Positions 1 through 64,000 of a stretch of DNA of 64,000 nucleotides are shown piece after piece. Both the position numbers and the translations under genes were made by a program. The notes under the pieces are model-generated. The model was given only the letters and a program-made list of their open reading frames with translations. It made no database searches and was not told the DNA's origin. Origin of the DNA: Aquiluna borgnonia (lineage in GTDB: Bacteria; Actinomycetota; Actinomycetes; Actinomycetales; Microbacteriaceae); NCBI RefSeq assembly GCF_013283855.1, contig NZ_CP054056.1, positions 62,001-126,000 on the forward strand. Direction: 5' to 3'. Within the stretch, counting starts at the first letter, position 1, and each line of letters opens with the position of its first letter.

Positions 1-1
1 A

Positions 2-256
2 TTGGCGGCTCACGGTTATCGGGTGAGAAAACCGCCCAGAGGCAACCACTACACATACGTCTTAGTAGCAAGAACTTCGCTGGTGAACCAAGAGATTTGG
101 CTGCCGCTCAATTGGATGCGGGAGCTACGAAATCAAACCGAATACTTTGACCCAGCAAGGCAATCAGCCTCTGAAGAGGATTGCGTCCAAGCTTTAGTGC
201 ACGTTGCACGAATGCTTGAAGACGTCGAATTTCGGCTGTTGGATTACCTGAAATAG
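2..256 (+). CDS. C-terminal fragment of a possible HEPN-domain protein
   Basis: The reading frame is open from the first bases of the window to a TAG at the end, so the true start is probably upstream and only the last 84 or so residues are visible. The fragment has LRNQTEY near residue 42, followed by a helix rich in acidic and hydrophobic residues. This resembles the RN-x-x-x-Y signature of HEPN domains, which occur in small nucleotide-binding or RNase proteins often paired with nucleotidyltransferases. The partner gene, if any, would lie outside the window. The family call is inference from one short motif. It could equally be an unrelated hypothetical protein. Confidence 0.4.
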   Translation: MAAHGYRVRKPPRGNHYTYVLVARTSLVNQEIWLPLNWMRELRNQTEYFDPARQSASEEDCVQALVHVARMLEDVEFRLLDYLK

Positions 257-267
257 CAGCAAGCCAC

Positions 268-636
268 TTATTTGGCGGGGCAGAGCTCAGACTCTTTTTC
301 GAAGCTGGTGAAGAGTTCGTTGACACTTAGGAGCGTGGTGTTGCCATCACCATCTGCAATTGCCTGGGCCAGTTTGCTGGAAATCTCCGACAGTTCTGTG
401 GCCCAAGGGGCAAGGTCTGATTGAGACTGTTTTGCGGTTTGGGCCAGTGCTCCTGAGGCGTTACTCAGGGTTAGGCGAATCTCCCCCTCCCCAGCACTTT
501 GGTCCTCGAAGGTGCTGATCATGGAGTCGATTTCTTTGGAGATCTGCTCGCAGCTCTGAGCGCTGGTTAGCTCAACGGTTGCTGCGCAACCGGTGAGGGA
601 GAGAGAAAGCGCAAGAGCTAGAGGGAGTAGTTTCAT
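268..636 (-). CDS. Small secreted lipoprotein, unknown function
   Basis: This 122-residue protein starts with a signal peptide MKLLPLALALSLSLTGC. LTGC is a lipobox, so Cys17 should be lipidated and the mature protein held on the outer face of the cytoplasmic membrane. The rest is a short, acidic, Ser/Ala-rich mostly helical stretch with two more cysteines (QSCEQ and ELCPAK) that could form one disulfide. I recognise no enzyme motif. It faces the end of the HEPN-like gene convergently and lies downstream of purL on the same strand, with about 80 bp between, so it probably has its own promoter. Confidence 0.8.
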   Translation of the reverse strand: MKLLPLALALSLSLTGCAATVELTSAQSCEQISKEIDSMISTFEDQSAGEGEIRLTLSNASGALAQTAKQSQSDLAPWATELSEISSKLAQAIADGDGNTTLLSVNELFTSFEKESELCPAK

Positions 637-715
637 CGTTTCCTTTGATTATCGGGAAAGCATAATGGTGCAGTTTTGTCGGGTACTCAAGTGGCAACCA
701 CTGACTCACTCAGCG

Positions 716-2998
716 CTAGCCAAATAGCTCAGGCAGTGTGTTCTTCCAGCTCTCGCGAACCCTGTTCAGTTCAAGGCTTGCGATGTCTTTAATCTCAATA
801 GCTTCGGAGGCTTTGTCCGTGACACCGATGCGAAGCACTGGAACTCCTCTAGCTTCGCAGAGGGCCTGGAACTTCACATCGTCCTCTCGGCCGACACTCA
901 CTAGCACTCTGGCCTGAGACTCAGAGAACAGCGCTGCAGTTTGGTCAACGTCGTCGCGCTCCATTAGCTCGTCCAGCCAGATTCTGGCGCCGACGTTAAA
1001 CCTCAGTGCTGATTCAACTATTGCCACACCCAAGCCGCCCTCCGAGATATCGTGGGCGGAGGCGATTAGTCCTTGGATCGCTGCTCCATGAAGCAGCTCT
1101 GCGAGCAGCTTCTCTTTTTGCAGGTCAATCTTGGGTGGGAAACCACCGAGGTGGTTGTGAATGTCTTTTGCCCAGGCGGAGCCGTCAAGCTCGTCAAAGG
1201 TGGTGCCGAGCAGGTAGAGGTTGTTGCCATCGTCCTGCCAACCCGAGGGGATTCTTCTGGCTACGTTGTCGATTACGCCAAGGACACCAACCACCGGGGT
1301 TGGGTAGATTGCGACGTCACCGGTTTGGTTGTAGAAGGAAACGTTTCCACCGGTGACTGGAATGCCCAGCTCCTGGCAGGCATCGGCAAGGCCCGCGGTG
1401 GCCTGCTTGAACTGCCACATCACCTCTGGGTTCTCGGGGCTTCCAAAGTTTAGGCAGTTGGTTACCGCCCTTGGCTCAGCGCCGGTAACCGCAATATTTC
1501 GGTAAGCCTCGGCTAGCGCCTGTTGGGTCCCGGCGTAAGGGTCTAGGTAGCAGTACTTGCCGTTGGCATCGGTTGCGAGCGCTACACCGAGACCAGAGTC
1601 TTCTTTTACTCGAACCATGCCGCCGTCATCCGGCATTGAAAGCGCTGTGTTGCCCATGACGTATTTGTCGTATTGGGCGGTGATCCAGCTCTTGTCTGCC
1701 TGGTTGGGAGATGCCACCAGCTGCATCAGCTGGGTGGCGAGCTCGGTTGCGGTTTCTGCTCTCGGCAGGGTTGAGGAGGAATTGGCGTTCAGGGCGTCCT
1801 GGTATTTGGGGTATTCAACTGGGCGCTGGTAAACAGGTCCGTCGTGAGCCACGGTTCTCGGTGGCACGTTCACGATTTCTTCCTCACCCCAGTTGATGTA
1901 GAGGCGGTCTTCGGCAATTACCTCACCGATTACATCGTGTTCCACCTCCCACTTCTGAGCAATGCGGTTGAACTCCTTGAGGTGCTTTTTGGGAACAATC
2001 GCACACATGCGCTCTTGCGACTCACTCATCAGAATCTCTTCCGGGGTGAGGTTCTCATCGCGCAGCAAGACATTCTTGAGCTGCACCTTCATGCCCATGC
2101 CACCGTTCGAGGCAAGCTCGCTGGTGGCGCAGGAGATGCCGGCACCACCGAGGTCTTGAATGCCGGCTACCACGCCGGCATTGAATAGCTCCAGGCAGCA
2201 CTCGATGAGCACCTTCTCGGCAAATGGGTCTCCCACCTGAACCGCAGGGCGCTTGGTTGGACCGGTTGACTCAAAAGTTTCTGAGGCTAGAACGCTGACG
2301 CCACCGATGCCATCGGCTCCGGTTCTAGCGCCAAACAGGATCACCAGGTCACCGGCGTTAGAGGCCTTGGCAAGTTTTAGCTCATCGTGTTTCAGGGCAC
2401 CAATCGCCAGTGCATTGACCAACGGGTTGCCCTGGTAAACCTGATCAAATACGGTTTCACCGCCGATGTTTGGTAGTCCGAGGCAGTTGCCGTAGAAAGA
2501 GATTCCAGAAACTACGCCGTGAACGACTCTTGCGGTGTCCGGGTTCTCGGGGGCTCCGAATCTCAACTGGTCCATAACCGCAATTGGCCTGGCGCCCATG
2601 GAGAGAATGTCTCTCACGATGCCGCCAACTCCGGTGGCGGCACCCTGGAAGGGTTCAATGTAGGAAGGGTGGTTGTGGCTCTCGACCTTGAAGGTGACCG
2701 CCATGCCCTCACCGATGTCAACTACGCCGGCGTTTTCTCCCATGCCAACCATGAGGTGCTTCTTCATCTCCGGCGTGACCTTTTCGCCAAACTGGCGGAG
2801 GTAGATCTTGGAGGATTTGTAGCTGCAGTGCTCAGACCACATCACCGAATACATCGCAAGTTCGGATGAGGTTGGACGTCTGCCCAGAATCTGCTTGATG
2901 CTCTCGTATTCGTCCTGTTTCAGCCCGAGCTCTTTCCAGGGCTGAACCTTATCGGGGTCGTTCTTTGCCGCCTCAACGGTGTCGATGTGGATTGCCAT
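716..2998 (-). CDS. purL: Phosphoribosylformylglycinamidine synthase subunit PurL
   Basis: This is the large synthetase subunit that turns FGAR plus ATP and glutamine-derived ammonia into FGAM, step four of purine synthesis in the cytosol. At 760 residues it is the small form that needs separate PurS and PurQ, both of which are encoded just upstream. The active-site segment SEHCSYK lies at about residues 55-61, and the internally repeated AIR-synthase-like halves are clear ([23 protein letters not shown], then [19 protein letters not shown] and [10 protein letters not shown]). Its ATG overlaps the purQ stop in a TAATG junction, which implies translational coupling. Confidence 0.97.
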
Positions 2999-3693
2999 TA
3001 GCTTTTCACCAGTGCCTTCAGTACTGACTGGAAGAATTTCAAACCGTCGGTGCCGCTGCGCATCGCCAGATCGGTGTCCGGTCCAAAGCCCGCCTCAACC
3101 GCGTGCTCGGGGTGGGGCATGAGCCCCACGACATTGCCGCGCTCATTGGTTAGGCCGGCAATGTCGTTCATTGAGCCGTTTGGGTTTACATCTAGGTAGC
3201 GAAACACCACTCGGTTTTCGGCCTCAAGCATCTTAAGGGTGTCAGGGTTTGCGATGTAGCCACCCTCCCCGTTTTTCAACGGGATGGTGATCTCATCGCC
3301 AACCTCAAAGAGGTTGGTCCAGGAGGTTTGGTTGTTTTCAACCTTCAGTCTTTGGTCGCGGCAGATAAAGTGCTGGTGTTCGTTCCTGATTAGCCCACCC
3401 GGTAGCAGGTGAGATTCGACCAGCACCTGGAAGCCATTGCAGATCCCCAAAACTGGAAGTCCCTGACCGGCAAGCCGGATCACCTCTTTGGTCGCGGGGG
3501 CCTTGGCCGCAATCGCTCCGCAGCGCAGGTAGTCGCCGTAGGAGAATCCGCCGGGTAGCACGACGGCGTCAACCTTTTTTAGATCCTCATCTGCGTGCCA
3601 GAGCGGAACCGGGGTTCCGCCCGCCAAGCGAATAGCTCGCTGAGCATCCCGGTCATCCAGAGTGCCCGGATAGGTGATTACGCCGATCTTCAT
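2998..3693 (-). CDS. purQ: Phosphoribosylformylglycinamidine synthase subunit PurQ
   Basis: This class I glutamine amidotransferase supplies ammonia to PurL. It is 231 residues long, normal for the family. The nucleophile is Cys85 in LGICNGFQ, and the His/Glu pair lies in MPHPEHAVE near residue 195. It starts with ATG overlapping the purS stop (TAATG) and overlaps purL in the same way, so purS-purQ-purL form one tightly coupled operon and the three subunits are likely made in fixed ratio. Confidence 0.97.
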
Positions 3694-3941
3694 TAGTCCT
3701 CTTTGGTGATTGCAACTACGTCTTCGATGACGTCGTTGGAGAGGAATGAGGAGGCAATCTCTCTGGCACTGGCGAGATCCGCTTCGGTAACTTCGCGCTC
3801 AAAGTGAATCTCAATGCGCTTGCCGATGCGAACGTTTGAGATTTCAGTGTGGCCCGAGCGGTGCAGGGCATTGGCTACGGCTTTTCCCTGGGGGTCTAGC
3901 AGATCCTGCTTGGGCATGATCTCAACGATGATCTTTGGCAC
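3693..3941 (-). CDS. purS: Phosphoribosylformylglycinamidine synthase subunit PurS
   Basis: PurS is the small bridging subunit of the FGAM synthase complex. The longest open frame begins at an ATG at 4001, but the family starts at the (M)[10 protein letters not shown] strand. I therefore place the start at GTG 3941, which has an AAGGGG ribosome-binding site 4 nt upstream and gives 82 residues, the usual PurS length. The conserved [11 protein letters not shown] and V[11 protein letters not shown] segments follow. A possible promoter for the operon has a TAAACT box at 4017-4022 on this strand, leaving a 5' leader of roughly 70 nt. The stop overlaps the purQ start. Confidence 0.93.
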
Positions 3942-4139
3942 TTTTCCCCTTCGGTTTGCTGGGCTTCCAGTTTCGGGATGGATAGATGTCTCGCGCCGCA
4001 TTGCGTGAATGTCAACAGTTTAGCGAGGGATTAGTTGGCTATTCACAGACTTGCAGAATGCCTCGTTATCAACAGGAACCCAAATCCCTTTTACCGGTAA
4101 ACCCCGGGGTCGGTAGCTTGCATTTGGGCACATAATTCT

Positions 4140-4173
4140 GGTCAAAATGACCTGAATTTTTTAGAATCTAGAA
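4140..4173 (+). promoter_or_regulatory. vapBC promoter with palindromic operator
   Basis: A perfect -10 hexamer TAGAAT (4162-4167) ends 6 bp before the vapB ATG, so the transcript should be leaderless. Just upstream lies an inverted repeat GGTCA-AAA-TGACC (4140-4152), in the position expected for an operator bound by the antitoxin or toxin-antitoxin complex. The autoregulation itself is inference from how such loci usually work. Confidence 0.6.
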
Positions 4174-4437
4174 ATGGTGAAATTTGTGGCACTTACCGAG
4201 GCAAAAGCACAACTCTCAGAACTGATTGATCGGACACTGGAGGGAGAAGAGGTAATCATCACTAGGCACGGCAAGCCGGTGGTGAAGCTGGTGCCCTATG
4301 AAAAGCCAAAGCTGGTTTATGGGTTGCTGGAGGGGAAGCTGTCAAAGGACTGGGCGGAAATTAACTTTGACGACAGCAGCCACATGGATGAGTCTTGGGC
4401 CGCTTGGAGGCAGAAGATTGAGCGGCTCGGAAATTGA
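4174..4437 (+). CDS. Phd/YefM-type antitoxin of a VapBC module
   Basis: This is an 87-residue antitoxin that should bind DNA as a dimer and neutralise the adjacent PIN toxin. The N-terminal VALTEAKAQLSELIDRTLEGEEVIITRHGKPVVKL pattern is split here into EAKAQLSELID and the GEEVIITRHGKPV strand-turn, both typical of the Phd/YefM fold. The C-terminal part (DWAEINFDDSSHMDESW) is acidic and likely toxin-binding. The TTG start of the toxin overlaps its stop by 3 bases (TTGA), giving tight coupling. The ATG lies 6 bp after a TAGAAT -10 box. Confidence 0.88.
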   Translation: MVKFVALTEAKAQLSELIDRTLEGEEVIITRHGKPVVKLVPYEKPKLVYGLLEGKLSKDWAEINFDDSSHMDESWAAWRQKIERLGN

Positions 4438-4817
4438 GGTCCCTGCTCGACACCAATGTGCTGACACATCTGCACCTCAAGCCCGCTCGGATAGGACCGC
4501 GCACCCGCCAATCTCTCGAGAGTGCCGTGGCCATCTATTTCTCACCGATCACTATTTTTGAATGGCTGCAAAAAGACGATTTCCTAGGAACCAATACGGA
4601 AAGGCTCACCAAGTTCAGCGTTGAGATGGGGTTTCAAGAGCTCCCACTCACCGCAGCCGCTGCATTTCAGGCCAAGAGATTTGGAATTCTAAGAGGCAGC
4701 GACCCATTGGATTTCTTGATTCTCTCTCAGGCTGCACAGGATGGTTTGGATCTGTTCACATCCGACAGCCGACTTCTTGACCTAGGTCTTGACTTTGTGA
4801 GGGACTCGAGTCTGTAG
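4434..4817 (+). CDS. vapC: VapC-family PIN-domain ribonuclease toxin
   Basis: This 127-residue PIN-domain protein is predicted to cleave RNA when released from its antitoxin. The acidic metal-binding residues are visible: Asp in LLDTNVL near residue 6, Glu in IFEWL, Asp in SDPLDFLILSQA and Asp in FTSDSRLLDLG. It starts with TTG overlapping the antitoxin stop and has no strong ribosome site of its own, so translation probably depends on the upstream gene. It resembles a second PIN toxin at 25481-25858 (shared KPARIGPRTR / SRKIGPKTR stretch), suggesting two copies of one family. Confidence 0.9.
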   Translation: MRSLLDTNVLTHLHLKPARIGPRTRQSLESAVAIYFSPITIFEWLQKDDFLGTNTERLTKFSVEMGFQELPLTAAAAFQAKRFGILRGSDPLDFLILSQAAQDGLDLFTSDSRLLDLGLDFVRDSSL

Positions 4818-4881
4818 TCACTACCTGGCTTTGCGCAGCAGTCAAGATCGATGGCTTATCCACAGATTTTCCTTTTCAATA

Positions 4882-4902
4882 TTGATACCAGTTTGATACC
4901 AT
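4882..4902 (+). promoter_or_regulatory. Promoter and direct-repeat operator of the RHH-Doc locus
   Basis: The 9-mer TTGATACCA occurs twice with an 11-bp period (4882-4890 and 4893-4901), placing both copies on one DNA face, as expected for a ribbon-helix-helix repressor. The second copy contains a TACCAT -10 box that ends 7 bp before the antitoxin ATG at 4910, again suggesting a leaderless transcript. Confidence 0.5.
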
Positions 4903-4909
4903 TACCGTT

Positions 4910-5116
4910 ATGGCCATGACACTAAGACTTTCCGAATCGCAGGATGAGCTCCTGACGAAAATTGCTCAAGAGCTCAACTGCTCAAAACACCAGGCCGTCA
5001 TTAGGGCCCTAGAGGCTTTCGATGCCAAAGCGCATAGAGAAAAACAAATTGAATACATCACCAAGTTGGTTCTAGAGCGCGACAAAGAGCTGCTGGAACG
5101 ATTAGCCGACGCATGA
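4910..5116 (+). CDS. Ribbon-helix-helix antitoxin paired with Doc
   Basis: This is a 68-residue protein whose first 40 residues (MTLRLSESQDELLTKIA, then NCSKHQAVIRALEAF) match the CopG/Arc ribbon-helix-helix DNA-binding fold. The remainder is one charged helix, probably the toxin-binding part. Translation may begin at ATG 4910 or at ATG 4916. The first is favoured by its distance from the TACCAT -10 box. Its stop overlaps the doc start by 4 bp (ATGA). Doc toxins are classically paired with Phd antitoxins, so this pairing is less usual. I see no Phd fold here. Confidence 0.82.
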   Translation: MAMTLRLSESQDELLTKIAQELNCSKHQAVIRALEAFDAKAHREKQIEYITKLVLERDKELLERLADA

Positions 5117-5484
5117 CCCAGTACTTGGATTTGGAGTCTGTGATAGCGCAGGTCCAGAGGTTGGGATTTTTTGTCAAGGATCCTGGTCTACTTGACTCGG
5201 CGCTAGCAAGGCCACGAACGACAATTTTCGGAGAGGATGCCTACCCGTCGCTCGAACGTAAGGCTGCCGCGCTGATGCATTCGATTATTAAGAATCACCC
5301 AATGGTTGACGGCAATAAACGCACTTCTTGGTTGGTCCTGAACACATTTCTATTCATCAACGGCTATTTCCTGGAGATGACTACTCAGACTGCGTTCGAC
5401 CTGACAATCGGGGTTGCAACTGACAAGCTGGATTTAAGAGCCGCCTCTGAAATCATCGCTCGCCACATGGCTTCAATTAGCTAG
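5113..5484 (+). CDS. doc: Doc-family toxin (Fic/Doc fold)
   Basis: This 123-residue protein carries the Doc signature at residues 62-70, HPMVDGNKR. It matches the family pattern H-x-F-x-(D/N)-x-N-K-R except that Met replaces Phe. Doc proteins inactivate elongation factor Tu by phosphorylation using this motif. The length is normal. The start overlaps the RHH antitoxin stop, and the stop (TAG within CTAG 5481-5484) is shared on the opposite strand with the end of gcvP, so the two genes converge without any terminator. Confidence 0.92.
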
Positions 5485-8310
5485 CTTCTCGCAAAGCTCT
5501 CAATCGGTGGGCAGGTGCAGGTTAGGTTTCTGTCACCGTAGGCACCATCAATTCTTCTAACCGGTGGCCAGTACTTGCTCTTGTGCTGGTCCGGGCTTGG
5601 GAAGACCGCCAACTCTCTCGAGTAGGGGTGATTCCATTCGGAAGCCAGGTGGCTGGCCGTGTGCGGGGCGTTAACTAGTGGGTTGTTGTCCTGTGGCCAG
5701 ACTCCATCTTGAACCTGCTGGGCCTCTGCACGAATCGACAGCATTGCCTCAATGAAGCGATCTAGCTCGTGCTTTGGCTCAGACTCGGTCGGCTCAATCA
5801 TCAGAGTGCCAGCAACCGGGAAACTCATGGTTGGGGCGTGGAAGCCATAGTCCATTAGGCGCTTGGCGATGTCGTCGTTGGCAACACCGGCATCCTTTTG
5901 AATTGGGCGGATGTCGATGATGGCCTCGTGGGCGACCAGACCGTTTTTTCCGGTGTAGAGCAGCGGGTAGGCGTGAGCCAGTCGCTTCGCAACGTAGTTG
6001 GCGCTCAGAACCGCAACGGAAGTCGCCGCCATTACACCTTCGGTTCCAAGCAACTGGATGTATGCCCAGGAGATTGGAAGGATGCTTGCCGAGCCGTAAG
6101 GAGCTGAGGATACCGGGCCGTAGCTGGGAACTGTTCCCTGAGCCATCGAGTGACCGGGGAGGAAGTCCCTGAGGTGAGACCTGGCAACCACTGGACCAAC
6201 GCCAGGGCCACCGCCACCGTGTGGGATGGCAAAAGTCTTGTGCAGGTTCAGGTGCGAGACATCGCCACCGAATACACCGAACTTGGCAAAACCAACGACC
6301 GCATTGGTGTTCGCACCGTCGATGTAGACCTGACCGCCGGCCTGGTGAACCAATTCGCAAATCTCAACGACGGCCTCTTCGTAAACGCCGTGGGTCGAAG
6401 GGTAGGTGATCATCAGTGCGGATAGCTCGTTGCCGGCCTCGGCAATCTTGGCCTTGAGGTCTGCAACGTCTACGTTGCCATCCTCATCACAGGCCACTAC
6501 GACTACGTCCATGCCGGCAAGCACGGCGCTCGCGGCATTGGTGCCGTGAGCGGAGGATGGAATCAGGCAGATGTTGCGCTGCAGGTCACCGCGAGAGTGG
6601 TGGTAGCCGCGGATGGCCAGTAGGCCAGCCAGTTCACCCTGGCTACCGGCGTTTGGCTGCAGGCTAACTGCCTCGTAGCCGGTGATGTCACTGAGCCAAG
6701 AGGTCAGTTCGTCGATCAGCTTCATGTAGCCCTGAACATCCTCGCGAGGTGCAAAGGGGTGCAGCGAGGCGAATTCTGGCCAGGTGACTGCTTCCATCTC
6801 GGTTACCGAGTTCAACTTCATGGTGCAGGAACCCAGCGGAATCATGCCGCGGTCCAGCGCGTAGTCGAAGTCTGCAAGGCGCTTGAGATAGCGCAGCATG
6901 GCAGTCTCAGAGTGGTAGGAGTTGAAGACCGGGTGCTCCAGGTAGCTGGAGTTTCGGTGGTTTACCAACCGATCGGTTGCATCGGCAGCCACTGGAGCTG
7001 CGGCTCCAAAGCAAGCCGCCAAATCTGCCAGGTGCTGCCAGGAGGTGCTCTCGTCAACCGAGATGCCAAGGGTTGAGTCATCAACCAGCAGCATGGTTAG
7101 GTCCTTGGCCCTAGCGCTCTCGTAAATCTTCTTGGCGTCACTGCTCACCACGCGAATGGTGTCAAAGAAGTTCTCGCTGACCAAGCTGTGTCCGGCAGCA
7201 CTGAGCACCTTGGCCAGTGCACTGGCCTTGTGGTGGATTTCAGTTGCGATGGCCTTTAGGTTGTGCGGTCCGTGGTAGACGGCATACATACCTGCCATTA
7301 CCGCAAGCAGCACCTGAGCGGTGCAGATGTTTGAGGTTGCCTTCTCGCGGCGGATGTGCTGCTCGCGGGTTTGCAGAGTTAGCCGGTAGGCAGGGTTTCC
7401 CTCGGCATCCACCGATACACCCACCAGACGGCCAGGCATGATGCGCTCTAGGCCCTGCTTGACAGCGAGGTAACCAGCGTGTGGGCCACCAAAGCCCATT
7501 GGCACACCAAAGCGCTGGGTGGTTCCGCAAACCACGTCTGCCCCCATTTCACCCGGAGGTGTAATCAGGGTCAGCGCCATTAGGTCGGCGGCTGCAATGG
7601 CCATGCCGCCCAGCTCGTGAATGCGATCGGCAGCGGATGCGAAGTCTGAAATGGAGCCAGTCGCACCGGGGTACTGGATGACCATGCCAAAGCTCTGCTC
7701 GGTCATCTCACTTGGAGCGCTGAAGTAGCGAATATCAATGTTCAGCGGCTTCGAGCGGTGCTCCAGCAGCTGCTTGGTTTGGGGGAAAAGGTCGTGGTGT
7801 GCGTAGAAGACGTTGGCTTCGCTCTTTGAGCTGCGCTTGGCAACCATCATGGCCTCAACAACTGCCGTTGACTCATCGAGCATCGAGCATCGAGGCGTTG
7901 GCGGTGGTCATGCCGGTTAGTTCGGTGACCATGGTCTGGAAGTTGATGATTGCCTCGAGGCGACCCTGGCTGATTTCAGGCTGGTAGGGGGTGTAGGCGG
8001 TGTACCAGCTTGGGTTCTCCAGCACATTGCGCTTGATGACCCCGGGAGTGTAGGTGCCGTAGTAGCCAAGCCCGATAAAGCTCTGAGTCAGGCGGTTGGT
8101 TCCGCCGATTTCACGAAGCCTCGCCAGCGCATCCTCTTCACTGATTGGTGCCGGCAGGCTGCTGGCGCCACGGTAGTGAATGGAATCTGGCAGAGCCTTT
8201 TCCATCAGCTCCTCGAGCGAGGAAATCCCCAGGTACTGGAGCATTTCCTGCTGCTCGAAAGCGCTTGGACCGACGTGTCTTAGCTGGAACTGATGATGCT
8301 TGGCTAGCAA
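5481..8310 (-). pseudogene. gcvP: Glycine dehydrogenase (P-protein), frameshifted
   Basis: GcvP is the PLP-dependent decarboxylase of the glycine cleavage system. Residues 1-145 are read from TTG 8310 to a TGA at 7873-7875. The remaining 800 residues are read in another frame, open from ATG 7883 to 5481. Together they make the normal length of about 940 residues. The PLP lysine is in [16 protein letters not shown], and the glycine-rich and C-terminal regions are intact. The break lies at ANASMLD, where three copies of CTCGATG replace the expected two; removing one 7-bp copy restores the family sequence ANASMLDEST. The second frame's ATG overlaps the premature stop by 11 bp, so reinitiation is possible. 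It may be a true mutation, a reversible slippage site or an assembly error. Confidence 0.9.
7874..7894. repeat. Three tandem copies of a 7-bp repeat inside gcvP
   Basis: CATCGAG is repeated three times without interruption (7874-7880, 7881-7887, 7888-7894, + strand). Two copies would keep gcvP in frame and give the conserved residues, so the third copy is an insertion that shifts the frame by +1. This is the typical product of replication slippage. Confidence 0.95.
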
Positions 8311-8313
8311 CTA

Positions 8314-8685
8314 TTACTCTCCGATTAGTGCGTTGTACTGGTCAGCGGTTAGAAGTTCAGGTAGTGCGGTGAATCTGATCTTGATGAGCCAACCAGCACC
8401 AAAGGGATCCTGGTTTACGGTTTCCGGGCTTGAGGTCAGTGACGAGTTAGCCTCAACCACCTCACCATCCATTGGTGCGTAAAGCTCTCCAACGCTCTTG
8501 GTGGATTCAATCTCACCGCAAATCTTCATGTGCGCGGTGTTTGAGCCAACCTTCGGCAGGTCAACGTAGACGATCTCACCCAGCGCATCGGCGGCGTACT
8601 GCGTGATACCGACCGTGGCAACATCGCCTTCGACCAGCACCCACTCGTGCTCCTTGGTGTACTGCAGGTTTGTAGGGTTAGCCAT
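8314..8685 (-). CDS. gcvH: Glycine cleavage system H protein
   Basis: This is the lipoyl carrier that shuttles the aminomethyl group between P, T and L proteins. It is 123 residues long. The lipoylated Lys63 sits in [15 protein letters not shown], the canonical site. It starts at ATG 8685, 3 bp after the gcvT stop, and gcvP begins 3 bp after its stop, so the three genes form one operon. A GAGAGAG-like purine stretch precedes the ATG. Confidence 0.97.
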
Positions 8686-8688
8686 TCT

Positions 8689-9786
8689 CTATCTCTCTCG
8701 CTTGTAGAACGGAAGTTTCACTACCTTGTAGGGCACTCTCGTGCCTCGAACATCTGCCTCTAATTCTGAATCGATTGGCAAATCCAAATCGGCTCTCAGC
8801 ATTGCCATGGCAATCGGGTAACCCAGGGTGGGACTCAGCGCCCCGGAGGTCACCTTGCCAATTGGCTCGCTTCCACCTGGGAGATAAATCTCATAGTCAG
8901 CCCTTGCGGCTCGCTTGCCATCGCCAACCAAACCGTAGAGCTTGTGCTTCAGCTGACTTGCCTGTTTGAACAAGATAGTGCGGGTAAAGAATTCCCCTTT
9001 GTCAAAGGCAACCACTCGGCCTAAACCGGCTTCAAAAATTGTGATCTCGCGGGAGAGCTCATGTCCGTAAAGCGGCATTCCGGCTTCAAGACGCAATGTG
9101 TCTCGGGATGCTAGCCCGCAAGGCATTAGTTCCTCGCCACCAACTTCCAAAAGCTTGCGCCAAGTTGAGACCGAGGCAGCCTCGGGGACAAAGATTTCAA
9201 AGCCGTCTTCGCCGGTGTAGCCGGTGCGGGCTAGGTATACCTTTACGCCGTCCAGGGTGGCTTCGGCAATTGAGTAGTACTTCAGGGTGCTCAGGTCAAC
9301 ATCGACCACGCGCTGCAAAATGCCTGCGGCCTTGGGGCCCTGAATTGCAATCAGGCCCCAGTCCTCGGTTTGGTCTTCGAGCTCAACCTTGAAGCCGTAG
9401 TCCATCAGATCTTGCATCGCAGTAATGACCGCATGGCGGTTGGAGGCATTTGCCACCACCAGGTAGTCATCCTCGGCAAGTTTGTAGACGATCAGATCGT
9501 CAATGACCGAGCCATCCATTGAGCAAATTAGCGAGTACTTGGCCTGGCCGATTTTTAGGATGGCGATGTTGGAGACCAGGACCTGGTCTAGAAACTTGGT
9601 GGCCTCGGGGCCTCTCAGCCGCAACTCACCCATGTGGGAGATGTCAAACAGACCTGCGGAGGTTCTCACCGCGTGGTGCTCCGCTAAGTCTGAACCGTAT
9701 CTAACTGGCATGTTCCAGCCGCCGAAGTCCGTGAAGCTGGCTCCCAGCGCTACATGCTCTTCATTGAGTGGTGTCGTAAGCACCAC
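8689..9786 (-). CDS. gcvT: Aminomethyltransferase (glycine cleavage T protein)
   Basis: GcvT transfers the aminomethyl carbon to tetrahydrofolate, giving 5,10-methylene-THF and ammonia. At 365 residues it has the usual size. The N-terminal FGGWNMPVRYGSDLAEHHAVR and the folate-binding region (GLFDISHMGEL, LVVANASNRHA, GLIAIQGP, ARTGYTGEDGFEIF) are all present, the longest quoted here being split from its flanks. It starts with GTG only 12 bp after purC, so it is probably co-transcribed with purD-purC, linking one-carbon supply to purine synthesis. Confidence 0.96.
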   Translation of the reverse strand: MVLTTPLNEEHVALGASFTDFGGWNMPVRYGSDLAEHHAVRTSAGLFDISHMGELRLRGPEATKFLDQVLVSNIAILKIGQAKYSLICSMDGSVIDDLIVYKLAEDDYLVVANASNRHAVITAMQDLMDYGFKVELEDQTEDWGLIAIQGPKAAGILQRVVDVDLSTLKYYSIAEATLDGVKVYLARTGYTGEDGFEIFVPEAASVSTWRKLLEVGGEELMPCGLASRDTLRLEAGMPLYGHELSREITIFEAGLGRVVAFDKGEFFTRTILFKQASQLKHKLYGLVGDGKRAARADYEIYLPGGSEPIGKVTSGALSPTLGYPIAMAMLRADLDLPIDSELEADVRGTRVPYKVVKLPFYKRER

Positions 9787-9798
9787 TCCACTCTACCC

Positions 9799-10653
9799 CT
9801 AAGAAAGGGCAGTTAATTTCTGCCTCAGGGCCTGATATTTCTCGGAAGTCTGGGAAACAATTTCTGGAGGCAAAGCCGGTGGTTCTCCGATCTGGTCCCA
9901 GTGTGCCGAAAGCCAGTTTCTGACAATTTGCTTGTCAAAACTTTGATCTCTAACTCCCTGCTCCCAGAGAGCCTTGTCCCAGTATCTGGAGGAATCCGGG
10001 GTAAGGACCTCGTCTCCCAGGGTCAGCAGATTGGTTTTGGGATCGTTTCCAAATTCAAACTTGGTGTCTGCAAGAATCAGGCCGGCCCGCTCCGCTAGGG
10101 CGCTGGCGGCAATAAAGATGCGCAGTGACTCATCCCTGAGCCGTTCGGCTACTGCCTTGCCGACCAGCTCTACGGTCTGCTCGTAGGTAATGTTCTCGTC
10201 GTGCTCACCCTGCTCGGCCTTGAAGGCGGGAGTGTAGATCGGGTGGGGGAGTCGGGCTCCAAACTCCAGACCCTCAGGTAGCGAGATTCCGCAAACCTTG
10301 CCGGTGGCCTGATATTCCTTCCAACCCGAACCCGAGAGGTAGCCCCGCACCACGCATTCCACCGGATACATCTGCAGTCGCTTGGCAACCATGGCTCGGC
10401 CCTGAACCGCTAGGGGAACCTCAAGTTCGCTACTGCGGTGGTTGGGAGTCTCGATTCGGTCAAACCACCAGTTGGTCATGGAGGTTAGGTTTTCCCCCTT
10501 GCCCGGAATCTCGGGCTGCAAAATGTGATCAAAAGCACTCACCCGATCGCTGGCAACAATCAGCACCAGGTGCGCAAAGTTTGGGTCCTCGGGGGCGTAG
10601 AGCTCCCTCACCTTGCCGGAGTAGATGTGCTTGAAACCCGCTAGCTCAATCAC
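9799..10653 (-). CDS. purC: SAICAR synthase PurC
   Basis: PurC joins CAIR and aspartate with ATP in purine synthesis. The open frame extends upstream inside purD, but the family begins at the strand (M)[19 protein letters not shown] place the start at GTG 10653, which overlaps the purD stop (GTGA) and gives 284 residues. The motifs SGKVRELY (residues 12-19), VVRGYLSGSGWKEY, DTKFEFG and DSSRYW are typical. It is translated from the purD-purC-gcvTHP operon. Confidence 0.95.
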   Translation of the reverse strand: MIELAGFKHIYSGKVRELYAPEDPNFAHLVLIVASDRVSAFDHILQPEIPGKGENLTSMTNWWFDRIETPNHRSSELEVPLAVQGRAMVAKRLQMYPVECVVRGYLSGSGWKEYQATGKVCGISLPEGLEFGARLPHPIYTPAFKAEQGEHDENITYEQTVELVGKAVAERLRDESLRIFIAASALAERAGLILADTKFEFGNDPKTNLLTLGDEVLTPDSSRYWDKALWEQGVRDQSFDKQIVRNWLSAHWDQIGEPPALPPEIVSQTSEKYQALRQKLTALS

Positions 10654-11873
10654 AGGGCAACCTTCAGGGCAATGTCGTGTCGGTAGTGGCCGCCCTCGAG
10701 GGTGATCCGCGCCATACCCTCGTAGGCCAGGGTTCTGGCCTGCTGGAAGCTGTTGGCAAAACCGACAACCGAAAGGACTCTGCCGGTTGGGCTGGCCTTG
10801 CAAACCTCAACACCTTCAACTTGCTCGGCAGCGCTGATGCCGGTAACTTCCCGGACCGGAGCGTTTTGCGAGGGGTAACCCTCCGAGGCCAGCACCACTG
10901 TCACCGCAACCTCGCTGGTGAATTCGGCGCTCGGCCCAACATCTAACCTTCCCGTGGCACTGCGCATCAGCAGGTCCGCCAGATTGGTCTTGAGCCGGCG
11001 CAGCACCACCTGGGTTTCAGGGTCGCCAAATCTCGCGTTGAACTCAATGACCTTGACGCCCTTGGAAGTGACAATCAGTCCGCAGTAGAGCAGACCGACA
11101 AATTCAGTTCCACGCCTGCGCATCTCATTGATCGTTGGCTGAGCAACCCGCTCGGTAATTTCTTCAATAAAGCCCTCTGGTAACCAGGGAAGAGGCGAGT
11201 AGGCTCCCATGCCTCCGGTATTCGGTCCCTGATCGCCATCCAGTGCGCGCTTGTAATCCTGAGCCGGGCTCAGAGGCATGACGCTCTTGCCATCAGAGAG
11301 GAAGAACAGTGAGACTTCTTGGCCATCCAAAAACTCCTCAACCAGCACCCCGCCATCGATGAATCTTTCAGCATGCTCCAGCGCGGCTTCGCGGTCTGAG
11401 GTGACAATCACTCCTTTGCCAGCGGCCAGGCCATCGGCCTTCACCACATAGGGGGCTCCGAGCAGGTCCATGGCGTTTTCTACCTCCGCCATTGAATTGC
11501 ACTGCTGGGCCATGCCGGTTGGAACATCGGCTGCTGCCATGATCTCCTTGGCAAACTGCTTGCTGCCTTCAAGGGCAGCCGCCGCTTTATCTGGACCAAA
11601 TACTGCTATCCCCTGAGCACGAAGTGCATCGGCAACTCCCGCAACCAGCGGTGCCTCGGGGCCGATGACGGCCAGGTCCACCTGCTCCGACAGAGCTAGC
11701 TTTGCGACCTCTAAAGAATCGGTTGCCACGATTTCGGGTCTGACCTCAACCTCTTTGGCAATCCACTCGTTGCCCGGTGCGCAAATAATGCTCTGGGCCG
11801 GGGTGCCGGTTCTGATCAGCGCCTTCACAATGGCGTGCTCTCTGGCACCTGAGCCAATAACGAGGATTTTCAC
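10650..11873 (-). CDS. purD: Phosphoribosylamine-glycine ligase PurD
   Basis: PurD is the ATP-grasp enzyme that ligates glycine to phosphoribosylamine. It has 407 residues, the usual length. The N-terminal [13 protein letters not shown] and the ATP-grasp segments ([49 protein letters not shown]) are intact. It starts with GTG 11873, 7 bp after a TAAACT -10 box, so it is probably leaderless. It heads the operon purD-purC-gcvT-gcvH-gcvP. PurD consumes glycine and the gcv enzymes degrade it, so the operon couples the two fates of glycine. Confidence 0.97.
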
Positions 11874-11880
11874 CCTTCGA

Positions 11881-11907
11881 AGTTTAGCTTGGGCCGCCTC
11901 CTAGACT
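11881..11907. promoter_or_regulatory. Divergent leaderless promoters of purD and rlmN
   Basis: On the minus strand TAAACT (11881-11886) lies 7 bp before the purD GTG. On the plus strand TAGACT (11902-11907) lies 8 bp before the proposed rlmN GTG. Only 15 bp separate the two boxes, so each -35 region must overlap the other promoter and the two polymerases should compete. This is read from spacing only. Confidence 0.5.
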
Positions 11908-11915
11908 TATCGGTT

Positions 11916-13088
11916 GTGGAGAGCAAACAGGTAAGGCCAAAGACTGAGGGTTGGACCCAGCGCAAAGACGCCGAAGGTAAGCCGCTATTGCAGTTTGCCG
12001 AGGTAAAACGCGGCAAGCCTCCGGTTCACCTCGCTGACCTCTCTATAGGCGATAGAACTGAGCGAATCAAAGAGCTCGGCATTGCGGGGTTTAGAGCAAA
12101 GCAAATCTCCACCCACTACTTCACCCACTACAGCTCCGACCCCGAGACCATGACCGATCTGCCCAAAGAGGGCAGAGCAGAGTTGGTTTCCAAGGTTTTG
12201 CCACCGCTGCTAACCCAGGTCAAGCGGTTGCAAACCGATAAGGGCGACACCATCAAATTCCTCTGGAAGCTCTTTGACGGAGCACTTGTGGAGAGCGTTT
12301 TGATGCGCTACCCAAACCGCATTACGCTCTGCATTTCCTCGCAGGCGGGCTGTGGAATGAACTGTCCGTTTTGTGCCACTGGGCAGGCCGGGCTCACCAG
12401 AAACATGTCTGCGGCAGAAATTGTGGATCAGATTGTTCAGGCCAACCGCGCTATCCGCGCCGGTGAACTTGGAGCAAATCGCCATGAGGACGAGCGGGTT
12501 AACAACATAGTTTTCATGGGCATGGGCGAACCACTGGCGAACTACTCCAAGATCATGGACGCCATCAGAACCATGGTTGAGCCTCAACCCAACGGCCTTG
12601 GCATGAGTGCCAGACAGATCACGGTCTCCACGGTGGGGTTGGTACCCGGCATAGAGAAGCTGGCGCAAGAGGACCTGCCCCTAACCTTTGCCCTCTCGCT
12701 GCACGCCCCAGACGACAAACTAAGAGATGAGCTGATCCCGGTGAACTCGAAGTGGAAGGTCGATGAGGCTTTGGATGCTGCAAAGGCCTACTACGACAAG
12801 ACCGGGCGCAGAGTCTCTATCGAATACGCGCTGATCCACAATATGAATGACCACGACTGGCGAGCTCAGCTTTTGGCAGACAAGCTCAATGACCGCGGCA
12901 AGGGTTGGGTGCACGTCAATCCAATTCCGCTGAACCCAACCCCGGGCTCCATCTGGACCTCCTCAACGAAGGAGCAGATCAACTCTTTCATTGACATCCT
13001 GGACCGCAACGGCATCCCCACCACGCTTCGCGACACCCGCGGCAAGGAAATTGATGGGGCCTGCGGGCAGCTAGCGGCTGCCAACTAG
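11916..13088 (+). CDS. rlmN: 23S rRNA/tRNA adenine-C2 methyltransferase RlmN
   Basis: This radical SAM enzyme methylates A2503 of 23S rRNA and A37 of some tRNAs. The iron-sulfur cluster motif C-x3-C-x2-C is in [10 protein letters not shown], at residues 146, 150 and 153 if translation starts at GTG 11916. The later [14 protein letters not shown] holds the conserved methylated-cysteine segment. The open frame reaches back to TTG 11889, but GTG 11916, just after a TAGACT box, gives a normal 390-residue protein with no unexplained extension. Confidence 0.94.
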
Positions 13089-13108
13089 CAATTTCTGTCT
13101 AGACCCCC

Positions 13109-13120
13109 TAGACTAAATGC
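13109..13120 (+). promoter_or_regulatory. Leaderless promoter (-10 TAGACT)
   Basis: TAGACT (13109-13114) is followed by exactly 6 bp and then the ATG of the luciferase-like gene. The same arrangement recurs across the window. Confidence 0.55.
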
Positions 13121-14161
13121 ATGAATCCCGAATCAATTCGTTTTGGCCTTGATACCTTCGGCGATATGTCACTGGATGACAGCGGCAATCCAAAGTCAGC
13201 CGGGCAGGTCATTAGAGATGTGGTTGAGCAAGCCAAGCTGGCGGATGAACTCGGCCTCGACAGCTTCAACATCGGCGAACACCACCGCGATGACTTTGCA
13301 GTTTCCTCCCCGGACACCGTCTTGGCTGGAATCGCTACCGTAACCAAAAACATCAAACTCGGATCCGGCGTGACGGTCTTGTCCTCTGAGGATCCGGTTC
13401 GGGTGTACCAGGCCTTCGCAACCATCGACGCGCTGTCCGGCGGTAGGGCTGAGATCACCGCGGGACGCGGTTCCTTCATCGAGTCCTTCCCGCTCTTTGG
13501 CTATGAACTAAATAACTACTCAGAGCTCTTCGAGGAGAAGCTCGAGTTGTTGGTGGAACTACTCAAGGAAAAGCCGGTCACCTGGTCCGGCACCATGCGC
13601 GCGGCACTTAACAACCAGGAGGTTTACCCCAAGACTGAGTCGGGAGCCATGCCGCTGCGCGTTGGCGTTGGCGGATCACCAGACTCGGTGATCCGAGCTG
13701 CCCGCCTCGGGATTCCAATGGCACTTGCAATCATCGGTGGCGACCCGGCGAGGTTTGCGCCATTTCGCAAGCTGTATTCGGAGGCCCTGGAGAAGTTTGG
13801 CCGTGAGCAGTTACCAGTTTCGATCCACTCCCCGGGTCACCTTGCAGATACTGACGAGCAGGCAGTCGAAGAGCAGTGGCCGCACTACCAGGAGATGTTC
13901 GGCCGGATCGGCCGGGAGCGCGGTTGGGGTCCGACCACCAAGATGCACTTCATCTCCGAGGTCAACGGTGGGTCGATGTATGTCGGTTCACCGGAGACCG
14001 TTGCCAGAAAGATCGTGCACGCAATTCAGAGCGTCGGTGCCAATCGTTTCGACTTCAAATACGCCAACGGGCCGATGCCGCACTCCAAGTTGATGCACTC
14101 TATTGAGCTCTACGCAACCAAGGTGGTGCCCAGGGTTAGAGAGCTTTTAGCTCAGGGCTAG
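13121..14161 (+). CDS. Luciferase-like (LLM class) flavin-dependent oxidoreductase
   Basis: This 346-residue protein has the TIM-barrel features of bacterial luciferase-like monooxygenases: FGLDTFGDM at the start, GLDSFNIGEHHRDDF near residue 45, ITAGRGSF near 110 and RVGVGGSPDSVIRAARLG near 180. Such enzymes use reduced flavin (FMN or F420) on varied substrates, and the substrate here cannot be told. It is monocistronic, probably leaderless, and followed by a weak hairpin (GGGAC-TTTT-GTCCC, 14165-14178). Confidence 0.88.
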   Translation: MNPESIRFGLDTFGDMSLDDSGNPKSAGQVIRDVVEQAKLADELGLDSFNIGEHHRDDFAVSSPDTVLAGIATVTKNIKLGSGVTVLSSEDPVRVYQAFATIDALSGGRAEITAGRGSFIESFPLFGYELNNYSELFEEKLELLVELLKEKPVTWSGTMRAALNNQEVYPKTESGAMPLRVGVGGSPDSVIRAARLGIPMALAIIGGDPARFAPFRKLYSEALEKFGREQLPVSIHSPGHLADTDEQAVEEQWPHYQEMFGRIGRERGWGPTTKMHFISEVNGGSMYVGSPETVARKIVHAIQSVGANRFDFKYANGPMPHSKLMHSIELYATKVVPRVRELLAQG

Positions 14162-14164
14162 CCC

Positions 14165-14199
14165 GGGACTTTTGTCCCAAAATGTTCGAACTTGTTCGT
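14165..14199 (+). promoter_or_regulatory. Weak hairpin and TGTTCG direct repeat before the sugar ABC operon
   Basis: GGGAC and GTCCC (14165-14169, 14174-14178) could form a short terminator-like stem, though only 5 bp and without a U-tract. Immediately after it TGTTCG occurs twice at a 10-bp period (14183 and 14193), the first inside the palindrome GTTCGAAC (14184-14191). This could be the operator of a sugar-responsive regulator, but no regulator gene lies nearby. Confidence 0.35.
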
Positions 14200-14294
14200 T
14201 TCTGTCTATTTGTGATTATTTCGTTATGTTAATGGTCTATTGAGCCAATTTTTGCGAGCTATCCTCATACCAAAGTCCATCTACAGGAGGTTCA

Positions 14295-15593
14295 ATGTTG
14301 AACAAAATCGCCGGTCACCAGGTTGACCGTCGTCTGCTTCTCAAAGGCGCTGCAGCTGGTGGCCTAGGTATTGCAGGCGCCACAATGCTGGCTGGTTGCG
14401 CCCCAGGGTCATCCGGTCCAATTTCCTTCGGTGCTCGCACCGTTGACGAGTCTCCAACCATCCAGCTAAAGGGATTGGTTGACGCCTACATTGCCAAGAC
14501 TGGCAACGAGGTTACCTACAACGCAACTGAGTCAAACGCCTTCCAGAACAACCTCTCGCAGTACCTTCAGGGAACTCCTGACGACTGCTTCCAGTGGATG
14601 GCCGGCTACCGCATGCAGTTCTTCGCAGAGCAGGGACTACTCGTAGACCTCTCTGACGTCTGGAACGAGATCGGTGACCAGTACAACGAGTCCTACAAGA
14701 TTGCAGCAACCGGTCTTGACGGCAAGCAGTACTTCGTGCCACAGAGCTGGTACCCATGGGGTCTGCACTTCCGCAAGTCCACCATGGCTGAGATCGGCAT
14801 GAACCCAGAAGACCTATACAACTGGGATGACTTCATGGGTGCTCTCGGTGAGTTGAAGGCAAAGGGCCTAATCGGTCTAGCCTCAGCTGACAAGGGTGGC
14901 TGGGAAGCAATGGGAACCTTCGACATCCTGAACGCCCGCATCAACGGCTACCAGTTCCACGTTGACCTGCTTGCAGGCCGCGAGAAGTGGACCGATGACC
15001 GAGTCAAGGAAGTCTTCCGTCACTGGGAGATGCTGCTGCCATACATGAACACCAACGTGCTTGACCTGGAGTGGGACGGCGCAATGCAGCTGCTGCTTCA
15101 GAAGCAGGCTGGATTCTTCTTCAACGGTTCATGGTTCGGCGCAAACTTCCTAGAGCAGAGCCAGGAAGACTACGACGACCTATGGATCGTGCCATTCCCA
15201 GAGATCAACCCTGACTACGCTCGCGACACCATCGATGCTCCTATCGACGGCTTCTGCGTAGCGAAGAACGGTGCGAACAATGAGGGCGGCAAGGACCTAG
15301 CCAAGTTTGCCGGAGACATGGAGGGTGTTCAGGCCATGCTTGACACCGGTATCCCAATGACCTCCGCTAACAACGGTCAGGACCGCTCCAGCTACGACGC
15401 CTTCCAGACTCAGCAGCTTGCTGTTATGAACGAGGCCAAGTACATCACCCAGTTCCTAGACCGCGACACCCGCCCTGACTTTGCCGGCCCAATTGTTGGA
15501 CCTGCATTCCAGAGCTGGTTCAAGGACCCATCCTCAACCGACTCGATCCTTGAGTCGCTGCAGTCGCAGTGGGATGCTCTACCTGCTCTTTAA
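14295..15593 (+). CDS. Sugar ABC transporter substrate-binding lipoprotein
   Basis: This 432-residue extracellular solute-binding protein of family 1 should capture a sugar or oligosaccharide for the two permeases downstream. The N-terminus has a twin-arginine pair (DRRLLLKG, Arg12-Arg13) and a lipobox MLAGC ending in Cys35, so it is probably exported by the Tat system and lipid-anchored. A strong AGGAGG ribosome site precedes the ATG, fitting high expression. The substrate cannot be deduced. There is no ATPase gene in this operon, so a shared MsmX-like ATPase is expected elsewhere. Confidence 0.92.
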   Translation: MLNKIAGHQVDRRLLLKGAAAGGLGIAGATMLAGCAPGSSGPISFGARTVDESPTIQLKGLVDAYIAKTGNEVTYNATESNAFQNNLSQYLQGTPDDCFQWMAGYRMQFFAEQGLLVDLSDVWNEIGDQYNESYKIAATGLDGKQYFVPQSWYPWGLHFRKSTMAEIGMNPEDLYNWDDFMGALGELKAKGLIGLASADKGGWEAMGTFDILNARINGYQFHVDLLAGREKWTDDRVKEVFRHWEMLLPYMNTNVLDLEWDGAMQLLLQKQAGFFFNGSWFGANFLEQSQEDYDDLWIVPFPEINPDYARDTIDAPIDGFCVAKNGANNEGGKDLAKFAGDMEGVQAMLDTGIPMTSANNGQDRSSYDAFQTQQLAVMNEAKYITQFLDRDTRPDFAGPIVGPAFQSWFKDPSSTDSILESLQSQWDALPAL

Positions 15594-15616
15594 GCAGTAA
15601 ACGCAATTAGAAATCA

Positions 15617-16534
15617 GTGAAGAGTATGGCGGCGACGGAGACAACTAAGTCACGTCGCCGCCGTACCTTTTCTGGCAGGGACAAGGTAACCCTCGGATTC
15701 TTCATCGGAGTCCCAACCTTCATTCACATCGCGCTGGTTTGGTTTCCGGCGCTCGCCACCATTTTTCTCTCTTTCACCTACTGGACAGGTATCCACATCT
15801 CGGATATCCAGTGGGCCGGGTTGGCAAACTACGAAAACATCTTTTTTGAAACCCCCAGGTTCTGGGAGGCCGTTCGAGTCAACGTAATTTGGTTGGCTTG
15901 GTTCGCATTGATCGCCACCCCGCTGGGCATCTTGCTGGCCTATCAAATTGACCGCGAGATCCGCGGCCACACTTTTTACCAGTCCGCCTACTACCTGCCG
16001 GTTGTCCTTTCACTAGCGGTAATCGGAATCATCTGGAACTTCCTGCTTCGCCCCGACGGTTTTGTGAACGGGCTAATGGGGTTGCCCATTTCGGAGGCAA
16101 TTTCCTTCTTTGGCGATGACCGCTACAACCTCTGGGTGATCTTGGTCATGGCTTCCTGGCGCCACATCGGCTACATCATGCTGCTTTACTTAGCTGGCCT
16201 AAAGGCAATTGACATGACGCTGCGCGAGGCAGCCGCGATTGACGGTGCGACTGAGTGGGAAACCTTCAAGAAAGTAATTTTCCCTGCGATGGGACCTGTC
16301 AACATCATCGTGATCGTGATCACCATCATCGAGTCCCTCAGGGCCTTCGACATGGTTTACATCATCTACGGTGGGCGCGGTGGTTTGCCCATTCTGGGAG
16401 TGCTGGTCTTTGAAAACATTGCCGGAGAGGGAGCCTCCATGAAGGGTGCTGCCTACGCGGTAATTTTGTTCTTGCTTTCGATTGTCCCGATCATCGCTTA
16501 CCTCCAGCAGCAGTTCAAGGAGGATGTCCGATGA
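15617..16534 (+). CDS. Sugar ABC transporter permease (MalF/UgpA type)
   Basis: This is a 305-residue inner-membrane permease with about six transmembrane helices and the EAA loop REAAAIDGATEWETFKK near residue 205 that contacts the ATPase. Translation may start at GTG 15617 or at the ATG 15626. Neither has a clear ribosome site. The N-terminus is short and basic (KSRRRR), as expected for the cytoplasmic end. Its stop overlaps the next permease start by 4 bp (ATGA). Confidence 0.92.
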   Translation: MKSMAATETTKSRRRRTFSGRDKVTLGFFIGVPTFIHIALVWFPALATIFLSFTYWTGIHISDIQWAGLANYENIFFETPRFWEAVRVNVIWLAWFALIATPLGILLAYQIDREIRGHTFYQSAYYLPVVLSLAVIGIIWNFLLRPDGFVNGLMGLPISEAISFFGDDRYNLWVILVMASWRHIGYIMLLYLAGLKAIDMTLREAAAIDGATEWETFKKVIFPAMGPVNIIVIVITIIESLRAFDMVYIIYGGRGGLPILGVLVFENIAGEGASMKGAAYAVILFLLSIVPIIAYLQQQFKEDVR

Positions 16535-17415
16535 CCTCGGTTGTGAAAGACAAGAAGACCAAGAACTCGCAAATCATCAAAGATCGCATCATCTCGGTCT
16601 TCATTGGAATCTTTGCTCTGGTTTGGCTCTTCCCGATCGTCTGGACGCTGTTTTCCTCGCTTCGCCCCTACAAGGACATTCGTGCCAACGGCCTACTGTC
16701 TTGGCCGAGCGAACTGAACTTCGACAACTACGTTGACGCTATTGAGCGCATGGACTTGGCGCGCTACTTCTACAACACCGCGATCATCACCATTCCGGCA
16801 GTCTTCCTCACCCTGTTCTTCGGTTCTCTGCTGGCCTTTGTGGTGACCAGATATTCATTCAAATTCAACGTTGCGATGCTGCTGCTCTTCACAGCCGGAA
16901 ACATGCTCCCCGCCCAGCTGGTGTTTATCCCGGTATTCAAGATGTATTTGGCCATCGGTGATTTGGTTGGCGATCGCAGGATCTTGTATGACTCCCCGTG
17001 GGGCGTGGTGTTGATTCACGTTGCCTTCCAGATGGGCTTTGCCACCTTCGTCCTCAGCTCCTACATGAAGACGATTCCAAAAGAGATTTCAGAGTCGGCA
17101 ATGGTTGACGGGGCTTCCGTGTTCACCCACTTCTTCCGAGTCATGCTGCCGCTACTTAGACCGCCGCTGGCTTCGCTCGGTGTGCTGATGACCACCTGGA
17201 TCTACAACGACTTCTTCTGGGCGCTGGTTCTTATGTCCACCGACAGCAAGCGACCAATCACCTCGGCACTTGGTCGACTGCAGGGTGAGTTCGTAACCGA
17301 CTACAACCTGCTGGCAGCTGGAGCCATGATTGCAGCCGTTCCAACGCTTTTGGTTTTCTTTGTGCTGCGCAAGCAGTTTGTCTCGGGTCTGACCCTGGGC
17401 GCCACCAAGGGCTAA
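16531..17415 (+). CDS. Sugar ABC transporter permease (MalG/UgpE type)
   Basis: This 294-residue partner permease has six predicted helices and the EAA loop SESAMVDGASVFTHFFRV near residue 185. It forms the translocation pore with the preceding permease. Its start overlaps the previous gene. Its TAA stop shares four bases with the TAG stop of the convergent P450 gene, leaving no room for a terminator between them. Confidence 0.92.
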   Translation: MTSVVKDKKTKNSQIIKDRIISVFIGIFALVWLFPIVWTLFSSLRPYKDIRANGLLSWPSELNFDNYVDAIERMDLARYFYNTAIITIPAVFLTLFFGSLLAFVVTRYSFKFNVAMLLLFTAGNMLPAQLVFIPVFKMYLAIGDLVGDRRILYDSPWGVVLIHVAFQMGFATFVLSSYMKTIPKEISESAMVDGASVFTHFFRVMLPLLRPPLASLGVLMTTWIYNDFFWALVLMSTDSKRPITSALGRLQGEFVTDYNLLAAGAMIAAVPTLLVFFVLRKQFVSGLTLGATKG

Positions 17416-18593
17416 GCGCTCACCAAAACCGCTTCGTAGCCTCGCAACACAAAGGTTTGGCGTCGCTTTGGCTCGCTAACCAATTCAATGTTTGGAAACC
17501 TTCGCATCACCATGGGTAGTGCGGTGGTCATTTCCATTCGAGCCAGAGGCGCTCCAATGCAGAAGTGGATGCCGGCTCCGAAACCGATGTGAGGGTTTGG
17601 ATCTCTTTTTAGATCGAGCGACTCAGCATCTCTAAAGACGCTCTCATCTCGATTCGCACTCCCCAGTAGTGCCGCAATCTTCTGCCCCTGCTCAATCACC
17701 ACGCCGCCGACTTCAGTGGTTTGGGTCGCGGTTCTTTCAAACAGGTGCAGCGGGGCATCGAACCTTAAGAATTCATCCACTGCGGTGGCGGCGAGTTCCT
17801 CAGGCTGCGTGAGCAGCAAGTGCATTTGCTCGGGGGTGTTTAGCGCCGCCACAAAGCCATTACCGAATCCATTCACGCTTGCCTCGTGCCCGGCATTGAG
17901 AAGCAGTACGCAGGTTGCAATCAGCTCGTGAGCGTTGAGCTTTTCGCCGTCTTCCTCGACTGCGGCCAGTTCAGAAATCAGATCCGTTCCAGGGTGCTGT
18001 TTTCTCTCGACCATGAGGCTGTGGACATAGTCAGCAAATTCGCTCGAGGCCCGCTGGGCCGCTAACTTGTCTTCCTCACTGGGTGAAACCTCATACATCT
18101 TGACAATCGCTTGCGACCAAGGTCTCAGCAGGTGTTCCTCCTGGGCGGGAAACCCGAGCATTGAAGCAATGACTCTAACCGGAAGCGGTTCGGCAAAATC
18201 TGCGATCAGGTCAAAAGACCCACCGGCAAGTTTCTCTCGAGCATCATCGAGCAGCTGGTTTGTGATGCGCTCAACATCCGGCCGCATCTGCTCGATGCGC
18301 TTTGGGTTGAACGCCTTCATAACCAGTGAGCGAAGCCGAGTGTGCTTGGGAGGCTCGGAGTCCAAAATTGAGTCCGCGTGCAACCAGTTAAAGGTATCCC
18401 ACTGTTCGGCCGGAGCCTTGGGTTCAAAGATTCGTCCCAACGAGCGGTTTCGCAGCACCGCATTCGCATCCGAGTAGGTGGCGGCTAGGAAGACTCCCAG
18501 CTCTTCACTCCAAATCGGTCTTTGGTGTGAGCGCAGCTCTTTGAGCGCCGGGTAGGGATCTTGAACGAACTCTGGATCTTGGAAACTAAGCAT
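17412..18593 (-). CDS. Cytochrome P450
   Basis: This is a 393-residue soluble bacterial P450. The heme-ligand segment FGAGIHFCIGAPLARME near residue 340 holds the cysteine thiolate, the K-helix motif appears as VDEFLRFDAP, and the I-helix oxygen-binding stretch is LLNAGHEASVN, where the usual Gly/Ala-Gly-x-(D/E)-T Thr is replaced by Ser. The substrate is unknown. Its start overlaps the nitroreductase stop by 8 bp, so the two are co-translated. No ferredoxin gene is adjacent. Confidence 0.93.
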   Translation of the reverse strand: MLSFQDPEFVQDPYPALKELRSHQRPIWSEELGVFLAATYSDANAVLRNRSLGRIFEPKAPAEQWDTFNWLHADSILDSEPPKHTRLRSLVMKAFNPKRIEQMRPDVERITNQLLDDAREKLAGGSFDLIADFAEPLPVRVIASMLGFPAQEEHLLRPWSQAIVKMYEVSPSEEDKLAAQRASSEFADYVHSLMVERKQHPGTDLISELAAVEEDGEKLNAHELIATCVLLLNAGHEASVNGFGNGFVAALNTPEQMHLLLTQPEELAATAVDEFLRFDAPLHLFERTATQTTEVGGVVIEQGQKIAALLGSANRDESVFRDAESLDLKRDPNPHIGFGAGIHFCIGAPLARMEMTTALPMVMRRFPNIELVSEPKRRQTFVLRGYEAVLVSA

Positions 18594-19329
18594 TTTTTGG
18601 AAGCAGTTTGATTTTTTCTATGGGGAGGCGGTCAGCTTTGAAGGTATTGACCTTGTCATCGGAGGGGTAGCCCAACGCAATCCCACATAGCAGGTTGTAA
18701 TCCTTGGGGATGTTGAATTCATCTCGAATTGGCTTGGCCCACAGAGCAGTTGCACCCTGGGCACAGGTGCCGAGTCCGTGAGCGTGGGCAGAGAGCATAA
18801 GGTTCTGCATCATTAGTCCGGCATCCGATACCGAGTATTCCCCCAGGCCGCGGTGGGTGAAAATAAACAGTGACACCGGGGCTCCGAAAAATTCGTAGTT
18901 CCTCCCCCACTGGGCTCTTCTAGCCTCATGGTCATCTCTTGCAATTCCCAACAGACCGTAGAGCTCTGCTCCAACCCTCGCGCTTCTCGGCTTGAGTTCC
19001 GCCGGGTATTTTCGGTTGACCTTGTAATCGCTCTGCGGCAGCCCGTACCTGGTGATAAAGATTTTGATCTTGCCCCAGAGTCCTCCGGCCAGCGCCTTAG
19101 CGGCGCTGTCCCAGCGGTTTAGGAGCTCTGTTGAGATTCGATCTCTGGCCTGACCCGAGGCAACCGCAACCAGATAGGGTCGAGTGTTAGACCAGGAAGG
19201 GGCCGTCATGGCGTCGGTCAAAAGTTGATCGATTAGCTCCTGAGGAACCGGCGTTGGAAGGAAGTCTCGAGTGGTCCTGCGAGAGGCTACAAAGCTACGC
19301 CACTGCTCGGCGGTGAGGTTTTCGGGCAC
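18586..19329 (-). CDS. Nitroreductase-family FMN oxidoreductase
   Basis: This 247-residue protein has the nitroreductase fold signatures: an early SRRTTRDFLPTPVP segment for FMN phosphate binding, APSWSNTRPYLVAV near residue 40, and a late GLGTCAQGA and CGIALGYPSDD. It probably reduces nitro compounds, quinones or an enoyl substrate with NAD(P)H. It lies in an operon with the downstream P450 and an upstream small membrane protein (14 bp away), which suggests a shared oxidative task that cannot be identified. Confidence 0.88.
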   Translation of the reverse strand: MPENLTAEQWRSFVASRRTTRDFLPTPVPQELIDQLLTDAMTAPSWSNTRPYLVAVASGQARDRISTELLNRWDSAAKALAGGLWGKIKIFITRYGLPQSDYKVNRKYPAELKPRSARVGAELYGLLGIARDDHEARRAQWGRNYEFFGAPVSLFIFTHRGLGEYSVSDAGLMMQNLMLSAHAHGLGTCAQGATALWAKPIRDEFNIPKDYNLLCGIALGYPSDDKVNTFKADRLPIEKIKLLPKNA

Positions 19330-19343
19330 CTCACCACACTACG

Positions 19344-19796
19344 CTAAAAACCCAGTTCGACCCGGCTCTGCGAGAACTCGGTAGCGGTTCCGGTGAAGGT
19401 AAAAATCAGTGAGTTTCTGCCCTTGGGTTTGAGCTCTAACCAAATCTTCATGCCCTCGCGGAGTTTGTTCTCCGGGCTGTAGATTTTGGCCCAAACCTCT
19501 CGCTTGCCCTCAAGCCTGCCGTGGTTTATCACCTGATAGGTGACGGTGGTTGCGAACTCATTTTCAACCAGGGTTGGCTCGCTGAGAACCTCCAGGCCAT
19601 CGAGCTCTTCGATGCTGCCCCAGGACTGCTGAGGGTAGTAAACGGTCTTGCCAAGTTCGAGCTGTGAGACCTCGCGCCGGTTTGCCTCAAGTTGAAATTG
19701 AAAGCCCAGGGGAATCAGGCTGATTATTGAGAGCACTACTCCAACCAGCATGCTCACTCTTTGCCCCTTGGGGGTGAGTAACCACGGTCTTTTCAT
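19344..19796 (-). CDS. Membrane-anchored hypothetical protein
   Basis: This is a 150-residue protein with a basic N-terminus, one transmembrane helix at about residues 15-32 (MLVGVVLSIISLIPLGF) and a beta-rich outer domain. The domain includes TYQVINHGRLEGKREVWAKI and ends in a strand-forming ELGF. It looks like a small DUF4352/telokin-like sandwich, but I do not recognise the family. It is first in an operon with the nitroreductase and P450. Confidence 0.75.
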   Translation of the reverse strand: MKRPWLLTPKGQRVSMLVGVVLSIISLIPLGFQFQLEANRREVSQLELGKTVYYPQQSWGSIEELDGLEVLSEPTLVENEFATTVTYQVINHGRLEGKREVWAKIYSPENKLREGMKIWLELKPKGRNSLIFTFTGTATEFSQSRVELGF

Positions 19797-19962
19797 GCTG
19801 CCTCTGCTCTATCGGATAAACGCTAGTGCTTGAGCCACGCAAGTGTTCCCAGGCGGTAAAATATTCTTTCACCCTACAAACAGTGGTCGTGAATTCCGCC
19901 AGAGGAGCTCACCTCAGCCGGAATAGCTTTCGTAACTGATTAGAACCAGAGGGTAATCTCAA

Positions 19963-20853
19963 GTGATCAAAATCCACTCCGATGTTCAAGATGCCTTGAA
20001 CAGCAACCGTCCCGTTGTAGCGCTGGAATCCACCATCATCTCCCACGGACTGCCAAGGCCTCGAAACCACGAGGCAGCGCTTGAATTCGAGCAGATTCTG
20101 AGGGACAAGGGCGTGGTTCCGGCAACCATTGCCGTGATCAACGGCGTTCCAAACATTGGTTTGGACGAAGCCGCCCTGGATGTAATTGCAAACCAAGACA
20201 TAGCCAAGGCGTCGGTCCGCGATTTGCCCATTCTCGCTGCCAAGGGTCTTTCCGGGGCAACCACGGTTGCCGCCACAGCATTTTTGGCTGCCAAGGCCGG
20301 GATTCGAGTCTTCGCCACCGGCGGACTGGGCGGTGTGCACCGCGGAGCAAATGAAACCTTTGACGAGTCGGCAGACTTGACCATCGTTTCTCAGGTTCCG
20401 GTGGCAGTGGTTAGCGCCGGAGTAAAGAGCGTGCTAGACATTGCGGCAACGCTGGAGCGCTTGGAAACCTTGAGTGTCCCAGTCATCGGATACAAAACCA
20501 ACATCTTCCCAAGTTTCTGGTTGGAAAAATCAGACTTCACACTCGAGTACCAGGCGGATTCCGCTGAGGAAATTGCCCGAATCATGCAGGCACGCTCAAG
20601 CCAGGGCGGCATCGTGGTTGCTAATCCAGTGCCAACTGAAAAGGCCTGGGAAAAGCAAGAGCATGACCGGGTGCTGGCAACCGCCTTTGCTGCTGCCGAG
20701 GCTGCTGGAGTAAGGGGTAAGGATGTCACGCCGTTCCTACTTCAGTACATCGTCGAAGCCTCGGGCGGCAAGAGCCTCGAGGTGAATCTCGATTTGGCAC
20801 GAAACAACGTTTCGGTGGCTGCCGATATCGCAACCGCGTGGTGCCGACTCTAA
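19963..20853 (+). CDS. psuG: Pseudouridine-5'-phosphate glycosidase
   Basis: PsuG splits pseudouridine 5'-phosphate into uracil and ribose 5-phosphate, breaking a C-C glycosidic bond. It has 296 residues. The family segments VALESTIISHGLP, GVVPATIAVINGVPNIG, KGLSGATTVAAT and FATGGLGGVHRGA are clear. It starts with GTG preceded by an AGAGGG ribosome site. The kinase gene follows with no gap, so the two make a complete pseudouridine salvage route. Uracil phosphoribosyltransferase (upp), which could use the released uracil, is also in this window. Confidence 0.95.
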   Translation: MIKIHSDVQDALNSNRPVVALESTIISHGLPRPRNHEAALEFEQILRDKGVVPATIAVINGVPNIGLDEAALDVIANQDIAKASVRDLPILAAKGLSGATTVAATAFLAAKAGIRVFATGGLGGVHRGANETFDESADLTIVSQVPVAVVSAGVKSVLDIAATLERLETLSVPVIGYKTNIFPSFWLEKSDFTLEYQADSAEEIARIMQARSSQGGIVVANPVPTEKAWEKQEHDRVLATAFAAAEAAGVRGKDVTPFLLQYIVEASGGKSLEVNLDLARNNVSVAADIATAWCRL

Positions 20854-21720
20854 ATGCCAAAGGTGCTGGTCATTGGCGATGTGATTGATGACATTTTGGT
20901 TCGCCCGGTTGGGCTGATTCGAAATGACACCGACACCACAAGTGAGATAACCAGTGCTCCCGGGGGTTCGGGGGCTAACTTTGCCTGCTGGCTTGCAAGC
21001 CTGGGTGTTGAGACTCACTTCGTTGGCAGGGTTGGGCAAGCGGATCTGGAGCGGCACTCTGAATCTCTCGCTGCCTTTGGTGTGATCCCTCACCTGCAAT
21101 CGGATTCGATTCACCAAACCGGCAAGATTGTGGTTTTGGTCGAGGGTCAAACCAGGTCGTTTCTAACCGATCGCGGAGCCAATAAATACCTTGACCTAAA
21201 CCAAATTGACCTTGAGTGGTTTGGTGATGCGCTTTACATTTCCGGTTATTCCGTTTTGGATCAGGCGGCCAAAGATCTCAAGAGTCTGTTTGAGAGAGCA
21301 AGGCCTGGGCTGGTGGTTTGTGACCCGGGATCCGCCGGCTACATTGCCGACCACTCGGTACTGGAATTTCTAAACAGACTCGAAGGCGTGGACCTTGTAA
21401 CGCCCTCGCTGGAAGAGGGCAGAATTCTCACGGCCGAGTCAGCACCATCGGTCATCGCGGGTTTGCTGGCAAGGAGATTCCCGATGGTCGCTTTGACTCT
21501 TGGTTCAGTTGGTGTTCAGCTGTCGCAAGGTGAGGAGACCGAATTGGTCGAGGCGATCCCAGCAGACATAGTTGACGCCACTGGCGCAGGCGACGCCTTT
21601 GCGGCGAAGTTGTTGGAGCAGATTCTTGGAGGCAACAGCCTGAGCACATCCGCCCAAGCAGCTGTTAGGTTTGCCGCCAAAGCGGTCACGGTTGTTGGCG
21701 GTAGGCCAACCTCTAACTAG
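20854..21720 (+). CDS. psuK: PfkB-family pseudouridine kinase
   Basis: This 288-residue PfkB sugar kinase has the N-terminal GG-type segment APGGSGANFACWLASLG and the catalytic signature DATGAGDAFAAKLL near residue 240, whose second Asp is the base. Its ATG directly follows the psuG stop, so its likely substrate is pseudouridine. A general ribokinase role cannot be excluded from sequence alone. Its TAG stop is in a CTAG (21717-21720) shared with the convergent deoC stop. Confidence 0.88.
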   Translation: MPKVLVIGDVIDDILVRPVGLIRNDTDTTSEITSAPGGSGANFACWLASLGVETHFVGRVGQADLERHSESLAAFGVIPHLQSDSIHQTGKIVVLVEGQTRSFLTDRGANKYLDLNQIDLEWFGDALYISGYSVLDQAAKDLKSLFERARPGLVVCDPGSAGYIADHSVLEFLNRLEGVDLVTPSLEEGRILTAESAPSVIAGLLARRFPMVALTLGSVGVQLSQGEETELVEAIPADIVDATGAGDAFAAKLLEQILGGNSLSTSAQAAVRFAAKAVTVVGGRPTSN

Positions 21721-22397
21721 TTTGACTTAGCGTCAAACTCCTGCAGGATGGCCGCGGTTCCAGAGGCACCAACCCTGGTGGCGCCAGCCTCAACCATGTC
21801 GATTAGCTGATCCAAAGTCCTGATGCCGCCCGAAGCTTTGACCCCGAGCTCTGGGACGGTTGTGGCCATGAGCTTGACGATCTCAGGGGTGGCTCCGCCG
21901 GAGGCAAACCCGGTGGAGGTCTTCACGTAGTGAGCACCGGCTGCCCTGGACAATTCGCAAGCTCTGACAATTTGGTCATGCGTGAGCTCTGAAGTCTCCA
22001 GGATCACCTTCACCAGCGCGCCCTGGGCAGCTTCCACAACGGCGGCTATGTCGCCTTGAACCTGAGCATCGAGACCTTCGATCAGGTGACCGTAGTGGAT
22101 GACCATGTCGATTTCGGTGGCCCCTTGAGCCACGGCAAGTTTGGTCTCAAAAGCCTTTACGGCAGTCTCATTGGTTCCGTGTGGGAACCCCACCACAGTT
22201 GCCAGCCCCAGTGCGGAATCGCCCAGGAGCTGCTTGGCGAGGGTCAGGTCTGAGGGCCTAAAGCAAACTGCCGCCACGTTGGCCTCCAAGGCAACTTCTA
22301 CCGCCTTTTCAATATCCTTTGCGGAGGCCGCGGGTTTTAGCACGGTGTGGTCGATGTAGCTTGCGATTTGTTCGCGGGAAAAGCCTCGGTAGGTCAT
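21717..22397 (-). CDS. deoC: Deoxyribose-phosphate aldolase
   Basis: DeoC cleaves 2-deoxyribose 5-phosphate into glyceraldehyde 3-phosphate and acetaldehyde. It has 226 residues. The Schiff-base Lys159 is in HYVKTSTGF. The segment usually written DMVIN-x-G appears as EIDMVIHYG, with His in place of Asn. The ATG 22397 lies 6 bp after TAGACT (22404-22409), whose TAG is also the stop codon of the upstream SDR gene. Together with psuGK it fits recycling of nucleosides. Confidence 0.94.
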   Translation of the reverse strand: MTYRGFSREQIASYIDHTVLKPAASAKDIEKAVEVALEANVAAVCFRPSDLTLAKQLLGDSALGLATVVGFPHGTNETAVKAFETKLAVAQGATEIDMVIHYGHLIEGLDAQVQGDIAAVVEAAQGALVKVILETSELTHDQIVRACELSRAAGAHYVKTSTGFASGGATPEIVKLMATTVPELGVKASGGIRTLDQLIDMVEAGATRVGASGTAAILQEFDAKSN

Positions 22398-22406
22398 GAG
22401 CTAAGT

Positions 22407-23282
22407 CTAGAAGCTGGGCTTGGGGGTGGAATCCGGCAGAAACCTTATTCCCGTGAGATCCTCACTGGTTTTCCACAGCGCCGCAGAGATTTGTAAGTTT
22501 CTACTGCGTCGAGACCCTCGGATGTTTTTTGGGTCGCCCCAGAGTTCAAATTTGGGACCGATGAAATCTCCAGATTTCAGATTCGCATCCACCGCCGCCA
22601 GGATTTGGGACCTAGCACCGGTCTGAGCATCTTGCGCCATGGGATCAAGTGGGTGGGGGAAGTTTGCCTGCAGACCGGTTCTGGCCCAGCCGGGGTGAGC
22701 AGCTATGGACTTCACCTTTGAGCCGGTGAGCCTAGCCCGCAGATCTAGTTCCCTGGCGAAATACAGGCAAGCGAGCTTGCTGTCCGCGTAGCGCTGCCAA
22801 CGGTTGTAGCTGGCAGGGTTAGAGCCTCGGATTTCTTCGATGCTGGCGGTATTGATTTTGCCTTTTCGGTGCACCACCGAGCTCAGAGAAATCACCCTTG
22901 GGTCTCTAGCCTCATTGAGCCTTCCCCAGAGCAGGGCGGTGAGCAGGAAGTGCCCGATGTGGTTGGTGGCCATCTGGGATTCGATGCCCTCGATGGAAAG
23001 CGAAAAATCTGGTCCCATCAGCCCGGCGTTATTCATGAGAACATCCACTGGTTGATTCACGTGGTTGGCAAATTCACGCACGGTGTCAAGGTTTGAGATG
23101 TCTAGCACCACCTCGCGAATTTGCAGGTTGGGGTATTGCGACCTCAGCGAATCCGACACGTTTATAAGGCGCTGCGCCCCGCGGGCAATCAGAGTCAGGT
23201 CATAGCCCTTCTCAGCCAGAGCGTTGGCCGAGGCCAAACCAAGGCCAGAGCTGGCACCGGTAATGATTGCGTGGGGATTCAC
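22407..23282 (-). CDS. Short-chain dehydrogenase/reductase
   Basis: This 291-residue classical-type SDR (retinol-dehydrogenase-like) has the NAD(P)-binding TGASSGLGLASA at residues 8-19, NNAGL near 88 and the catalytic YADSK near 166. The substrate is unknown. It starts with GTG 23282, with TAACTT 6 bp upstream, so it is probably leaderless. It is divergent from the MFS carrier with only about 35 bp between starts. Confidence 0.88.
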   Translation of the reverse strand: MNPHAIITGASSGLGLASANALAEKGYDLTLIARGAQRLINVSDSLRSQYPNLQIREVVLDISNLDTVREFANHVNQPVDVLMNNAGLMGPDFSLSIEGIESQMATNHIGHFLLTALLWGRLNEARDPRVISLSSVVHRKGKINTASIEEIRGSNPASYNRWQRYADSKLACLYFARELDLRARLTGSKVKSIAAHPGWARTGLQANFPHPLDPMAQDAQTGARSQILAAVDANLKSGDFIGPKFELWGDPKNIRGSRRSRNLQISAALWKTSEDLTGIRFLPDSTPKPSF

Positions 23283-23317
23283 ACCAAGAAGTTACCTCAA
23301 AAGGTCTGGATAAACTA

Positions 23318-24556
23318 ATGGAATACCGCTCGAAGCAGGCTAATTTGAAGCTCCCCACGTCCTTGATGCTCAAATTAGGCATACCCCAGATCATCGGTTG
23401 GGGCTCGGGGTTCTACCTACCTGCGATTTTGGCTGTCCCTATTTCCGCTTCCCTCGGCATAAGCCAGGACATCTTCTTCTGGGCATTCACGCTCTCGCTT
23501 TTGGTTGCAGGCCTGGTTGGACCGAGGGTCGGCAGGGCCATAGATCGATTCGGTGGTCGAAGAGTTATGCCGATTGGCAATATCGTCTTTGCCGCTGGTT
23601 TGAGTCTGATGGCAATGTCCTCTGAGGTTTGGATGCTGTTTGCCGCCTGGATGATTACCGGACTCGGAGCCTCGGTTGGAAACTACGACGCAGCTTTCGC
23701 GACCGCCGTTCGGCACCTCGGGCAAAAAGCCAATCCGGTAATTGCTGGAATTACTCTGTTTTCTGGCTTTGCATCCAGCATCTCTTGGCCACTCACCAGT
23801 TATCTGCTGGCTGAATTTAGCTGGCAGAGTGCAGTTTGGTTCTGGGCCGCCATGCACATTTTTGTTGCCATGCCGATTCACCTTTCGCTTCCGAGGGTTG
23901 AAACCCGTGAGGTTCCCGCGGTCACCGGGCCAATCAAAAAAGTTATGCGGCGCAGGTTCAAGCTCGATCCGCTCACCTTGGTATTTGCCCTGATTTTTGC
24001 CCTGGAGGGCTTCATCGTGACGGGTATCAACACCACGCTTCCGGTTTTGGTTGGGGGATTGGGCGCGGACACCAACTTGGTGCTGTTGGCCTCGGTGGTG
24101 TTGGGCCCAGCTCAGGTGCTGTCTCGGGTTCTGCTGATGCTGGTTGGAAAGTACTTGGGACCGATGCAGATAGCCGGGATATCAATAGTCGCTCACCCGC
24201 TGGGCGTCGCTCTCCTGATGATTTTTGGTGAGGGTGCAATTTTGTGGTTTGTAATACTTCAGGGAGTTGGAGTTGGCCTGAACCCGTATGTTCGAGGATC
24301 ACTGCCGCTTCTATTCTTTGGTTCCGATCGCTACGGCCAGCGCCAGGGCTACATCATGATGCCATCCAAGATTGTTTCGGCGCTCAGCCCGACGCTGATC
24401 ACCGCCATGCTCATTGTCAGCGCTCAGCTGGCTGTGACGGTCAGCATGGCGGTTGGTGCCATGGCCCTGGTACTACTGGTTCTGCTCAGCACGCTGCATC
24501 GCAGGCGGAGTGCGGTTGACCCGCAGTTCAGCGCCGCATCAGGTCTTGAGAATTAG
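23318..24556 (+). CDS. MFS transporter
   Basis: This is a major facilitator permease with about 12 transmembrane helices. The frame is open from 23267, but ATG 23318 (MEYRSKQANLK) gives a sensible cytoplasmic N-terminus and a 412-residue protein. The motif between helices 2 and 3 is GPRVGRAIDRFGGRRVM, the MFS signature. The substrate cannot be told. A monocarboxylate or oxalate/formate-type carrier is one possibility. Its end overlaps the convergent hydrolase by 29 bp. Confidence 0.85.
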   Translation: MEYRSKQANLKLPTSLMLKLGIPQIIGWGSGFYLPAILAVPISASLGISQDIFFWAFTLSLLVAGLVGPRVGRAIDRFGGRRVMPIGNIVFAAGLSLMAMSSEVWMLFAAWMITGLGASVGNYDAAFATAVRHLGQKANPVIAGITLFSGFASSISWPLTSYLLAEFSWQSAVWFWAAMHIFVAMPIHLSLPRVETREVPAVTGPIKKVMRRRFKLDPLTLVFALIFALEGFIVTGINTTLPVLVGGLGADTNLVLLASVVLGPAQVLSRVLLMLVGKYLGPMQIAGISIVAHPLGVALLMIFGEGAILWFVILQGVGVGLNPYVRGSLPLLFFGSDRYGQRQGYIMMPSKIVSALSPTLITAMLIVSAQLAVTVSMAVGAMALVLLVLLSTLHRRRSAVDPQFSAASGLEN

Positions 24557-25124
24557 CACTTTCAACCCAGGCCTCTAAACCGCTCCAGCGTCCCCAGCCA
24601 TCATCGAGGGAAAAGTGGCCCGCGCCGGGGAACAGCGTGGACTGGATATTGAGGCCCCGGTAAAAATCAATGCCGTTGGGCTGCCAGCGATCTTGGTCGC
24701 TTGCAACTGCCGATACATCACTGCCCCATTGAAGAACTGCCTCAGCAAGCCCGGGGACTGAGAAGTTCATGGGTTCCCCCTCGATTCCGGAGGCATCAGA
24801 GGTCATCACCGGATCTGGAATTGCCACCAGTAAAACTCGATCAAAGGGCCTATTGAAGAGGTTGGTCATCGCACCGTGGAGCCAATTGATGGTCCCGAGC
24901 GAGTGGGCGATTGCAATCTTTTCTCCTCCGTCAACCTCATCCATCATGTTGGCCTCCTGACGAAGAAGCTCTTGCCAGTCATTGGGGTTTGGGGTGTCGG
25001 GGTTGGGAAACTGCGGATACCAAACCTGGTGGCCCTGGGTTCTGAGTGCAGCGGCAGTAATTCTGAGCCAGTGACCCTCTGGCCGCTTGTTGGTCCAACC
25101 GTGTAGCAGAAGTACTTTCTTCAC
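24528..25124 (-). CDS. RBBP9/YdeN-family serine hydrolase
   Basis: This 198-residue alpha/beta hydrolase starts with VLLLHGW, has the nucleophile elbow AHSLG near residue 95, and a late GAGHFS holding the catalytic His. WYPQFPNPDTPN near residue 36 is typical of the RBBP9/YdeN family, small cytosolic hydrolases with poorly known substrates. It converges on the MFS gene. Confidence 0.88.
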   Translation of the reverse strand: MKKVLLLHGWTNKRPEGHWLRITAAALRTQGHQVWYPQFPNPDTPNPNDWQELLRQEANMMDEVDGGEKIAIAHSLGTINWLHGAMTNLFNRPFDRVLLVAIPDPVMTSDASGIEGEPMNFSVPGLAEAVLQWGSDVSAVASDQDRWQPNGIDFYRGLNIQSTLFPGAGHFSLDDGWGRWSGLEAWVESANSQDLMRR

Positions 25125-25170
25125 GGTAAAAGGTTAGGTGAAGTTATCCACAGTCTTCAATCGGCACTTA

Positions 25171-25203
25171 CTTAGCTAGCCTTAGCTAAGTTACAATTCA
25201 CTC
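25171..25203 (+). promoter_or_regulatory. Promoter and repeat operator of the third TA locus
   Basis: Two imperfect 10-bp copies, CTTAGCTAGC and CTTAGCTAAG (25171-25180, 25181-25190), stand side by side. The second is a perfect palindrome. Directly after comes the -10 box TACAAT (25192-25197), 6 bp before the antitoxin ATG. The repeats therefore cover the -35 to -10 spacer, the usual place for autorepression by an antitoxin. Confidence 0.65.
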
Positions 25204-25500
25204 ATGACCTACGTTTTCAATATGCACGAGGCCAAAAGCAAGCTCTCCAGGTTGATCGAACTTATGGAGAGCGGTGAAGAGGTGATTTTGGCTCGCGACG
25301 GCGTTCGGGTTGCACGGCTGACCCCCGAGACAAAAACACCAAGGCCCAAACTTGGAGAATTTATCCCCATAATTCCTGAGCTAACCGGCAGCGAGAACCT
25401 CTCGCGGCCTGGAGTGGGCTGGGAGGAAAACCTTTCCCGCAAGAATCAGATGCTTTTGGAGCTTCTGGCCAAGGAGAGTAATGAGCAGCCTGCTGCTTGA
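25204..25500 (+). CDS. Phd/YefM-type antitoxin
   Basis: This 98-residue antitoxin has the Phd/YefM pattern HEAKSKLSRLIELMESGEE followed by VILARDGVRVARLTP. The C-terminal half is flexible and charged and should wrap the toxin. Its gene overlaps the toxin start by 20 bp. The promoter and operator immediately upstream suggest autoregulation. It is only loosely similar to the antitoxin at 4174. Confidence 0.88.
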   Translation: MTYVFNMHEAKSKLSRLIELMESGEEVILARDGVRVARLTPETKTPRPKLGEFIPIIPELTGSENLSRPGVGWEENLSRKNQMLLELLAKESNEQPAA

Positions 25501-25858
25501 CTCAAACGCCCTGATCGCATACTTGGCCAACTCGCGAAAGATCGGGCCAAAGACCAGGGCCCTTCTGGATCGAAGTGAGCTGCACTTTTCCTCACTCAGC
25601 TTGGCTGAGCTTAGGTTGAAAGAAGCCCGAATCATTGGTTTTCGACTTGGTTTCGGAGCGAAGACTCTTGTGAAACTGGGTTTCAGGGAGATTCCCTTTA
25701 CGGCAGCAGATTTAGAAGGACTTGTGCAGTTGCCAACCAGGGACCCCTTTTACATTCTGCTGTTTGCTCAGGCCAAAAACCGAGGGCTAACCTTCGTCAC
25801 GGCAGATCTAGAAATTGTTGAGGCTGGACTCAGCAATGTGATTGATTTGACCAGCTAG
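25481..25858 (+). CDS. vapC: VapC-family PIN-domain toxin
   Basis: This 125-residue PIN RNase has acidic residues at LLLDSNALIAYL (Asp7), SLAELRLKEA, TRDPFYILLFAQA and FVTADLEIV. It has a good AAGGAGAG ribosome site before ATG 25481. The shared stretches with the toxin at 4434 (IGPKTR; F-x-x-G-x-x-T-L-x-K-x-G-F-x-E-I/L-P-x-T-A-A) show they are paralogues. Its TAG stop lies in a CTAG shared with the gabD stop. Confidence 0.9.
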   Translation: MSSLLLDSNALIAYLANSRKIGPKTRALLDRSELHFSSLSLAELRLKEARIIGFRLGFGAKTLVKLGFREIPFTAADLEGLVQLPTRDPFYILLFAQAKNRGLTFVTADLEIVEAGLSNVIDLTS

Positions 25859-27333
25859 GAAGCCATGGGGTCGGCAATGCCGACGTAAACGGTCTCCAGG
25901 TACTCTTCGATTCCCTCGAGGGAACCCTCGCGGCCTAAACCGGATTGCTTTACGCCACCAAACGGTCCGGCCGGATTGGAGACCAAGCCGGTGTTCAGTC
26001 CAAACATTCCGGTTTCTAGGCGCTCGGCCAACCTCAGTCCACGGTTGAGGTCCTTGGTGAAGGCGTAGGCAACTAGACCATATTCGGTGTTGTTTGCCAT
26101 CTGAACCGCCTGGTCCTCGGTGCTGAAGGTGCAGATGGGAGCGACCGGTCCAAAAATCTCATTCTGCAAAATTTCACAGCTCTCGGGCACTGAGACCAGC
26201 ACGGTTGGTGGATAAAAGAATCCTTCACCCTCGGGGATTGCACCACCGGTCAGTAGCTTCGCACCCCGGTCAGTGGCGTCTCTAACTAGGGCGTGGATCC
26301 CACTGCGAGACTTTTCATCAATTACCGGACCGATGTTGGTACCCTCACCAACCCCTCGACCCACCTTGAGGTTCGAGAAGCGGGCAGCGAGTTTCTCGGA
26401 GAACTCCCCAGCCACCGACTCGTGGACGATGAAACGGTTTGCTGCGGTGCAGGCCTCTCCCATGTTGCGAAGTTTGGCCAACATCGCGCCCTCCACGGCG
26501 GCATCAACGTCGGCATCCTCAAACACCAGGAACGGTGCGTTGCCGCCAAGCTCCATGGAGACCCTGAGCACCTGCTCTGCAGCGTCGGCAATCAGTCGTT
26601 TGCCAACCGGCGTTGAGCCGGTGAAGGAGAGTTTTCTCAGCCTGGCATCTTTGACTATTGGACCGGTTACCTCCGAGACTCGAGAGGTCTGAATCACGTT
26701 CACGACTCCGTCCGGGACACCTACCTCTTCCAAAACCTTGGCGAACAGCAGAGAGGTCAGCGGAGTCAGCGCAGCTGGTTTCAGAATTGAGGTGCAGCCT
26801 GCGGCGATTGCGGGCCCAATCTTTCGGGTCGCCATAGCAAGCGGGAAGTTCCACGGGGTAATCAACAGGGCTGGTCCAACCGGTTTCTTGAGGACCATTA
26901 GTCGGTTTTTACCATCTGGAGCAGTCTGGTAGCGACCGTTGACGCGAACCGCCTCCTCAGAGAACCAGCGCAGGAATTCGGCTCCGTAGGCAACTTCACC
27001 CTTGGCCTCTAGGAATGGCTTTCCCATCTCGAGGCTCATCAGAATGGCAAAGTCATCCTGCATGGAAATCAATTTTTCGAAGGCCGCTCTCAGCAGCTCG
27101 GCTCTGACTCTGGGTGCGGTCTTCGCCCAGCTGGCCTGGGTCTGATGCGCCGCATCGATTGCCAGCTGACCGTCTTCGTAGGAGGCATCGGAGATGGTCT
27201 TTAGGACTTTTCCGGTTGCCGGATCGTGGACCTCAAAGGTTTTATTGTCGCTGGCATCCCGCCAAACACCGTTTATGTATAGCTGGGTGGGGACTAGGTC
27301 TAGAACTCTTTTTTCATCGGCTGGGGTAATCAA
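25855..27333 (-). CDS. gabD: NAD(P)-dependent succinate-semialdehyde dehydrogenase
   Basis: This aldehyde dehydrogenase should oxidise succinate semialdehyde to succinate. The catalytic Cys is in GEACTAANR, the Glu in MELGGNAPF, and the Rossmann segment is TPWNFPLAMATRK and FTGSTPVGK. The frame extends to 27366, but TTG 27333 has an ideal AAAGGAG ribosome site 6 nt upstream and overlaps the copA stop as TTGA, so I place the start there (492 residues). Being the last gene of a metal-resistance operon is odd for this enzyme. Confidence 0.9.
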   Translation of the reverse strand: MITPADEKRVLDLVPTQLYINGVWRDASDNKTFEVHDPATGKVLKTISDASYEDGQLAIDAAHQTQASWAKTAPRVRAELLRAAFEKLISMQDDFAILMSLEMGKPFLEAKGEVAYGAEFLRWFSEEAVRVNGRYQTAPDGKNRLMVLKKPVGPALLITPWNFPLAMATRKIGPAIAAGCTSILKPAALTPLTSLLFAKVLEEVGVPDGVVNVIQTSRVSEVTGPIVKDARLRKLSFTGSTPVGKRLIADAAEQVLRVSMELGGNAPFLVFEDADVDAAVEGAMLAKLRNMGEACTAANRFIVHESVAGEFSEKLAARFSNLKVGRGVGEGTNIGPVIDEKSRSGIHALVRDATDRGAKLLTGGAIPEGEGFFYPPTVLVSVPESCEILQNEIFGPVAPICTFSTEDQAVQMANNTEYGLVAYAFTKDLNRGLRLAERLETGMFGLNTGLVSNPAGPFGGVKQSGLGREGSLEGIEEYLETVYVGIADPMAS

Positions 27334-29432
27334 CTGCCACTCCTTTGTGCCCCTATATCCTGCCACTTCAGACGCAGTGAATTCACCACTACAGACACGG
27401 AGCTAAATGCCATGGCCGTACCAGCCAGTAGCGGGTTCAATAGTCCCAGGGCTGCAAACGGAATCAGCAGGACGTTGTAGCCAAAAGCCCAGCCCAGATT
27501 TTGCAGAATGTTGCGATGTGTTCTTTTGGCGAGCTTCAGGGCAAAGGCAATTGAGTTCGGATCATCATCCAGAATGGTTATCGCGCTGGCAGCCTGAGCC
27601 GCGTGGGCTCCCGATCCCATTGCAATTCCAACGTCTGCAGCACTCAGGGCCGCAACATCGTTGATGCCATCGCCAACCATTGCGGTCACTTCGTCGGCAG
27701 CCTTCAGTAGATCAAGCTTTTCCTCTGGAGATACCCCACCTCGGAAGCTATCCATGCCAAGTGATTCCGACACAAATTGGACCCTGGCGCTTTGATCGCC
27801 CGAGAGCAACATGGTTTCAAGCCCCATCTCTTGAAGCTTGGATACGGCCTGCTTGGCTCCGGGTCTAATTTCATCGCTAAGTTCAATTAGCGCATGCGCC
27901 CAACCCTCCCAAGCCACCACAACCAAGGTGTTGGGACCGGCAAGCACTAGAGCCTCGTCAAGTTCTACCTGGTTTGTGTACTGCCCAGGTTTTTCAACGC
28001 TGACCTTAAGACCATCTACCATTCCCACAGAACCTTGGCCCGCTATCTCTCGGGTTTCGCTGGCTGCCAGTGAATCATCAAGCTGAGCAATCGCCAGCGC
28101 CACAGGGTGCTTTGAACTGCGTTCTACAGCAGCCGCCATGGCGATGGCGCGTTCTTTCGAAACCCCACCCAACCCGATGGCTGAAACTACCTTGAGCTTG
28201 CCATCGGTGAGGGTGCCGGTCTTATCAAAAACCACCCTGGTCACCTTTGAGAGAAGGCGAAGGGAGTCTGGGTTTCGAATCACAATCGAGCGCTTGGTGC
28301 CAACCGAGGTTGCAACCACCAGGGACATCGGAACTGCGATTCCCAGCGCACACGGACAAGCAATTACCAGTACGGCAATTGCTGCTTGAACGGCAAAGTC
28401 CAACTCAGCCCCGAAAGCTAACCAGAGCAGCAGAGTTACTAAAGCAATCACGATCACAGCTGGCACAAAAACACTCGAGATGCGATCGGTTAGCGAGGCC
28501 AACTTGGTTTTCTGGGCGGTAGCCTCCCGAACCAGGTCGGCGATGCGGCTTAGTCGCGAAACCGAAGCACTGCCGAGAGCCTCAATTTCGATTTCTCCGC
28601 CCACAACTGTGGTTCCGGCGCTTAGGGTGTCGCCCGCTTTGAACTGCGCCGGGAGCGATTCTCCGGTGAGGGTCGAGGTATCGAGCTGTGCGAAATCGGA
28701 CATCAAAGTTCCATCAACGGGCAGTCGCTCCCCGAAGGCAATTAGGACTCGCATCCCCTTCTTCACCTCGGAGGATGCAATCACCTCGCGATTGCCATCG
28801 CGAATGATGGTTGCAGTTTCGGGGATGGCTGCTAACAGTGCCCGAACCGAATCCGTCGCGCTGCGCCTGGCTCTGACCTCAATGAAACGTCCGAAAAGCA
28901 CAACGGTTGGAACTACCGCGGCAACCTCAAAGTAGTTGTGGGTGTGGCCCTGGGCGATTAGGTAGACGCTGTAGCCGTAGGCCACCAGAGAACCCAGTGA
29001 CACCAGGGTGTCCATGGTGGTGTCCAGGTGGCGGAGGTTTTTGACTGCAGCGCTGTGGAATGGGTAGGCAACGTAGGCCAAAACTACGGTGGCGGCCGCC
29101 CAAACCACCAGGTGCGATCCCTCAAACTTCAGCTGCTCGACCATTCCCAGCAGCATCGCCAGGGTGGAGAGTAACCCACCCACCCAGAGCCTTGGCAAAA
29201 GCGAACTAAGTTCAGACCTACCCTCACCAACCTGGTAGCCGGCACTTGTAACGGCACTCTTGATGGTGTTTAGGTCAACCGGGGTGCTCAGCTGCAGGTG
29301 AGCTTTTTCAGTAGCAAAGTCAACGTATGCGGTAACCCCGGATACCCGATTAAGATTCTTCTCCACCCGCCTGGCACATGCCGTGCAGGTCATTCCCTCG
29401 ATATCGAGTTCGAGAAGTTCAGGTTTAGGCAT
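27330..29432 (-). CDS. copA: Copper-exporting P-type ATPase
   Basis: This P1B-type ATPase is 700 residues long and pumps Cu(I) out of the cytosol. An N-terminal metal-binding domain has GMTCTACARR (CxxC) at about residues 13-22. The membrane metal site is CPCALGIA, followed by DKTGTLT phosphorylation motif, the SKHPVALAI nucleotide-binding His-Pro, and GDGINDVAAL. Eight membrane helices are expected. It overlaps copZ by 8 bp and gabD by 4 bp. Confidence 0.95.
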   Translation of the reverse strand: MPKPELLELDIEGMTCTACARRVEKNLNRVSGVTAYVDFATEKAHLQLSTPVDLNTIKSAVTSAGYQVGEGRSELSSLLPRLWVGGLLSTLAMLLGMVEQLKFEGSHLVVWAAATVVLAYVAYPFHSAAVKNLRHLDTTMDTLVSLGSLVAYGYSVYLIAQGHTHNYFEVAAVVPTVVLFGRFIEVRARRSATDSVRALLAAIPETATIIRDGNREVIASSEVKKGMRVLIAFGERLPVDGTLMSDFAQLDTSTLTGESLPAQFKAGDTLSAGTTVVGGEIEIEALGSASVSRLSRIADLVREATAQKTKLASLTDRISSVFVPAVIVIALVTLLLWLAFGAELDFAVQAAIAVLVIACPCALGIAVPMSLVVATSVGTKRSIVIRNPDSLRLLSKVTRVVFDKTGTLTDGKLKVVSAIGLGGVSKERAIAMAAAVERSSKHPVALAIAQLDDSLAASETREIAGQGSVGMVDGLKVSVEKPGQYTNQVELDEALVLAGPNTLVVVAWEGWAHALIELSDEIRPGAKQAVSKLQEMGLETMLLSGDQSARVQFVSESLGMDSFRGGVSPEEKLDLLKAADEVTAMVGDGINDVAALSAADVGIAMGSGAHAAQAASAITILDDDPNSIAFALKLAKRTHRNILQNLGWAFGYNVLLIPFAALGLLNPLLAGTAMAFSSVSVVVNSLRLKWQDIGAQRSGS

Positions 29433-29646
29433 TCAGCTCGATAAATTCGGTCGCGGTGTAGCCAGCTTCGGCCACGGCCTCGGAGAGTTGCTCGTTGCTC
29501 ACGCCCTCAGCCTCAACGACTGCGTTACCTGCCGTGTGGTCAACCTTGACGCTTATGACACCTTCGAGGGTTGCCAGCTCGTTGGTGATGGTCATGGCGC
29601 AGTGCCCGCAGGTCATTCCGTCAATTTTGATTTCTAGCTTGGTCAC
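29425..29646 (-). CDS. copZ: Copper chaperone CopZ-like heavy-metal-binding protein
   Basis: This is a single 73-residue heavy-metal-associated domain with GMTCGHC, the Cu(I)-binding CxxC loop. The frame opens further upstream, but GTG 29646 has an AGGGAG site 5 nt before it and overlaps the stop of the previous gene (GTGA), giving the standard chaperone length. It should deliver copper to CopA, whose gene follows with an 8-bp overlap. Confidence 0.93.
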   Translation of the reverse strand: MTKLEIKIDGMTCGHCAMTITNELATLEGVISVKVDHTAGNAVVEAEGVSNEQLSEAVAEAGYTATEFIELNA

Positions 29647-30182
29647 TCGTGCTCCCTGTGGTTGTAGTTGCAGACATCTCCTGAGCAAAGCCTAGGTTTG
29701 TCTTTGGAAAATTTCATGTGAATCCAGCATCCCGCGCAAAAACCAAAGGCGGCTTCGGCAAATAGCAAAGATAAACAGAGCCCACACCACGCCAGCACAA
29801 TCTCATTTCGAATGCCTAGCCAACCCATCGCGAAGCAGGCGATTAGAACCATCACAAATCCAATGGCCCAGGCGGTTTGTTTGGGTTTTGCATCCACCCA
29901 TTCCGGGCGCTGGTTTCTGACGAGGAGGTCTGATATCACCAGGCTTGGGGTAAAGCGCTGACCGGCAAAAAGCCTGAGGAACATGTCGAACATGAACACT
30001 GCACCAAAGAATCTCATGAGAGAAAAATCCCCGGTGGTGAATGCGATTAGCCAGCCGGCAAAACCGAGCACAAAGAGCAGTCCAGCCGCTCCGCGAATAG
30101 CTCGCTCGTTGAATACCGGAAAGTCATATTCCTGAATCAGCACCCCAAATGAGGTGTGTTTAGGCGCTGAAGAGTTCGGCAA
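29643..30182 (-). CDS. DUF4395 membrane protein
   Basis: This 179-residue protein has about four transmembrane helices. The pattern FPVFNERAIRGAAGLLF and a RLFAGQRFTPS loop match DUF4395. A cysteine-bearing C-terminal part (GFCAGCWIHM, RLCSGDVCNY) is notable and could bind metal or take part in redox. Function is unknown. It overlaps arsR by 23 bp upstream and copZ by 4 bp downstream, so it belongs to the metal operon. Confidence 0.82.
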   Translation of the reverse strand: MPNSSAPKHTSFGVLIQEYDFPVFNERAIRGAAGLLFVLGFAGWLIAFTTGDFSLMRFFGAVFMFDMFLRLFAGQRFTPSLVISDLLVRNQRPEWVDAKPKQTAWAIGFVMVLIACFAMGWLGIRNEIVLAWCGLCLSLLFAEAAFGFCAGCWIHMKFSKDKPRLCSGDVCNYNHREHE

Positions 30183-30498
30183 TTCGGTTCCAGCGTTCTT
30201 TGTTGAGCGAGTACCAAACCCAGGTTCCGCGGCGCTCGCGGTTCAGAATTTCAGCCTCCACCAAAACCTTGAGGTGGTGGCTCACGGTTGGTTGAGTTAG
30301 GCCAAGGGGTCCGGTCAGGTTGCAGACGCAGTCCTCCTGCTGATCACCCCTGGCGATCATTGCAACAATCTGGAGTCTGGTCGGATCAGCAATGGCTTTG
30401 AGGGTGGCGGCGGTGGTCTCGGCGTGCTCGCGCGCGAGTGGGCTGGAGCCCGCCGTCGGGGCACACTCCAGTAACTCGAGCGGGATGTTTTTCACCAT
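30160..30498 (-). CDS. arsR: ArsR-family metalloregulator
   Basis: This 112-residue winged-helix repressor has EDCVCNL at about residues 55-61, the same place as the ELCVCDL arsenic site of classical ArsR, followed by the recognition helix TQPTVSHHLKVL. It should leave DNA on binding As(III), Sb(III) or a related metal. An AGAAGG site precedes the ATG. It is the first gene of the copper operon and divergent from the aquaporin and arsC genes. The palindrome between them is its likely operator. Confidence 0.92.
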   Translation of the reverse strand: MVKNIPLELLECAPTAGSSPLAREHAETTAATLKAIADPTRLQIVAMIARGDQQEDCVCNLTGPLGLTQPTVSHHLKVLVEAEILNRERRGTWVWYSLNKERWNRIAELFSA

Positions 30499-30512
30499 GT
30501 GTTAACCTTCTT

Positions 30513-30532
30513 GGATAGATAATCATCTATGC
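30513..30532. promoter_or_regulatory. Palindromic ArsR operator
   Basis: ATAGAT-AATC-ATCTAT (30515-30530) is a perfect 6-bp inverted repeat with a 4-bp spacer, halfway between arsR and the aquaporin gene. Its ATA...TAT ends resemble known ArsR/SmtB sites, and one operator here could control both directions. Binding is inferred from position and symmetry. Confidence 0.7.
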
Positions 30533-30570
30533 GCTCAACTACCCTAAACCATGAAAGTTAGGAACTTCCT

Positions 30571-31224
30571 GTGCCTTTTGCAAAGTATTTAGCCGAGTTA
30601 CTCGGCGTCGCCGGAATCGTTGCCACCGTCCTCGGTGCGGGTTTCATGGTTTCTAACCTGGGTGCCGAACCGGCGGTTGGACTGGCACTGATTGCCATGG
30701 CGGTTGCTGCCGTGCTTTTCATCGTGATCTCGATCTTTGGTCCGATCTCGGGAGCACACCTCAACCCGGCTGTGACACTGGTGATGCTGGTTCAAAAGTC
30801 GATCTCGCTGCGCGATGCAATTTTCTATGTCGCATTCCAACTGCTCGGAGCCGTTGCCGGCGCTGCGACTGCAAACCTGATGTACGAGCAGGCGGTAATT
30901 GGTGCCAATGGGACGGTTCGCGGTGGTACTGGACAGTTGATTGGCGAGTTCGTTGCAACGGTGGGACTGGTGTTCATTGTGCTGTCGCTAATAAAACTCA
31001 ATCAGGGTGCGCTGATCGCTCCTGCGGTAGGGCTTTGGATTCTCGCTGGTCACTTCTTCACCAGCTCAACCTCATTCGCAAACCCAGCAGTGACCTTCGG
31101 CCGAGCCCTTTCTGGTTCGGTGACTGGAATCGAGTGGGGCTCGGTTCCAGCTTTTGTGGGGGTCCAGCTGGTTGCTGGGTTAGCCGCTCTAGGTCTTTTC
31201 AAATTGGTATTCAGCTCTAAGTAA
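30571..31224 (+). CDS. Aquaporin (MIP family), likely arsenite channel
   Basis: This 217-residue MIP channel has six helices and both pore motifs: NPA in [10 protein letters not shown] near residue 68 and NPA in [12 protein letters not shown] near residue 172. It starts with GTG, with TTAGGA upstream. It lies between arsR and arsC in the place where other bacteria have an arsenite pump (arsB/acr3). AqpS-type channels in Sinorhizobium let arsenite made by ArsC flow out down its gradient, and the same role is likely here. Confidence 0.88.
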
Positions 31225-31232
31225 GGAAGAAA

Positions 31233-31649
31233 ATGTCAAACCCAATCGCATCAGTAATGTTCGTCTGCATCCACAACGCTGGGCGCAGCCAGATGGCAGC
31301 CGCTTACCTGCAGCACCTGGCCGGAGACCGAGTAGAGGTTCGCTCCTCCGGAACCGCTCCTGCCGACACCGTGAACCCAGCGGTGGTTGAGGCCATGCTG
31401 GAAGAGGGCATTGACATCTCTGGCAACACCCCAAAGATTTTGACCGACGAGGCAGTTCTAGCCTCCGACTACGTCATCACCATGGGCTGCGGCGACAAGT
31501 GCCCGTTCTACCCCGGGAAGACCTACCTTGACTGGAAGCTAGCTGACCCAGCTGGTCAGGGAGTCGACTTTGTTCGTCCAATTCGCGATGAGATTCGCGG
31601 CATGGTTGAGGACCTAATTTCCAAGATCGACGCCAAGGCTGGTAACTAG
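31233..31649 (+). CDS. arsC: Arsenate reductase, LMW phosphatase type
   Basis: This 138-residue arsenate reductase carries the P-loop VCIHNAGRSQ (Cys12) and a GCGDKCPFYPG loop with two more cysteines. The latter resembles the mycothiol/mycoredoxin-linked corynebacterial enzymes more than the thioredoxin-linked staphylococcal type. It turns arsenate into arsenite, which the adjacent aquaporin can release. It lies 8 bp after the channel gene with an AAGGAAG site. Confidence 0.92.
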   Translation: MSNPIASVMFVCIHNAGRSQMAAAYLQHLAGDRVEVRSSGTAPADTVNPAVVEAMLEEGIDISGNTPKILTDEAVLASDYVITMGCGDKCPFYPGKTYLDWKLADPAGQGVDFVRPIRDEIRGMVEDLISKIDAKAGN

Positions 31650-31700
31650 CCGTTCAGCGGACATTTACCCACGAAACACCGCGGGTAAACCTGGTAAACC

Positions 31701-31712
31701 TAGCCTTTGGGG
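31701..31712 (+). promoter_or_regulatory. Leaderless promoter (-10 TAGCCT)
   Basis: TAGCCT (31701-31706) is followed by 6 bp and then ATG 31713 of the glycosyltransferase gene, matching the recurring spacing in this window. Confidence 0.45.
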
Positions 31713-32861
31713 ATGGTCACCAGGGTTGCAGTCGTTACAGAGAGCTTTTTGCCTCAGATTAACGGCGTCACCAACTCAGTGGTTAGAGTCCTGGAGACTC
31801 TGAAGCAGCACGAGATTGAAGCGGTGGTCATCGCCCCAACTTCGCCATCGAGCATGCATCTTGGGTTCAAGGTCCAAACCACCGCTGCGCTTCCGCTGCT
31901 GCAGTTTCCGGTTGCAATGCCCGGACCCAGCATCACCCGCTACCTCGATGAATTTCAGCCGGATTTGATTCACGTCGCAGCACCTTTCATGATCGGTGCT
32001 CAAGCGATTGCCTGGGGCCAGCGCAACAACGTGCCGACGGTTGCTATCTACCAGACCGATGTTGCCGGATATCTGGAGCGCTACAACCTTGCTTTTGCCA
32101 AGCCTGTGCTGGAGAGAATTGTGGCCAGCATTCACGCCGGAGCCACTCTAAATCTCGCCCCCACCGAGGAGACCGCGCAGTACCTGCGAGGCATCGGTGG
32201 CGGTCGAGTAAAGGTTTGGGGCAGAGGGGTCGACCTCGATCTATTCACCCCTAAGAACGTGGACGATGCCGAGACCCAAGCCATCAGGTCTCGCATCGCT
32301 CCCGACAATTCCAAGGTGGTGGGCTTCGTCGGACGCCTAGCGGCCGAGAAGCAGGTCCACCGCATGGCAGAGCTCTTTGGACTCCCCAACACCAGGTTCG
32401 TGATTGTGGGTGATGGCCCGGAGCGTGAGCGCCTACAGGAGCAGTTCGCAGGCTTCCCGGTCACCTTCACCGGTGCACTCAGCGGCCTTGAGCTGGCAAG
32501 AACCTACGCGGCCATGGACGTGTTCGTGCACTTTGGCACCGAGGAAACCTTTGGGCAGACTATTCAGGAGGCGCAAGCTTCCGGCTTAGCGGTTGTCGCC
32601 CCCAATGTTGGCGGCCCGAAGCACCTGATTCGCCACGGTGTCTCGGGATTTCTGGCTGATCCAACCAAACCAAATTCCTATCGAAAACTCGTTGCTGAGC
32701 TCTTGGCTAGTGATGGTTTGCGCCGCGATATCTCAACGGGAGCTGTGAGAAGTGTGGAGGGCCGCTCATGGGCTGCCAATAACGCTAAACTCTTGCAGTA
32801 TTACCGAGATGCGCTGGCTCAAACCGTTGAGCTGAGAGCGGAGCAAATTGAACTGGCTTGA
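31713..32861 (+). CDS. GT4-family glycosyltransferase (MgtA/PimB-like)
   Basis: This 382-residue GT-B enzyme has the N-terminal VTESFLPQINGVTNSV typical of actinobacterial mannosyltransferases, the GRGVDLDLFTP and GFVGRLAAEKQV donor-binding region and the GTEETFGQTIQEAQASG motif with the E-x7-E pair. It probably adds mannose from GDP-mannose to a membrane lipid such as a phosphatidylinositol mannoside or glycolipid. I chose ATG 31713 over an in-frame TTG at 31707. It overlaps the DedA gene by 14 bp. Confidence 0.88.
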   Translation: MVTRVAVVTESFLPQINGVTNSVVRVLETLKQHEIEAVVIAPTSPSSMHLGFKVQTTAALPLLQFPVAMPGPSITRYLDEFQPDLIHVAAPFMIGAQAIAWGQRNNVPTVAIYQTDVAGYLERYNLAFAKPVLERIVASIHAGATLNLAPTEETAQYLRGIGGGRVKVWGRGVDLDLFTPKNVDDAETQAIRSRIAPDNSKVVGFVGRLAAEKQVHRMAELFGLPNTRFVIVGDGPERERLQEQFAGFPVTFTGALSGLELARTYAAMDVFVHFGTEETFGQTIQEAQASGLAVVAPNVGGPKHLIRHGVSGFLADPTKPNSYRKLVAELLASDGLRRDISTGAVRSVEGRSWAANNAKLLQYYRDALAQTVELRAEQIELA

Positions 32862-33483
32862 TGCGCAAGAAATCATCAACGCGTTTGGTGACTACGTCGC
32901 AATCGCCGTCACAATAATCATTTTTCTCGAGACCGCTTTCATTCTCACCTCATTTTTGCCTGGCGATTCACTGCTGTTTCTAACCGGTCTTGCCCTCGCC
33001 ACCTCAACGGCGTGGCTGCCGGACTGGGTTGGGTTTATTTTGATTTGGCTGGCTGCATTTTTGGGCACTCAAACCGGTTACTGGGTCGGTTACAAAATTG
33101 GACCGCCGCTGTTTGAGCAGAACCGAAACTTCATCCTGAATCAAAAAGTCTTGGACCGCACCCACGAGTTCTTCGAGAAGTATGGAACCAGGGCAATCGT
33201 GCTGGCGAGGTTTGTGCCGATCCTCAGGGCCCTAATTCCAATGCTCGCGGGCATCTCGCGGATGGACATCAAGCGCTTCACCAGACTGAACCTCTTGGGA
33301 GCAACTCTCTGGATTGGGGTTTTCATGCTGGCCGGCTACTGGCTCGGGCAGATCCCTTACATCAAGGAAAACCTTGAGACCACCGTGATTCTGATCATCA
33401 TCGGAACCTCACTGCTTTTGCCCATTGAGCTGCTGCGCGATCGGCTGGCCAAGAACATCAACCAGCGCAAAACTAAGCGCTAA
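32848..33483 (+). CDS. DedA-family membrane protein
   Basis: This 211-residue DedA/SNARE-associated protein has about five membrane segments. ITSFLPGDSLLFLTG and FFEKYGTRAIVLARFVPILRALIPMLAG are shown here in part (FLPGDSLL; ARFVPILRALIP), both hallmark DedA motifs. DedA proteins are thought to flip undecaprenyl phosphate or other lipids. It starts with TTG inside the glycosyltransferase gene, so a common role in surface glycan assembly is possible. Its stop overlaps the convergent hydrolase by 11 bp. Confidence 0.9.
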   Translation: MNWLDAQEIINAFGDYVAIAVTIIIFLETAFILTSFLPGDSLLFLTGLALATSTAWLPDWVGFILIWLAAFLGTQTGYWVGYKIGPPLFEQNRNFILNQKVLDRTHEFFEKYGTRAIVLARFVPILRALIPMLAGISRMDIKRFTRLNLLGATLWIGVFMLAGYWLGQIPYIKENLETTVILIIIGTSLLLPIELLRDRLAKNINQRKTKR

Positions 33484-34366
33484 CCAACTCCCAGGTTGGG
33501 TGCTGGTCCTTGGGCGCATAGGGGGTTAGCTGCAGGTGCTTGGGCAGCATGCCATCCCCTGAGGTCTTGCCCTTGAGGCGGCGATCAAAAAATGGAATCA
33601 CGTCTCTGCCAACCCACCGCACCGTCTCAATTAGGCCCCTCGAAACTGGCGCGAGCTGGCTTATGTCAGGCTGGGGGAAACGGTAGTTGAGGTTTAGCAG
33701 TTCAGCGGCCTGGTTGGCGATCGCGATGTGGCCGTGGCCCGAGAAGTGAACCATGTCATCGGCCCAGAAGACCAACTGCTCAAAATCTCTAATTCCGTAA
33801 ACATCCAGGACCGGCAGGTCAAATTCGTCCGCGACAGTTTCGATCAGGGTAGAAAACAACTCGGCTTTGTGTCGCAGTGGCTTGAAAACTCGAAGGTGAA
33901 GCGGGTTGATGGTATTTGCCACCACTACGTCGCAGCCGGCGGCCAGCAGCTGCTCAATTCCATCCCTGAGCAGTTCGCGCAGCTTTGGAAGCGACTGGGG
34001 CTTTGACATCAAATCATTGGAGCCCGCCATAACGGTTACCAGGTCTGGCTGAAGGTTGAGCGCCGCCGGCAACTGCTCGGTCATGATTTTTGAGAGCTTG
34101 GATCCTCTGAGCGCGAGGTTGGCATAGTGGAATTCGTAATTAGAATCGCTGGCTTCGCGGGCGAGAATGCCTGCTAGGCGATCGGTCCAGCCGTTGTGAT
34201 AGCGGTCAGCTTGAAAGGTGAAGTCACCCAGGCCCTCGGAGAGCGAATCTCCGATTGCCACGTAGGAGCGGTAAGGCTTACCAATCACGACACCATGGAA
34301 CGTTTGCATGGTGAACCAAAGGTTTCCACTAACCCTCGTGTTGGTTGACTGCCGGTAAATGTTCAC
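33473..34366 (-). CDS. SGNH/GDSL hydrolase
   Basis: This 297-residue esterase or lipase-like protein has GDSLSEGL as block I, MAGSNDLM as block III (GxND) and DMVHFSGHGH as block V (DxxH). It has no signal peptide. The frame begins at GTG 34366 within the palindrome CACAGCGCTGTG (34364-34375), but ATG 34309 (MQTFHGVV) would start nearer the conserved fold. The choice is open. The substrate is unknown. Confidence 0.85.
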   Translation of the reverse strand: MNIYRQSTNTRVSGNLWFTMQTFHGVVIGKPYRSYVAIGDSLSEGLGDFTFQADRYHNGWTDRLAGILAREASDSNYEFHYANLALRGSKLSKIMTEQLPAALNLQPDLVTVMAGSNDLMSKPQSLPKLRELLRDGIEQLLAAGCDVVVANTINPLHLRVFKPLRHKAELFSTLIETVADEFDLPVLDVYGIRDFEQLVFWADDMVHFSGHGHIAIANQAAELLNLNYRFPQPDISQLAPVSRGLIETVRWVGRDVIPFFDRRLKGKTSGDGMLPKHLQLTPYAPKDQHPTWELVSA

Positions 34367-34375
34367 AGCGCTGTG
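34364..34375. repeat. 12-bp perfect palindrome
   Basis: CACAGCGCTGTG is a perfect palindrome between the GDSL hydrolase and the promoter of the leader peptide. It could be an operator for either side. No matching copy was noticed elsewhere. Confidence 0.4.
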
Positions 34376-34394
34376 GAAACATTCAGCATCAAAT

Positions 34395-34423
34395 TTGACT
34401 TTTGACCTTTAGTTATGGATGAT
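34395..34423 (+). promoter_or_regulatory. Promoter of the Met/Cys leader peptide
   Basis: TTGACT (34395-34400) and GATGAT (34418-34423) are 17 bp apart, the ideal spacing. The expected transcription start, 7-8 bp further on, coincides with the ATG at 34431, so the leader peptide would be leaderless. Confidence 0.55.
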
Positions 34424-34430
34424 TTCAGCA

Positions 34431-34517
34431 ATGTCTACTCGAGTGAAGTCCATCGCGCTGGTTACCAGCGCCATGATGTCCTGCTCGATGTGTATGTGCA
34501 TGCGCATGTGCCGCTAA
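34431..34517 (+). CDS. Met/Cys-rich leaderless leader peptide
   Basis: A 28-codon open frame ends in MSCSMCMCMRMCR. In all it has 7 Met and 4 Cys, with 10 of the 14 codons from 15 to 28 being Met or Cys. Its ATG sits at the predicted transcription start. It lies about 100 bp upstream of a wHTH regulator gene. An inverted repeat GCGCTGGT-T-ACCAGCGC (34455-34471) is inside it. GTGCCG at its end (34508-34513) can pair with CGGCAC (34545-34550), and a hairpin GCACG/CGTGC (34567-34581) follows. This fits a ribosome-based attenuator sensing Met or Cys supply. Mycobacteria have comparable leaderless poly-cysteine uORFs, but the role here is inference. Confidence 0.6.
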   Translation: MSTRVKSIALVTSAMMSCSMCMCMRMCR

Positions 34518-34614
34518 TCGACCCAGCTAGTTCGATTCAGCCAACGGCACCAGCACCCCAACAAACGCACGTGATTCGTGCACCAGTTTCCGCACACACT
34601 CTAAGGACCTAAAA

Positions 34615-35208
34615 ATGACAAACCTCACCACCACCAAGCTGGAAGCCAAAGGCTTCGCCCTCTACGTTGGAATCTCAGAGCAGGACGCCGAGGCCGCTGG
34701 CCTGAGCCTCGCCGAAATTGCCACCGAACTTCGTGCCACCATCGCTCGCCTGCTCCCCGAAAAAGCCAGCGAAACCTATGCCACCCTGGCCTTAGCTCCG
34801 GAGGGCGTAACCGGGCGAAACCTAGACATCACTCGCGTTGCACTGAAAGAGCCCAAGGCCACCGCAACCAAAGAAACCAAGGCAGCCGAACAGGAAGCCG
34901 CCAAAGGACTGGTGGTTGATCTGGTTAGGCGCCGCCTGTTTGTTGATGGCCGTAACGCTCAGCTCACCTGCAAGGAATTTGAGCTTTTTGCCTTCCTGAT
35001 TGAGAACACCGGCAGGACCGTGACTCGTCAGGAGATCGCGGCCATCTCGGAACGCTGCGGAGAACCAACCCCGAACGCAAGAACCATAGACGTCCACGTC
35101 AGAAGACTACGCGGAAAGATTGAGGGCTACGAAGACGTGATTCGGACCGCTCGTGGTCAGGGTTACCGATTCGATAAGCACCCCGATGTCCTAATCGAGG
35201 AGCTCTAG
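34615..35208 (+). CDS. OmpR-type winged-helix regulator without a receiver domain
   Basis: This 197-residue protein has a C-terminal Trans_reg_C winged helix at about residues 98-190 (LVVDLVRRRLFVDG, LTCKEFELFAFLI, RTIDVHVRRLRGKI, RTARGQGYRF). The N-terminal 95 residues are not a phosphorylation receiver and end in an Ala/Lys/Glu-rich linker, and I do not recognise them. No kinase is nearby. An AAGGA site lies 7 nt before the ATG. The Met/Cys leader peptide upstream suggests its synthesis may follow sulfur amino acid supply. Its TAG stop is part of the next gene's -10 box. Confidence 0.85.
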   Translation: MTNLTTTKLEAKGFALYVGISEQDAEAAGLSLAEIATELRATIARLLPEKASETYATLALAPEGVTGRNLDITRVALKEPKATATKETKAAEQEAAKGLVVDLVRRRLFVDGRNAQLTCKEFELFAFLIENTGRTVTRQEIAAISERCGEPTPNARTIDVHVRRLRGKIEGYEDVIRTARGQGYRFDKHPDVLIEEL

Positions 35209-35217
35209 ACTCAAAAG
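35206..35217 (+). promoter_or_regulatory. -10 box built on a stop codon
   Basis: TAGACT (35206-35211) starts with the stop codon of the wHTH gene and ends 6 bp before ATG 35218, so the next gene should be transcribed leaderless from within the upstream gene's end. Confidence 0.55.
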
Positions 35218-35802
35218 ATGCAAGATTTCCACCAGGGGTTAGACACCATAACCAAGCGGGTTCTTAGCCTGGTGGAGAAAAAACTCACACCGGTGATTTT
35301 GATTGACGGTCGAGCTGCCAGCGGAAAATCCTCCCTCGCAAAAGAGCTAAAGAACCGGCTTTTCAAAGAGCTTGAGCAGGCGCCCCGGGTAATTCACATG
35401 GATGACCTCTACCCGGGCTGGGAAGGACTGGAGGCTGGTTCTCACTACCTGGTGAGGCAAATCCTCTCACCACTGGCAAAGGGCGAAATCGCCCACTGGC
35501 AGATTTGGAATTGGGAGCAATCTAAGCGCGGCAACCCCGCAGAGCCGGGGGATGGCCACCGAGAGTTTGAAGGCGGGACACCACTGATCGTCGAGGGTTG
35601 CGGAGCCCTCTCGCGGGCAAGTTCAGAGTTAGCGGACCTGAGGATTTTTCTCGAAGCGGATGACCAACTTAGAAAACAGCGCTGGCAGGAGCGTGACCAG
35701 GGTCGCTTTGATGATTACTGGGCGATTTGGGCCGCGCAAGAGGATGTGTTTTATCAGCAGGAAAAATCTGAGTCGTTGGCAGAGATCAGGCTAACTAGCT
35801 GA
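35218..35802 (+). CDS. Uridine-kinase-like P-loop NTPase
   Basis: This 194-residue P-loop protein has a Walker A GRAASGKSS near residues 29-37, a HMDDLYPGWEGL region typical of uridine/pantothenate-kinase-like enzymes, and a late RQRW-type basic segment (LRKQRWQERD). Similar actinobacterial proteins are annotated as ATP-binding or (d)CMP/uridine kinase-like, and the substrate is unclear. Its end overlaps the convergent DedA gene by 8 bp. Confidence 0.8.
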   Translation: MQDFHQGLDTITKRVLSLVEKKLTPVILIDGRAASGKSSLAKELKNRLFKELEQAPRVIHMDDLYPGWEGLEAGSHYLVRQILSPLAKGEIAHWQIWNWEQSKRGNPAEPGDGHREFEGGTPLIVEGCGALSRASSELADLRIFLEADDQLRKQRWQERDQGRFDDYWAIWAAQEDVFYQQEKSESLAEIRLTS

Positions 35803-36433
35803 CGCGGTTTGCTTTCCAGGTTCGGTAACCGGCAATCAGGCTCAGGCAAATAACCACGATTGCGATCACGTAGACAAAAGACTTCACCCATGGAATTGAG
35901 TAGGCAAAGAATCCCGAGAGGGTTAGTCCAACTCCCCACAGCACAGCCCCAACCAGGTTGGCGCTGAAGAACTGGTAGTAGTTCATTTTGCCGATGCCGG
36001 CGATTGCGGGAATCAGGACTCTGGCCCAGGGAACGAATCTGGCCACAACTACCGACCACCAGCCGTAGCGGTCATAAAACTGCTCCGAGCGAATAATCGC
36101 CTTCTTGAGCCACTTCCCCTCGCGCTTATCGAGGTATGGCCGGCCAAAGTGCCGACCCAGGGTGTATCCAACCTGATCTCCAAGCCAAGCCGACATTCCA
36201 ACTCCAATGGCCATTACAAAAATGTTGATGCTGTCCTGGTGGGCGGCGGCTATCAGGCCTGCGGCAAATACTAGGGAGTCACCCGTGATGAAGGGGATAA
36301 AGGCTCCAACAAACAAGCCGGTTCCAGCGAAAACCAAACCAAAGACCGCGAGGTAAAAGAGCACAGGCCCAATTACGTCAAACCAAGCAACGATGTCGTC
36401 GGTCACCGAGGCGCGGAAGGGGGTTAGAAACAC
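35795..36433 (-). CDS. DedA-family membrane protein (second copy)
   Basis: This 212-residue DedA protein has FIPFITGDSLVFAAGLIA near residue 50 and RYGWWSVVVARFVPWARVLIPAIAG (shown in part: ARFVPWARVLIP) near residue 130. It differs clearly from the DedA at 32848 and is not a recent duplicate. Lipid flipping at the cytoplasmic membrane is the likely role, from family knowledge. It is divergent from the DUF3048 lipoprotein. Confidence 0.9.
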   Translation of the reverse strand: MFLTPFRASVTDDIVAWFDVIGPVLFYLAVFGLVFAGTGLFVGAFIPFITGDSLVFAAGLIAAAHQDSINIFVMAIGVGMSAWLGDQVGYTLGRHFGRPYLDKREGKWLKKAIIRSEQFYDRYGWWSVVVARFVPWARVLIPAIAGIGKMNYYQFFSANLVGAVLWGVGLTLSGFFAYSIPWVKSFVYVIAIVVICLSLIAGYRTWKANRVS

Positions 36434-36498
36434 CGCCTAAGTCTACCCCGCGAGTGTTTGGGCAAACTCAGCTGGCTTTCATCTCTACACTTGGAAAA

Positions 36499-37587
36499 AT
36501 GCAAAATGGTTCAAAGATCGCCGCTTTAGTCCTCTCCGCCCTGGTTCTAACAGGCTGCTCAGCACCGGAGCCCGTACCGACCGCCACCGCAAGTCCAACG
36601 GCAACGGTCACCGAGGAGCCAACACCAGAGCCGGTCTTTTTGACAGCACCGCTAACCGGTGTTGAGTACCTCGAAGGCACTAACCCATACCTATTGCTCC
36701 CTGCTGTTTCAGCAAAGATTGACAACACCTATAACGGCCGGCCTCAGCTCGCTCTAAACGATGCCGACGTAGTTTACGTAACCAGGGTTGAAGGTGGCAT
36801 GACCAGGTTGCTGCCCGTCTGGCACTCGAGAATGCCAGAGAGCATTGGACCGGTTCGTTCGGTTCGTCCAGTGGATGCCAGCATCATTGACCCCTACTCC
36901 GGAGTCTTTGTTTACTCCGGTGGACAGAGCCCATTCAAAAATGCTGCACGTGACACCGGCCTTGTTATGAGTGACGAGGACACCGAGCAGAGCAACGACA
37001 CCTACTACCGCGAGAAGTCCCGAGTTGCCCCCTGGAACCTCTTCTTCAGGGCGCAACTGCTTCAGTCAATGCATCCAGAGCAAACCCCACCGCAAGCAGG
37101 TTTTGAATTTGCGGCGATTCCCAGCGCAGTCTCGTTGGGGACAGCGGTGACTGAATTTGAAGTCAAGTACCCGCAGCTTCGCTCAACATGGATGCCCGGT
37201 ACAGCCTCCTTCCCATGGGGAGCCTCCTCAGAGCCAGCTTGGATCAGGTGGATGGATGGTTCAGAGCACCTTCAAGAAGGTGGAGACCAGGTGGTGGCAA
37301 AGAACGTAGTGGTGATGGAAGTTGAGCACGACCTGAGCTTTGTTGATCCTAAGTACGGAGCCATTCCAAAGGCCAAACTGATTGAGAACCAGGGTGTAGC
37401 GCACGTCTTCTCTGACGGTTTTTACCTAAGGGGAACCTGGTCCAAGGCCGGAAGTGAAGCCCCGATCAAGCTCTCCCTAGAGGGTGGCGAACCTCTAACG
37501 CTTGCCATTGGAAATACCTGGGTGGAGATGATGGACCTACCCAAGTCCAAGCTGAAAATCACCGAACCTGAGGTCGTGAGCGAGTAA
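36499..37587 (+). CDS. DUF3048 (YerB-like) lipoprotein
   Basis: The frame opens at 36454, but ATG 36499 begins the signal peptide QNGSKIAALVLSALVLTGC and lies 7 bp after TACACT, so I place the start there (362 residues). The lipobox LTGC anchors it in the membrane. A Thr/Pro/Glu-rich linker follows. The DUF3048 domain holds PAVSAKIDNTYNGRPQ, VEGGMTRLLPVWHS and PVRSVRPVD. The family is exported and of unknown function. Confidence 0.88.
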   Translation: MQNGSKIAALVLSALVLTGCSAPEPVPTATASPTATVTEEPTPEPVFLTAPLTGVEYLEGTNPYLLLPAVSAKIDNTYNGRPQLALNDADVVYVTRVEGGMTRLLPVWHSRMPESIGPVRSVRPVDASIIDPYSGVFVYSGGQSPFKNAARDTGLVMSDEDTEQSNDTYYREKSRVAPWNLFFRAQLLQSMHPEQTPPQAGFEFAAIPSAVSLGTAVTEFEVKYPQLRSTWMPGTASFPWGASSEPAWIRWMDGSEHLQEGGDQVVAKNVVVMEVEHDLSFVDPKYGAIPKAKLIENQGVAHVFSDGFYLRGTWSKAGSEAPIKLSLEGGEPLTLAIGNTWVEMMDLPKSKLKITEPEVVSE

Positions 37588-37630
37588 CACAGTGCTATCG
37601 TTCAGGAACATCATCGCCTGAGGGGGCAGC

Positions 37631-39307
37631 GTGAAAAAAATCTTCCTGTCGGCACTTTTAGTTGCGGGACTTCTGCCAATTGCTCCGGCTGTATCGAACG
37701 CAACTGGAGCCCTAGGGCCTGGGGAGATAGACACCAGCAAGTACCAGTACATCTCTCTGCAGGATGCCTCTTTTGGCCCCTGGGATTCTCGAATAACCTC
37801 TTACGGCGGTAAAAATGATTCTCAGCGTTGTAGCGACTGGTCTGGAATATGTTCGCTGGAGCGAACTAATGAAAGGCAAATCTCGGCAAACCTAAACTTT
37901 GAAGTTTGCTCCGAGACTCAAAAATTCGACTGCGTCCAATCGGTGGTGATTGGTGGTCAGCAGGCACAGCTATATTTCCTCGACGGCGCAAAAACGGCGG
38001 GTTCACCCGCCCACACTCTCCCCAGTGGCTCAGGCCCAGCACTGGCCTCCATCGGAGATGAGCTTTTTATCGTGAGCTCCAGAGGTGAGTACCAATACGA
38101 TCGAGATAAGCGCTACTTCCTCACCAGGGCTCTCGATGTAGACGTAGTCCCTGTGGAAACTGCGGTCAGTCTCAATCTCAAGGAGGGGGCATCAGCCGCA
38201 TCCGGCTCTCCTGCCACCGCAGATCAAACCTGTTATTACACCGATGGCTACCACTGCTATGTCGAAGATCGCCAACGTCTTGCGAAAAGGCAAATTGACC
38301 TTGTGCTGCACCTATCGACCAAATGGAGCGGTTTCTTCAAGGGAAGGCTCACAGACCCGCTCCTAACCGTGAAGAAGCAGGGTGGGGTTCAGGTGGTTTC
38401 GGTTAGCGCTAAGCCGAGCGAAACTCACCGCGTGTTTTTCAAAATCGACTGGGACAAATTTGGCGACAAAGAGCAGAAGGCTCTGTGTTTTGGAACAAGT
38501 TGGTGCCAACCCATGGAAAAGGGGTCAACCGGCACCAGGAACTATCTATCCTCGGCCCCATCAGCCTTGGCTATTGTTCAGGCTTTCGCCGCGCACCACA
38601 GAGATACCTCCTACCTTGACGACTTTGAGTGGTCATTCGGTATTGGAAGATACGAAGGGTCTGATTGCCTAGGTCCCAACAAGGGACTACTTGGGATGGT
38701 GACCTCAAATGCTCCAATATTCCAGGCCACGCCCCCGACTTACAATTTTGGCTACCTCACCTACGACATTGCAGGGCTGCACTACAAACAGGATGGCAAA
38801 ACCCTAAATCTCGGAGAGTATGACCTTCAGCTCCGCTCCGATGTGGCCAGGTGCCTTTACGGCTTCAGCAAAGCACCGGTATCCGCCACTGTCCAGGTGA
38901 TTTCAGATGCTGGGAAAGAGGTGGTGGCAACCACACTCGTTTCCGAGTCTCAGGGCTTCGTCAGACTCAGCGCTAAAAATTTCACCTACTCGCAAAAGAA
39001 AATTAGGGTCAAACTAACCCAGCCCGCACTTACTGCTCTGGCGCCTTTTGCGAGTAATTCATCAACTCTAGGCAAGTCGCAGGCAGCCGCGCTTTCTAAG
39101 ACCTTGAAGGCTGTCCAGAAGAATGCTGGCCTAACCTGCACCTCGATATTTAGCTCGGAAGCCAACCGCAAACTGGCACTGAAACAAGCCACTGCCGTTT
39201 GTGCAGCGGCGAAAAAGTTGCGGCCAGATCTGAAGACCGAAGCGGTGGTTGCGCCGCTTTCCGGCTCCGGGCAAAAAGCTGGGGTAACTTTGCTTCGAAG
39301 TTACTAA
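37631..39307 (+). CDS. Large secreted protein, unknown function
   Basis: This 558-residue protein starts with GTG after a GAGGGGG site and has a signal peptide KKIFLSALLVAGLLPIAPAVSNA. No membrane anchor or sorting signal is seen. Paired cysteines (DQTCYYTDGYHCY; LCFGTSWC; CSDWSGIC) suggest several disulfides. The last 85 residues (STLGKSQAAALSKTLKAV ... CAAAKKLRPDLKTEAVV) look like the degenerate OmpA-like domain seen at the ends of some actinobacterial exported proteins. That similarity is my impression only. It does not share the C-terminal domain of the other secreted proteins here. Confidence 0.8.
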   Translation: MKKIFLSALLVAGLLPIAPAVSNATGALGPGEIDTSKYQYISLQDASFGPWDSRITSYGGKNDSQRCSDWSGICSLERTNERQISANLNFEVCSETQKFDCVQSVVIGGQQAQLYFLDGAKTAGSPAHTLPSGSGPALASIGDELFIVSSRGEYQYDRDKRYFLTRALDVDVVPVETAVSLNLKEGASAASGSPATADQTCYYTDGYHCYVEDRQRLAKRQIDLVLHLSTKWSGFFKGRLTDPLLTVKKQGGVQVVSVSAKPSETHRVFFKIDWDKFGDKEQKALCFGTSWCQPMEKGSTGTRNYLSSAPSALAIVQAFAAHHRDTSYLDDFEWSFGIGRYEGSDCLGPNKGLLGMVTSNAPIFQATPPTYNFGYLTYDIAGLHYKQDGKTLNLGEYDLQLRSDVARCLYGFSKAPVSATVQVISDAGKEVVATTLVSESQGFVRLSAKNFTYSQKKIRVKLTQPALTALAPFASNSSTLGKSQAAALSKTLKAVQKNAGLTCTSIFSSEANRKLALKQATAVCAAAKKLRPDLKTEAVVAPLSGSGQKAGVTLLRSY

Positions 39308-39332
39308 AGCCCACAAACCCTGGAGATTTCAA

Positions 39333-39476
39333 TTGCGCGGAGTCAAAAAAGAGAATCTCCCGGAGAAGCCTTGTGAGCGCTGCGGCAGGCCCATGGTTTG
39401 GCGCAAGAAGTGGGAAAAGACCTGGGATCAGGTGCGGTTTTGCTCTGAGAAGTGCAAGCGGACTAAAGATCTTTAG
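39333..39476 (+). CDS. DUF2256 small zinc-ribbon-like protein
   Basis: This 47-residue open frame starts with TTG, with GGAG 7 nt upstream. The sequence contains KPCERCGRPMVWRKKW and VRFCSEKCKR, the two C-x2-C / C-x3-C pairs and WRKKW core of DUF2256. Four cysteines probably bind one zinc ion. The function is unknown. It follows the secreted protein gene and overlaps galU convergently by 14 bp. It is easily missed because of its size. Confidence 0.85.
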   Translation: MRGVKKENLPEKPCERCGRPMVWRKKWEKTWDQVRFCSEKCKRTKDL

Positions 39477-40362
39477 AGAACTCTTTTAGCCAACCGCGCA
39501 GGTCGGAGCCAATGTCCTCGCGGTCAATACCAATCTTGAGCGTTGCCTTGATGAAGTCCAATTTGTCACCGGTGTCATACCGCCTACCGGTGAAGACCAC
39601 GCCGCGAACCCCTCCAGCAACCTCAGGGTGTTCAACCGCGTACTCGAGAGCATCGGTTAGTTGAATCTCCCCGCCACGACCCGGATCGGTCTTCTCCAGA
39701 ATGTCAAACATCTCTGGACGCAGAACATAGCGTCCAATCACGGCGAGGTTTGAAGGCGCCTCTTCGGTTTTTGGCTTCTCGACCAGACCGTTCACCTGAA
39801 CCACATCGGACTGATCGGTGGCATCAACCGATGCACAGCCGTAGAGGTGAATTTGGTCCTTTGGCACAACCATCAGGGCAATCACGTTGTCGCCGGTTTG
39901 CTCGTGAACCTCGAGCATGCGAGGAAGGATTGGGTCTCTGGTGTCAATTACGTCATCACCCAGAAGAACGGCAAAGCTGTGCTCACCAACATGGCTCTTG
40001 GCCCTCAGGACAGCGTGCCCGAGGCCGCGCGGGTCGCCCTGTCGGGTGTAGTGGATGTCAGCCAGCTGCGAAGACTCTTGGACGGCGAATAGCTTTTTCT
40101 CGTCGCCTTTTTTGGCCAGCACGTGCTCTAGTTCGGCCACCCGGTCAAAGTGATTCTCCAGGGCATTCTTGTTTCTTCCGGTAATCATCAAAAGATCCGC
40201 CAGGCCTGCGGTTACGGCTTCCTCAACCACATATTGGATAACCGGCTTGTCGACAATCGGGAGCATTTCCTTTGGCATCGCCTTGGTGGCCGGGAGGAAT
40301 CTGGTGCCGAGTCCTGCAACCGGAATTACAGCCTTGTTTACTTGAAAACGTCCCTGAGTCAT
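39463..40362 (-). CDS. galU: UTP-glucose-1-phosphate uridylyltransferase
   Basis: GalU makes UDP-glucose from UTP and glucose 1-phosphate. It has 299 residues. The nucleotide-binding GLGTRFLPATKAMPKEMLP, quoted here at its core, is at residues 17-35, and the later GRYVLRPEMFD and GEIQLTDAL are conserved. Its ATG lies 6 bp after TAGGCT (40369-40374), so it is probably leaderless. It feeds UDP-glucose to Ugd (45989) and to surface glycan synthesis nearby. Confidence 0.96.
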   Translation of the reverse strand: MTQGRFQVNKAVIPVAGLGTRFLPATKAMPKEMLPIVDKPVIQYVVEEAVTAGLADLLMITGRNKNALENHFDRVAELEHVLAKKGDEKKLFAVQESSQLADIHYTRQGDPRGLGHAVLRAKSHVGEHSFAVLLGDDVIDTRDPILPRMLEVHEQTGDNVIALMVVPKDQIHLYGCASVDATDQSDVVQVNGLVEKPKTEEAPSNLAVIGRYVLRPEMFDILEKTDPGRGGEIQLTDALEYAVEHPEVAGGVRGVVFTGRRYDTGDKLDFIKATLKIGIDREDIGSDLRGWLKEFSKDL

Positions 40363-40443
40363 GGCTAAAGCCTAGACTCAACTCTCAGGAAATGTTGATG
40401 TATGAAAGTTAGTCTTTCTTCAAATCTGACATAGGGGAAGCGT

Positions 40444-41733
40444 TTGCTCGTTCGATTTTTAGGCGGTTTGGTCACCACGGTCATGGTTTTGCTTGGCGTC
40501 GCTGCCCCGGCCACTGCTCTAACAAACGAGCCCGCCTACGACGCCCTGAACGTGAGCTCCTCGTGGGATGCCGGCTATCTCGGCCAGAACGTGACAATCG
40601 CCCTGATAGACCAGGGTGTCAATCTGAATCACGAATATTTTCAGGGTCAAGTCGTAGACGGAATTTGCGTTTATCAGTCCAACTCCTCCTCGCGCTGCCC
40701 GAACGGCACGCGCTTTCAAACCGGAGTAGCAGCTGCCTCTCAGCGCGCAATTCGCGGCTGGCTGGTCGAAGAGGAAGACCACGGCAACATGGTGGCGGGA
40801 ATCGTTGCCGGAAAGCCCAATACGCTGGCGCCCGGAGGAATTGCCCCCCAGGCCAAGCTCCTGATGGCCAACACCGATATGCAACCGGCCTCCGTGGTAG
40901 CAGCCCTTGACTACATTTACGAGAACCGCGAAAAGCACAACATCGTTGCGGTCTCAATGAGCTTTGGAATCCTCGGCCTGTCCTCGCGCCAGGATCTTTT
41001 GAACTGCAACACCAACCCCGTTTACGCAGGCGTTAGAGCATCGCTAAAGAGACTGCGAAGTGTTGGAATCATTCCTTTCGCAGCGGCAGGTAACGGCTTC
41101 TACCTTGACTCCGCTGAGTCATGGGCACCAACCTGCCTGGACGAGGCCGTATCGATTGGCTCGGTTGACTCCTCAGGAAACATAGCTGTCTACAACACCA
41201 TGAGCACCAAGGTCGAGCTGCTTGCAACCGAATACGCCATCAGTGCCAGCACCTACGGCTATGCCCAGGCCAGCGGAACCTCGGCAGCCGCCCCCTCGGT
41301 GGCAGCCAGTTTTGCGCTTTTGAAGCAGGAGTTCAAAGACCAGAACTCCGAGGTAATCCTCAGCGCCATGAAACTCTCCGGCAAAAAGATTGATGACGTA
41401 GTCCGCAAGGATGTTCCAATGGTTGACTTGGCTGCGGCCAGGGCACTGCTTGCCAAGACTCCAATCAACGAGGCACCGGTTGCCCCGGTGGTTGAGCAGA
41501 AAATCACCGTTGGTGCCTACAACGGTTACGTTGCGATCTACACCCAGGGCCACGAGGGCAGCAAGCTCACCGCAAAGGTGGCCGGCAAGTGGCTAACTGT
41601 CAACCCGATCACCAACCAAGCGGGAAAGAGCTATAGCCTGACCAAGCGCTTCACCGGAGCCGGTTACAACATTGCGGTCGATGTCTACATCGATGGCGTG
41701 AAGCTAAAAAGCACCCAGGTTTTGACCAGGTAG
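40444..41733 (+). CDS. Secreted subtilisin-like (S8) serine protease with surface domain
   Basis: This 429-residue protein has a signal peptide (residues 1-25, VAAPATA cut), then the catalytic triad Asp56 in ALIDQGVN, His in EEDHGNMVAG and Ser in SGTSAAAPSVAA. There is almost no space between the signal and the catalytic domain, so the usual I9 propeptide is absent. The last 75 residues (VGAYNGYVAIY, KVAGKWLTV, VDVYIDGVKLKS) match the C-terminal domain of the two S-layer-like proteins at 49009 and 52464. It starts with TTG after an AGGGGAA site. It may trim surface proteins. That is inference. Confidence 0.9.
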   Translation: MLVRFLGGLVTTVMVLLGVAAPATALTNEPAYDALNVSSSWDAGYLGQNVTIALIDQGVNLNHEYFQGQVVDGICVYQSNSSSRCPNGTRFQTGVAAASQRAIRGWLVEEEDHGNMVAGIVAGKPNTLAPGGIAPQAKLLMANTDMQPASVVAALDYIYENREKHNIVAVSMSFGILGLSSRQDLLNCNTNPVYAGVRASLKRLRSVGIIPFAAAGNGFYLDSAESWAPTCLDEAVSIGSVDSSGNIAVYNTMSTKVELLATEYAISASTYGYAQASGTSAAAPSVAASFALLKQEFKDQNSEVILSAMKLSGKKIDDVVRKDVPMVDLAAARALLAKTPINEAPVAPVVEQKITVGAYNGYVAIYTQGHEGSKLTAKVAGKWLTVNPITNQAGKSYSLTKRFTGAGYNIAVDVYIDGVKLKSTQVLTR

Positions 41734-42507
41734 TTATTTAGCAAACACAAACTTCAGAAGATTTCCCAGCCCACCCAGCTCTTTGAGCCTCCGGATGCCA
41801 AAAGGCAACCTGACAAACGGTGCCCAGACACCAAACACCCGGGTGAAGATCTTTGCTCTTGCAACTCTGTCCCGGTCCGAACCCCAGCGCGAACCCGAGG
41901 ACTCGGTCGGGTGGGTGGCGATGGTAATTGGAGCAAAGACACACCTTCCCCCGGCGCGCATCAGGTCAACAATAAAAATGTATTCATCACCCAGGTAGTT
42001 CTCAGCCCCGGCCCCAAATTGCTCGTCAAAGACCACGCCTAAGCGCCGAACCGCATCGACCCGGATGATCATTTCGTAGGTGGCGGCTCGTGCGCTATTG
42101 AAGCTGTTTAGCTCGGCCACCCCGGAAGGATAGCGCTTTCGCAAGGCTCCAGTTTCATCAACCGCCTGGGCAAGCAGGAGTGAGTAGGCGGGATGCTGAT
42201 CTAAAAACTCAAGCGCAGTCTCCAGGCCGGACTCACTAAACGTGATGTCATCGTCGCTGAAAACCAGGTACTCACCTCTAGCCAGCCAGATCGCCCGGTT
42301 GCGAGATTTCGCCACTCCTTTGGATTGAAGAATTTCGAAGCTGGTGTCGGCTCGAGACGCTAGCTGCTTGCTTCGATTAGATTCCCAAGCCTCTCCGCTT
42401 GGGTTTTGGACAATCAGCACACTCTCCCAGTTATCGTGAACCGGGGGTTCAACTATGCTCTCGACTCTTGAGGCTAGGGTCGAGTAACCCAGGGTGAGCT
42501 TGATCAT
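41734..42507 (-). CDS. Family 2 glycosyltransferase
   Basis: This 257-residue GT-A enzyme has NRAIWLARGEYLVFSDDDITF, whose SDDD is the metal-binding DxD motif. The C-terminal half has a GAGAENYLGDEYIF segment resembling the acceptor region of rhamnosyl- or other sugar transferases. It is the last gene of the ugd-GT2-pyruvyltransferase-TMD operon and overlaps the previous stop by one base (TAATG). The donor is unknown. Confidence 0.85.
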   Translation of the reverse strand: MIKLTLGYSTLASRVESIVEPPVHDNWESVLIVQNPSGEAWESNRSKQLASRADTSFEILQSKGVAKSRNRAIWLARGEYLVFSDDDITFSESGLETALEFLDQHPAYSLLLAQAVDETGALRKRYPSGVAELNSFNSARAATYEMIIRVDAVRRLGVVFDEQFGAGAENYLGDEYIFIVDLMRAGGRCVFAPITIATHPTESSGSRWGSDRDRVARAKIFTRVFGVWAPFVRLPFGIRRLKELGGLGNLLKFVFAK

Positions 42508-43277
42508 TAGAAGCTGTTTGCCTTCGCCCTGGCAAAGCGCATCAGGGATGACGAGACCGAGCTGAAGGTGGTGTTCTGCAGCCTTAGGGCCAGGAACAGC
42601 ACGATGGAGTTAGAGAGCGATACCCAGCCTTCGAGGCTGAACCAGATCAGCACAGCCAAAAGCACTACAACTCCGAAGCTAGCCATCAGGGTCGCAAACT
42701 CAGCCTGCTGAATTCTTGAACCGAGTCGCTCCGCTGGAGTCACAGCTTTCTTGGCTCGTTTTTTCTCAACGAAACCGCGCTGCTTCTTGAGTTGGCGTTT
42801 GAAAATGACACCCATCAGCTGCAGCACGATGGCAATCAGCAAAAAGTTGAGTGCGCCAAAGTTTGGCGAGAGAAACACCAGGAAGCTTGCAATCACCAGC
42901 AGCTGGGTGATGAACGAGAGCACGTTTACCAGCTCAAGGCCCATTGCCCACTCCCAAGACTCCTTGGTTGAGCTCTTCTCCCTTGTGTCGGCACCGAACG
43001 CCTTGTCAAAGAATTTCACGCGGTAGGTCTTCTGCAGGTAGTTGATGGTTCTGGTGGAAATGAACAGCACCGCAAAGAGTCCGAGCTGAAGAATGATTTG
43101 ACCGGTTGGTAGTGATGAACCAGAGATAACCAGGTCCGTGAACAACTTGGCAACTAACAGTTCTGTCACTGGAATCAAAGCGGCAATGAAAACCAACAGC
43201 CAGAGCTGAAAGCGGTAGCTCTTGGTTGGCACCAGGAGCTTTACCGCACCAAAGAGCTCGGAGAAGATTTTCCTCAA
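42507..43277 (-). CDS. ABC-exporter-like membrane domain without ATPase
   Basis: This 256-residue protein begins like a type I ABC exporter membrane domain (KLLVPTKSYRFQLWLLVFIAAL; the first half quoted) and has about five hydrophobic segments. It stops before any nucleotide-binding domain, and no Walker motif is present here or next to it. A full exporter is about 580 residues, so this is half-length. It could be a degraded exporter or a free membrane partner in polymer export. It is tightly packed between the pyruvyltransferase fusion (3 bp) and GT2 (1-bp overlap), which suggests it is still used. Confidence 0.7.
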   Translation of the reverse strand: MRKIFSELFGAVKLLVPTKSYRFQLWLLVFIAALIPVTELLVAKLFTDLVISGSSLPTGQIILQLGLFAVLFISTRTINYLQKTYRVKFFDKAFGADTREKSSTKESWEWAMGLELVNVLSFITQLLVIASFLVFLSPNFGALNFLLIAIVLQLMGVIFKRQLKKQRGFVEKKRAKKAVTPAERLGSRIQQAEFATLMASFGVVVLLAVLIWFSLEGWVSLSNSIVLFLALRLQNTTFSSVSSSLMRFARAKANSF

Positions 43278-43280
43278 GGG

Positions 43281-45038
43281 TTACTTCTTCCCAAACCTCG
43301 AAAGGGCCTGGTGGATGTGCTCAATGACCTCATCCTTCTTTGCCTCGCTGACCCGGATATCCCTGATCAGGTTGTCAAGGTTCTGACGGCTTAGGTCAAG
43401 CCCAACCACCTGCGGATTCATGACCTCAACTCCGGCACCCAGTGCGTAATCCTCATACTTGATGCCTGAGCCGTGAACGTTTTCCTCGTAGCCCTCGAAG
43501 GTAACCAGACCGCAGGGGATGCCGTAGGACTGGCAGGTAATCATCACGTGCATTGCTGAGGTGAGGACCTTGTCGTACTTAGCCAGGGTTGCAACGAAAT
43601 CTGCAATGGTGTCGGGCTTTGACATCAAGACCGAAAGCTCATCCATGTGCTCTGGCAGCTGCATTGGAATTGAGGTGTGAGAGAAGTGGCGGATAAACGC
43701 GATGCGACCGTTGGTCTCACCTCTGGTCACGGGAATGATTCTGGAGAGGGCAAGACCAGGATCTCCAAAGTTTTCAACCGATGGTCCACCAGATTCTTTT
43801 AGTACCCGAGCGGTGATTGGGCCGCGGACCGAGACGTAGTCAGCTTTGCGGTTGAGCTCAACGTCATCTGTTGAAATACCGGTTCCCAAGACCACGGAGT
43901 TTGCCTTTATGAAGCGGCCAATTGAGCCCAGGGCAATGATGTGCTTTTTGGCCGCTGGCTTCACCGGGGACTGCAGGGTAATCCTGGCCGGGGTGTAGTG
44001 GGAGACAATCAGCGGGCTCAGCCAGTCACCAAAGTTTCCGGGGAATGGCTTTGACCACCAGGCCAGGCGAATCAGATCGTCGGATTCTTTACCCGCATAG
44101 CTCAGGAACGCCTCGGAGGCGTGAATTATGGAAGCTTCACCAAAGCTGGGGATGTACTTATTTTCAAACTCAGCCCTGGCCTTCACAAAGAGTTGGGCGT
44201 CACCCTTGATACCGCCACCGAGCATCTCACCAACCATGCGGGAGCGCTCTGGGTCAATGCTCTTGGCCTTGCCCGAGGTGAGTAGGCCGGTTACACCGGT
44301 TGAGTCGGCAAGTCTGCGCAGTGGCTTCTTGATTGAGTCCGGCAGTGCCTTCTCAATCTTCTTGGCCTGCTTCAAGAGCTTCTTCTTGGTTGAGGTCTTG
44401 GACCCGGTGCCGTGCTGCACCACCTTGTCCTTGAAGTCAGCCACGTTGCCCGAGGAGCCAAAGACGAAGAAGGAGTCTCTCGAGCCAGGTTCAACCAGTT
44501 TGCGATCGCGAACGATTGCGGTTGCGGGGATCATCTGGAAAGTGAGCTTCTTGGCATTTGCTCGCCAAGCTTCCTCAAGGAAGTAGTCGTCGGTGGCCTT
44601 GATATCGGCGCGTTGCTCGAGTTCGTAGGCATCTTCAACCAGCTTGCGGCCCTGCTCGGTAGCGTTTACGCCCCAGAAGCTAGGCTCCCAAAACCTGGTG
44701 CGGTTGTGGTAGCCAATCTGCAGCGGAGAACCAAAGCTGCGCTGGAAACCAATTAGGTCTGCGGTGGTGTTGGAGATGTAGTCCGGTAGGTGAGTGATGC
44801 GGCAGTCAACATCGATCCAGAACACCATCTTGTCGGGGTGCTTGTGACAGATGTCGCGAATAAAGCCAATCTTGCGGCGGGTGACGTCGGCCCAGTCTTC
44901 ACCTGGGTTCTTTTGAATTTCCAGTAGCTCGTGGCCAACGCCGATGGCGGTTAGCTGCTCTCTGAGCTCTCTGGCGTGACCGCCGTAATACTCATCGGGG
45001 GTATAGAAACTACAGATCACTACGTCGCGGTTACTCAC
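43281..45038 (-). CDS. Fusion of a glycosyltransferase-like domain with polysaccharide pyruvyltransferase
   Basis: This is a 585-residue two-domain protein. The N-terminal 215 residues have YTPDEYYGGHARELRE, MVFWIDVDCRI (a DxD-like motif) and a nucleotide-sugar transferase-like layout. After a basic linker, residues about 280-585 form a polysaccharide pyruvyltransferase domain (NFGDWLSPLI, VRGPITARVLKESG, FGDPGLALS, SAMHVMITCQSYGIP). Such enzymes add ketal pyruvate to wall glycans, which in Bacillus anchors S-layer proteins. GTG 45038 is 6 bp after TAGATT, so it may have its own leaderless promoter. The fusion is unusual to my knowledge. Confidence 0.8.
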   Translation of the reverse strand: MSNRDVVICSFYTPDEYYGGHARELREQLTAIGVGHELLEIQKNPGEDWADVTRRKIGFIRDICHKHPDKMVFWIDVDCRITHLPDYISNTTADLIGFQRSFGSPLQIGYHNRTRFWEPSFWGVNATEQGRKLVEDAYELEQRADIKATDDYFLEEAWRANAKKLTFQMIPATAIVRDRKLVEPGSRDSFFVFGSSGNVADFKDKVVQHGTGSKTSTKKKLLKQAKKIEKALPDSIKKPLRRLADSTGVTGLLTSGKAKSIDPERSRMVGEMLGGGIKGDAQLFVKARAEFENKYIPSFGEASIIHASEAFLSYAGKESDDLIRLAWWSKPFPGNFGDWLSPLIVSHYTPARITLQSPVKPAAKKHIIALGSIGRFIKANSVVLGTGISTDDVELNRKADYVSVRGPITARVLKESGGPSVENFGDPGLALSRIIPVTRGETNGRIAFIRHFSHTSIPMQLPEHMDELSVLMSKPDTIADFVATLAKYDKVLTSAMHVMITCQSYGIPCGLVTFEGYEENVHGSGIKYEDYALGAGVEVMNPQVVGLDLSRQNLDNLIRDIRVSEAKKDEVIEHIHQALSRFGKK

Positions 45039-45054
45039 GCGTGAAATCTACCAG

Positions 45055-45996
45055 CTAGGGCCTTTTAATACCCCTAAATAGCCCCCACCAAAAACCCGCG
45101 CCCCAGCCGTAGTGCATGGTTGGGAGCACAACCATCAACCAGAGCTTCTGGTTGATGGTGATCGCCATGGCTCGCAGCGCAACAAAGCCGATCGCAAGCA
45201 GGTAAATCCAAATCGGGAACCAAAACACGGTAACCATCACGAGTATCGGTGGAATCCAGTATCGGATGGAGCTTCCGGCAGGATTCTCTCGAGTCAGCGC
45301 CCCCCGCCACATGCCGGTCTTGAAAAACTGCTTAGCCAGCGACTCCCAGTTGCTTCTGGGGAAGTAGTCAACCTGAAGCCGCGGGTCAAACCACACCACC
45401 AAACCCTTGGCGCGCAGTCTTTGGTTTAGCTCCCAATCCTGCCCTCGCACCCAAGACTCGGAGAACCCGCCCACTTCCTGCAGCGCCGACTTACGAAAGA
45501 CTCCGAGGTAAACGGTCTCGGCAGGGCCGGCTTCACCGCCGATGTGAAATGACCCACCACCTAAGCCGATGCGGTTGTTGTAGCCGTAGGCGACAGCGGA
45601 TTGGAAGTCCGTCTTACCCTTGGCGACCATCATGCCGCCCACATTTGCAGCGCCAGTCTGGTTGAGGATCTCTACTGCCAGTTGGGCGTAGCCCTCAGGC
45701 AGCGCGGAGTGGGCGTCAACCCTTAGCACCACCTCGTATTTAGATTTTTCAATCGCAAGGTTGAGGGACCTTGAGGTGAGGCCGGTTGAGTGAACCAGCT
45801 GCAATTTGGCGCCGTACTTGCGCTTTAGTTTTTTTGCCACCTCGTTGGTGAGATCTTTTGAGGGACCCAGGGCAACAACCAGCTCCATCTCACCCTTGAG
45901 CTTTTGGGTGAAGACCGAGTCAACGGCTTGGGCTAGGTAATGCTCCTCGTTGAGCACCGGCATAACGAAGGAGACATTCACCAGCTTCTTAGCCAT
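45055..45996 (-). CDS. Family 2 glycosyltransferase, membrane-associated
   Basis: This is a GT-A protein with a C-terminal membrane part. VSFVMPVLNEEHYLAQAVDSV is the family start (quoted to 20 residues in essence), VLRVDAHSAL holds the DxD, and ESWVRGQDWELNQRLRAKG the acceptor motif. Two or three hydrophobic helices follow. It resembles succinoglycan-type ExoA. I place the start at ATG 45996 (MAKKLVNV), overlapping the ugd stop by 8 bp (313 residues), rather than at 46020. Confidence 0.87.
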   Translation of the reverse strand: MAKKLVNVSFVMPVLNEEHYLAQAVDSVFTQKLKGEMELVVALGPSKDLTNEVAKKLKRKYGAKLQLVHSTGLTSRSLNLAIEKSKYEVVLRVDAHSALPEGYAQLAVEILNQTGAANVGGMMVAKGKTDFQSAVAYGYNNRIGLGGGSFHIGGEAGPAETVYLGVFRKSALQEVGGFSESWVRGQDWELNQRLRAKGLVVWFDPRLQVDYFPRSNWESLAKQFFKTGMWRGALTRENPAGSSIRYWIPPILVMVTVFWFPIWIYLLAIGFVALRAMAITINQKLWLMVVLPTMHYGWGAGFWWGLFRGIKRP

Positions 45997-47305
45997 TTTG
46001 AATGTTTCGTCCCAGGGCAATGACCTTCCAGCCAGCCTGCTGCCACCTTGCTACATCAAGTACATTGCGGCCATCAATGACCGTTTTGGTCTTTACTAGC
46101 TCACCAAGCTCTGCGGGGTCTACCTCGCGGTATTGCTTCCACTCGGTGCCCAGAATCACCAGGTCTGCACTCTTGACCGCCGCCATCAGATCCTGCTCGG
46201 AGCTAAGTTCCGGCGCTCGCGAAGCGAGCGGCACAAGTGAAACCGGATCGTGCACAGTTAGATGGGCGCCCTGAGCCTGGAGTCGCTGTGCGATCTCCAG
46301 GGCGGGGGAGTCCCTGAGGTCATCGCTATCTGGCTTAAACGAAATGCCAAGCATGGTGATCGCCTTGCCGGAAACCTCGCCCAGCTCGGTGTTTGCCAAG
46401 GAAACAACCCTGTCTCGGCGGCGCAGGTTAACCTGGTCCACATTTCTCAAGAATTCAACTGCCGAACCAACTCCAAGCTCGTCAGCCCTAGCCATAAAGC
46501 CTCGGATGTCCTTGGGGAGGCAGCCGCCACCAAAACCGATTCCCGTTCTCAGGAACTTGTTCCCGATGCGCTCGTCGTAACCAATCGCCTTGGCAAGTGC
46601 CACGGCGTCCGCTCCAGAAACTTCCGCCACCTCAGCCATGGCGTTAATAAAGCTGATTTTGGTCGCCAGAAACGCGTTGGCCGCAACCTTCACAAGCTCA
46701 GCGGTTGGGACATCCAGTTCGAGGAAGGGGGTGCCACTCTCAAGGATTGGAGCGTATACGTTCTTGATTACCTGAACACTGTGCTGGTCAAAGGTCCCCA
46801 CCACGATCCGGTCTGGTCGAAGCGAATCCTCCAGTGCGGTGCCCTCTCGCAGGAACTCCGGGTTCCACGCCAGGTGAACATCAAATCCGGCAATCGCGTC
46901 CATGCGTTTTTTTAGCTCGGCCGCGGTGCCAACCGGAACGGTTGACTTTCCCGCCACAACCGCATCCCTGCCAACCCAGCGGGCCAAATCCTCGGCAGCT
47001 GAAATCACATATGAGGTGTCGGCAGCATCGCTGCCGGCGCGCTGCGGCGTGCCGACGCAGATGAAGAAAATCTCTGAGGCTGCCGACTCGGCATCGTGTG
47101 CGGCTTTGAAGGTGAGCTTTCCGGTGGCCAGCGTTTTGGTCAGCGCGGTGTCCAGACCGGGTTCGTGGAAGGGCAGCACTCCCTGGCTAAGCGCCGATAG
47201 TTTGCGGGGATCTGGCTCAATGCCGATCACCTCGTGACCCAGCTCCGCCATTGCAACGGCGTGTGTGGCCCCCAAATAACCAAGTCCAATAACTGTTACC
47301 TTCAC
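45989..47305 (-). CDS. ugd: UDP-glucose 6-dehydrogenase
   Basis: Ugd oxidises UDP-glucose to UDP-glucuronate. The Rossmann start VTVIGLGYLGATHAVAMAELG, quoted at its core, and the catalytic Cys in GIGFGGGCLPKD are present. The frame opens at 47395, but GTG 47305 starts right at the Rossmann strand and lies 8 bp after TAAACT (438 residues). It is the first gene of the five-gene glycan operon on this strand, and with GalU gives a complete route to UDP-glucuronate. Confidence 0.94.
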   Translation of the reverse strand: MKVTVIGLGYLGATHAVAMAELGHEVIGIEPDPRKLSALSQGVLPFHEPGLDTALTKTLATGKLTFKAAHDAESAASEIFFICVGTPQRAGSDAADTSYVISAAEDLARWVGRDAVVAGKSTVPVGTAAELKKRMDAIAGFDVHLAWNPEFLREGTALEDSLRPDRIVVGTFDQHSVQVIKNVYAPILESGTPFLELDVPTAELVKVAANAFLATKISFINAMAEVAEVSGADAVALAKAIGYDERIGNKFLRTGIGFGGGCLPKDIRGFMARADELGVGSAVEFLRNVDQVNLRRRDRVVSLANTELGEVSGKAITMLGISFKPDSDDLRDSPALEIAQRLQAQGAHLTVHDPVSLVPLASRAPELSSEQDLMAAVKSADLVILGTEWKQYREVDPAELGELVKTKTVIDGRNVLDVARWQQAGWKVIALGRNIQNG

Positions 47306-47370
47306 GAGGCCAGAGTTTACTTGGCAAACCCAAACTTTTAGCTGACCGTAACGGCTATTGACAGCTTGCG

Positions 47371-47383
47371 TATATTGGAAGCG
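47371..47383 (+). promoter_or_regulatory. -10 box of the sigma factor gene
   Basis: TATATT (47371-47376) ends 7 bp before ATG 47384. A TTGACA at 47358 is too close (7 bp) to be its -35 element. The promoter points away from ugd. Confidence 0.5.
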
Positions 47384-48838
47384 ATGGCCAATCAAAATCC
47401 AAACGAAGATCTCTACGCAGAAGATCCACTCGAGCAGCTCCTGGACCAGGAGTCTGACGAGGAGTTTGGGCTACCCGAGTTCAAGGATCACTTTGCTGAT
47501 TCGCTCACCCCTGCGGTTCTCAAGGACTGGACTGCCAAGGATTTTGCGAGCATCTACGTTCGCTTTCGCCCGCACCTAGAGCGCCACGCGAAGCGTTTTC
47601 TCGTAAACCCCTCTCAGGTTGAAGAGGTGGTGCAGGATGCGTTCCTATACCTCATGACCACACTCCCTGAGCTCGATTCTGAGCTTGGAGTATTGAAATT
47701 CCTTAAGTGGAAAGTCAGGCTGCTCTGCCTAGATGTTATTCGGGCCAACAGCCGAGCATCTTTTGCACCTATCGATGAGCAACCAGAATTTGCAGCCAAA
47801 CTCCCTGAGATGAGCGAGGGCCTTGAGCACGCCGATGATGCCGCCATCGTCAGCCTCGCTCTTGCCAAGCTCCAGCCTCGTCAGCGCGAAGCCCTGATCG
47901 CCACCCTCTACGAAGAGAAGAGCACCGAGGTTGTTGCCGCTCAGATGGGCCTCACCGAGAACGCTTTCCGCCAGCTGCTGTTCCGCTCCCGCGCATCCTT
48001 CAAGAAGGCCCTGGTCGGAGAAGCCGAGACCCAGGGCAAGTCAATTTCTCAAATCCTGTCAATCGCTGCCAGAAAGGCAGCTGCCGAGAGCGGCAAATAC
48101 ATCTCGGCTGCCGGAGCATTCCTTCTTGTCCTAGCAATTGCCATCGGCGTTGTGCCAAACCTTTCGGGTCAAACCCAGCAGATCATCGCAGCCTCAGAGC
48201 CAACCCCGGTTGCTGAGCAACCGGTTGAACCTGCAGCCCCGGCTGAAGAGCCGGCTGCCATCGAGAGCACTGAAGTAGCAGAAGAGGTTGTAACTGAGGT
48301 TGCAGCTGAAGAGACGGAAGTGTTTGTGGCGCAGGTCGCTTCAGTTGTTAGTGCTCCAGCGGCTGAGGCAACCGAGGTATCCAAGGTTGACCCCAATATT
48401 CAGGCCATGCAGACTCAGCTCGGAAGGCTGGCGGTCAAGACTCTCAGTAGCGCAAGTCAAACCCAGGCTTCCAGCCAGCAGATTGCTCCTTCGGGCACCC
48501 TGACCCTCACCAACGACAAGGGCCTCAGTGCGAATGTGGCCTATGACCTCGGCACCGAGGCGGGCATTCAGTTCACCTGGTTCTCGATAACCGTCAGAGG
48601 GAACACCTTCGCCGCTGTGCCCAAGGTAGATTTCGCCGAGAAAAAGGTTGATGAGTCCGGCATTACGACCCTTTCATACATCTCTACTGACCTGCTGATT
48701 GGTGACACCGAAGGCAAGTTCGGCTACCTGGCAATCGAAGACTCCCAGGTCTCAAGGTCCGGAGTTCAGATTGTCATAAAGGTTGACCCGCAGGGAAACC
48801 TGATTTCCTCATCTCTTAACCTCACCCCACGCAGCTAA
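47384..48838 (+). CDS. ECF-type sigma factor fused to a membrane helix and extracellular domain
   Basis: This 484-residue protein has sigma region 2 at about residues 55-122 (FRPHLERHAKRFL, VEEVVQDAFLYLMTTL, VRLLCLDVIRANSR) and region 4 at about 154-210 (LQPRQREALIATL, STEVVAAQMGLTENAFRQLLFRSR in two parts). A single transmembrane helix follows at about 240-258 (SAAGAFLLVLAIAIGVV), then a Pro/Glu/Ala/Val-rich linker to about 320 and an outer domain of about 160 residues. No anti-sigma gene is adjacent. The layout suggests the protein is held at the membrane and released or controlled by an outside signal. Some actinobacterial ECF groups have comparable extensions. Confidence 0.82.
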   Translation: MANQNPNEDLYAEDPLEQLLDQESDEEFGLPEFKDHFADSLTPAVLKDWTAKDFASIYVRFRPHLERHAKRFLVNPSQVEEVVQDAFLYLMTTLPELDSELGVLKFLKWKVRLLCLDVIRANSRASFAPIDEQPEFAAKLPEMSEGLEHADDAAIVSLALAKLQPRQREALIATLYEEKSTEVVAAQMGLTENAFRQLLFRSRASFKKALVGEAETQGKSISQILSIAARKAAAESGKYISAAGAFLLVLAIAIGVVPNLSGQTQQIIAASEPTPVAEQPVEPAAPAEEPAAIESTEVAEEVVTEVAAEETEVFVAQVASVVSAPAAEATEVSKVDPNIQAMQTQLGRLAVKTLSSASQTQASSQQIAPSGTLTLTNDKGLSANVAYDLGTEAGIQFTWFSITVRGNTFAAVPKVDFAEKKVDESGITTLSYISTDLLIGDTEGKFGYLAIEDSQVSRSGVQIVIKVDPQGNLISSSLNLTPRS

Positions 48839-48868
48839 AAACCCTCCAAATCTTTTTTGGTGAATCTC

Positions 48869-48946
48869 GGACAATTGCGTAATGTCCGGACAACAAGTCC
48901 GTTAGCTTTGTCTAGAGGGTGCGTAATCTCCTGCTTGGTTGGTGGT
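48869..48946 (+). promoter_or_regulatory. Regulatory region of the first S-layer-like gene
   Basis: GGACAA occurs at 48869-48874 and 48888-48893, the second within the perfect palindrome TGTCCGGACA (48883-48892), followed by AAGTCC (48895-48900). The 20-bp block TCTCCTGCTTGGTTGGTGGT lies at 48927-48946, probably at the start of the 5' leader. The same elements stand before the second S-layer-like gene. Confidence 0.65.
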
Positions 48947-48983
48947 TGCTCGCTCTCAAACCAGGCGCTCCATATGGGTTCCT

Positions 48984-49006
48984 GGAAACCAAGAAAGAAA
49001 GAGAAC
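48984..49006 (+). repeat. Leader block shared with the second S-layer-like gene (copy 1)
   Basis: A 23-bp purine-rich sequence beginning GGAAACCAAGAAAGAAAG ends 2 bp before the ATG. It is identical at 52439-52461. It contains the ribosome-binding region and may stabilise the mRNA. Confidence 0.85.
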
Positions 49007-49008
49007 GA

Positions 49009-51408
49009 ATGTTCAAGAACTCGACTCGTAGGGGTCTAGCTATTGGTGCAGGTCTCTCGTTGGTCCTGTCCGGTGTAGTTTCTGCACCAGCACAGGCAGC
49101 TGGCGAAGTTGTCCTAGCTCCCCTAGCCGGTACTTCCACCACGACGTTCGTGACCGAGAAGTTCGATCTGCTCGCTAGCCTCGCTCCTGGACAGGTAGCT
49201 GGAAACATTGCCCAGCTTAAGTACAAGATCGAGAAGGCAAGCGGATCTGCAGTTAGCTACTCAGCTACCGCAACCACTTCTGCAGTAACCGCAGTTGGCT
49301 CCGCAAATGCAATCGCATCTGCCACCACCAGCTTCGTTGTTGCTCCGGCCGCGACTTCCGCAACCGTGCCAAACAAGCTATCCATTGCAATTGTTGGCGC
49401 AAATTCCGTTTCTGCATCAGTTGACGTAAAGGTTTCTGCCTTCATCGACTCAAACAGCAACGACTCCCTAGACTCTGGCGAATTCGTAGCAGAGCGCACC
49501 GTTTCCTTCAAGAAGTACTCTGACGTCACCTCAACCGTGGCTGTAACTCAGGGTGCAGAGGGCGACACCGCCGTCAAGGCAACCGCGACTCTGACCGACA
49601 TCAACACCGACCAGCTAACCGGTTCTGACATCACCGTCAAGTTCACCGTTAGCGGATCTGACCTAGCTACCGCAGTTGCTGCTTCGAGCGGAGTATTTAC
49701 TTCGACCGACAGCCTGTCATTGGCCAAGGACGCAACCGTTTCGGCAGCTGTTAGCTACCGCTCGGTGAAGATCGGTGCTTCTTCAGCAACCATGACCGTT
49801 ACCAACAAGAGCGTTCTACGCGTCACCACCTCTGGTGTTGTCGGAGACAACTTGAAGGCAAACGGCTCTGACGCTGTTATTGCTCGTCTAAACAGCGCAT
49901 TTGCTGTCAAGGCAATCGTTTCCTCTTCAGCTTCTGGTGCAGTTGCAGTGGCCGGTGCTGCGGTATCTGTTCAGGTATCGACCAGCGCGACCCTGACCAG
50001 CACCAAGAGCCTGACCGTCAACGGAACCACCTACACCACAAACGCCAGCTTGCCAACTCTTTCGTTGACTTCCGACGCTAACGGTGAGGCACTGGTCAAC
50101 GTAACCCCAGCTGGTTTCGTAACCTCCGAGACTGTCACCTTCATTGTGAAGAGCCAGAACAACACCACCAACAACCTCGTTGCTTCGTTCGCGACTCCAA
50201 CCTGGACCGTATCTTCGACCGATCACGGCTACCTAAAGGCAGCACCTGGTGCAGCTGTAACCGTGAACTACCAGGTCAAGGACCAGTGGGGCGCGCTAAC
50301 CACCAACGCTTACCGCGTTGTTGCTAGCTACGACGGAACCACCAAGTACACCAACCTGTCCGGTGGCAAGGCAGCAGTGAGCTTCACTGCTACCACCTCG
50401 AACAACGTGTCTTCAAACGTAACCAACGGTTCGATTCAGTCTCAGGACAGCAGCACGCTGAACTGGTCTGACGTAGCTGGTGTAACCACCGCTTCGGCAA
50501 TCGCTCTGTTGGCTACCAGCACCGCTGACGCATTCGACGTTTCTCCTGCTGCAACTGCAAGCGCAACCATTTCGCGTGCAATCACCAGCGGTGTGAAGCT
50601 AGACAACGCAGTTGAGCTAACTGGTTCTGTAAACAACGCCGGTGCAACCGTTACCGTAACCGGAACCGGTGTTGAGTTCTCAAAGACTGGCGACACTGCA
50701 ACTTCGGTTGGTTCGATCACCCTGAACACTGACGCAAGCGGACACTTTACTGTAAGTGCATACGTAAAGACCGTCGGTGCAAAGACCGTGACCTACACCG
50801 TTGGAACCGCAACCAAGACCACCGTAATCACCCCGGCTGCTGCTGCTGGAACCGCAGGTAAGACCCTGACTGTTACCGCAGACGACCGTGTTGACTCAGG
50901 TGTAACCCTGATTGCAACCATCAAGCTAGTTGACGAGTACGGCAACCCAGTTGCTGCAGACAACGCTGGCACCGAGGACTTCTCAGTAACCGCAACCGGG
51001 CTTGGCTTTGCTGTAGCAGCAATGCCAACCAAGCTAAACAGCAACGGTGAGGCAACTGTCGCAGTTCTACTCGGATCAGCTGACGCTGGCTCGGTTGTAT
51101 TCACTGCAACTTACGACGCAGATGGCACTGGAACCGCTAAGGCAGCAGTAACCGCAACCAAGACCGTAACGGTCGGAGCTGCAGAGGTTAACGCTGTAAT
51201 CGGTTCATTCCAGGGCCGTTGGGCAGTTCGCGTTGAGAACGCCAAGGGTCAGGTTGTAAGCGTCAAGGTCGGTGGCAAGTGGTACCGCTACACCGCGTTG
51301 AACAACAACTACGTGTTCTCTCGCAAGAGCAAGGTCGGCGCTTCCGTATTGGTCCGTGTCTGGGTCAACGGTGAGCTGCAGAACGAGCAGACCACAACCA
51401 TCAAGTAA
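49009..51408 (+). CDS. Large secreted S-layer-like Ig-repeat protein
   Basis: This 799-residue exported protein has a signal peptide (FKNSTRRGLAIGAGLSLVL ... SAPAQAA, cut near residue 31). The body is Ala/Thr/Ser/Val-rich and beta-structured, with an EF-hand-like loop DSNSNDSLDSGE near residue 150 and a Big_1-type Ig domain near residue 640 (VDEYGNPVAADN). It ends in a conserved C-terminal domain (GSFQGRWAVRVENAKG, VKVGGKWYRY, VRVWVNGELQNEQ). There is no LPxTG or SLH motif. Codons and leader suggest high expression. I chose ATG 49009 because the open frame upstream lacks a signal. It is a paralogue of the gene at 52464. Confidence 0.88.
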   Translation: MFKNSTRRGLAIGAGLSLVLSGVVSAPAQAAGEVVLAPLAGTSTTTFVTEKFDLLASLAPGQVAGNIAQLKYKIEKASGSAVSYSATATTSAVTAVGSANAIASATTSFVVAPAATSATVPNKLSIAIVGANSVSASVDVKVSAFIDSNSNDSLDSGEFVAERTVSFKKYSDVTSTVAVTQGAEGDTAVKATATLTDINTDQLTGSDITVKFTVSGSDLATAVAASSGVFTSTDSLSLAKDATVSAAVSYRSVKIGASSATMTVTNKSVLRVTTSGVVGDNLKANGSDAVIARLNSAFAVKAIVSSSASGAVAVAGAAVSVQVSTSATLTSTKSLTVNGTTYTTNASLPTLSLTSDANGEALVNVTPAGFVTSETVTFIVKSQNNTTNNLVASFATPTWTVSSTDHGYLKAAPGAAVTVNYQVKDQWGALTTNAYRVVASYDGTTKYTNLSGGKAAVSFTATTSNNVSSNVTNGSIQSQDSSTLNWSDVAGVTTASAIALLATSTADAFDVSPAATASATISRAITSGVKLDNAVELTGSVNNAGATVTVTGTGVEFSKTGDTATSVGSITLNTDASGHFTVSAYVKTVGAKTVTYTVGTATKTTVITPAAAAGTAGKTLTVTADDRVDSGVTLIATIKLVDEYGNPVAADNAGTEDFSVTATGLGFAVAAMPTKLNSNGEATVAVLLGSADAGSVVFTATYDADGTGTAKAAVTATKTVTVGAAEVNAVIGSFQGRWAVRVENAKGQVVSVKVGGKWYRYTALNNNYVFSRKSKVGASVLVRVWVNGELQNEQTTTIK

Positions 51409-51425
51409 TTACAGTTACTAAACCC

Positions 51426-51453
51426 AGTGCCCCTTGGATTGCCAAGGGGCACT
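51426..51453. terminator. Hairpin terminator between S-layer-like gene and luxR
   Basis: AGTGCCCCTTGG (51426-51437) and CCAAGGGGCACT (51442-51453) form a perfect 12-bp stem with a 4-nt loop. It lies between two convergent genes and can serve both directions, though the U-tract is short. Confidence 0.85.
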
Positions 51454-51458
51454 GCACT

Positions 51459-52181
51459 TTAAATGGCAGCTTTTAGGATTAGCCCGAGGTGAATGGCGCG
51501 CTTAGCTGCTTCCGCTCTGCCGTGAACTCCGAGAGCTCGGAAGATCTTCACGGTTTCCTGGCGAATAGTTGACTCAGAGAGAATCATCTCCTGAGCGATC
51601 TGGGCGTTGGTCTTGCCATCTGCCAAGCCTTGAAGGATCAGCATCTGCCTCGATGTGAGAGTCTCAGGAGACGCCTGCTCAAAACCTCCGGATTGCGTTG
51701 AGAAGCTTCCGCTCGACTTGGCAAGGCCTAGAGAGTCAAGCCAGAGCGCTGTGATCTTCGAAAGGGTCTTGAGCGCCAGGGTCGAAACCTTTCCAAAGGG
51801 AGGCTCGCTGGCTGAAGGGTTTGAGACCACGGCCATTAGGCCGACGGGCTCTTGGCCTTTCAACAGCGGAATCGCCAAAACCTTGACTTCAGAGCCATCT
51901 GGCTCGTGGTGTGAAACATGGTTGGTTTCACCATTTCTTACTGTCTCGCTGAACGGGTGCTCGTCCCAAACTGAGAGGTTTCCAAACTGGACGGTTTTTC
52001 CGTAGCTTCCAACCAGGCCGAAACGAGCCTGGTTGTCGATGGCTAGCAGTTGTGCCCCAACCGTCTGGTTTCCCGAGAGCTTTGAGTGCACAAGCTTTTT
52101 ACACATTTCGGATGCCGAAACAGATGCGGTCACCAGGTCGGTGTAGTTCTCTACTAGATCAAATTCATATTCAGTGGGCAA
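51459..52181 (-). CDS. LuxR-type transcriptional regulator with sensor domain
   Basis: This protein has a C-terminal LuxR helix-turn-helix (ETLTSRQMLILQGLADG, TNAQIAQEMILSESTIRQ, quoted in part) and an N-terminal GAF-like sensor of about 160 residues. The frame is open to 52364, but TTG 52181 has a GGAGGAG site directly before it and starts just ahead of the conserved fold (240 residues). The spacing is short, so an upstream start is not excluded. It lies between the two S-layer-like genes, divergent from the second, and is a candidate regulator of them. Confidence 0.8.
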   Translation of the reverse strand: MPTEYEFDLVENYTDLVTASVSASEMCKKLVHSKLSGNQTVGAQLLAIDNQARFGLVGSYGKTVQFGNLSVWDEHPFSETVRNGETNHVSHHEPDGSEVKVLAIPLLKGQEPVGLMAVVSNPSASEPPFGKVSTLALKTLSKITALWLDSLGLAKSSGSFSTQSGGFEQASPETLTSRQMLILQGLADGKTNAQIAQEMILSESTIRQETVKIFRALGVHGRAEAAKRAIHLGLILKAAI

Positions 52182-52197
52182 GGCTCCTCCAGCCGCT

Positions 52198-52206
52198 GGG
52201 GGGGGG
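52198..52206. repeat. Run of nine G residues upstream of luxR
   Basis: Nine consecutive G (C on the coding strand) lie 17 bp before the proposed luxR start. If translation begins further upstream the run is inside the coding region. Such runs are prone to slippage. The run is unusual in this moderate-G+C sequence. Confidence 0.8.
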
Positions 52207-52235
52207 TCGTAATGGCCATGTAAGAACTGTTGCAC

Positions 52236-52307
52236 GGACAAAATGACAAGGCGAGAGCGGGTGAGTCCCCCATTTCGGTGTTGTCCAGACAACAAATAGA
52301 CAAGTCC
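52236..52307 (+). promoter_or_regulatory. Operator region between luxR and the second S-layer-like gene
   Basis: GGACAA (52236) and TGACAA (near 52245) are followed by the inverted repeat TTGTC-CA-GACAA (52281-52292), AGACAA (near 52298) and AAGTCC (52302-52307). The 14-mer TGTCCRGACAACAA is shared with the region before the first S-layer-like gene. The region lies between two divergent genes and could control both. Confidence 0.6.
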
Positions 52308-52379
52308 AGTTTGAGGTACTGAGCCCTTAGTAACGACTCCAACCCCCCTCTGGTTACCTAACACTGTAAGGGTGGGGTA

Positions 52380-52399
52380 TCTCCTGCTTGGTTGGTGGT
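52380..52399 (+). repeat. 20-bp leader block (copy 2)
   Basis: TCTCCTGCTTGGTTGGTGGT is identical to 48927-48946. It is found only before these two genes in the window. Confidence 0.9.
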
Positions 52400-52438
52400 A
52401 ACGCGCTCTTACAACCCTTCTAGACCCATGTTTATTAG

Positions 52439-52461
52439 GGAAACCAAGAAAGAAAGAGAAC
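52439..52461 (+). repeat. 23-bp purine-rich leader block (copy 2)
   Basis: It is identical to 48984-49006 and ends 2 bp before the ATG of the second S-layer-like gene. Confidence 0.9.
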
Positions 52462-52463
52462 TA

Positions 52464-55025
52464 ATGTTCAAGACCGATTCTCGTAAGGGAATTGCCGCTG
52501 CAGCTGCAGCAGTCCTAGCCTTCGCAGGCTTGACTGTTTCTGCTCCTGCACAGGCGGCTGTAGGCCTGAATGTAGAGCCGAACAAGGGCTCCACCTATGC
52601 GGTGCCAGTTAACGACCGCATGGACATCAGGGTTTACACCGATGGCATCTCCCAGGACCTAATTTCAAACCTGAAGTTCAAGGTCACCACTGATGGTTCA
52701 ATCACCTTGAAGTACAACACTGCAACTGCCAGCCCAGCTGGCAACACCAACGCGACCGCACTGTCTGCTGGAACCACCAGCAACGTGATTTCCTCGGTCA
52801 CCAAGTCTGCCGGTGTCGCCACCGTGCTGTCCTTGGCTGTCGATGGTGCAACCTACACCTCTGCTTCTGAGACAGTAACTGTTGTTGCTTGGCTTGACGC
52901 TGATGGTGACGGCGAGGTGGATGACACCTATGCGTCCTCAGCAATCTCTGTGAACTTCGTAGACGGTGACAACATCACCTGGACCACTGAGTTCGCAACT
53001 CCTGCCCTAGGTGCAACCAGCATCGATGCATTCGTTTCATCAAACGACATCAACATGCAGGCTCTGAATGGAACCATTCACTTCACCTTCAAGGAAGTTG
53101 CAACTCGATCTGACGCAGTTACCGCCTCCTACAACACCACAGCAGCCAAGTTCAAGGCAACTGCGACTTCTGCTTCGTGGGGAGTGAATGCAACTTCGTT
53201 CTCGTCCTCCGGTTCGGTTTCTGCTACCGCGAAGTACAGCTACGCAGCCTCTGCAAGCTACACGTCTGTGGTTGATTCCGCTCTGACCAACATCGGTTCT
53301 GAAATCGTTCGCCAGACTGGTGCAACTTCCGTTGCACTGATCAACGGCGTAAGCGCATCTGCAACCACCACCAACACCAAGGTATCTGGCAGCCGAATCA
53401 CTGTTTCGCCAACTGCAACCACTTTGAAGTTGACCGCAGCAGCACTTACGGATTCAGGTGCCGTTGGAGTCAAGGATCAGACCATGACATTCAAGGTGAC
53501 CGAAGTTGGTGCAGCCGGAATGGACGCAGGTAGCGTCTTGACCGTTGGTTCCACCAGCATCAAGTTCCCAAACACTGGAAAGATCGAGGACGGTTCCTTC
53601 ACCGCTACGACTGACGCGGACGGTATCGCTACCATCGAAATCAGCCTTGCAGGAATCAAGAAGGACACTTCGTTCACCGTTGCTGCTTCCACCCCTGGTG
53701 TTGCAGCAGTAACCACCACTGTTACCTTCAAGGAAGCAGAAGCTGCATCCGTCAAGCTAACCAACGTTGCAATTGCGACTGGCGTTACCCCGGTAATCGT
53801 CGTTGCCAAGAGCACCGCCGTTGACCTGACCTTTGCAGTTCTGGACACTTACGGTGCCCTAATCTCTGGATCGGGCTACGCTGTGCGTGTTGACCAGGGT
53901 GCAATCACCGTTTCCAACGGAGTATCCGCTGGAAAGGCAACTGTTACCTTCCCAGGCTACTCGACAGCTGCCACCTACAACTTGACTGCTAATGTCACCA
54001 AAGATGGCGCCCTGGTGAGCGGCCTAACCGCTGAGAACATTACCCTGAAGGTGTCGTCCGCTGGAGTACCTGCAGCTGTTTCGCAGACCTCGACTGGTCT
54101 TGGAACTTCAGACGCAGCTACCCTGTCCCTGACCACCAAGGATTGGAAGAACGCTGACACTCGCCTAGGTGAGTCAGCTGCATCCTCTCTTGACGGGGGC
54201 AAGTTGCTGACCGGTATCGTGACTGACGCAAGTGGAAACGCTGTTGCCGGTGCAACCGTGACCCTTACTGGTTCTGACCTGTTCTTCAACGTTGCTGGTT
54301 TGGTTTACACCACTGGCACCGCGACTGTAGTAACTGACGCTGCTGGATCATACTCAGCTACCGTCTACGCTCAGAAGACCGGCAAGAAGACCGTAACCAT
54401 CGCATCTGGTGCAGCTACCAAGGCTGTTGACCTGTACTACGTTGCTGCTGCAACCTCGTCGGGTACCGTCTTGGCAGTAACCACTAACGCTACCGGTGAC
54501 ATTGCAGCCCCAGGCACCACCATCCGCGCAACTGTGAAGCTAACTGACAAGTTCGGCAACCCAGTTGCAGCAGATGACGCCAACGGTGAGGCATTCTCCG
54601 TGACCGTAACCGGCCCTGGATTTGTCAGCGCCATTCCAACCAAGCTGAGCAAGACCGGTGAGGCTACCCTTAACGTATTGCTTGGTTCGAAGGATGAGGG
54701 CAGCGTTGTATTCACTGCTTCCTACGATGGCGATGGAGATGGAACTGCCAAGGCCGCAATCACTTCCACCAAGACCATCGTGGTCCAGGAAGTTACCGTG
54801 GAGGCCAACGCAGTCATCGGTTCCTTCCAGGGCCGTTGGGCAGTCCGTGTTGAGAACGCCAAGGGATCAACCGTTACTGTCAAGGTCGGTGGCAAGTGGT
54901 ACAAGTACGTCTCACTGAACGACAACTACACCTTCTCTCGCAAGAGCAAGGTCGGCGCAACTGTGCCGGTCAAGGTGTGGGTTGACGGTCAGCTGCAGAA
55001 CGACCAGACCCTAACCATCAAGTAA
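52464..55025 (+). CDS. Large secreted S-layer-like Ig-repeat protein (paralogue)
   Basis: This 853-residue exported protein has a signal peptide (FKTDSRKGIAAAAAAVL ... SAPAQAA). The body is Ala/Thr/Val-rich with a calcium-loop-like LDADGDGEVDD near residue 150, a carboxypeptidase-regulatory-like segment (GIVTDASGNAVAGATVTL) near residue 590 and a Big_1-type domain (LTDKFGNPVAADD) near residue 690. The C-terminal 75 residues are nearly identical to those of the protein at 49009 (GSFQGRWAVRVENAKG, VKVGGKWYKY, VKVWVDGQLQNDQ). No SLH or LPxTG motif is present. A long perfect hairpin terminator follows. Confidence 0.88.
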   Translation: MFKTDSRKGIAAAAAAVLAFAGLTVSAPAQAAVGLNVEPNKGSTYAVPVNDRMDIRVYTDGISQDLISNLKFKVTTDGSITLKYNTATASPAGNTNATALSAGTTSNVISSVTKSAGVATVLSLAVDGATYTSASETVTVVAWLDADGDGEVDDTYASSAISVNFVDGDNITWTTEFATPALGATSIDAFVSSNDINMQALNGTIHFTFKEVATRSDAVTASYNTTAAKFKATATSASWGVNATSFSSSGSVSATAKYSYAASASYTSVVDSALTNIGSEIVRQTGATSVALINGVSASATTTNTKVSGSRITVSPTATTLKLTAAALTDSGAVGVKDQTMTFKVTEVGAAGMDAGSVLTVGSTSIKFPNTGKIEDGSFTATTDADGIATIEISLAGIKKDTSFTVAASTPGVAAVTTTVTFKEAEAASVKLTNVAIATGVTPVIVVAKSTAVDLTFAVLDTYGALISGSGYAVRVDQGAITVSNGVSAGKATVTFPGYSTAATYNLTANVTKDGALVSGLTAENITLKVSSAGVPAAVSQTSTGLGTSDAATLSLTTKDWKNADTRLGESAASSLDGGKLLTGIVTDASGNAVAGATVTLTGSDLFFNVAGLVYTTGTATVVTDAAGSYSATVYAQKTGKKTVTIASGAATKAVDLYYVAAATSSGTVLAVTTNATGDIAAPGTTIRATVKLTDKFGNPVAADDANGEAFSVTVTGPGFVSAIPTKLSKTGEATLNVLLGSKDEGSVVFTASYDGDGDGTAKAAITSTKTIVVQEVTVEANAVIGSFQGRWAVRVENAKGSTVTVKVGGKWYKYVSLNDNYTFSRKSKVGATVPVKVWVDGQLQNDQTLTIK

Positions 55026-55036
55026 TTGAACTAACC

Positions 55037-55068
55037 GAAACCGGGTGGGAGCAATCCCACCCGGTTTC
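55037..55068 (+). terminator. Strong hairpin terminator
   Basis: GAAACCGGGTGGGA (55037-55050) pairs perfectly with TCCCACCCGGTTTC (55055-55068) around a GCAA tetraloop, followed by a T-rich stretch. This is the strongest terminator in the window and sits just after the S-layer-like gene. Confidence 0.9.
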
Positions 55069-55124
55069 CATTTAATGTTTTTCGTTGCCTTGTAGGCTTG
55101 AACCAGTTTCCAAAGGACATCGAT

Positions 55125-56138
55125 TTGAAAAAAGCACTGATTATTGGAATTACCGGCCAAGACGGCTCTTACCTCGCCGAGCTATTGCTGGATAAGGGCT
55201 ACGAGGTTCACGGTCTGATCCGCCGTGCGTCGACATTTAACACCTCTCGTATAAATCACCTTTATCAGGATCGCCATGACGGTTCTCCTCGATTGCTCCT
55301 GCACTACGGTGATCTATCTGATGGCTCAAGATTGGTGTCCTTGATTGCTGAACTACAGCCAGATGAGATCTACAACCTTGGCGCTCAGTCTCACGTGAGA
55401 GTCTCCTTTGATGAGCCGGAGTACACGGGTGACATCACCGGAGTCGGAACCACGCGAGTTCTTGAGGCTGTGAGGCTGGTTTCACCCCAGAGTCGTTTCT
55501 ACCAGGCTTCGTCCTCTGAGATGTTTGGCGCTACTCCTCCGCCTCAGAACGAAGAGACGCCTTTTTACCCACGCTCTCCTTATGGTGCGGCGAAGGTTTA
55601 CTCATACTGGATGACCAAGAACTACAGAGAGGCCTACGGACTCTTTGCTGTGAATGGCATTCTGTTTAATCACGAGTCACCTCGCCGTGGTGAGACATTT
55701 GTTACTCGAAAGATCACTAGGGCCGCGGCAAAGATTAAGGCTGGTCTGCAGAGCAAGCTCTACCTTGGAAATCTTGATGCTGTTCGAGACTGGGGTTACA
55801 CCCCCGAATACGTTGAAGGAATGTGGCGAATGCTGCAGCACGATAAGCCAATGGACTACGTGCTGGCAACTGGTCATGCCGCCACCATCAGGGACTTCCT
55901 TGACTACACCTTTGAGCACATTGGATTGAGCTGGCAGGACTACGTGGATTTTGATTCCCGTTACCTTCGCCCAACCGAGGTTGACGCTCTAATTGGAGAT
56001 GCTTCCTTGGCTGAACGAGAACTTGGATGGAAAGCTCAGACTCTAACTCCAGATTTGGCAAAGATCATGGTTGAGGCAGATGTCGAGGCTCTCAGCCATG
56101 AGGGCTCTCACTGGATTGATAAGCCTAAGTTTCTCTGA
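55125..56138 (+). CDS. gmd: GDP-mannose 4,6-dehydratase
   Basis: Gmd turns GDP-mannose into GDP-4-keto-6-deoxymannose. The Rossmann start [20 protein letters not shown], the substrate-binding GLIRRAS and the catalytic YGAAK (in [14 protein letters not shown]) are present. The frame opens at 55098, but TTG 55125 has AAAGGA 7 nt upstream and begins right at the Rossmann strand (337 residues). It overlaps the fcl start by one base. Confidence 0.95.
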
Positions 56139-57079
56139 TGCCACAGTTTGCTCTTGACCGCTCGGCAACCTTTTATGTTGCTGGCCACAACGGCATGGTT
56201 GGCTCGGCAATCAAACGTCACCTTGAAGCCTCAGGATTCACCTCAGTCATTGGTGAGAGCTCAAGAGATTTAGACCTCACTGACCGATTAGCAACTTTTG
56301 AGTACTTTGCTGAGCACAAGCCAGAGTATGTGGTTTTGGCTGCCGCCAAGGTTGGTGGGATTCTGGCGAACAACACCTACCCTGCAGACTTTTTGAGTGT
56401 GAACCTGCAAATTCAAGTGAATGTTATGGACGCTGCCCAGCAGCATGGTGTTGAGCGACTTTTGTTCATGGGATCAAGTTGCATCTACCCAAAGTTTGCT
56501 CCGCAGCCCATTCCCGAAGATGCTCTGCTCACTGGTCACCTCGAGAGCACAAACGACGCTTATGCGATTGCCAAGATTGCTGGAATCACCCAGGTTCAAT
56601 CGGTCCGCCGCCAGCATGGCAGAGCTTGGATCTCTGCCATGCCATCAAACCTTTACGGACCGGGCGATAACTACTCGGAGCAGGGCTCTCACGTTCTTCC
56701 GGCGCTAATACGCAGATACGAGCAGGCTCGGCTTAGCGGTGCTCCAACTGTGACGAACTGGGGCAGCGGAACACCGCTGCGAGAGTTTTTGTATGTTGAT
56801 GACCTTGCAGAGGCTGCGTTGTTTCTTCTGGAGAATTACGACGACGCCAGCCATGTGAATGTTGGCTCTGGCGAAGACCTGAGCATCAAAGAATTGGCCG
56901 AAATGGTAGCCGAGCTCATTGGCTACGAGGGCGAGACTCTTTGGGACACCGCTAAGCCGGATGGAACCCCCAGAAAGCTTCTCGATGTCTCCCTCATTGA
57001 GTCAATGGGCTGGAAGGCAAAGACCTCACTGCGTGAGGGAATCGCAAGATCTATCGCCGATTACCGCAGTCGGTTCTAG
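56138..57079 (+). CDS. fcl: GDP-L-fucose synthase
   Basis: Fcl (WcaG) epimerises and reduces the Gmd product to GDP-L-fucose with NADPH. It has 313 residues. [20 protein letters not shown] is the cofactor-binding start, [16 protein letters not shown] and [10 protein letters not shown] (catalytic Tyr and Lys) follow. With gmd it supplies fucose for surface glycans in this region. Its TAG stop shares CTAG (57076-57079) with the convergent upp stop. Confidence 0.95.
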
Positions 57080-57723
57080 TCTGCTAGGCCGTAGAGGCGA
57101 TCGCCTGCGTCTCCTAAGCCTGGAACGATGTAGCCAACCTCATTTAGCTTCTCGTCGAGGGCACCCAGAACGATTTTTACCTCTCGTCCCTGCCACTTGC
57201 TGGCTAGGTGCTCTTCAACCGCTCTAACGCCCTCTGGGGCCCCCAGCAGGCATACGCAGGTGACGCTCGATGCTCCGCGGTCAAAGATGTAGTCGATTGA
57301 GTCAATCAGTGTTCCACCCGTGGCGAGCATCGGATCAATAATGAACACCTGTCGGTTATCCAGCTGATCTGGAAGTCGATTCGCATAGGTGTAGGGCTGC
57401 AGGGTTTCTTCGTTGCGCTTGATCCCCAAGAACCCAACCTCGGCGGTTGGGAGCAGCTTTGTCATGCCCTCAAGCATTCCAAGCCCAGCTCTGAGCACGG
57501 GGACAATTAGCGGCCTGGGCTTGGAGAGCTTGAGGCCTTTGGTTGTGGTGAGCGGAGTTTGAACTTCAACGCTCTCTACCCTCACGTCTCTGGTCGCCTC
57601 GTAAGCCAGCAGGGTGACGAGTTCCTCAACCAGCAATCTAAAGATTGGAGATGGGGTTGCCATGTCTCGTAGGATGCTGATTTTGTGGGAGATCAGTGGG
57701 TGGTTGGCTATTAGAAGCTGCAT
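57076..57723 (-). CDS. upp: Uracil phosphoribosyltransferase
   Basis: Upp salvages uracil to UMP with PRPP. It has 215 residues. The PRPP loop is [13 protein letters not shown] near residue 130, and [12 protein letters not shown] and [13 protein letters not shown] are conserved. The ATG is 6 bp after a CAGAGT box, a weak match to the leaderless pattern. It can use uracil released by the psuG route. Confidence 0.95.
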
Positions 57724-57743
57724 GCCGATACTCTGCCAGCTTT

Positions 57744-58517
57744 TTACCTAAATCTAAAGTTGACCAACTTGCCTGCCAGCCAGGTGGCTAGGATTACCCA
57801 CGGTTCCCAGATTGGCCAGAGCAGCTTCATTGCTGGTCCATAGTGCTTACGCCTGACTTTGCTTGCCTCGGTGACGCTGGTCATGCGTTTTCTCACGGAG
57901 AGGGAAGTTGGATGCCAACGGAACTGGGCGAGCACCTGGTTGGTGAAAATGATTGGCCCCACGTTGGAGAGCTTTAAGAACAAATCAAAATCAAATGCCA
58001 GATTGAACTCATCACTGAGCCCACCGGATTCCAGATAGGCGCTGGATCTCATGATTGATCCCGGTTGCGGAATCAGCTGGGGTCCAAAACTTAGAATCTT
58101 GGCGGCCCAGGGGCCGCTGGCATTGGTGAACATTTTTTTGCCTTGAGCATCTATGTAGTCGCAGCCTCCGTAAACCATTGCTGCCGTTGGGTTTTGCTCT
58201 AGAGCCGCAATTGCCGCGTGAACGCTTCCTGGGGTGAGCAGATCGTCATCACCGAGCCAGGCGACAAAGTCGCAACCGACCAGGGCCTGAAGCAAAAGTT
58301 TGTGAAGTTTTGATGCCAGACCACCGTTTGGGTCTTCTGCCACCAGATCAACACCCGCTGGCAGGACTGCCCTAACCTGCTCGAGTTTTGACTGGGGGCA
58401 ACCAATCAATACTTTGATTTCGTGGCTGGTTTGCTGAGAGATTATGGAATCTATAGCGAGTGGCAAATACTCCGGCCTGGTGTAGGCGGTGGGGATGACA
58501 AAGGCTATTTTGCTCAC
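57744..58517 (-). CDS. Family 2 glycosyltransferase
   Basis: This 257-residue GT-A enzyme starts [20 protein letters not shown] and has the DxD-like motif [15 protein letters not shown] near residue 95. The C-terminus has an amphipathic stretch that could bind the membrane. GTG 58517 is 6 bp after TACCAT, so it is probably leaderless. It is near gmd-fcl, and a role in fucose-containing surface glycan is plausible. Confidence 0.87.
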
Positions 58518-58548
58518 TGGTCGATGGTATCCCAGAAGAACTAAACCT

Positions 58549-58560
58549 TAGGATTCATGA
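58549..58560 (+). promoter_or_regulatory. Leaderless promoter of tadA (-10 TAGGAT)
   Basis: TAGGAT (58549-58554) lies exactly 6 bp before GTG 58561. The opposing GT2 gene has TACCAT at 58524-58529, so the two divergent leaderless promoters lie 19 bp apart. Confidence 0.55.
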
Positions 58561-59004
58561 GTGGACCTAGAGAAATACATGCACCTTGCCCTAGAGCAGG
58601 CTTCCCTAGCGGGCAGCGAAGTGCCGGTTGGTGCCGTGCTGGTTAGCAGTGCCGGTGAGGTGCTTGCTGTTGGCCATAACCTCAGGGAGCAAAAGTCAGA
58701 CCCAACCTCTCATGCCGAGATTGAGGTCATTCGGGCTGCTGCCGCTGCTGGCGGAGATTGGAGGCTCGAGGAAACCACACTGTTTGTGACGTTGGAGCCC
58801 TGCGTCATGTGTGCGGGGGCGATTGTTGCAGCCAGGATTCCGAGGGTGGTTTTTGGGGCGTGGGACGAGCGGGTTGGGGCTGCTGGCTCAATCTACGATG
58901 TGCTGCGAGATTCCAGGCTGGGAAAGCCCCTCGAGGTTATCCCCGGCGTCTTGGAGGAGCAGTGCTCCAGGGTGCTAAAAGAGTTCTTTGAGGCTAAACG
59001 CTGA
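58561..59004 (+). CDS. tadA: tRNA-specific adenosine deaminase TadA
   Basis: TadA converts A34 of tRNA-Arg(ACG) to inosine. It has 147 residues. The zinc and catalytic motif HAEIEVIRAA and the PCVMCAGAI cysteines are intact. It starts with GTG, probably leaderless. It lies just upstream of a tRNA-Ser gene. Confidence 0.94.
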   Translation: MDLEKYMHLALEQASLAGSEVPVGAVLVSSAGEVLAVGHNLREQKSDPTSHAEIEVIRAAAAAGGDWRLEETTLFVTLEPCVMCAGAIVAARIPRVVFGAWDERVGAAGSIYDVLRDSRLGKPLEVIPGVLEEQCSRVLKEFFEAKR

Positions 59005-59024
59005 GGTTTGCTAAGCTTTCCCCC

Positions 59025-59114
59025 GGTGACGTGTCCGAGCGGCCGAAGGTGCAACTCTCGAAAAGTTGTGTGGGTGAAAGTCCACCGTGGGTTCAAATCC
59101 CACCGTCACCGCCA
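59025..59114 (+). tRNA. tRNA-Ser (anticodon CGA)
   Basis: The acceptor arms GGTGACG (59025-59031) and CGTCACC (59104-59110) pair, with discriminator G and an encoded CCA (59112-59114). The anticodon stem CAACT/AGTTG encloses the loop CTCGAAA, with anticodon CGA at 59059-59061, reading UCG. A long variable arm (GTGGGTGAAAGTCCAC) and the T-arm GTGGGTTCAAATCCCAC confirm a class II serine tRNA. Confidence 0.96.
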
Positions 59115-59166
59115 TCAGATTTGGAGAAAGCAAGCTGCTTTCTCCATTGGTGTTTAAGGATTGCAA

Positions 59167-60273
59167 TTGGCAGAACTAGACCTCACCGAGGATCTTGTAG
59201 CACTCGAATCGGTGCTCACCTCGGTCTTGGCTGTGTCTAAGCCCAACGAGCTTGCGGCTGAGATTGATGCCCTGGAGGCTGAGGCAGCGGATCCCAACAT
59301 TTGGAATGACCAGGAGAAAGCCCAACGCGTTACCAGTGCGCTGTCTCGGCTCAAGGCTAAGCGTCAAAAGCTAGACGGTGCGGTTTCAAGGCTTGATGAT
59401 CTAAAGGTTTTGCTGGAGCTGGCCAATGCTGAAAATGACATTGAGGCTAAGGCTGAAGTTAGACATGAACTGCGCCTGCTGACACAGGCCATTGATTCGC
59501 TTGAGGTTGAGACGCTGTTGAACGGTGAGTATGACTCGCGCGGGGCGATTGTCACCATTCGCTCTGGTGCCGGGGGAGACGACGCCACTGACTTTGCAGA
59601 GATGCTGATGCGGATGTATCTGCGCTACTGCGAAAAGCAGTCCATGAAAACCACTGTTCTTGATATTTCTTATGCCGAGGGGGCTGGGATCAAGAGCGCA
59701 ACCTTTGAGGTGGATGCGGCATTTGCCTTCGGCTCACTCTCTGTCGAGTCCGGCACTCACCGCCTAGTTCGCATGAGTCCGTTTAATTCTGCAGGGAAGC
59801 GACAAACCTCTTTTGCTGCCGTGGAAGTTGTTCCGCTTATTGAAACCACCGATGTGATCGATATCCCTGAGGGGGATATCCGAATTGATGTCTTTAGGTC
59901 CTCAGGGCCTGGAGGTCAGTCCGTGAACACCACTGACTCAGCGGTTCGCATCACTCACCTCCCAACCGGAATCGTGGTCTCCTGCCAAAACGAGAAGAGC
60001 CAGCTACAGAACAAGGAATCCGCTCTCAGAGTGCTGCAGTCGAGATTGCTTGCCGTCAAGAAGGCTGAAGAAGATGCCAAGAAGAAAGAGCTGGCTGGAG
60101 ACGTTAAGGCCAGCTGGGGCGAGCAGATGCGCTCCTACGTTCTCGCTCCCTACCAAATGGTCAAAGACCTCAGAACCGAATACGAAGTAAATAACCCGGA
60201 TGCGGTTTTTGATGGTGATCTGGATGGTTTCATTTCAGCGGGGCTGAAGTGGCGGGCGGGCATCGGCCGCTAG
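59167..60273 (+). CDS. prfB: Peptide chain release factor 2
   Basis: RF2 ends translation at UGA and UAA. The tripeptide anticodon SPF is in [11 protein letters not shown] and the catalytic GGQ in [15 protein letters not shown]. The frame opens at TTG 59161, but TTG 59167 is 6 nt after AAGGA and is preferred (368 residues). The gene is one uninterrupted frame, so the autoregulatory frameshift seen in many bacteria is absent. Confidence 0.96.
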
Positions 60274-60322
60274 GCCGTGGCAACCGAGCAATAGCTTTAG
60301 CGCCGTTTAGTCTTTTCAAAGC

Positions 60323-61066
60323 ATGATTCGCCTAGAGAACGTAACCAAGACCTATAAGGGTGCTGACGCACCTGCCCTGGGTGGGGTTTCGCTTGACATC
60401 CAGCGCGGGGAGTTTGTGTTCCTGGTTGGAACCTCGGGGAGCGGGAAGTCCTCCCTGCTGCGCCTAATGATTCGTGAGGAGCGCGTTGACTCCGGTGAGG
60501 TGTTAGTTCTCGGGGAGAACCTCAATCGGCTATCAAGCAGCAAGGTGGCTCACTTCCGCCGAAAGCTCGGAGTGGTGTTTCAGGATTTTAGGCTGCTGCC
60601 AAATAAGAGCGTCTACCAAAACGTGGCATTTGCCCTGAAGGTAATTGGCAAGCCAAGGGCGTTTATTGAGACCGCGGTTCCAGATGTTCTAGAGCTGGTT
60701 GGCCTGGCCCAAAAAGCGGACCGGCTGCCAAGTGCGCTCTCCGGTGGAGAGCAGCAGCGAGTGGCGATAGCCAGGGCGCTGGTGAATCGCCCAGATGTGC
60801 TTTTGGCTGATGAGCCAACTGGAAACCTGGACCCTGCAACCAGCAACGAAATTATGAACCTTTTGGAGCGGATTAACCTCTCCGGCACCACTGTAGTGAT
60901 GGCAACTCACGACCGTGGGATTGTGGACCGCATGCAAAAGCGAGTGATTGAGATCAGAGCTGGGCAGATTGTCCGAGATGCTCAAACCGCTTCCTATCGA
61001 GAGATTCCCTCTGATGCGATTGATTTGATTCAAGACCGCCCATTTGGTTTTGGCGGTGAAGCGTGA
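60323..61066 (+). CDS. ftsE: Cell division ATP-binding protein FtsE
   Basis: FtsE is the ATPase of the FtsEX complex that controls peptidoglycan hydrolases at the septum. Walker [12 protein letters not shown] is near residue 36, the signature [15 protein letters not shown] near 138 and Walker [13 protein letters not shown] near 158. It has 247 residues, slightly longer than usual at the C-terminus. Its stop overlaps the ftsX start (GTGA). A TAGTCT box is 9 bp before the ATG. Confidence 0.96.
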
Positions 61067-61977
61067 AGCTAGGTTTCATACTCTCCGAGATGTGGGCGGG
61101 GATTCGCTCTAATCTCTCGATGATCATTTCGATCATTTTGGTTTCCTTTGTTTCATTGACTTTCTTGGCCGTGACTTTGTTGCTGCAGCTACAGATCACC
61201 CAGATGAAGACCTACTGGTATGACCGCGCTCAGGTCGCGGTCTACCTGTGCAGTGATTTCTCTCCTGAGGAGGCCTGCCCGGCAGGTGGTGTAACCGAAA
61301 CCCAAAAGATTGCAATCAAGCAGCAGCTGCAGTCCGATGTCCTAAGCCCCTACATCGAAGAGTTTTACTTTGAGTCAAAGGACGATGCTTACACCAAGTT
61401 CATAGAGCAGTTTGCTGACTCCCAGGCGGCGCAGTACATAACCGCAGAGCAGCTCAATGAGGCCTACTGGGTTAATCTCAAAGACCCAACCCAATCTGAG
61501 CTAATCGTTGAGAGTTTTTCGGGTTTAGATGGCGTTGAGGAAATCAAGGATCAGCGCAGCTACCTCGATGAGATTTTTAGTTTCCTCAATGCCGGAAGCC
61601 TCCTTGCCGGAGGAGTAGCGGCCGTGATGTTGCTCAGTGCAACACTGCTGATTGCAACCACCATCCGGCTCAGCGCGCACTCCAGAAGGCGTGAGATTTC
61701 CATCATGCGCCTGGTTGGTGCATCAAAGTTTTCGATTCAGCTGCCGTTTGTGCTGGAGGGACTCTTGGCTGCGGTTATGGGCGGTGCTTTGGCATCCGCT
61801 GTCACGGTTGCCATCACCCACTACTTTGTGACCGGCTTCTTGGCTCAGCAGCTGGCGTTCACCAGCTTCTTTACTGTGGCGGATGCCCTTATGATTACTC
61901 CCTACCTGATTGGCGTTGGATCAGCCCTGGCAATTCTTTCCTCGGCCCTTTCCATCCACCGCTACCTCAGGACCTAA
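61063..61977 (+). CDS. ftsX: Cell division protein FtsX
   Basis: This is the membrane partner of FtsE, with 304 residues and four transmembrane helices: one near residue 22-45, a large outer loop, then three from about 180 on. The outer loop has a cysteine pair ([13 protein letters not shown]) as in mycobacterial FtsX, which binds a peptidoglycan hydrolase. It starts with GTG overlapping ftsE. Confidence 0.95.
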
Positions 61978-61989
61978 CAGGGGAAAAAC

Positions 61990-62466
61990 ATGCCAAGGGA
62001 GCGTGGGCAAAAACTAGTTGCCCAGAACCGCAAGGCCCGACACGACTACCACATTGAGGACGTGTATGAGGCCGGCCTTGTGCTAACCGGAACCGAGGTT
62101 AAGTCCCTGAGGGCTGGCAGGGCTTCGCTGATTGATGGCTTCGCCTCAATCGAGCGCGGCGAGATCTGGTTGGAAAACGTTCACATTCCAGAGTTCTTTG
62201 AGGGGTCCTGGACCAATCACTTCACTCGCAGAAAACGCAAACTTCTACTCAACCGCCAGGAGATCTACAAGCTAGCCGGCAAGGTAAAGGAATCGGGCTA
62301 CACCCTGATTCCGCTGAGTCTCTACTTCAAAGACGGCTATGCCAAGGTTGAGATTGCCCTGGCTAAGGGTAAAAAGGATTACGACAAGCGTCAGACTCTC
62401 AAGGAGAAAGACGCAAAGCGCGAGATGAATACCGCCATCAGGGCTCAGAAGACCAGAAACTTTTAG
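61990..62466 (+). CDS. smpB: SsrA-binding protein SmpB
   Basis: SmpB binds tmRNA for ribosome rescue. It has 158 residues. [20 protein letters not shown] (first 20), [14 protein letters not shown] and the basic tail [16 protein letters not shown] are conserved. An AGGGG site lies 7 nt before the ATG. The tmRNA gene itself is not next to it. Confidence 0.97.
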
Positions 62467-62501
62467 GTCACAAAAAAGTAAAGTCTTTGGAAAAAATTAA
62501 G

Positions 62502-62531
62502 TTGCAGACCATAATTCGCACCCCTTAGGAT
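62502..62531 (+). promoter_or_regulatory. Probable rpoB promoter
   Basis: TTGCAG (62502-62507) and TAGGAT (62526-62531) are 18 bp apart. They lie about 130 bp before the rpoB start, leaving a leader of roughly 120 nt. The rest of the 193-bp gap after smpB holds no visible gene. Confidence 0.5.
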
Positions 62532-62659
62532 TGAGGTTTGCATCCCTAACCCATGCCGAACCTCATATTGTGGTTGTTTGGCGCGTAGCAAATGGTGGCA
62601 CGTAAGTGTTAGGAACGCGAATTTCCCGCCTACATCACAATTCCCTAGGGGTTATTACT

Positions 62660-64000
62660 TTGGCTGCTGCGAAAAACGCTAAAAAGTCCACTTCCAACTC
62701 GCGCTCTGCACTGCGTCCAACCTTTGCAAAGCACCCAGACCCAATCGAGATCCCAGATCTACTCTCGCTTCAGACCGAGAGCTTTGACTGGTTGGTCGGC
62801 GCACCTGCGTGGCGAGCAATCGCTGGCGATGATGCCCGCACCGGTCTGGACGAGGTGTTTGAGGAGATCAGCCCCATTGAGGACAGCTCGAACGCTGCCC
62901 AGGATGCAAAGATGGGCTTGTCCTTCTCGGAGCCAATGCTGTTTGACCCGCCTTACACCCCTGATGAGTGCAAGGAGAAGGGTAAGAGCTACACCCAGCC
63001 GCTCTACATCAAGGCTGAGTTCACCAACTACCTAACCGGTGAGATCAAGAGCCAGACGGTCTTCATGGGTGACTTCCCGGTAATGACCGGCAAGGGAACC
63101 TTCATCATCAACGGCACCGAGCGTGTGGTTGTATCCCAGCTGGTTCGCTCCCCAGGTGTTTACTTCTCGGTGTCCACCAACACCACCGGTAACCTCGACG
63201 TCCGCAACAACAAGGCTCAGATCATTCCAAGCCGCGGCTCCTACCTGGAGTTCTTGACCGAGTGGGTCAAGGACGAGCGCAAGCCAGCGGCTCGCTTCGG
63301 CCAGCCAATTCTGCAGGTTCAGGTTGACCGCAAAACCAAGGTCTCGGCAACCATCTTCCTGAAGGCCCTCGGTATGACCAAGGACGAGATTCGCGCTGAG
63401 TTTGCGGACCTGAAGGCCTCGGTTGACGCCAACCCGCTGAACCTGCGTTTTGACGAGGACATCATTGAGCGCACCCTGGAGTATGACGAGTCCAAGGTCT
63501 TCGCATCCCCAATTTTGAGCAAGGAAGACGCGCTTCGCGAGGTCTACCGCAAGGTCCGCGGCGAGACCGCGGGTGCCGAGGTTGCTGAGGCTTGGTTGCG
63601 CTCCACATACTTCGAGCACAAGCGCTACAACCTTGCTCGCGTGGGTCGCCACAAGCTAAACCGCAAGCTAAACATTGAGCAGGGTGCTGACATCACCACC
63701 CTGACCCTGGCTGACATTGTGGCAACCCTGAAGTACCTGTTGCTGTTCGACATCACCTTGGCAAACGGCGTTCAGGCCACCGCGCAGAACGTTGAGTTCA
63801 CCACCAAGATGAACGGCAAGAAGGTTAGCCTCGTTGTTCGTCCTGACGACATTGACGACTTCTCCAACCGCCGCATTCGCAGCGTCGGTGAGCTGATTCA
63901 GAACCAGGTTCGCATCGGTCTTAGCCGTATGGAGCGTGTGGTTCGTGAGCGCATGTCAACCCAGGACATTGAGGCAATAACCCCTCAGACCCTGATCAAC
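62660..64000 (+). CDS. rpoB: DNA-directed RNA polymerase beta subunit (5' part)
   Basis: The first 447 codons of rpoB are present and the frame stays open to the window end. The start is TTG 62660 with AGGGG 8 nt upstream. The protein shows LLSLQTESFDWLVG, EEISPIEDSSN, KSQTVFMGDFPVMTGKGTF (in part) and INGTERVVVSQLVRSPGVYF, all strongly conserved in actinobacterial beta subunits. The rifampicin-binding region lies further on, outside the window. Confidence 0.97.
   Translation, partial: MAAAKNAKKSTSNSRSALRPTFAKHPDPIEIPDLLSLQTESFDWLVGAPAWRAIAGDDARTGLDEVFEEISPIEDSSNAAQDAKMGLSFSEPMLFDPPYTPDECKEKGKSYTQPLYIKAEFTNYLTGEIKSQTVFMGDFPVMTGKGTFIINGTERVVVSQLVRSPGVYFSVSTNTTGNLDVRNNKAQIIPSRGSYLEFLTEWVKDERKPAARFGQPILQVQVDRKTKVSATIFLKALGMTKDEIRAEFADLKASVDANPLNLRFDEDIIERTLEYDESKVFASPILSKEDALREVYRKVRGETAGAEVAEAWLRSTYFEHKRYNLARVGRHKLNRKLNIEQGADITTLTLADIVATLKYLLLFDITLANGVQATAQNVEFTTKMNGKKVSLVVRPDDIDDFSNRRIRSVGELIQNQVRIGLSRMERVVRERMSTQDIEAITPQTLIN

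Follow-up and report, generated by a model that had tools for sequence, protein, structure and literature searches.

The gene for a stand-alone OmpR-type regulator in the window (the whole stretch of 64,000 nucleotides analysed here) is preceded by a short open reading frame crowded with methionine and cysteine codons, and this leader probably serves as a sulfur-amino-acid attenuator that acts mainly on translation of the regulator. As judged by sequence comparison, the reading frame is conserved, its Met/Cys codons are conserved and, within the genus, so is an RNA fold that reaches the Shine–Dalgarno (SD) sequence of the regulator. From this arrangement we infer a leaderless start, stalling of the ribosome, starvation as the ON state, the supply of Met or Cys as the signal and the presence of target genes elsewhere.

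The initial annotation had described a 28-codon Met/Cys-rich frame, and such a frame is indeed present at 34431–34517 on the forward strand, to which all features below also belong. Its translation, MSTRVKSIALVTSAMMSCSMCMCMRMCR followed by the stop codon, contains Met or Cys at 11 of 28 residues and has the C-terminal end MMSCSMCMCMRMCR; the Met/Cys codon block, MMSCSMCMCMRMC, occupies 34473–34511 and comprises codons 15–27. Use of an alternative in-frame ATG at 34419 would lengthen the peptide to 32 codons, and relatives conserve the start at 34431 instead. A promoter scan of 34300–34700 returned a single site (9 of 12 matches; mean 0.4 in shuffled sequences), TTGACT-17-GATGAT at 34395–34423, the second hexamer of which stops 7 nt short of the leader ATG; relatives have TTGAC-type hexamers at comparable spacing from their ATG (by eye). 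This spacing places the predicted transcription start at or adjoining the ATG, a position that would make the leader ORF leaderless; in mycobacterial leaderless ORFs the transcript starts at the ATG, and the counterpart here is a promoter-like site at the right distance. As in amino-acid leader-peptide attenuators, the ORF is short and the codons of the candidate sensed amino acids are clustered. Among the 1021 ORFs of 15–60 amino acids in the 64 kb window the leader is the most Met/Cys-dense, with ten such residues in the last 16 compared with four in the runner-up, and the maximum in 30 Markov-1 sequences of 64 kb was 4–7; the clustering is far from chance. The peptide matches no Pfam or NCBIfam model. 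At the leader, Rfam gave no known riboswitch or T-box at the gathering score and only two chance matches (E of 5–10); over the whole window it gave one tRNA.

The regulator gene (34615–35208) encodes 197 amino acids, starts 97 nt after the leader stop codon and is preceded by the SD sequence AAGGA at 34603–34607, assigned by inspection. The initial annotation had placed a winged helix–turn–helix (wHTH) regulator after the leader, and Pfam identifies an OmpR/PhoB-type Trans_reg_C wHTH domain in this ORF, confined to the C-terminal part (matches up to E = 1 considered). Pfam finds no N-terminal receiver domain, so that the combination of receiver and Trans_reg_C seen in OmpR-type response regulators is missing, and the first approximately 50 residues match no NCBIfam or Pfam model; a structure predicted from 12 sequences was of poor quality (pLDDT 48.7). 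The gene that would be controlled therefore encodes a wHTH regulator, not a protein for synthesis or transport of the amino acid that would be sensed, and by eye no sulfur gene was recognised beside the regulator in nine neighbourhoods. Several other neighbours were noted by inspection. In the window an aquaporin-like gene adjoins an arsenate-reductase-like gene at 30571–31649, about 3 kb upstream of the leader; both types of gene also occur in L185 (324–4621), together with a CopA-like P-type ATPase; and in L181 and L183, from family f6 and from genus g11 of family f1, a uracil-phosphoribosyltransferase-like gene lies before the regulator on the same strand.

An orthologue of the regulator was found in 20 of 22 congeneric genomes (own included; one is cut by a contig end), and the two genomes without it are 64% and 70% complete. 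The comparison of regions upstream of orthologues that the initial annotation had called for shows the frame and its Met/Cys codons to be kept in all 20 congeneric loci, with a leader of 24–29 codons before the orthologous regulator in each, as well as in a 21st alignment row (L008). Of 16 further loci, L014–L016 were left out as unrelated (33–36% identity over short stretches), and L001–L013 mostly repeat genomes of the congeneric set. In the DNA alignment all gaps within the leader frame are multiples of three and the ATG is present in 21 of 21 rows. As an objective rule we took the highest Met/Cys count in the last 16 residues among the upstream ORFs; this count is 6–11 in the 20 congeneric loci, compared with 2–3 on the antisense strands and at most five in ten Markov copies per locus. 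Both Cys codons are in use in the genus leaders (82 TGC and 12 TGT). A conserved frame between drifting flanks had been anticipated: the frame behaved as foreseen, the flank did not, as the segment 34546–34581 is more conserved than the ORF. As far as sequence can tell, these comparisons support the original interpretation of the leader as a stalling site responsive to Met or Cys supply.

In single-sequence folds the leader RNA of the genus tends toward a closed multi-branch structure. RNAalifold alone returned only helices P3 and P4 and a weak third helix; the others were taken from the single-sequence folds and then tested. Helix P0, supported by folds and partner exchange, pairs 34433–34436 (GUCU) with SD nucleotides 34605–34608 (GGAC), and its partner across the genus is the SD or the bases that follow it. 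The outer helix of P1 (34439–34443 with 34484–34488) pairs codons 3–5 with the Ser-Met codon region and encloses hairpin 1 (34455–34461 with 34465–34471), which falls within the ORF at a stretch of unconserved peptide; hairpin 1 reads GCGCTGG/CCAGCGC in the window and GCGTTGG/CCAACGC, GCGCAGC/GCTGCGC or GCGAAGC/GCTTCGC elsewhere. P2 joins the Met/Cys codons themselves (ATGTGC.., 34490–34498) to a GCACAT/GCACAC-like sequence at 34591–34599, a few bases 5′ of the regulator SD. P3 is a hairpin that covers the last codons and the stop of the leader, GTGCCGCTAATCGA (34508–34521), paired with 34532–34550, and P4 is a 5 bp hairpin (34567–34571 with 34577–34581) held by the 36 nt element GGCACCAGCACCCCAACAAACGCACGTGATTCGTGC (34546–34581). 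The GTGCCG/CGGCAC pairing proposed in the initial annotation was recovered as GTGCC/GGCAC and is kept in 21 of 21 aligned rows. A pairing of the SD with the leader through GTCCT was also considered and dropped, because by eye it is not kept between species. The 36 nt element is nearly invariant over the 21 rows and, within the genus, more conserved than the ORF; with up to three mismatches it occurs in nine of nine own-genus genomes and in none of 389 others in the family sample, in a single copy each. Such conservation exceeds what an attenuator spacer needs, and the element is perhaps a protein site or a Rho site.

Four of the helices (P1 outer, hairpin 1, P3 and P4) could be scored on the genus alignment, where 92.0% of 462 cells are paired and eight of 22 pairs are changed on both sides. 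Their covariation score is 0.156, compared with 0.082 after shuffling (0 of 500 as high) and 0.026–0.058 when slid; further pair types are not above the shuffles (14 versus a mean of 14.3; 366 of 500). Changes on both sides affect two of five pairs in the outer helix of P1 and four of seven in hairpin 1, with 88.6% and 83.0% of cells paired, respectively, and hairpin 1 stands in a shifted register in several alignment rows. Because the alignment is unreliable at P2 and P0, these were assessed by partner exchange among 13 clade representatives, with helix segments that had been chosen after the folds had been seen. For P2 the native energy is −11.52 kcal/mol compared with −9.09 kcal/mol for exchanged partners (two of 20,000 permutations as good; native better in 11 of 13 representatives, no better in the other two). 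The corresponding values are −15.2 and −11.6 kcal/mol for P3 (0 of 20,000; 12 of 13), −5.4 and −4.5 kcal/mol for P0 (81 of 20,000; ten of 13) and −10.3 and −9.2 kcal/mol for P1 outer (138 of 20,000; ten of 13). In the window's species P2 reaches −9.5 kcal/mol natively and −10.0 kcal/mol with foreign partners, one of three such rows in a separate exchange, and the total fold of this species is modestly stable (z = −1.67; ten of 200 shuffles as good). Judged from these exchanges, the pairing of Met/Cys codons with the SD region of the regulator covaries between species of the genus, weakly so in the window's own. Of the alternative folds that hide or free the downstream SD in ermC-like systems, the hiding one has support in the genus from folding and covariation.

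No terminator-like site was found in 34300–34700, where a trp/his-type attenuator would carry an intrinsic terminator, and the leader RNA speaks for control at the level of translation initiation and not for an intrinsic terminator. Transcription attenuation of another kind, in which leader translation would determine whether transcription ends ahead of the regulator, through Rho or otherwise, and the C-rich, G-poor CACCAGCACCCCAACAAAC would be the Rho-loading site, is a rather unlikely alternative. In its favour, the invariant element is rich in C and most of it stays unpaired between P3 and P4, and candidate Rho-binding sites have been marked in the case of Mycobacterium Cys leaders (Seliverstov et al., 2005; PMC1262725). 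Apart from the missing intrinsic terminator, however, the covarying pairing extends to the SD region, which termination control would not need.

The association of leader and regulator extends beyond the genus. The regulator occurs in 49 of 50 Microbacteriaceae genomes chosen from 45 genera (1e-14 or better), and 30 family loci were examined, own genus apart; of the loci from the genome searches as a whole, L037–L055 and L120–L148 were left out. A leader precedes the regulator in 28 of these 30, mostly of the form MTDNARTLTSLEAxGNAGMMMPGxAVMCCRMCR followed by a stop codon. The remaining two, L057 and L058 of genus g11, keep the regulator and have no Met/Cys leader within 1.1 kb upstream; they are a natural case of loss. 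Under the objective rule the count is at least six in 22 of the 30 loci and at least four in 28, compared with an antisense maximum of five (none of 30 reaching six). A scan of 396 genomes from the order for the nucleotide pattern of the leader end gave matches in 28, namely in 27 of the 34 Microbacteriaceae and in one member of f6, never more than once per genome and always, at all 28 sites, in a leader-like frame; the own-genus genome in this sample lacks the exact pattern. Of the 30 other family loci, 27 (for example L060–L085) retain the motif CGAATG at the end of the leader in a similar context, and for this constraint no consistent downstream partner was found in own-family loci.

In other families of the order a single-sequence query found the regulator in six of 28 genomes (1e-20), and with a profile (1e-30) all 27 genomes chosen from f6, f7 and f12 gave a match. 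The f12 matches begin only at profile position 33–77 of 185, and orthology in f12 is less sure because the N-terminal part of the regulator is unmatched. At the level of the class (196 genomes), the matches listed include two near whole-profile ones outside these families (G873 and G939), the others listed covering the wHTH part plus a variable portion of the linker. With the orthologue comparison carried this far, the leader is recognisable in four families. In f12, nine of ten loci have Met-rich leaders (for example SSMMMMMRMMRRQPSL) with tails like RRQPSL or xQPRx (by eye), and the objective count is at least five in nine of ten against an antisense maximum of four. The Met-rich leaders of L119 and L167–L174 end in RQPSL or similar, and that of L169 has six consecutive Met. 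In f6 a Cys/Arg-Met tail of CCRMHA type was seen by eye in 13 of 18 loci and not in L114, L151, L152, L158 or L162; here the plain Met/Cys count is no higher than on the antisense strand and does not set f6 apart, so that the case for this family rests on the shared tail. Two of five f7 loci are clear (MCPAGMCMLCVRCR) and the others doubtful (by eye). Across families the leaders thus appear to drift between the two sulfur amino acids, from mostly Met (f12) through Met and Cys to mostly Cys (f6, the latter by eye).

In the rest of the family a P2-type pairing of codons with downstream sequence is not evident (at most ten of 200 shuffles as good in four of 27 loci; z between −2.7 and 1.6). In f6 the ORF end, TCGAATG(C), has an exact complement of 7–9 nt located 90–101 nt downstream in eight of 18 loci; taken singly, these loci do only moderately well against shuffles (one to 60 of 200), and the shared place of the complement is the stronger argument for this helix. 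L149 and L157 pair in another register (46 and 55 of 200 shuffles). In the f12 loci examined the ORF end pairs with downstream sequence bearing GGCTGAC (z from −2.4 to −0.3). An ORF-end helix therefore recurs, and outside the genus the exact switch may be a different one.

The drift in composition also bears on the idea that the nascent peptide itself is the sensor, with Met, Cys and, in f6, His binding Cu(I) or another thiophilic metal, or with the peptide arresting translation in response to a drug or redox signal. All three of these residues are ligands of Cu(I). The arsenate-reductase-like and aquaporin-like genes about 3 kb upstream and the CopA-like ATPase of L185 (by inspection) would suit a metal signal, and a nascent-protein copper sensor has been reported (PMC9973294). 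Yet metal genes were not recognised by eye in the other neighbourhoods among the nine, the order of residues is not kept between families, and the Met-rich leaders of f12 and the Cys-bearing ones of f6 suit amino-acid supply at least equally, which makes a peptide sensor improbable. That only an RNA structure or DNA operator is conserved, with the ORF as a by-product, would fit the near-invariance of the 36 nt element in the genus, the retention of CGAATG and similar context in 27 loci of the 30 from the rest of the family and the downstream complement in f6, but is very unlikely in view of in-frame gaps in multiples of three, an ATG in 21 of 21 rows, the use of both Cys codons in the genus (82 TGC, 12 TGT) and Met/Cys residues that persist though nucleotides and fold differ between families.

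Under the favoured reading, translational attenuation by sulfur-amino-acid supply, ribosomes would traverse the leader and leave when Met and Cys are sufficient, and the RNA would close over the start of the regulator. When Met-tRNA or Cys-tRNA runs short, a ribosome would sit on codons 15–27 and hold P0, P1 and P2 apart, so that the SD would be free and the regulator would be made; this would then act on genes elsewhere, probably for getting or saving reduced sulfur. The gene content of the genus is relevant here. MetE (PF01717) matches in none of 22 genus genomes and PAPS reductase (PF01507) in only one, which is not the window's, and for this reason the supply of reduced sulfur should matter in the genus. 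The S-methyl-transferase domain (PF02574) is found in 11 of the 22, four of the matches lying in MetH-like open frames of about 1200 amino acids, the window's genome included. Three genomes that are 98–99% complete (G009, G010 and G017) match none of PF01507, PF01717 and PF02574 and yet keep the leader, so that control of methionine synthesis is unlikely to be the common purpose; uptake or a general response to sulfur starvation seems likelier.

The leader is widespread and lacks a Pfam or NCBIfam model. Because the gene that follows encodes a regulator and not an enzyme, an entire regulon could be tied through the leader to how much of two sulfur amino acids is available. For the regulator, uncharacterised so far and found in 49 of the 50 family genomes searched, this supplies a functional hypothesis. 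The change of amino acid between families offers a natural series on how attenuators change specificity. Several amino acids, among which is Cys, have known leader peptides. In a limited literature collection, searches found no Met leader peptide, and searches for the leader peptide strings or for Microbacteriaceae leader peptides gave nothing on this system. Tentatively, this may be the first methionine-responsive bacterial leader-peptide attenuator, with the Met/Cys codons as both the sensor and a strand of the helix that closes the regulator, and with the regulator as a master switch of sulfur starvation in several actinobacterial families, kept even where no methionine synthase is found.

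In translational attenuation of the ermC type, the signal is an antibiotic, and a ribosome that stalls on the leader opens the mRNA structure in which the SD is hidden. The stalling proposed here would open an SD-hiding fold in the same way; the antibiotic signal is the difference. The whiB7/wblC system likewise has an actinobacterial uORF that controls a transcription factor and responds also to amino-acid starvation, but it uses a Rho-independent terminator and a regulator of another family, and Met/Cys codons go unmentioned in the available excerpt of the account (PMC11550727). Cys leader peptides have been described in Mycobacterium, Propionibacterium acnes and Bifidobacterium longum (Seliverstov et al., 2005; PMC1262725); they too carry Cys codons in runs close to the stop of the leader, in Mycobacterium without a conserved terminator hairpin, but they lie 5′ of cys/cbs genes, and the same actinobacterial survey, in the part available, reports methionine operons without conserved upstream RNA structure. 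Closest are the Cys-rich leaderless ORFs of mycobacteria (PMC4633059), the polycysteine uORFs of which mediate Cys-responsive attenuation (Canestrari et al., 2020, as cited in PMC9031893 and PMC13236596). These share with the present leader a short ORF (here predicted to be leaderless) with regulatory codons near the stop, 5′ of the controlled actinobacterial gene. They differ in that Cys codons alone are replaced here by a mixture of Met and Cys, mostly Met in f12, and in that the controlled gene is a regulator rather than a Cys operon.
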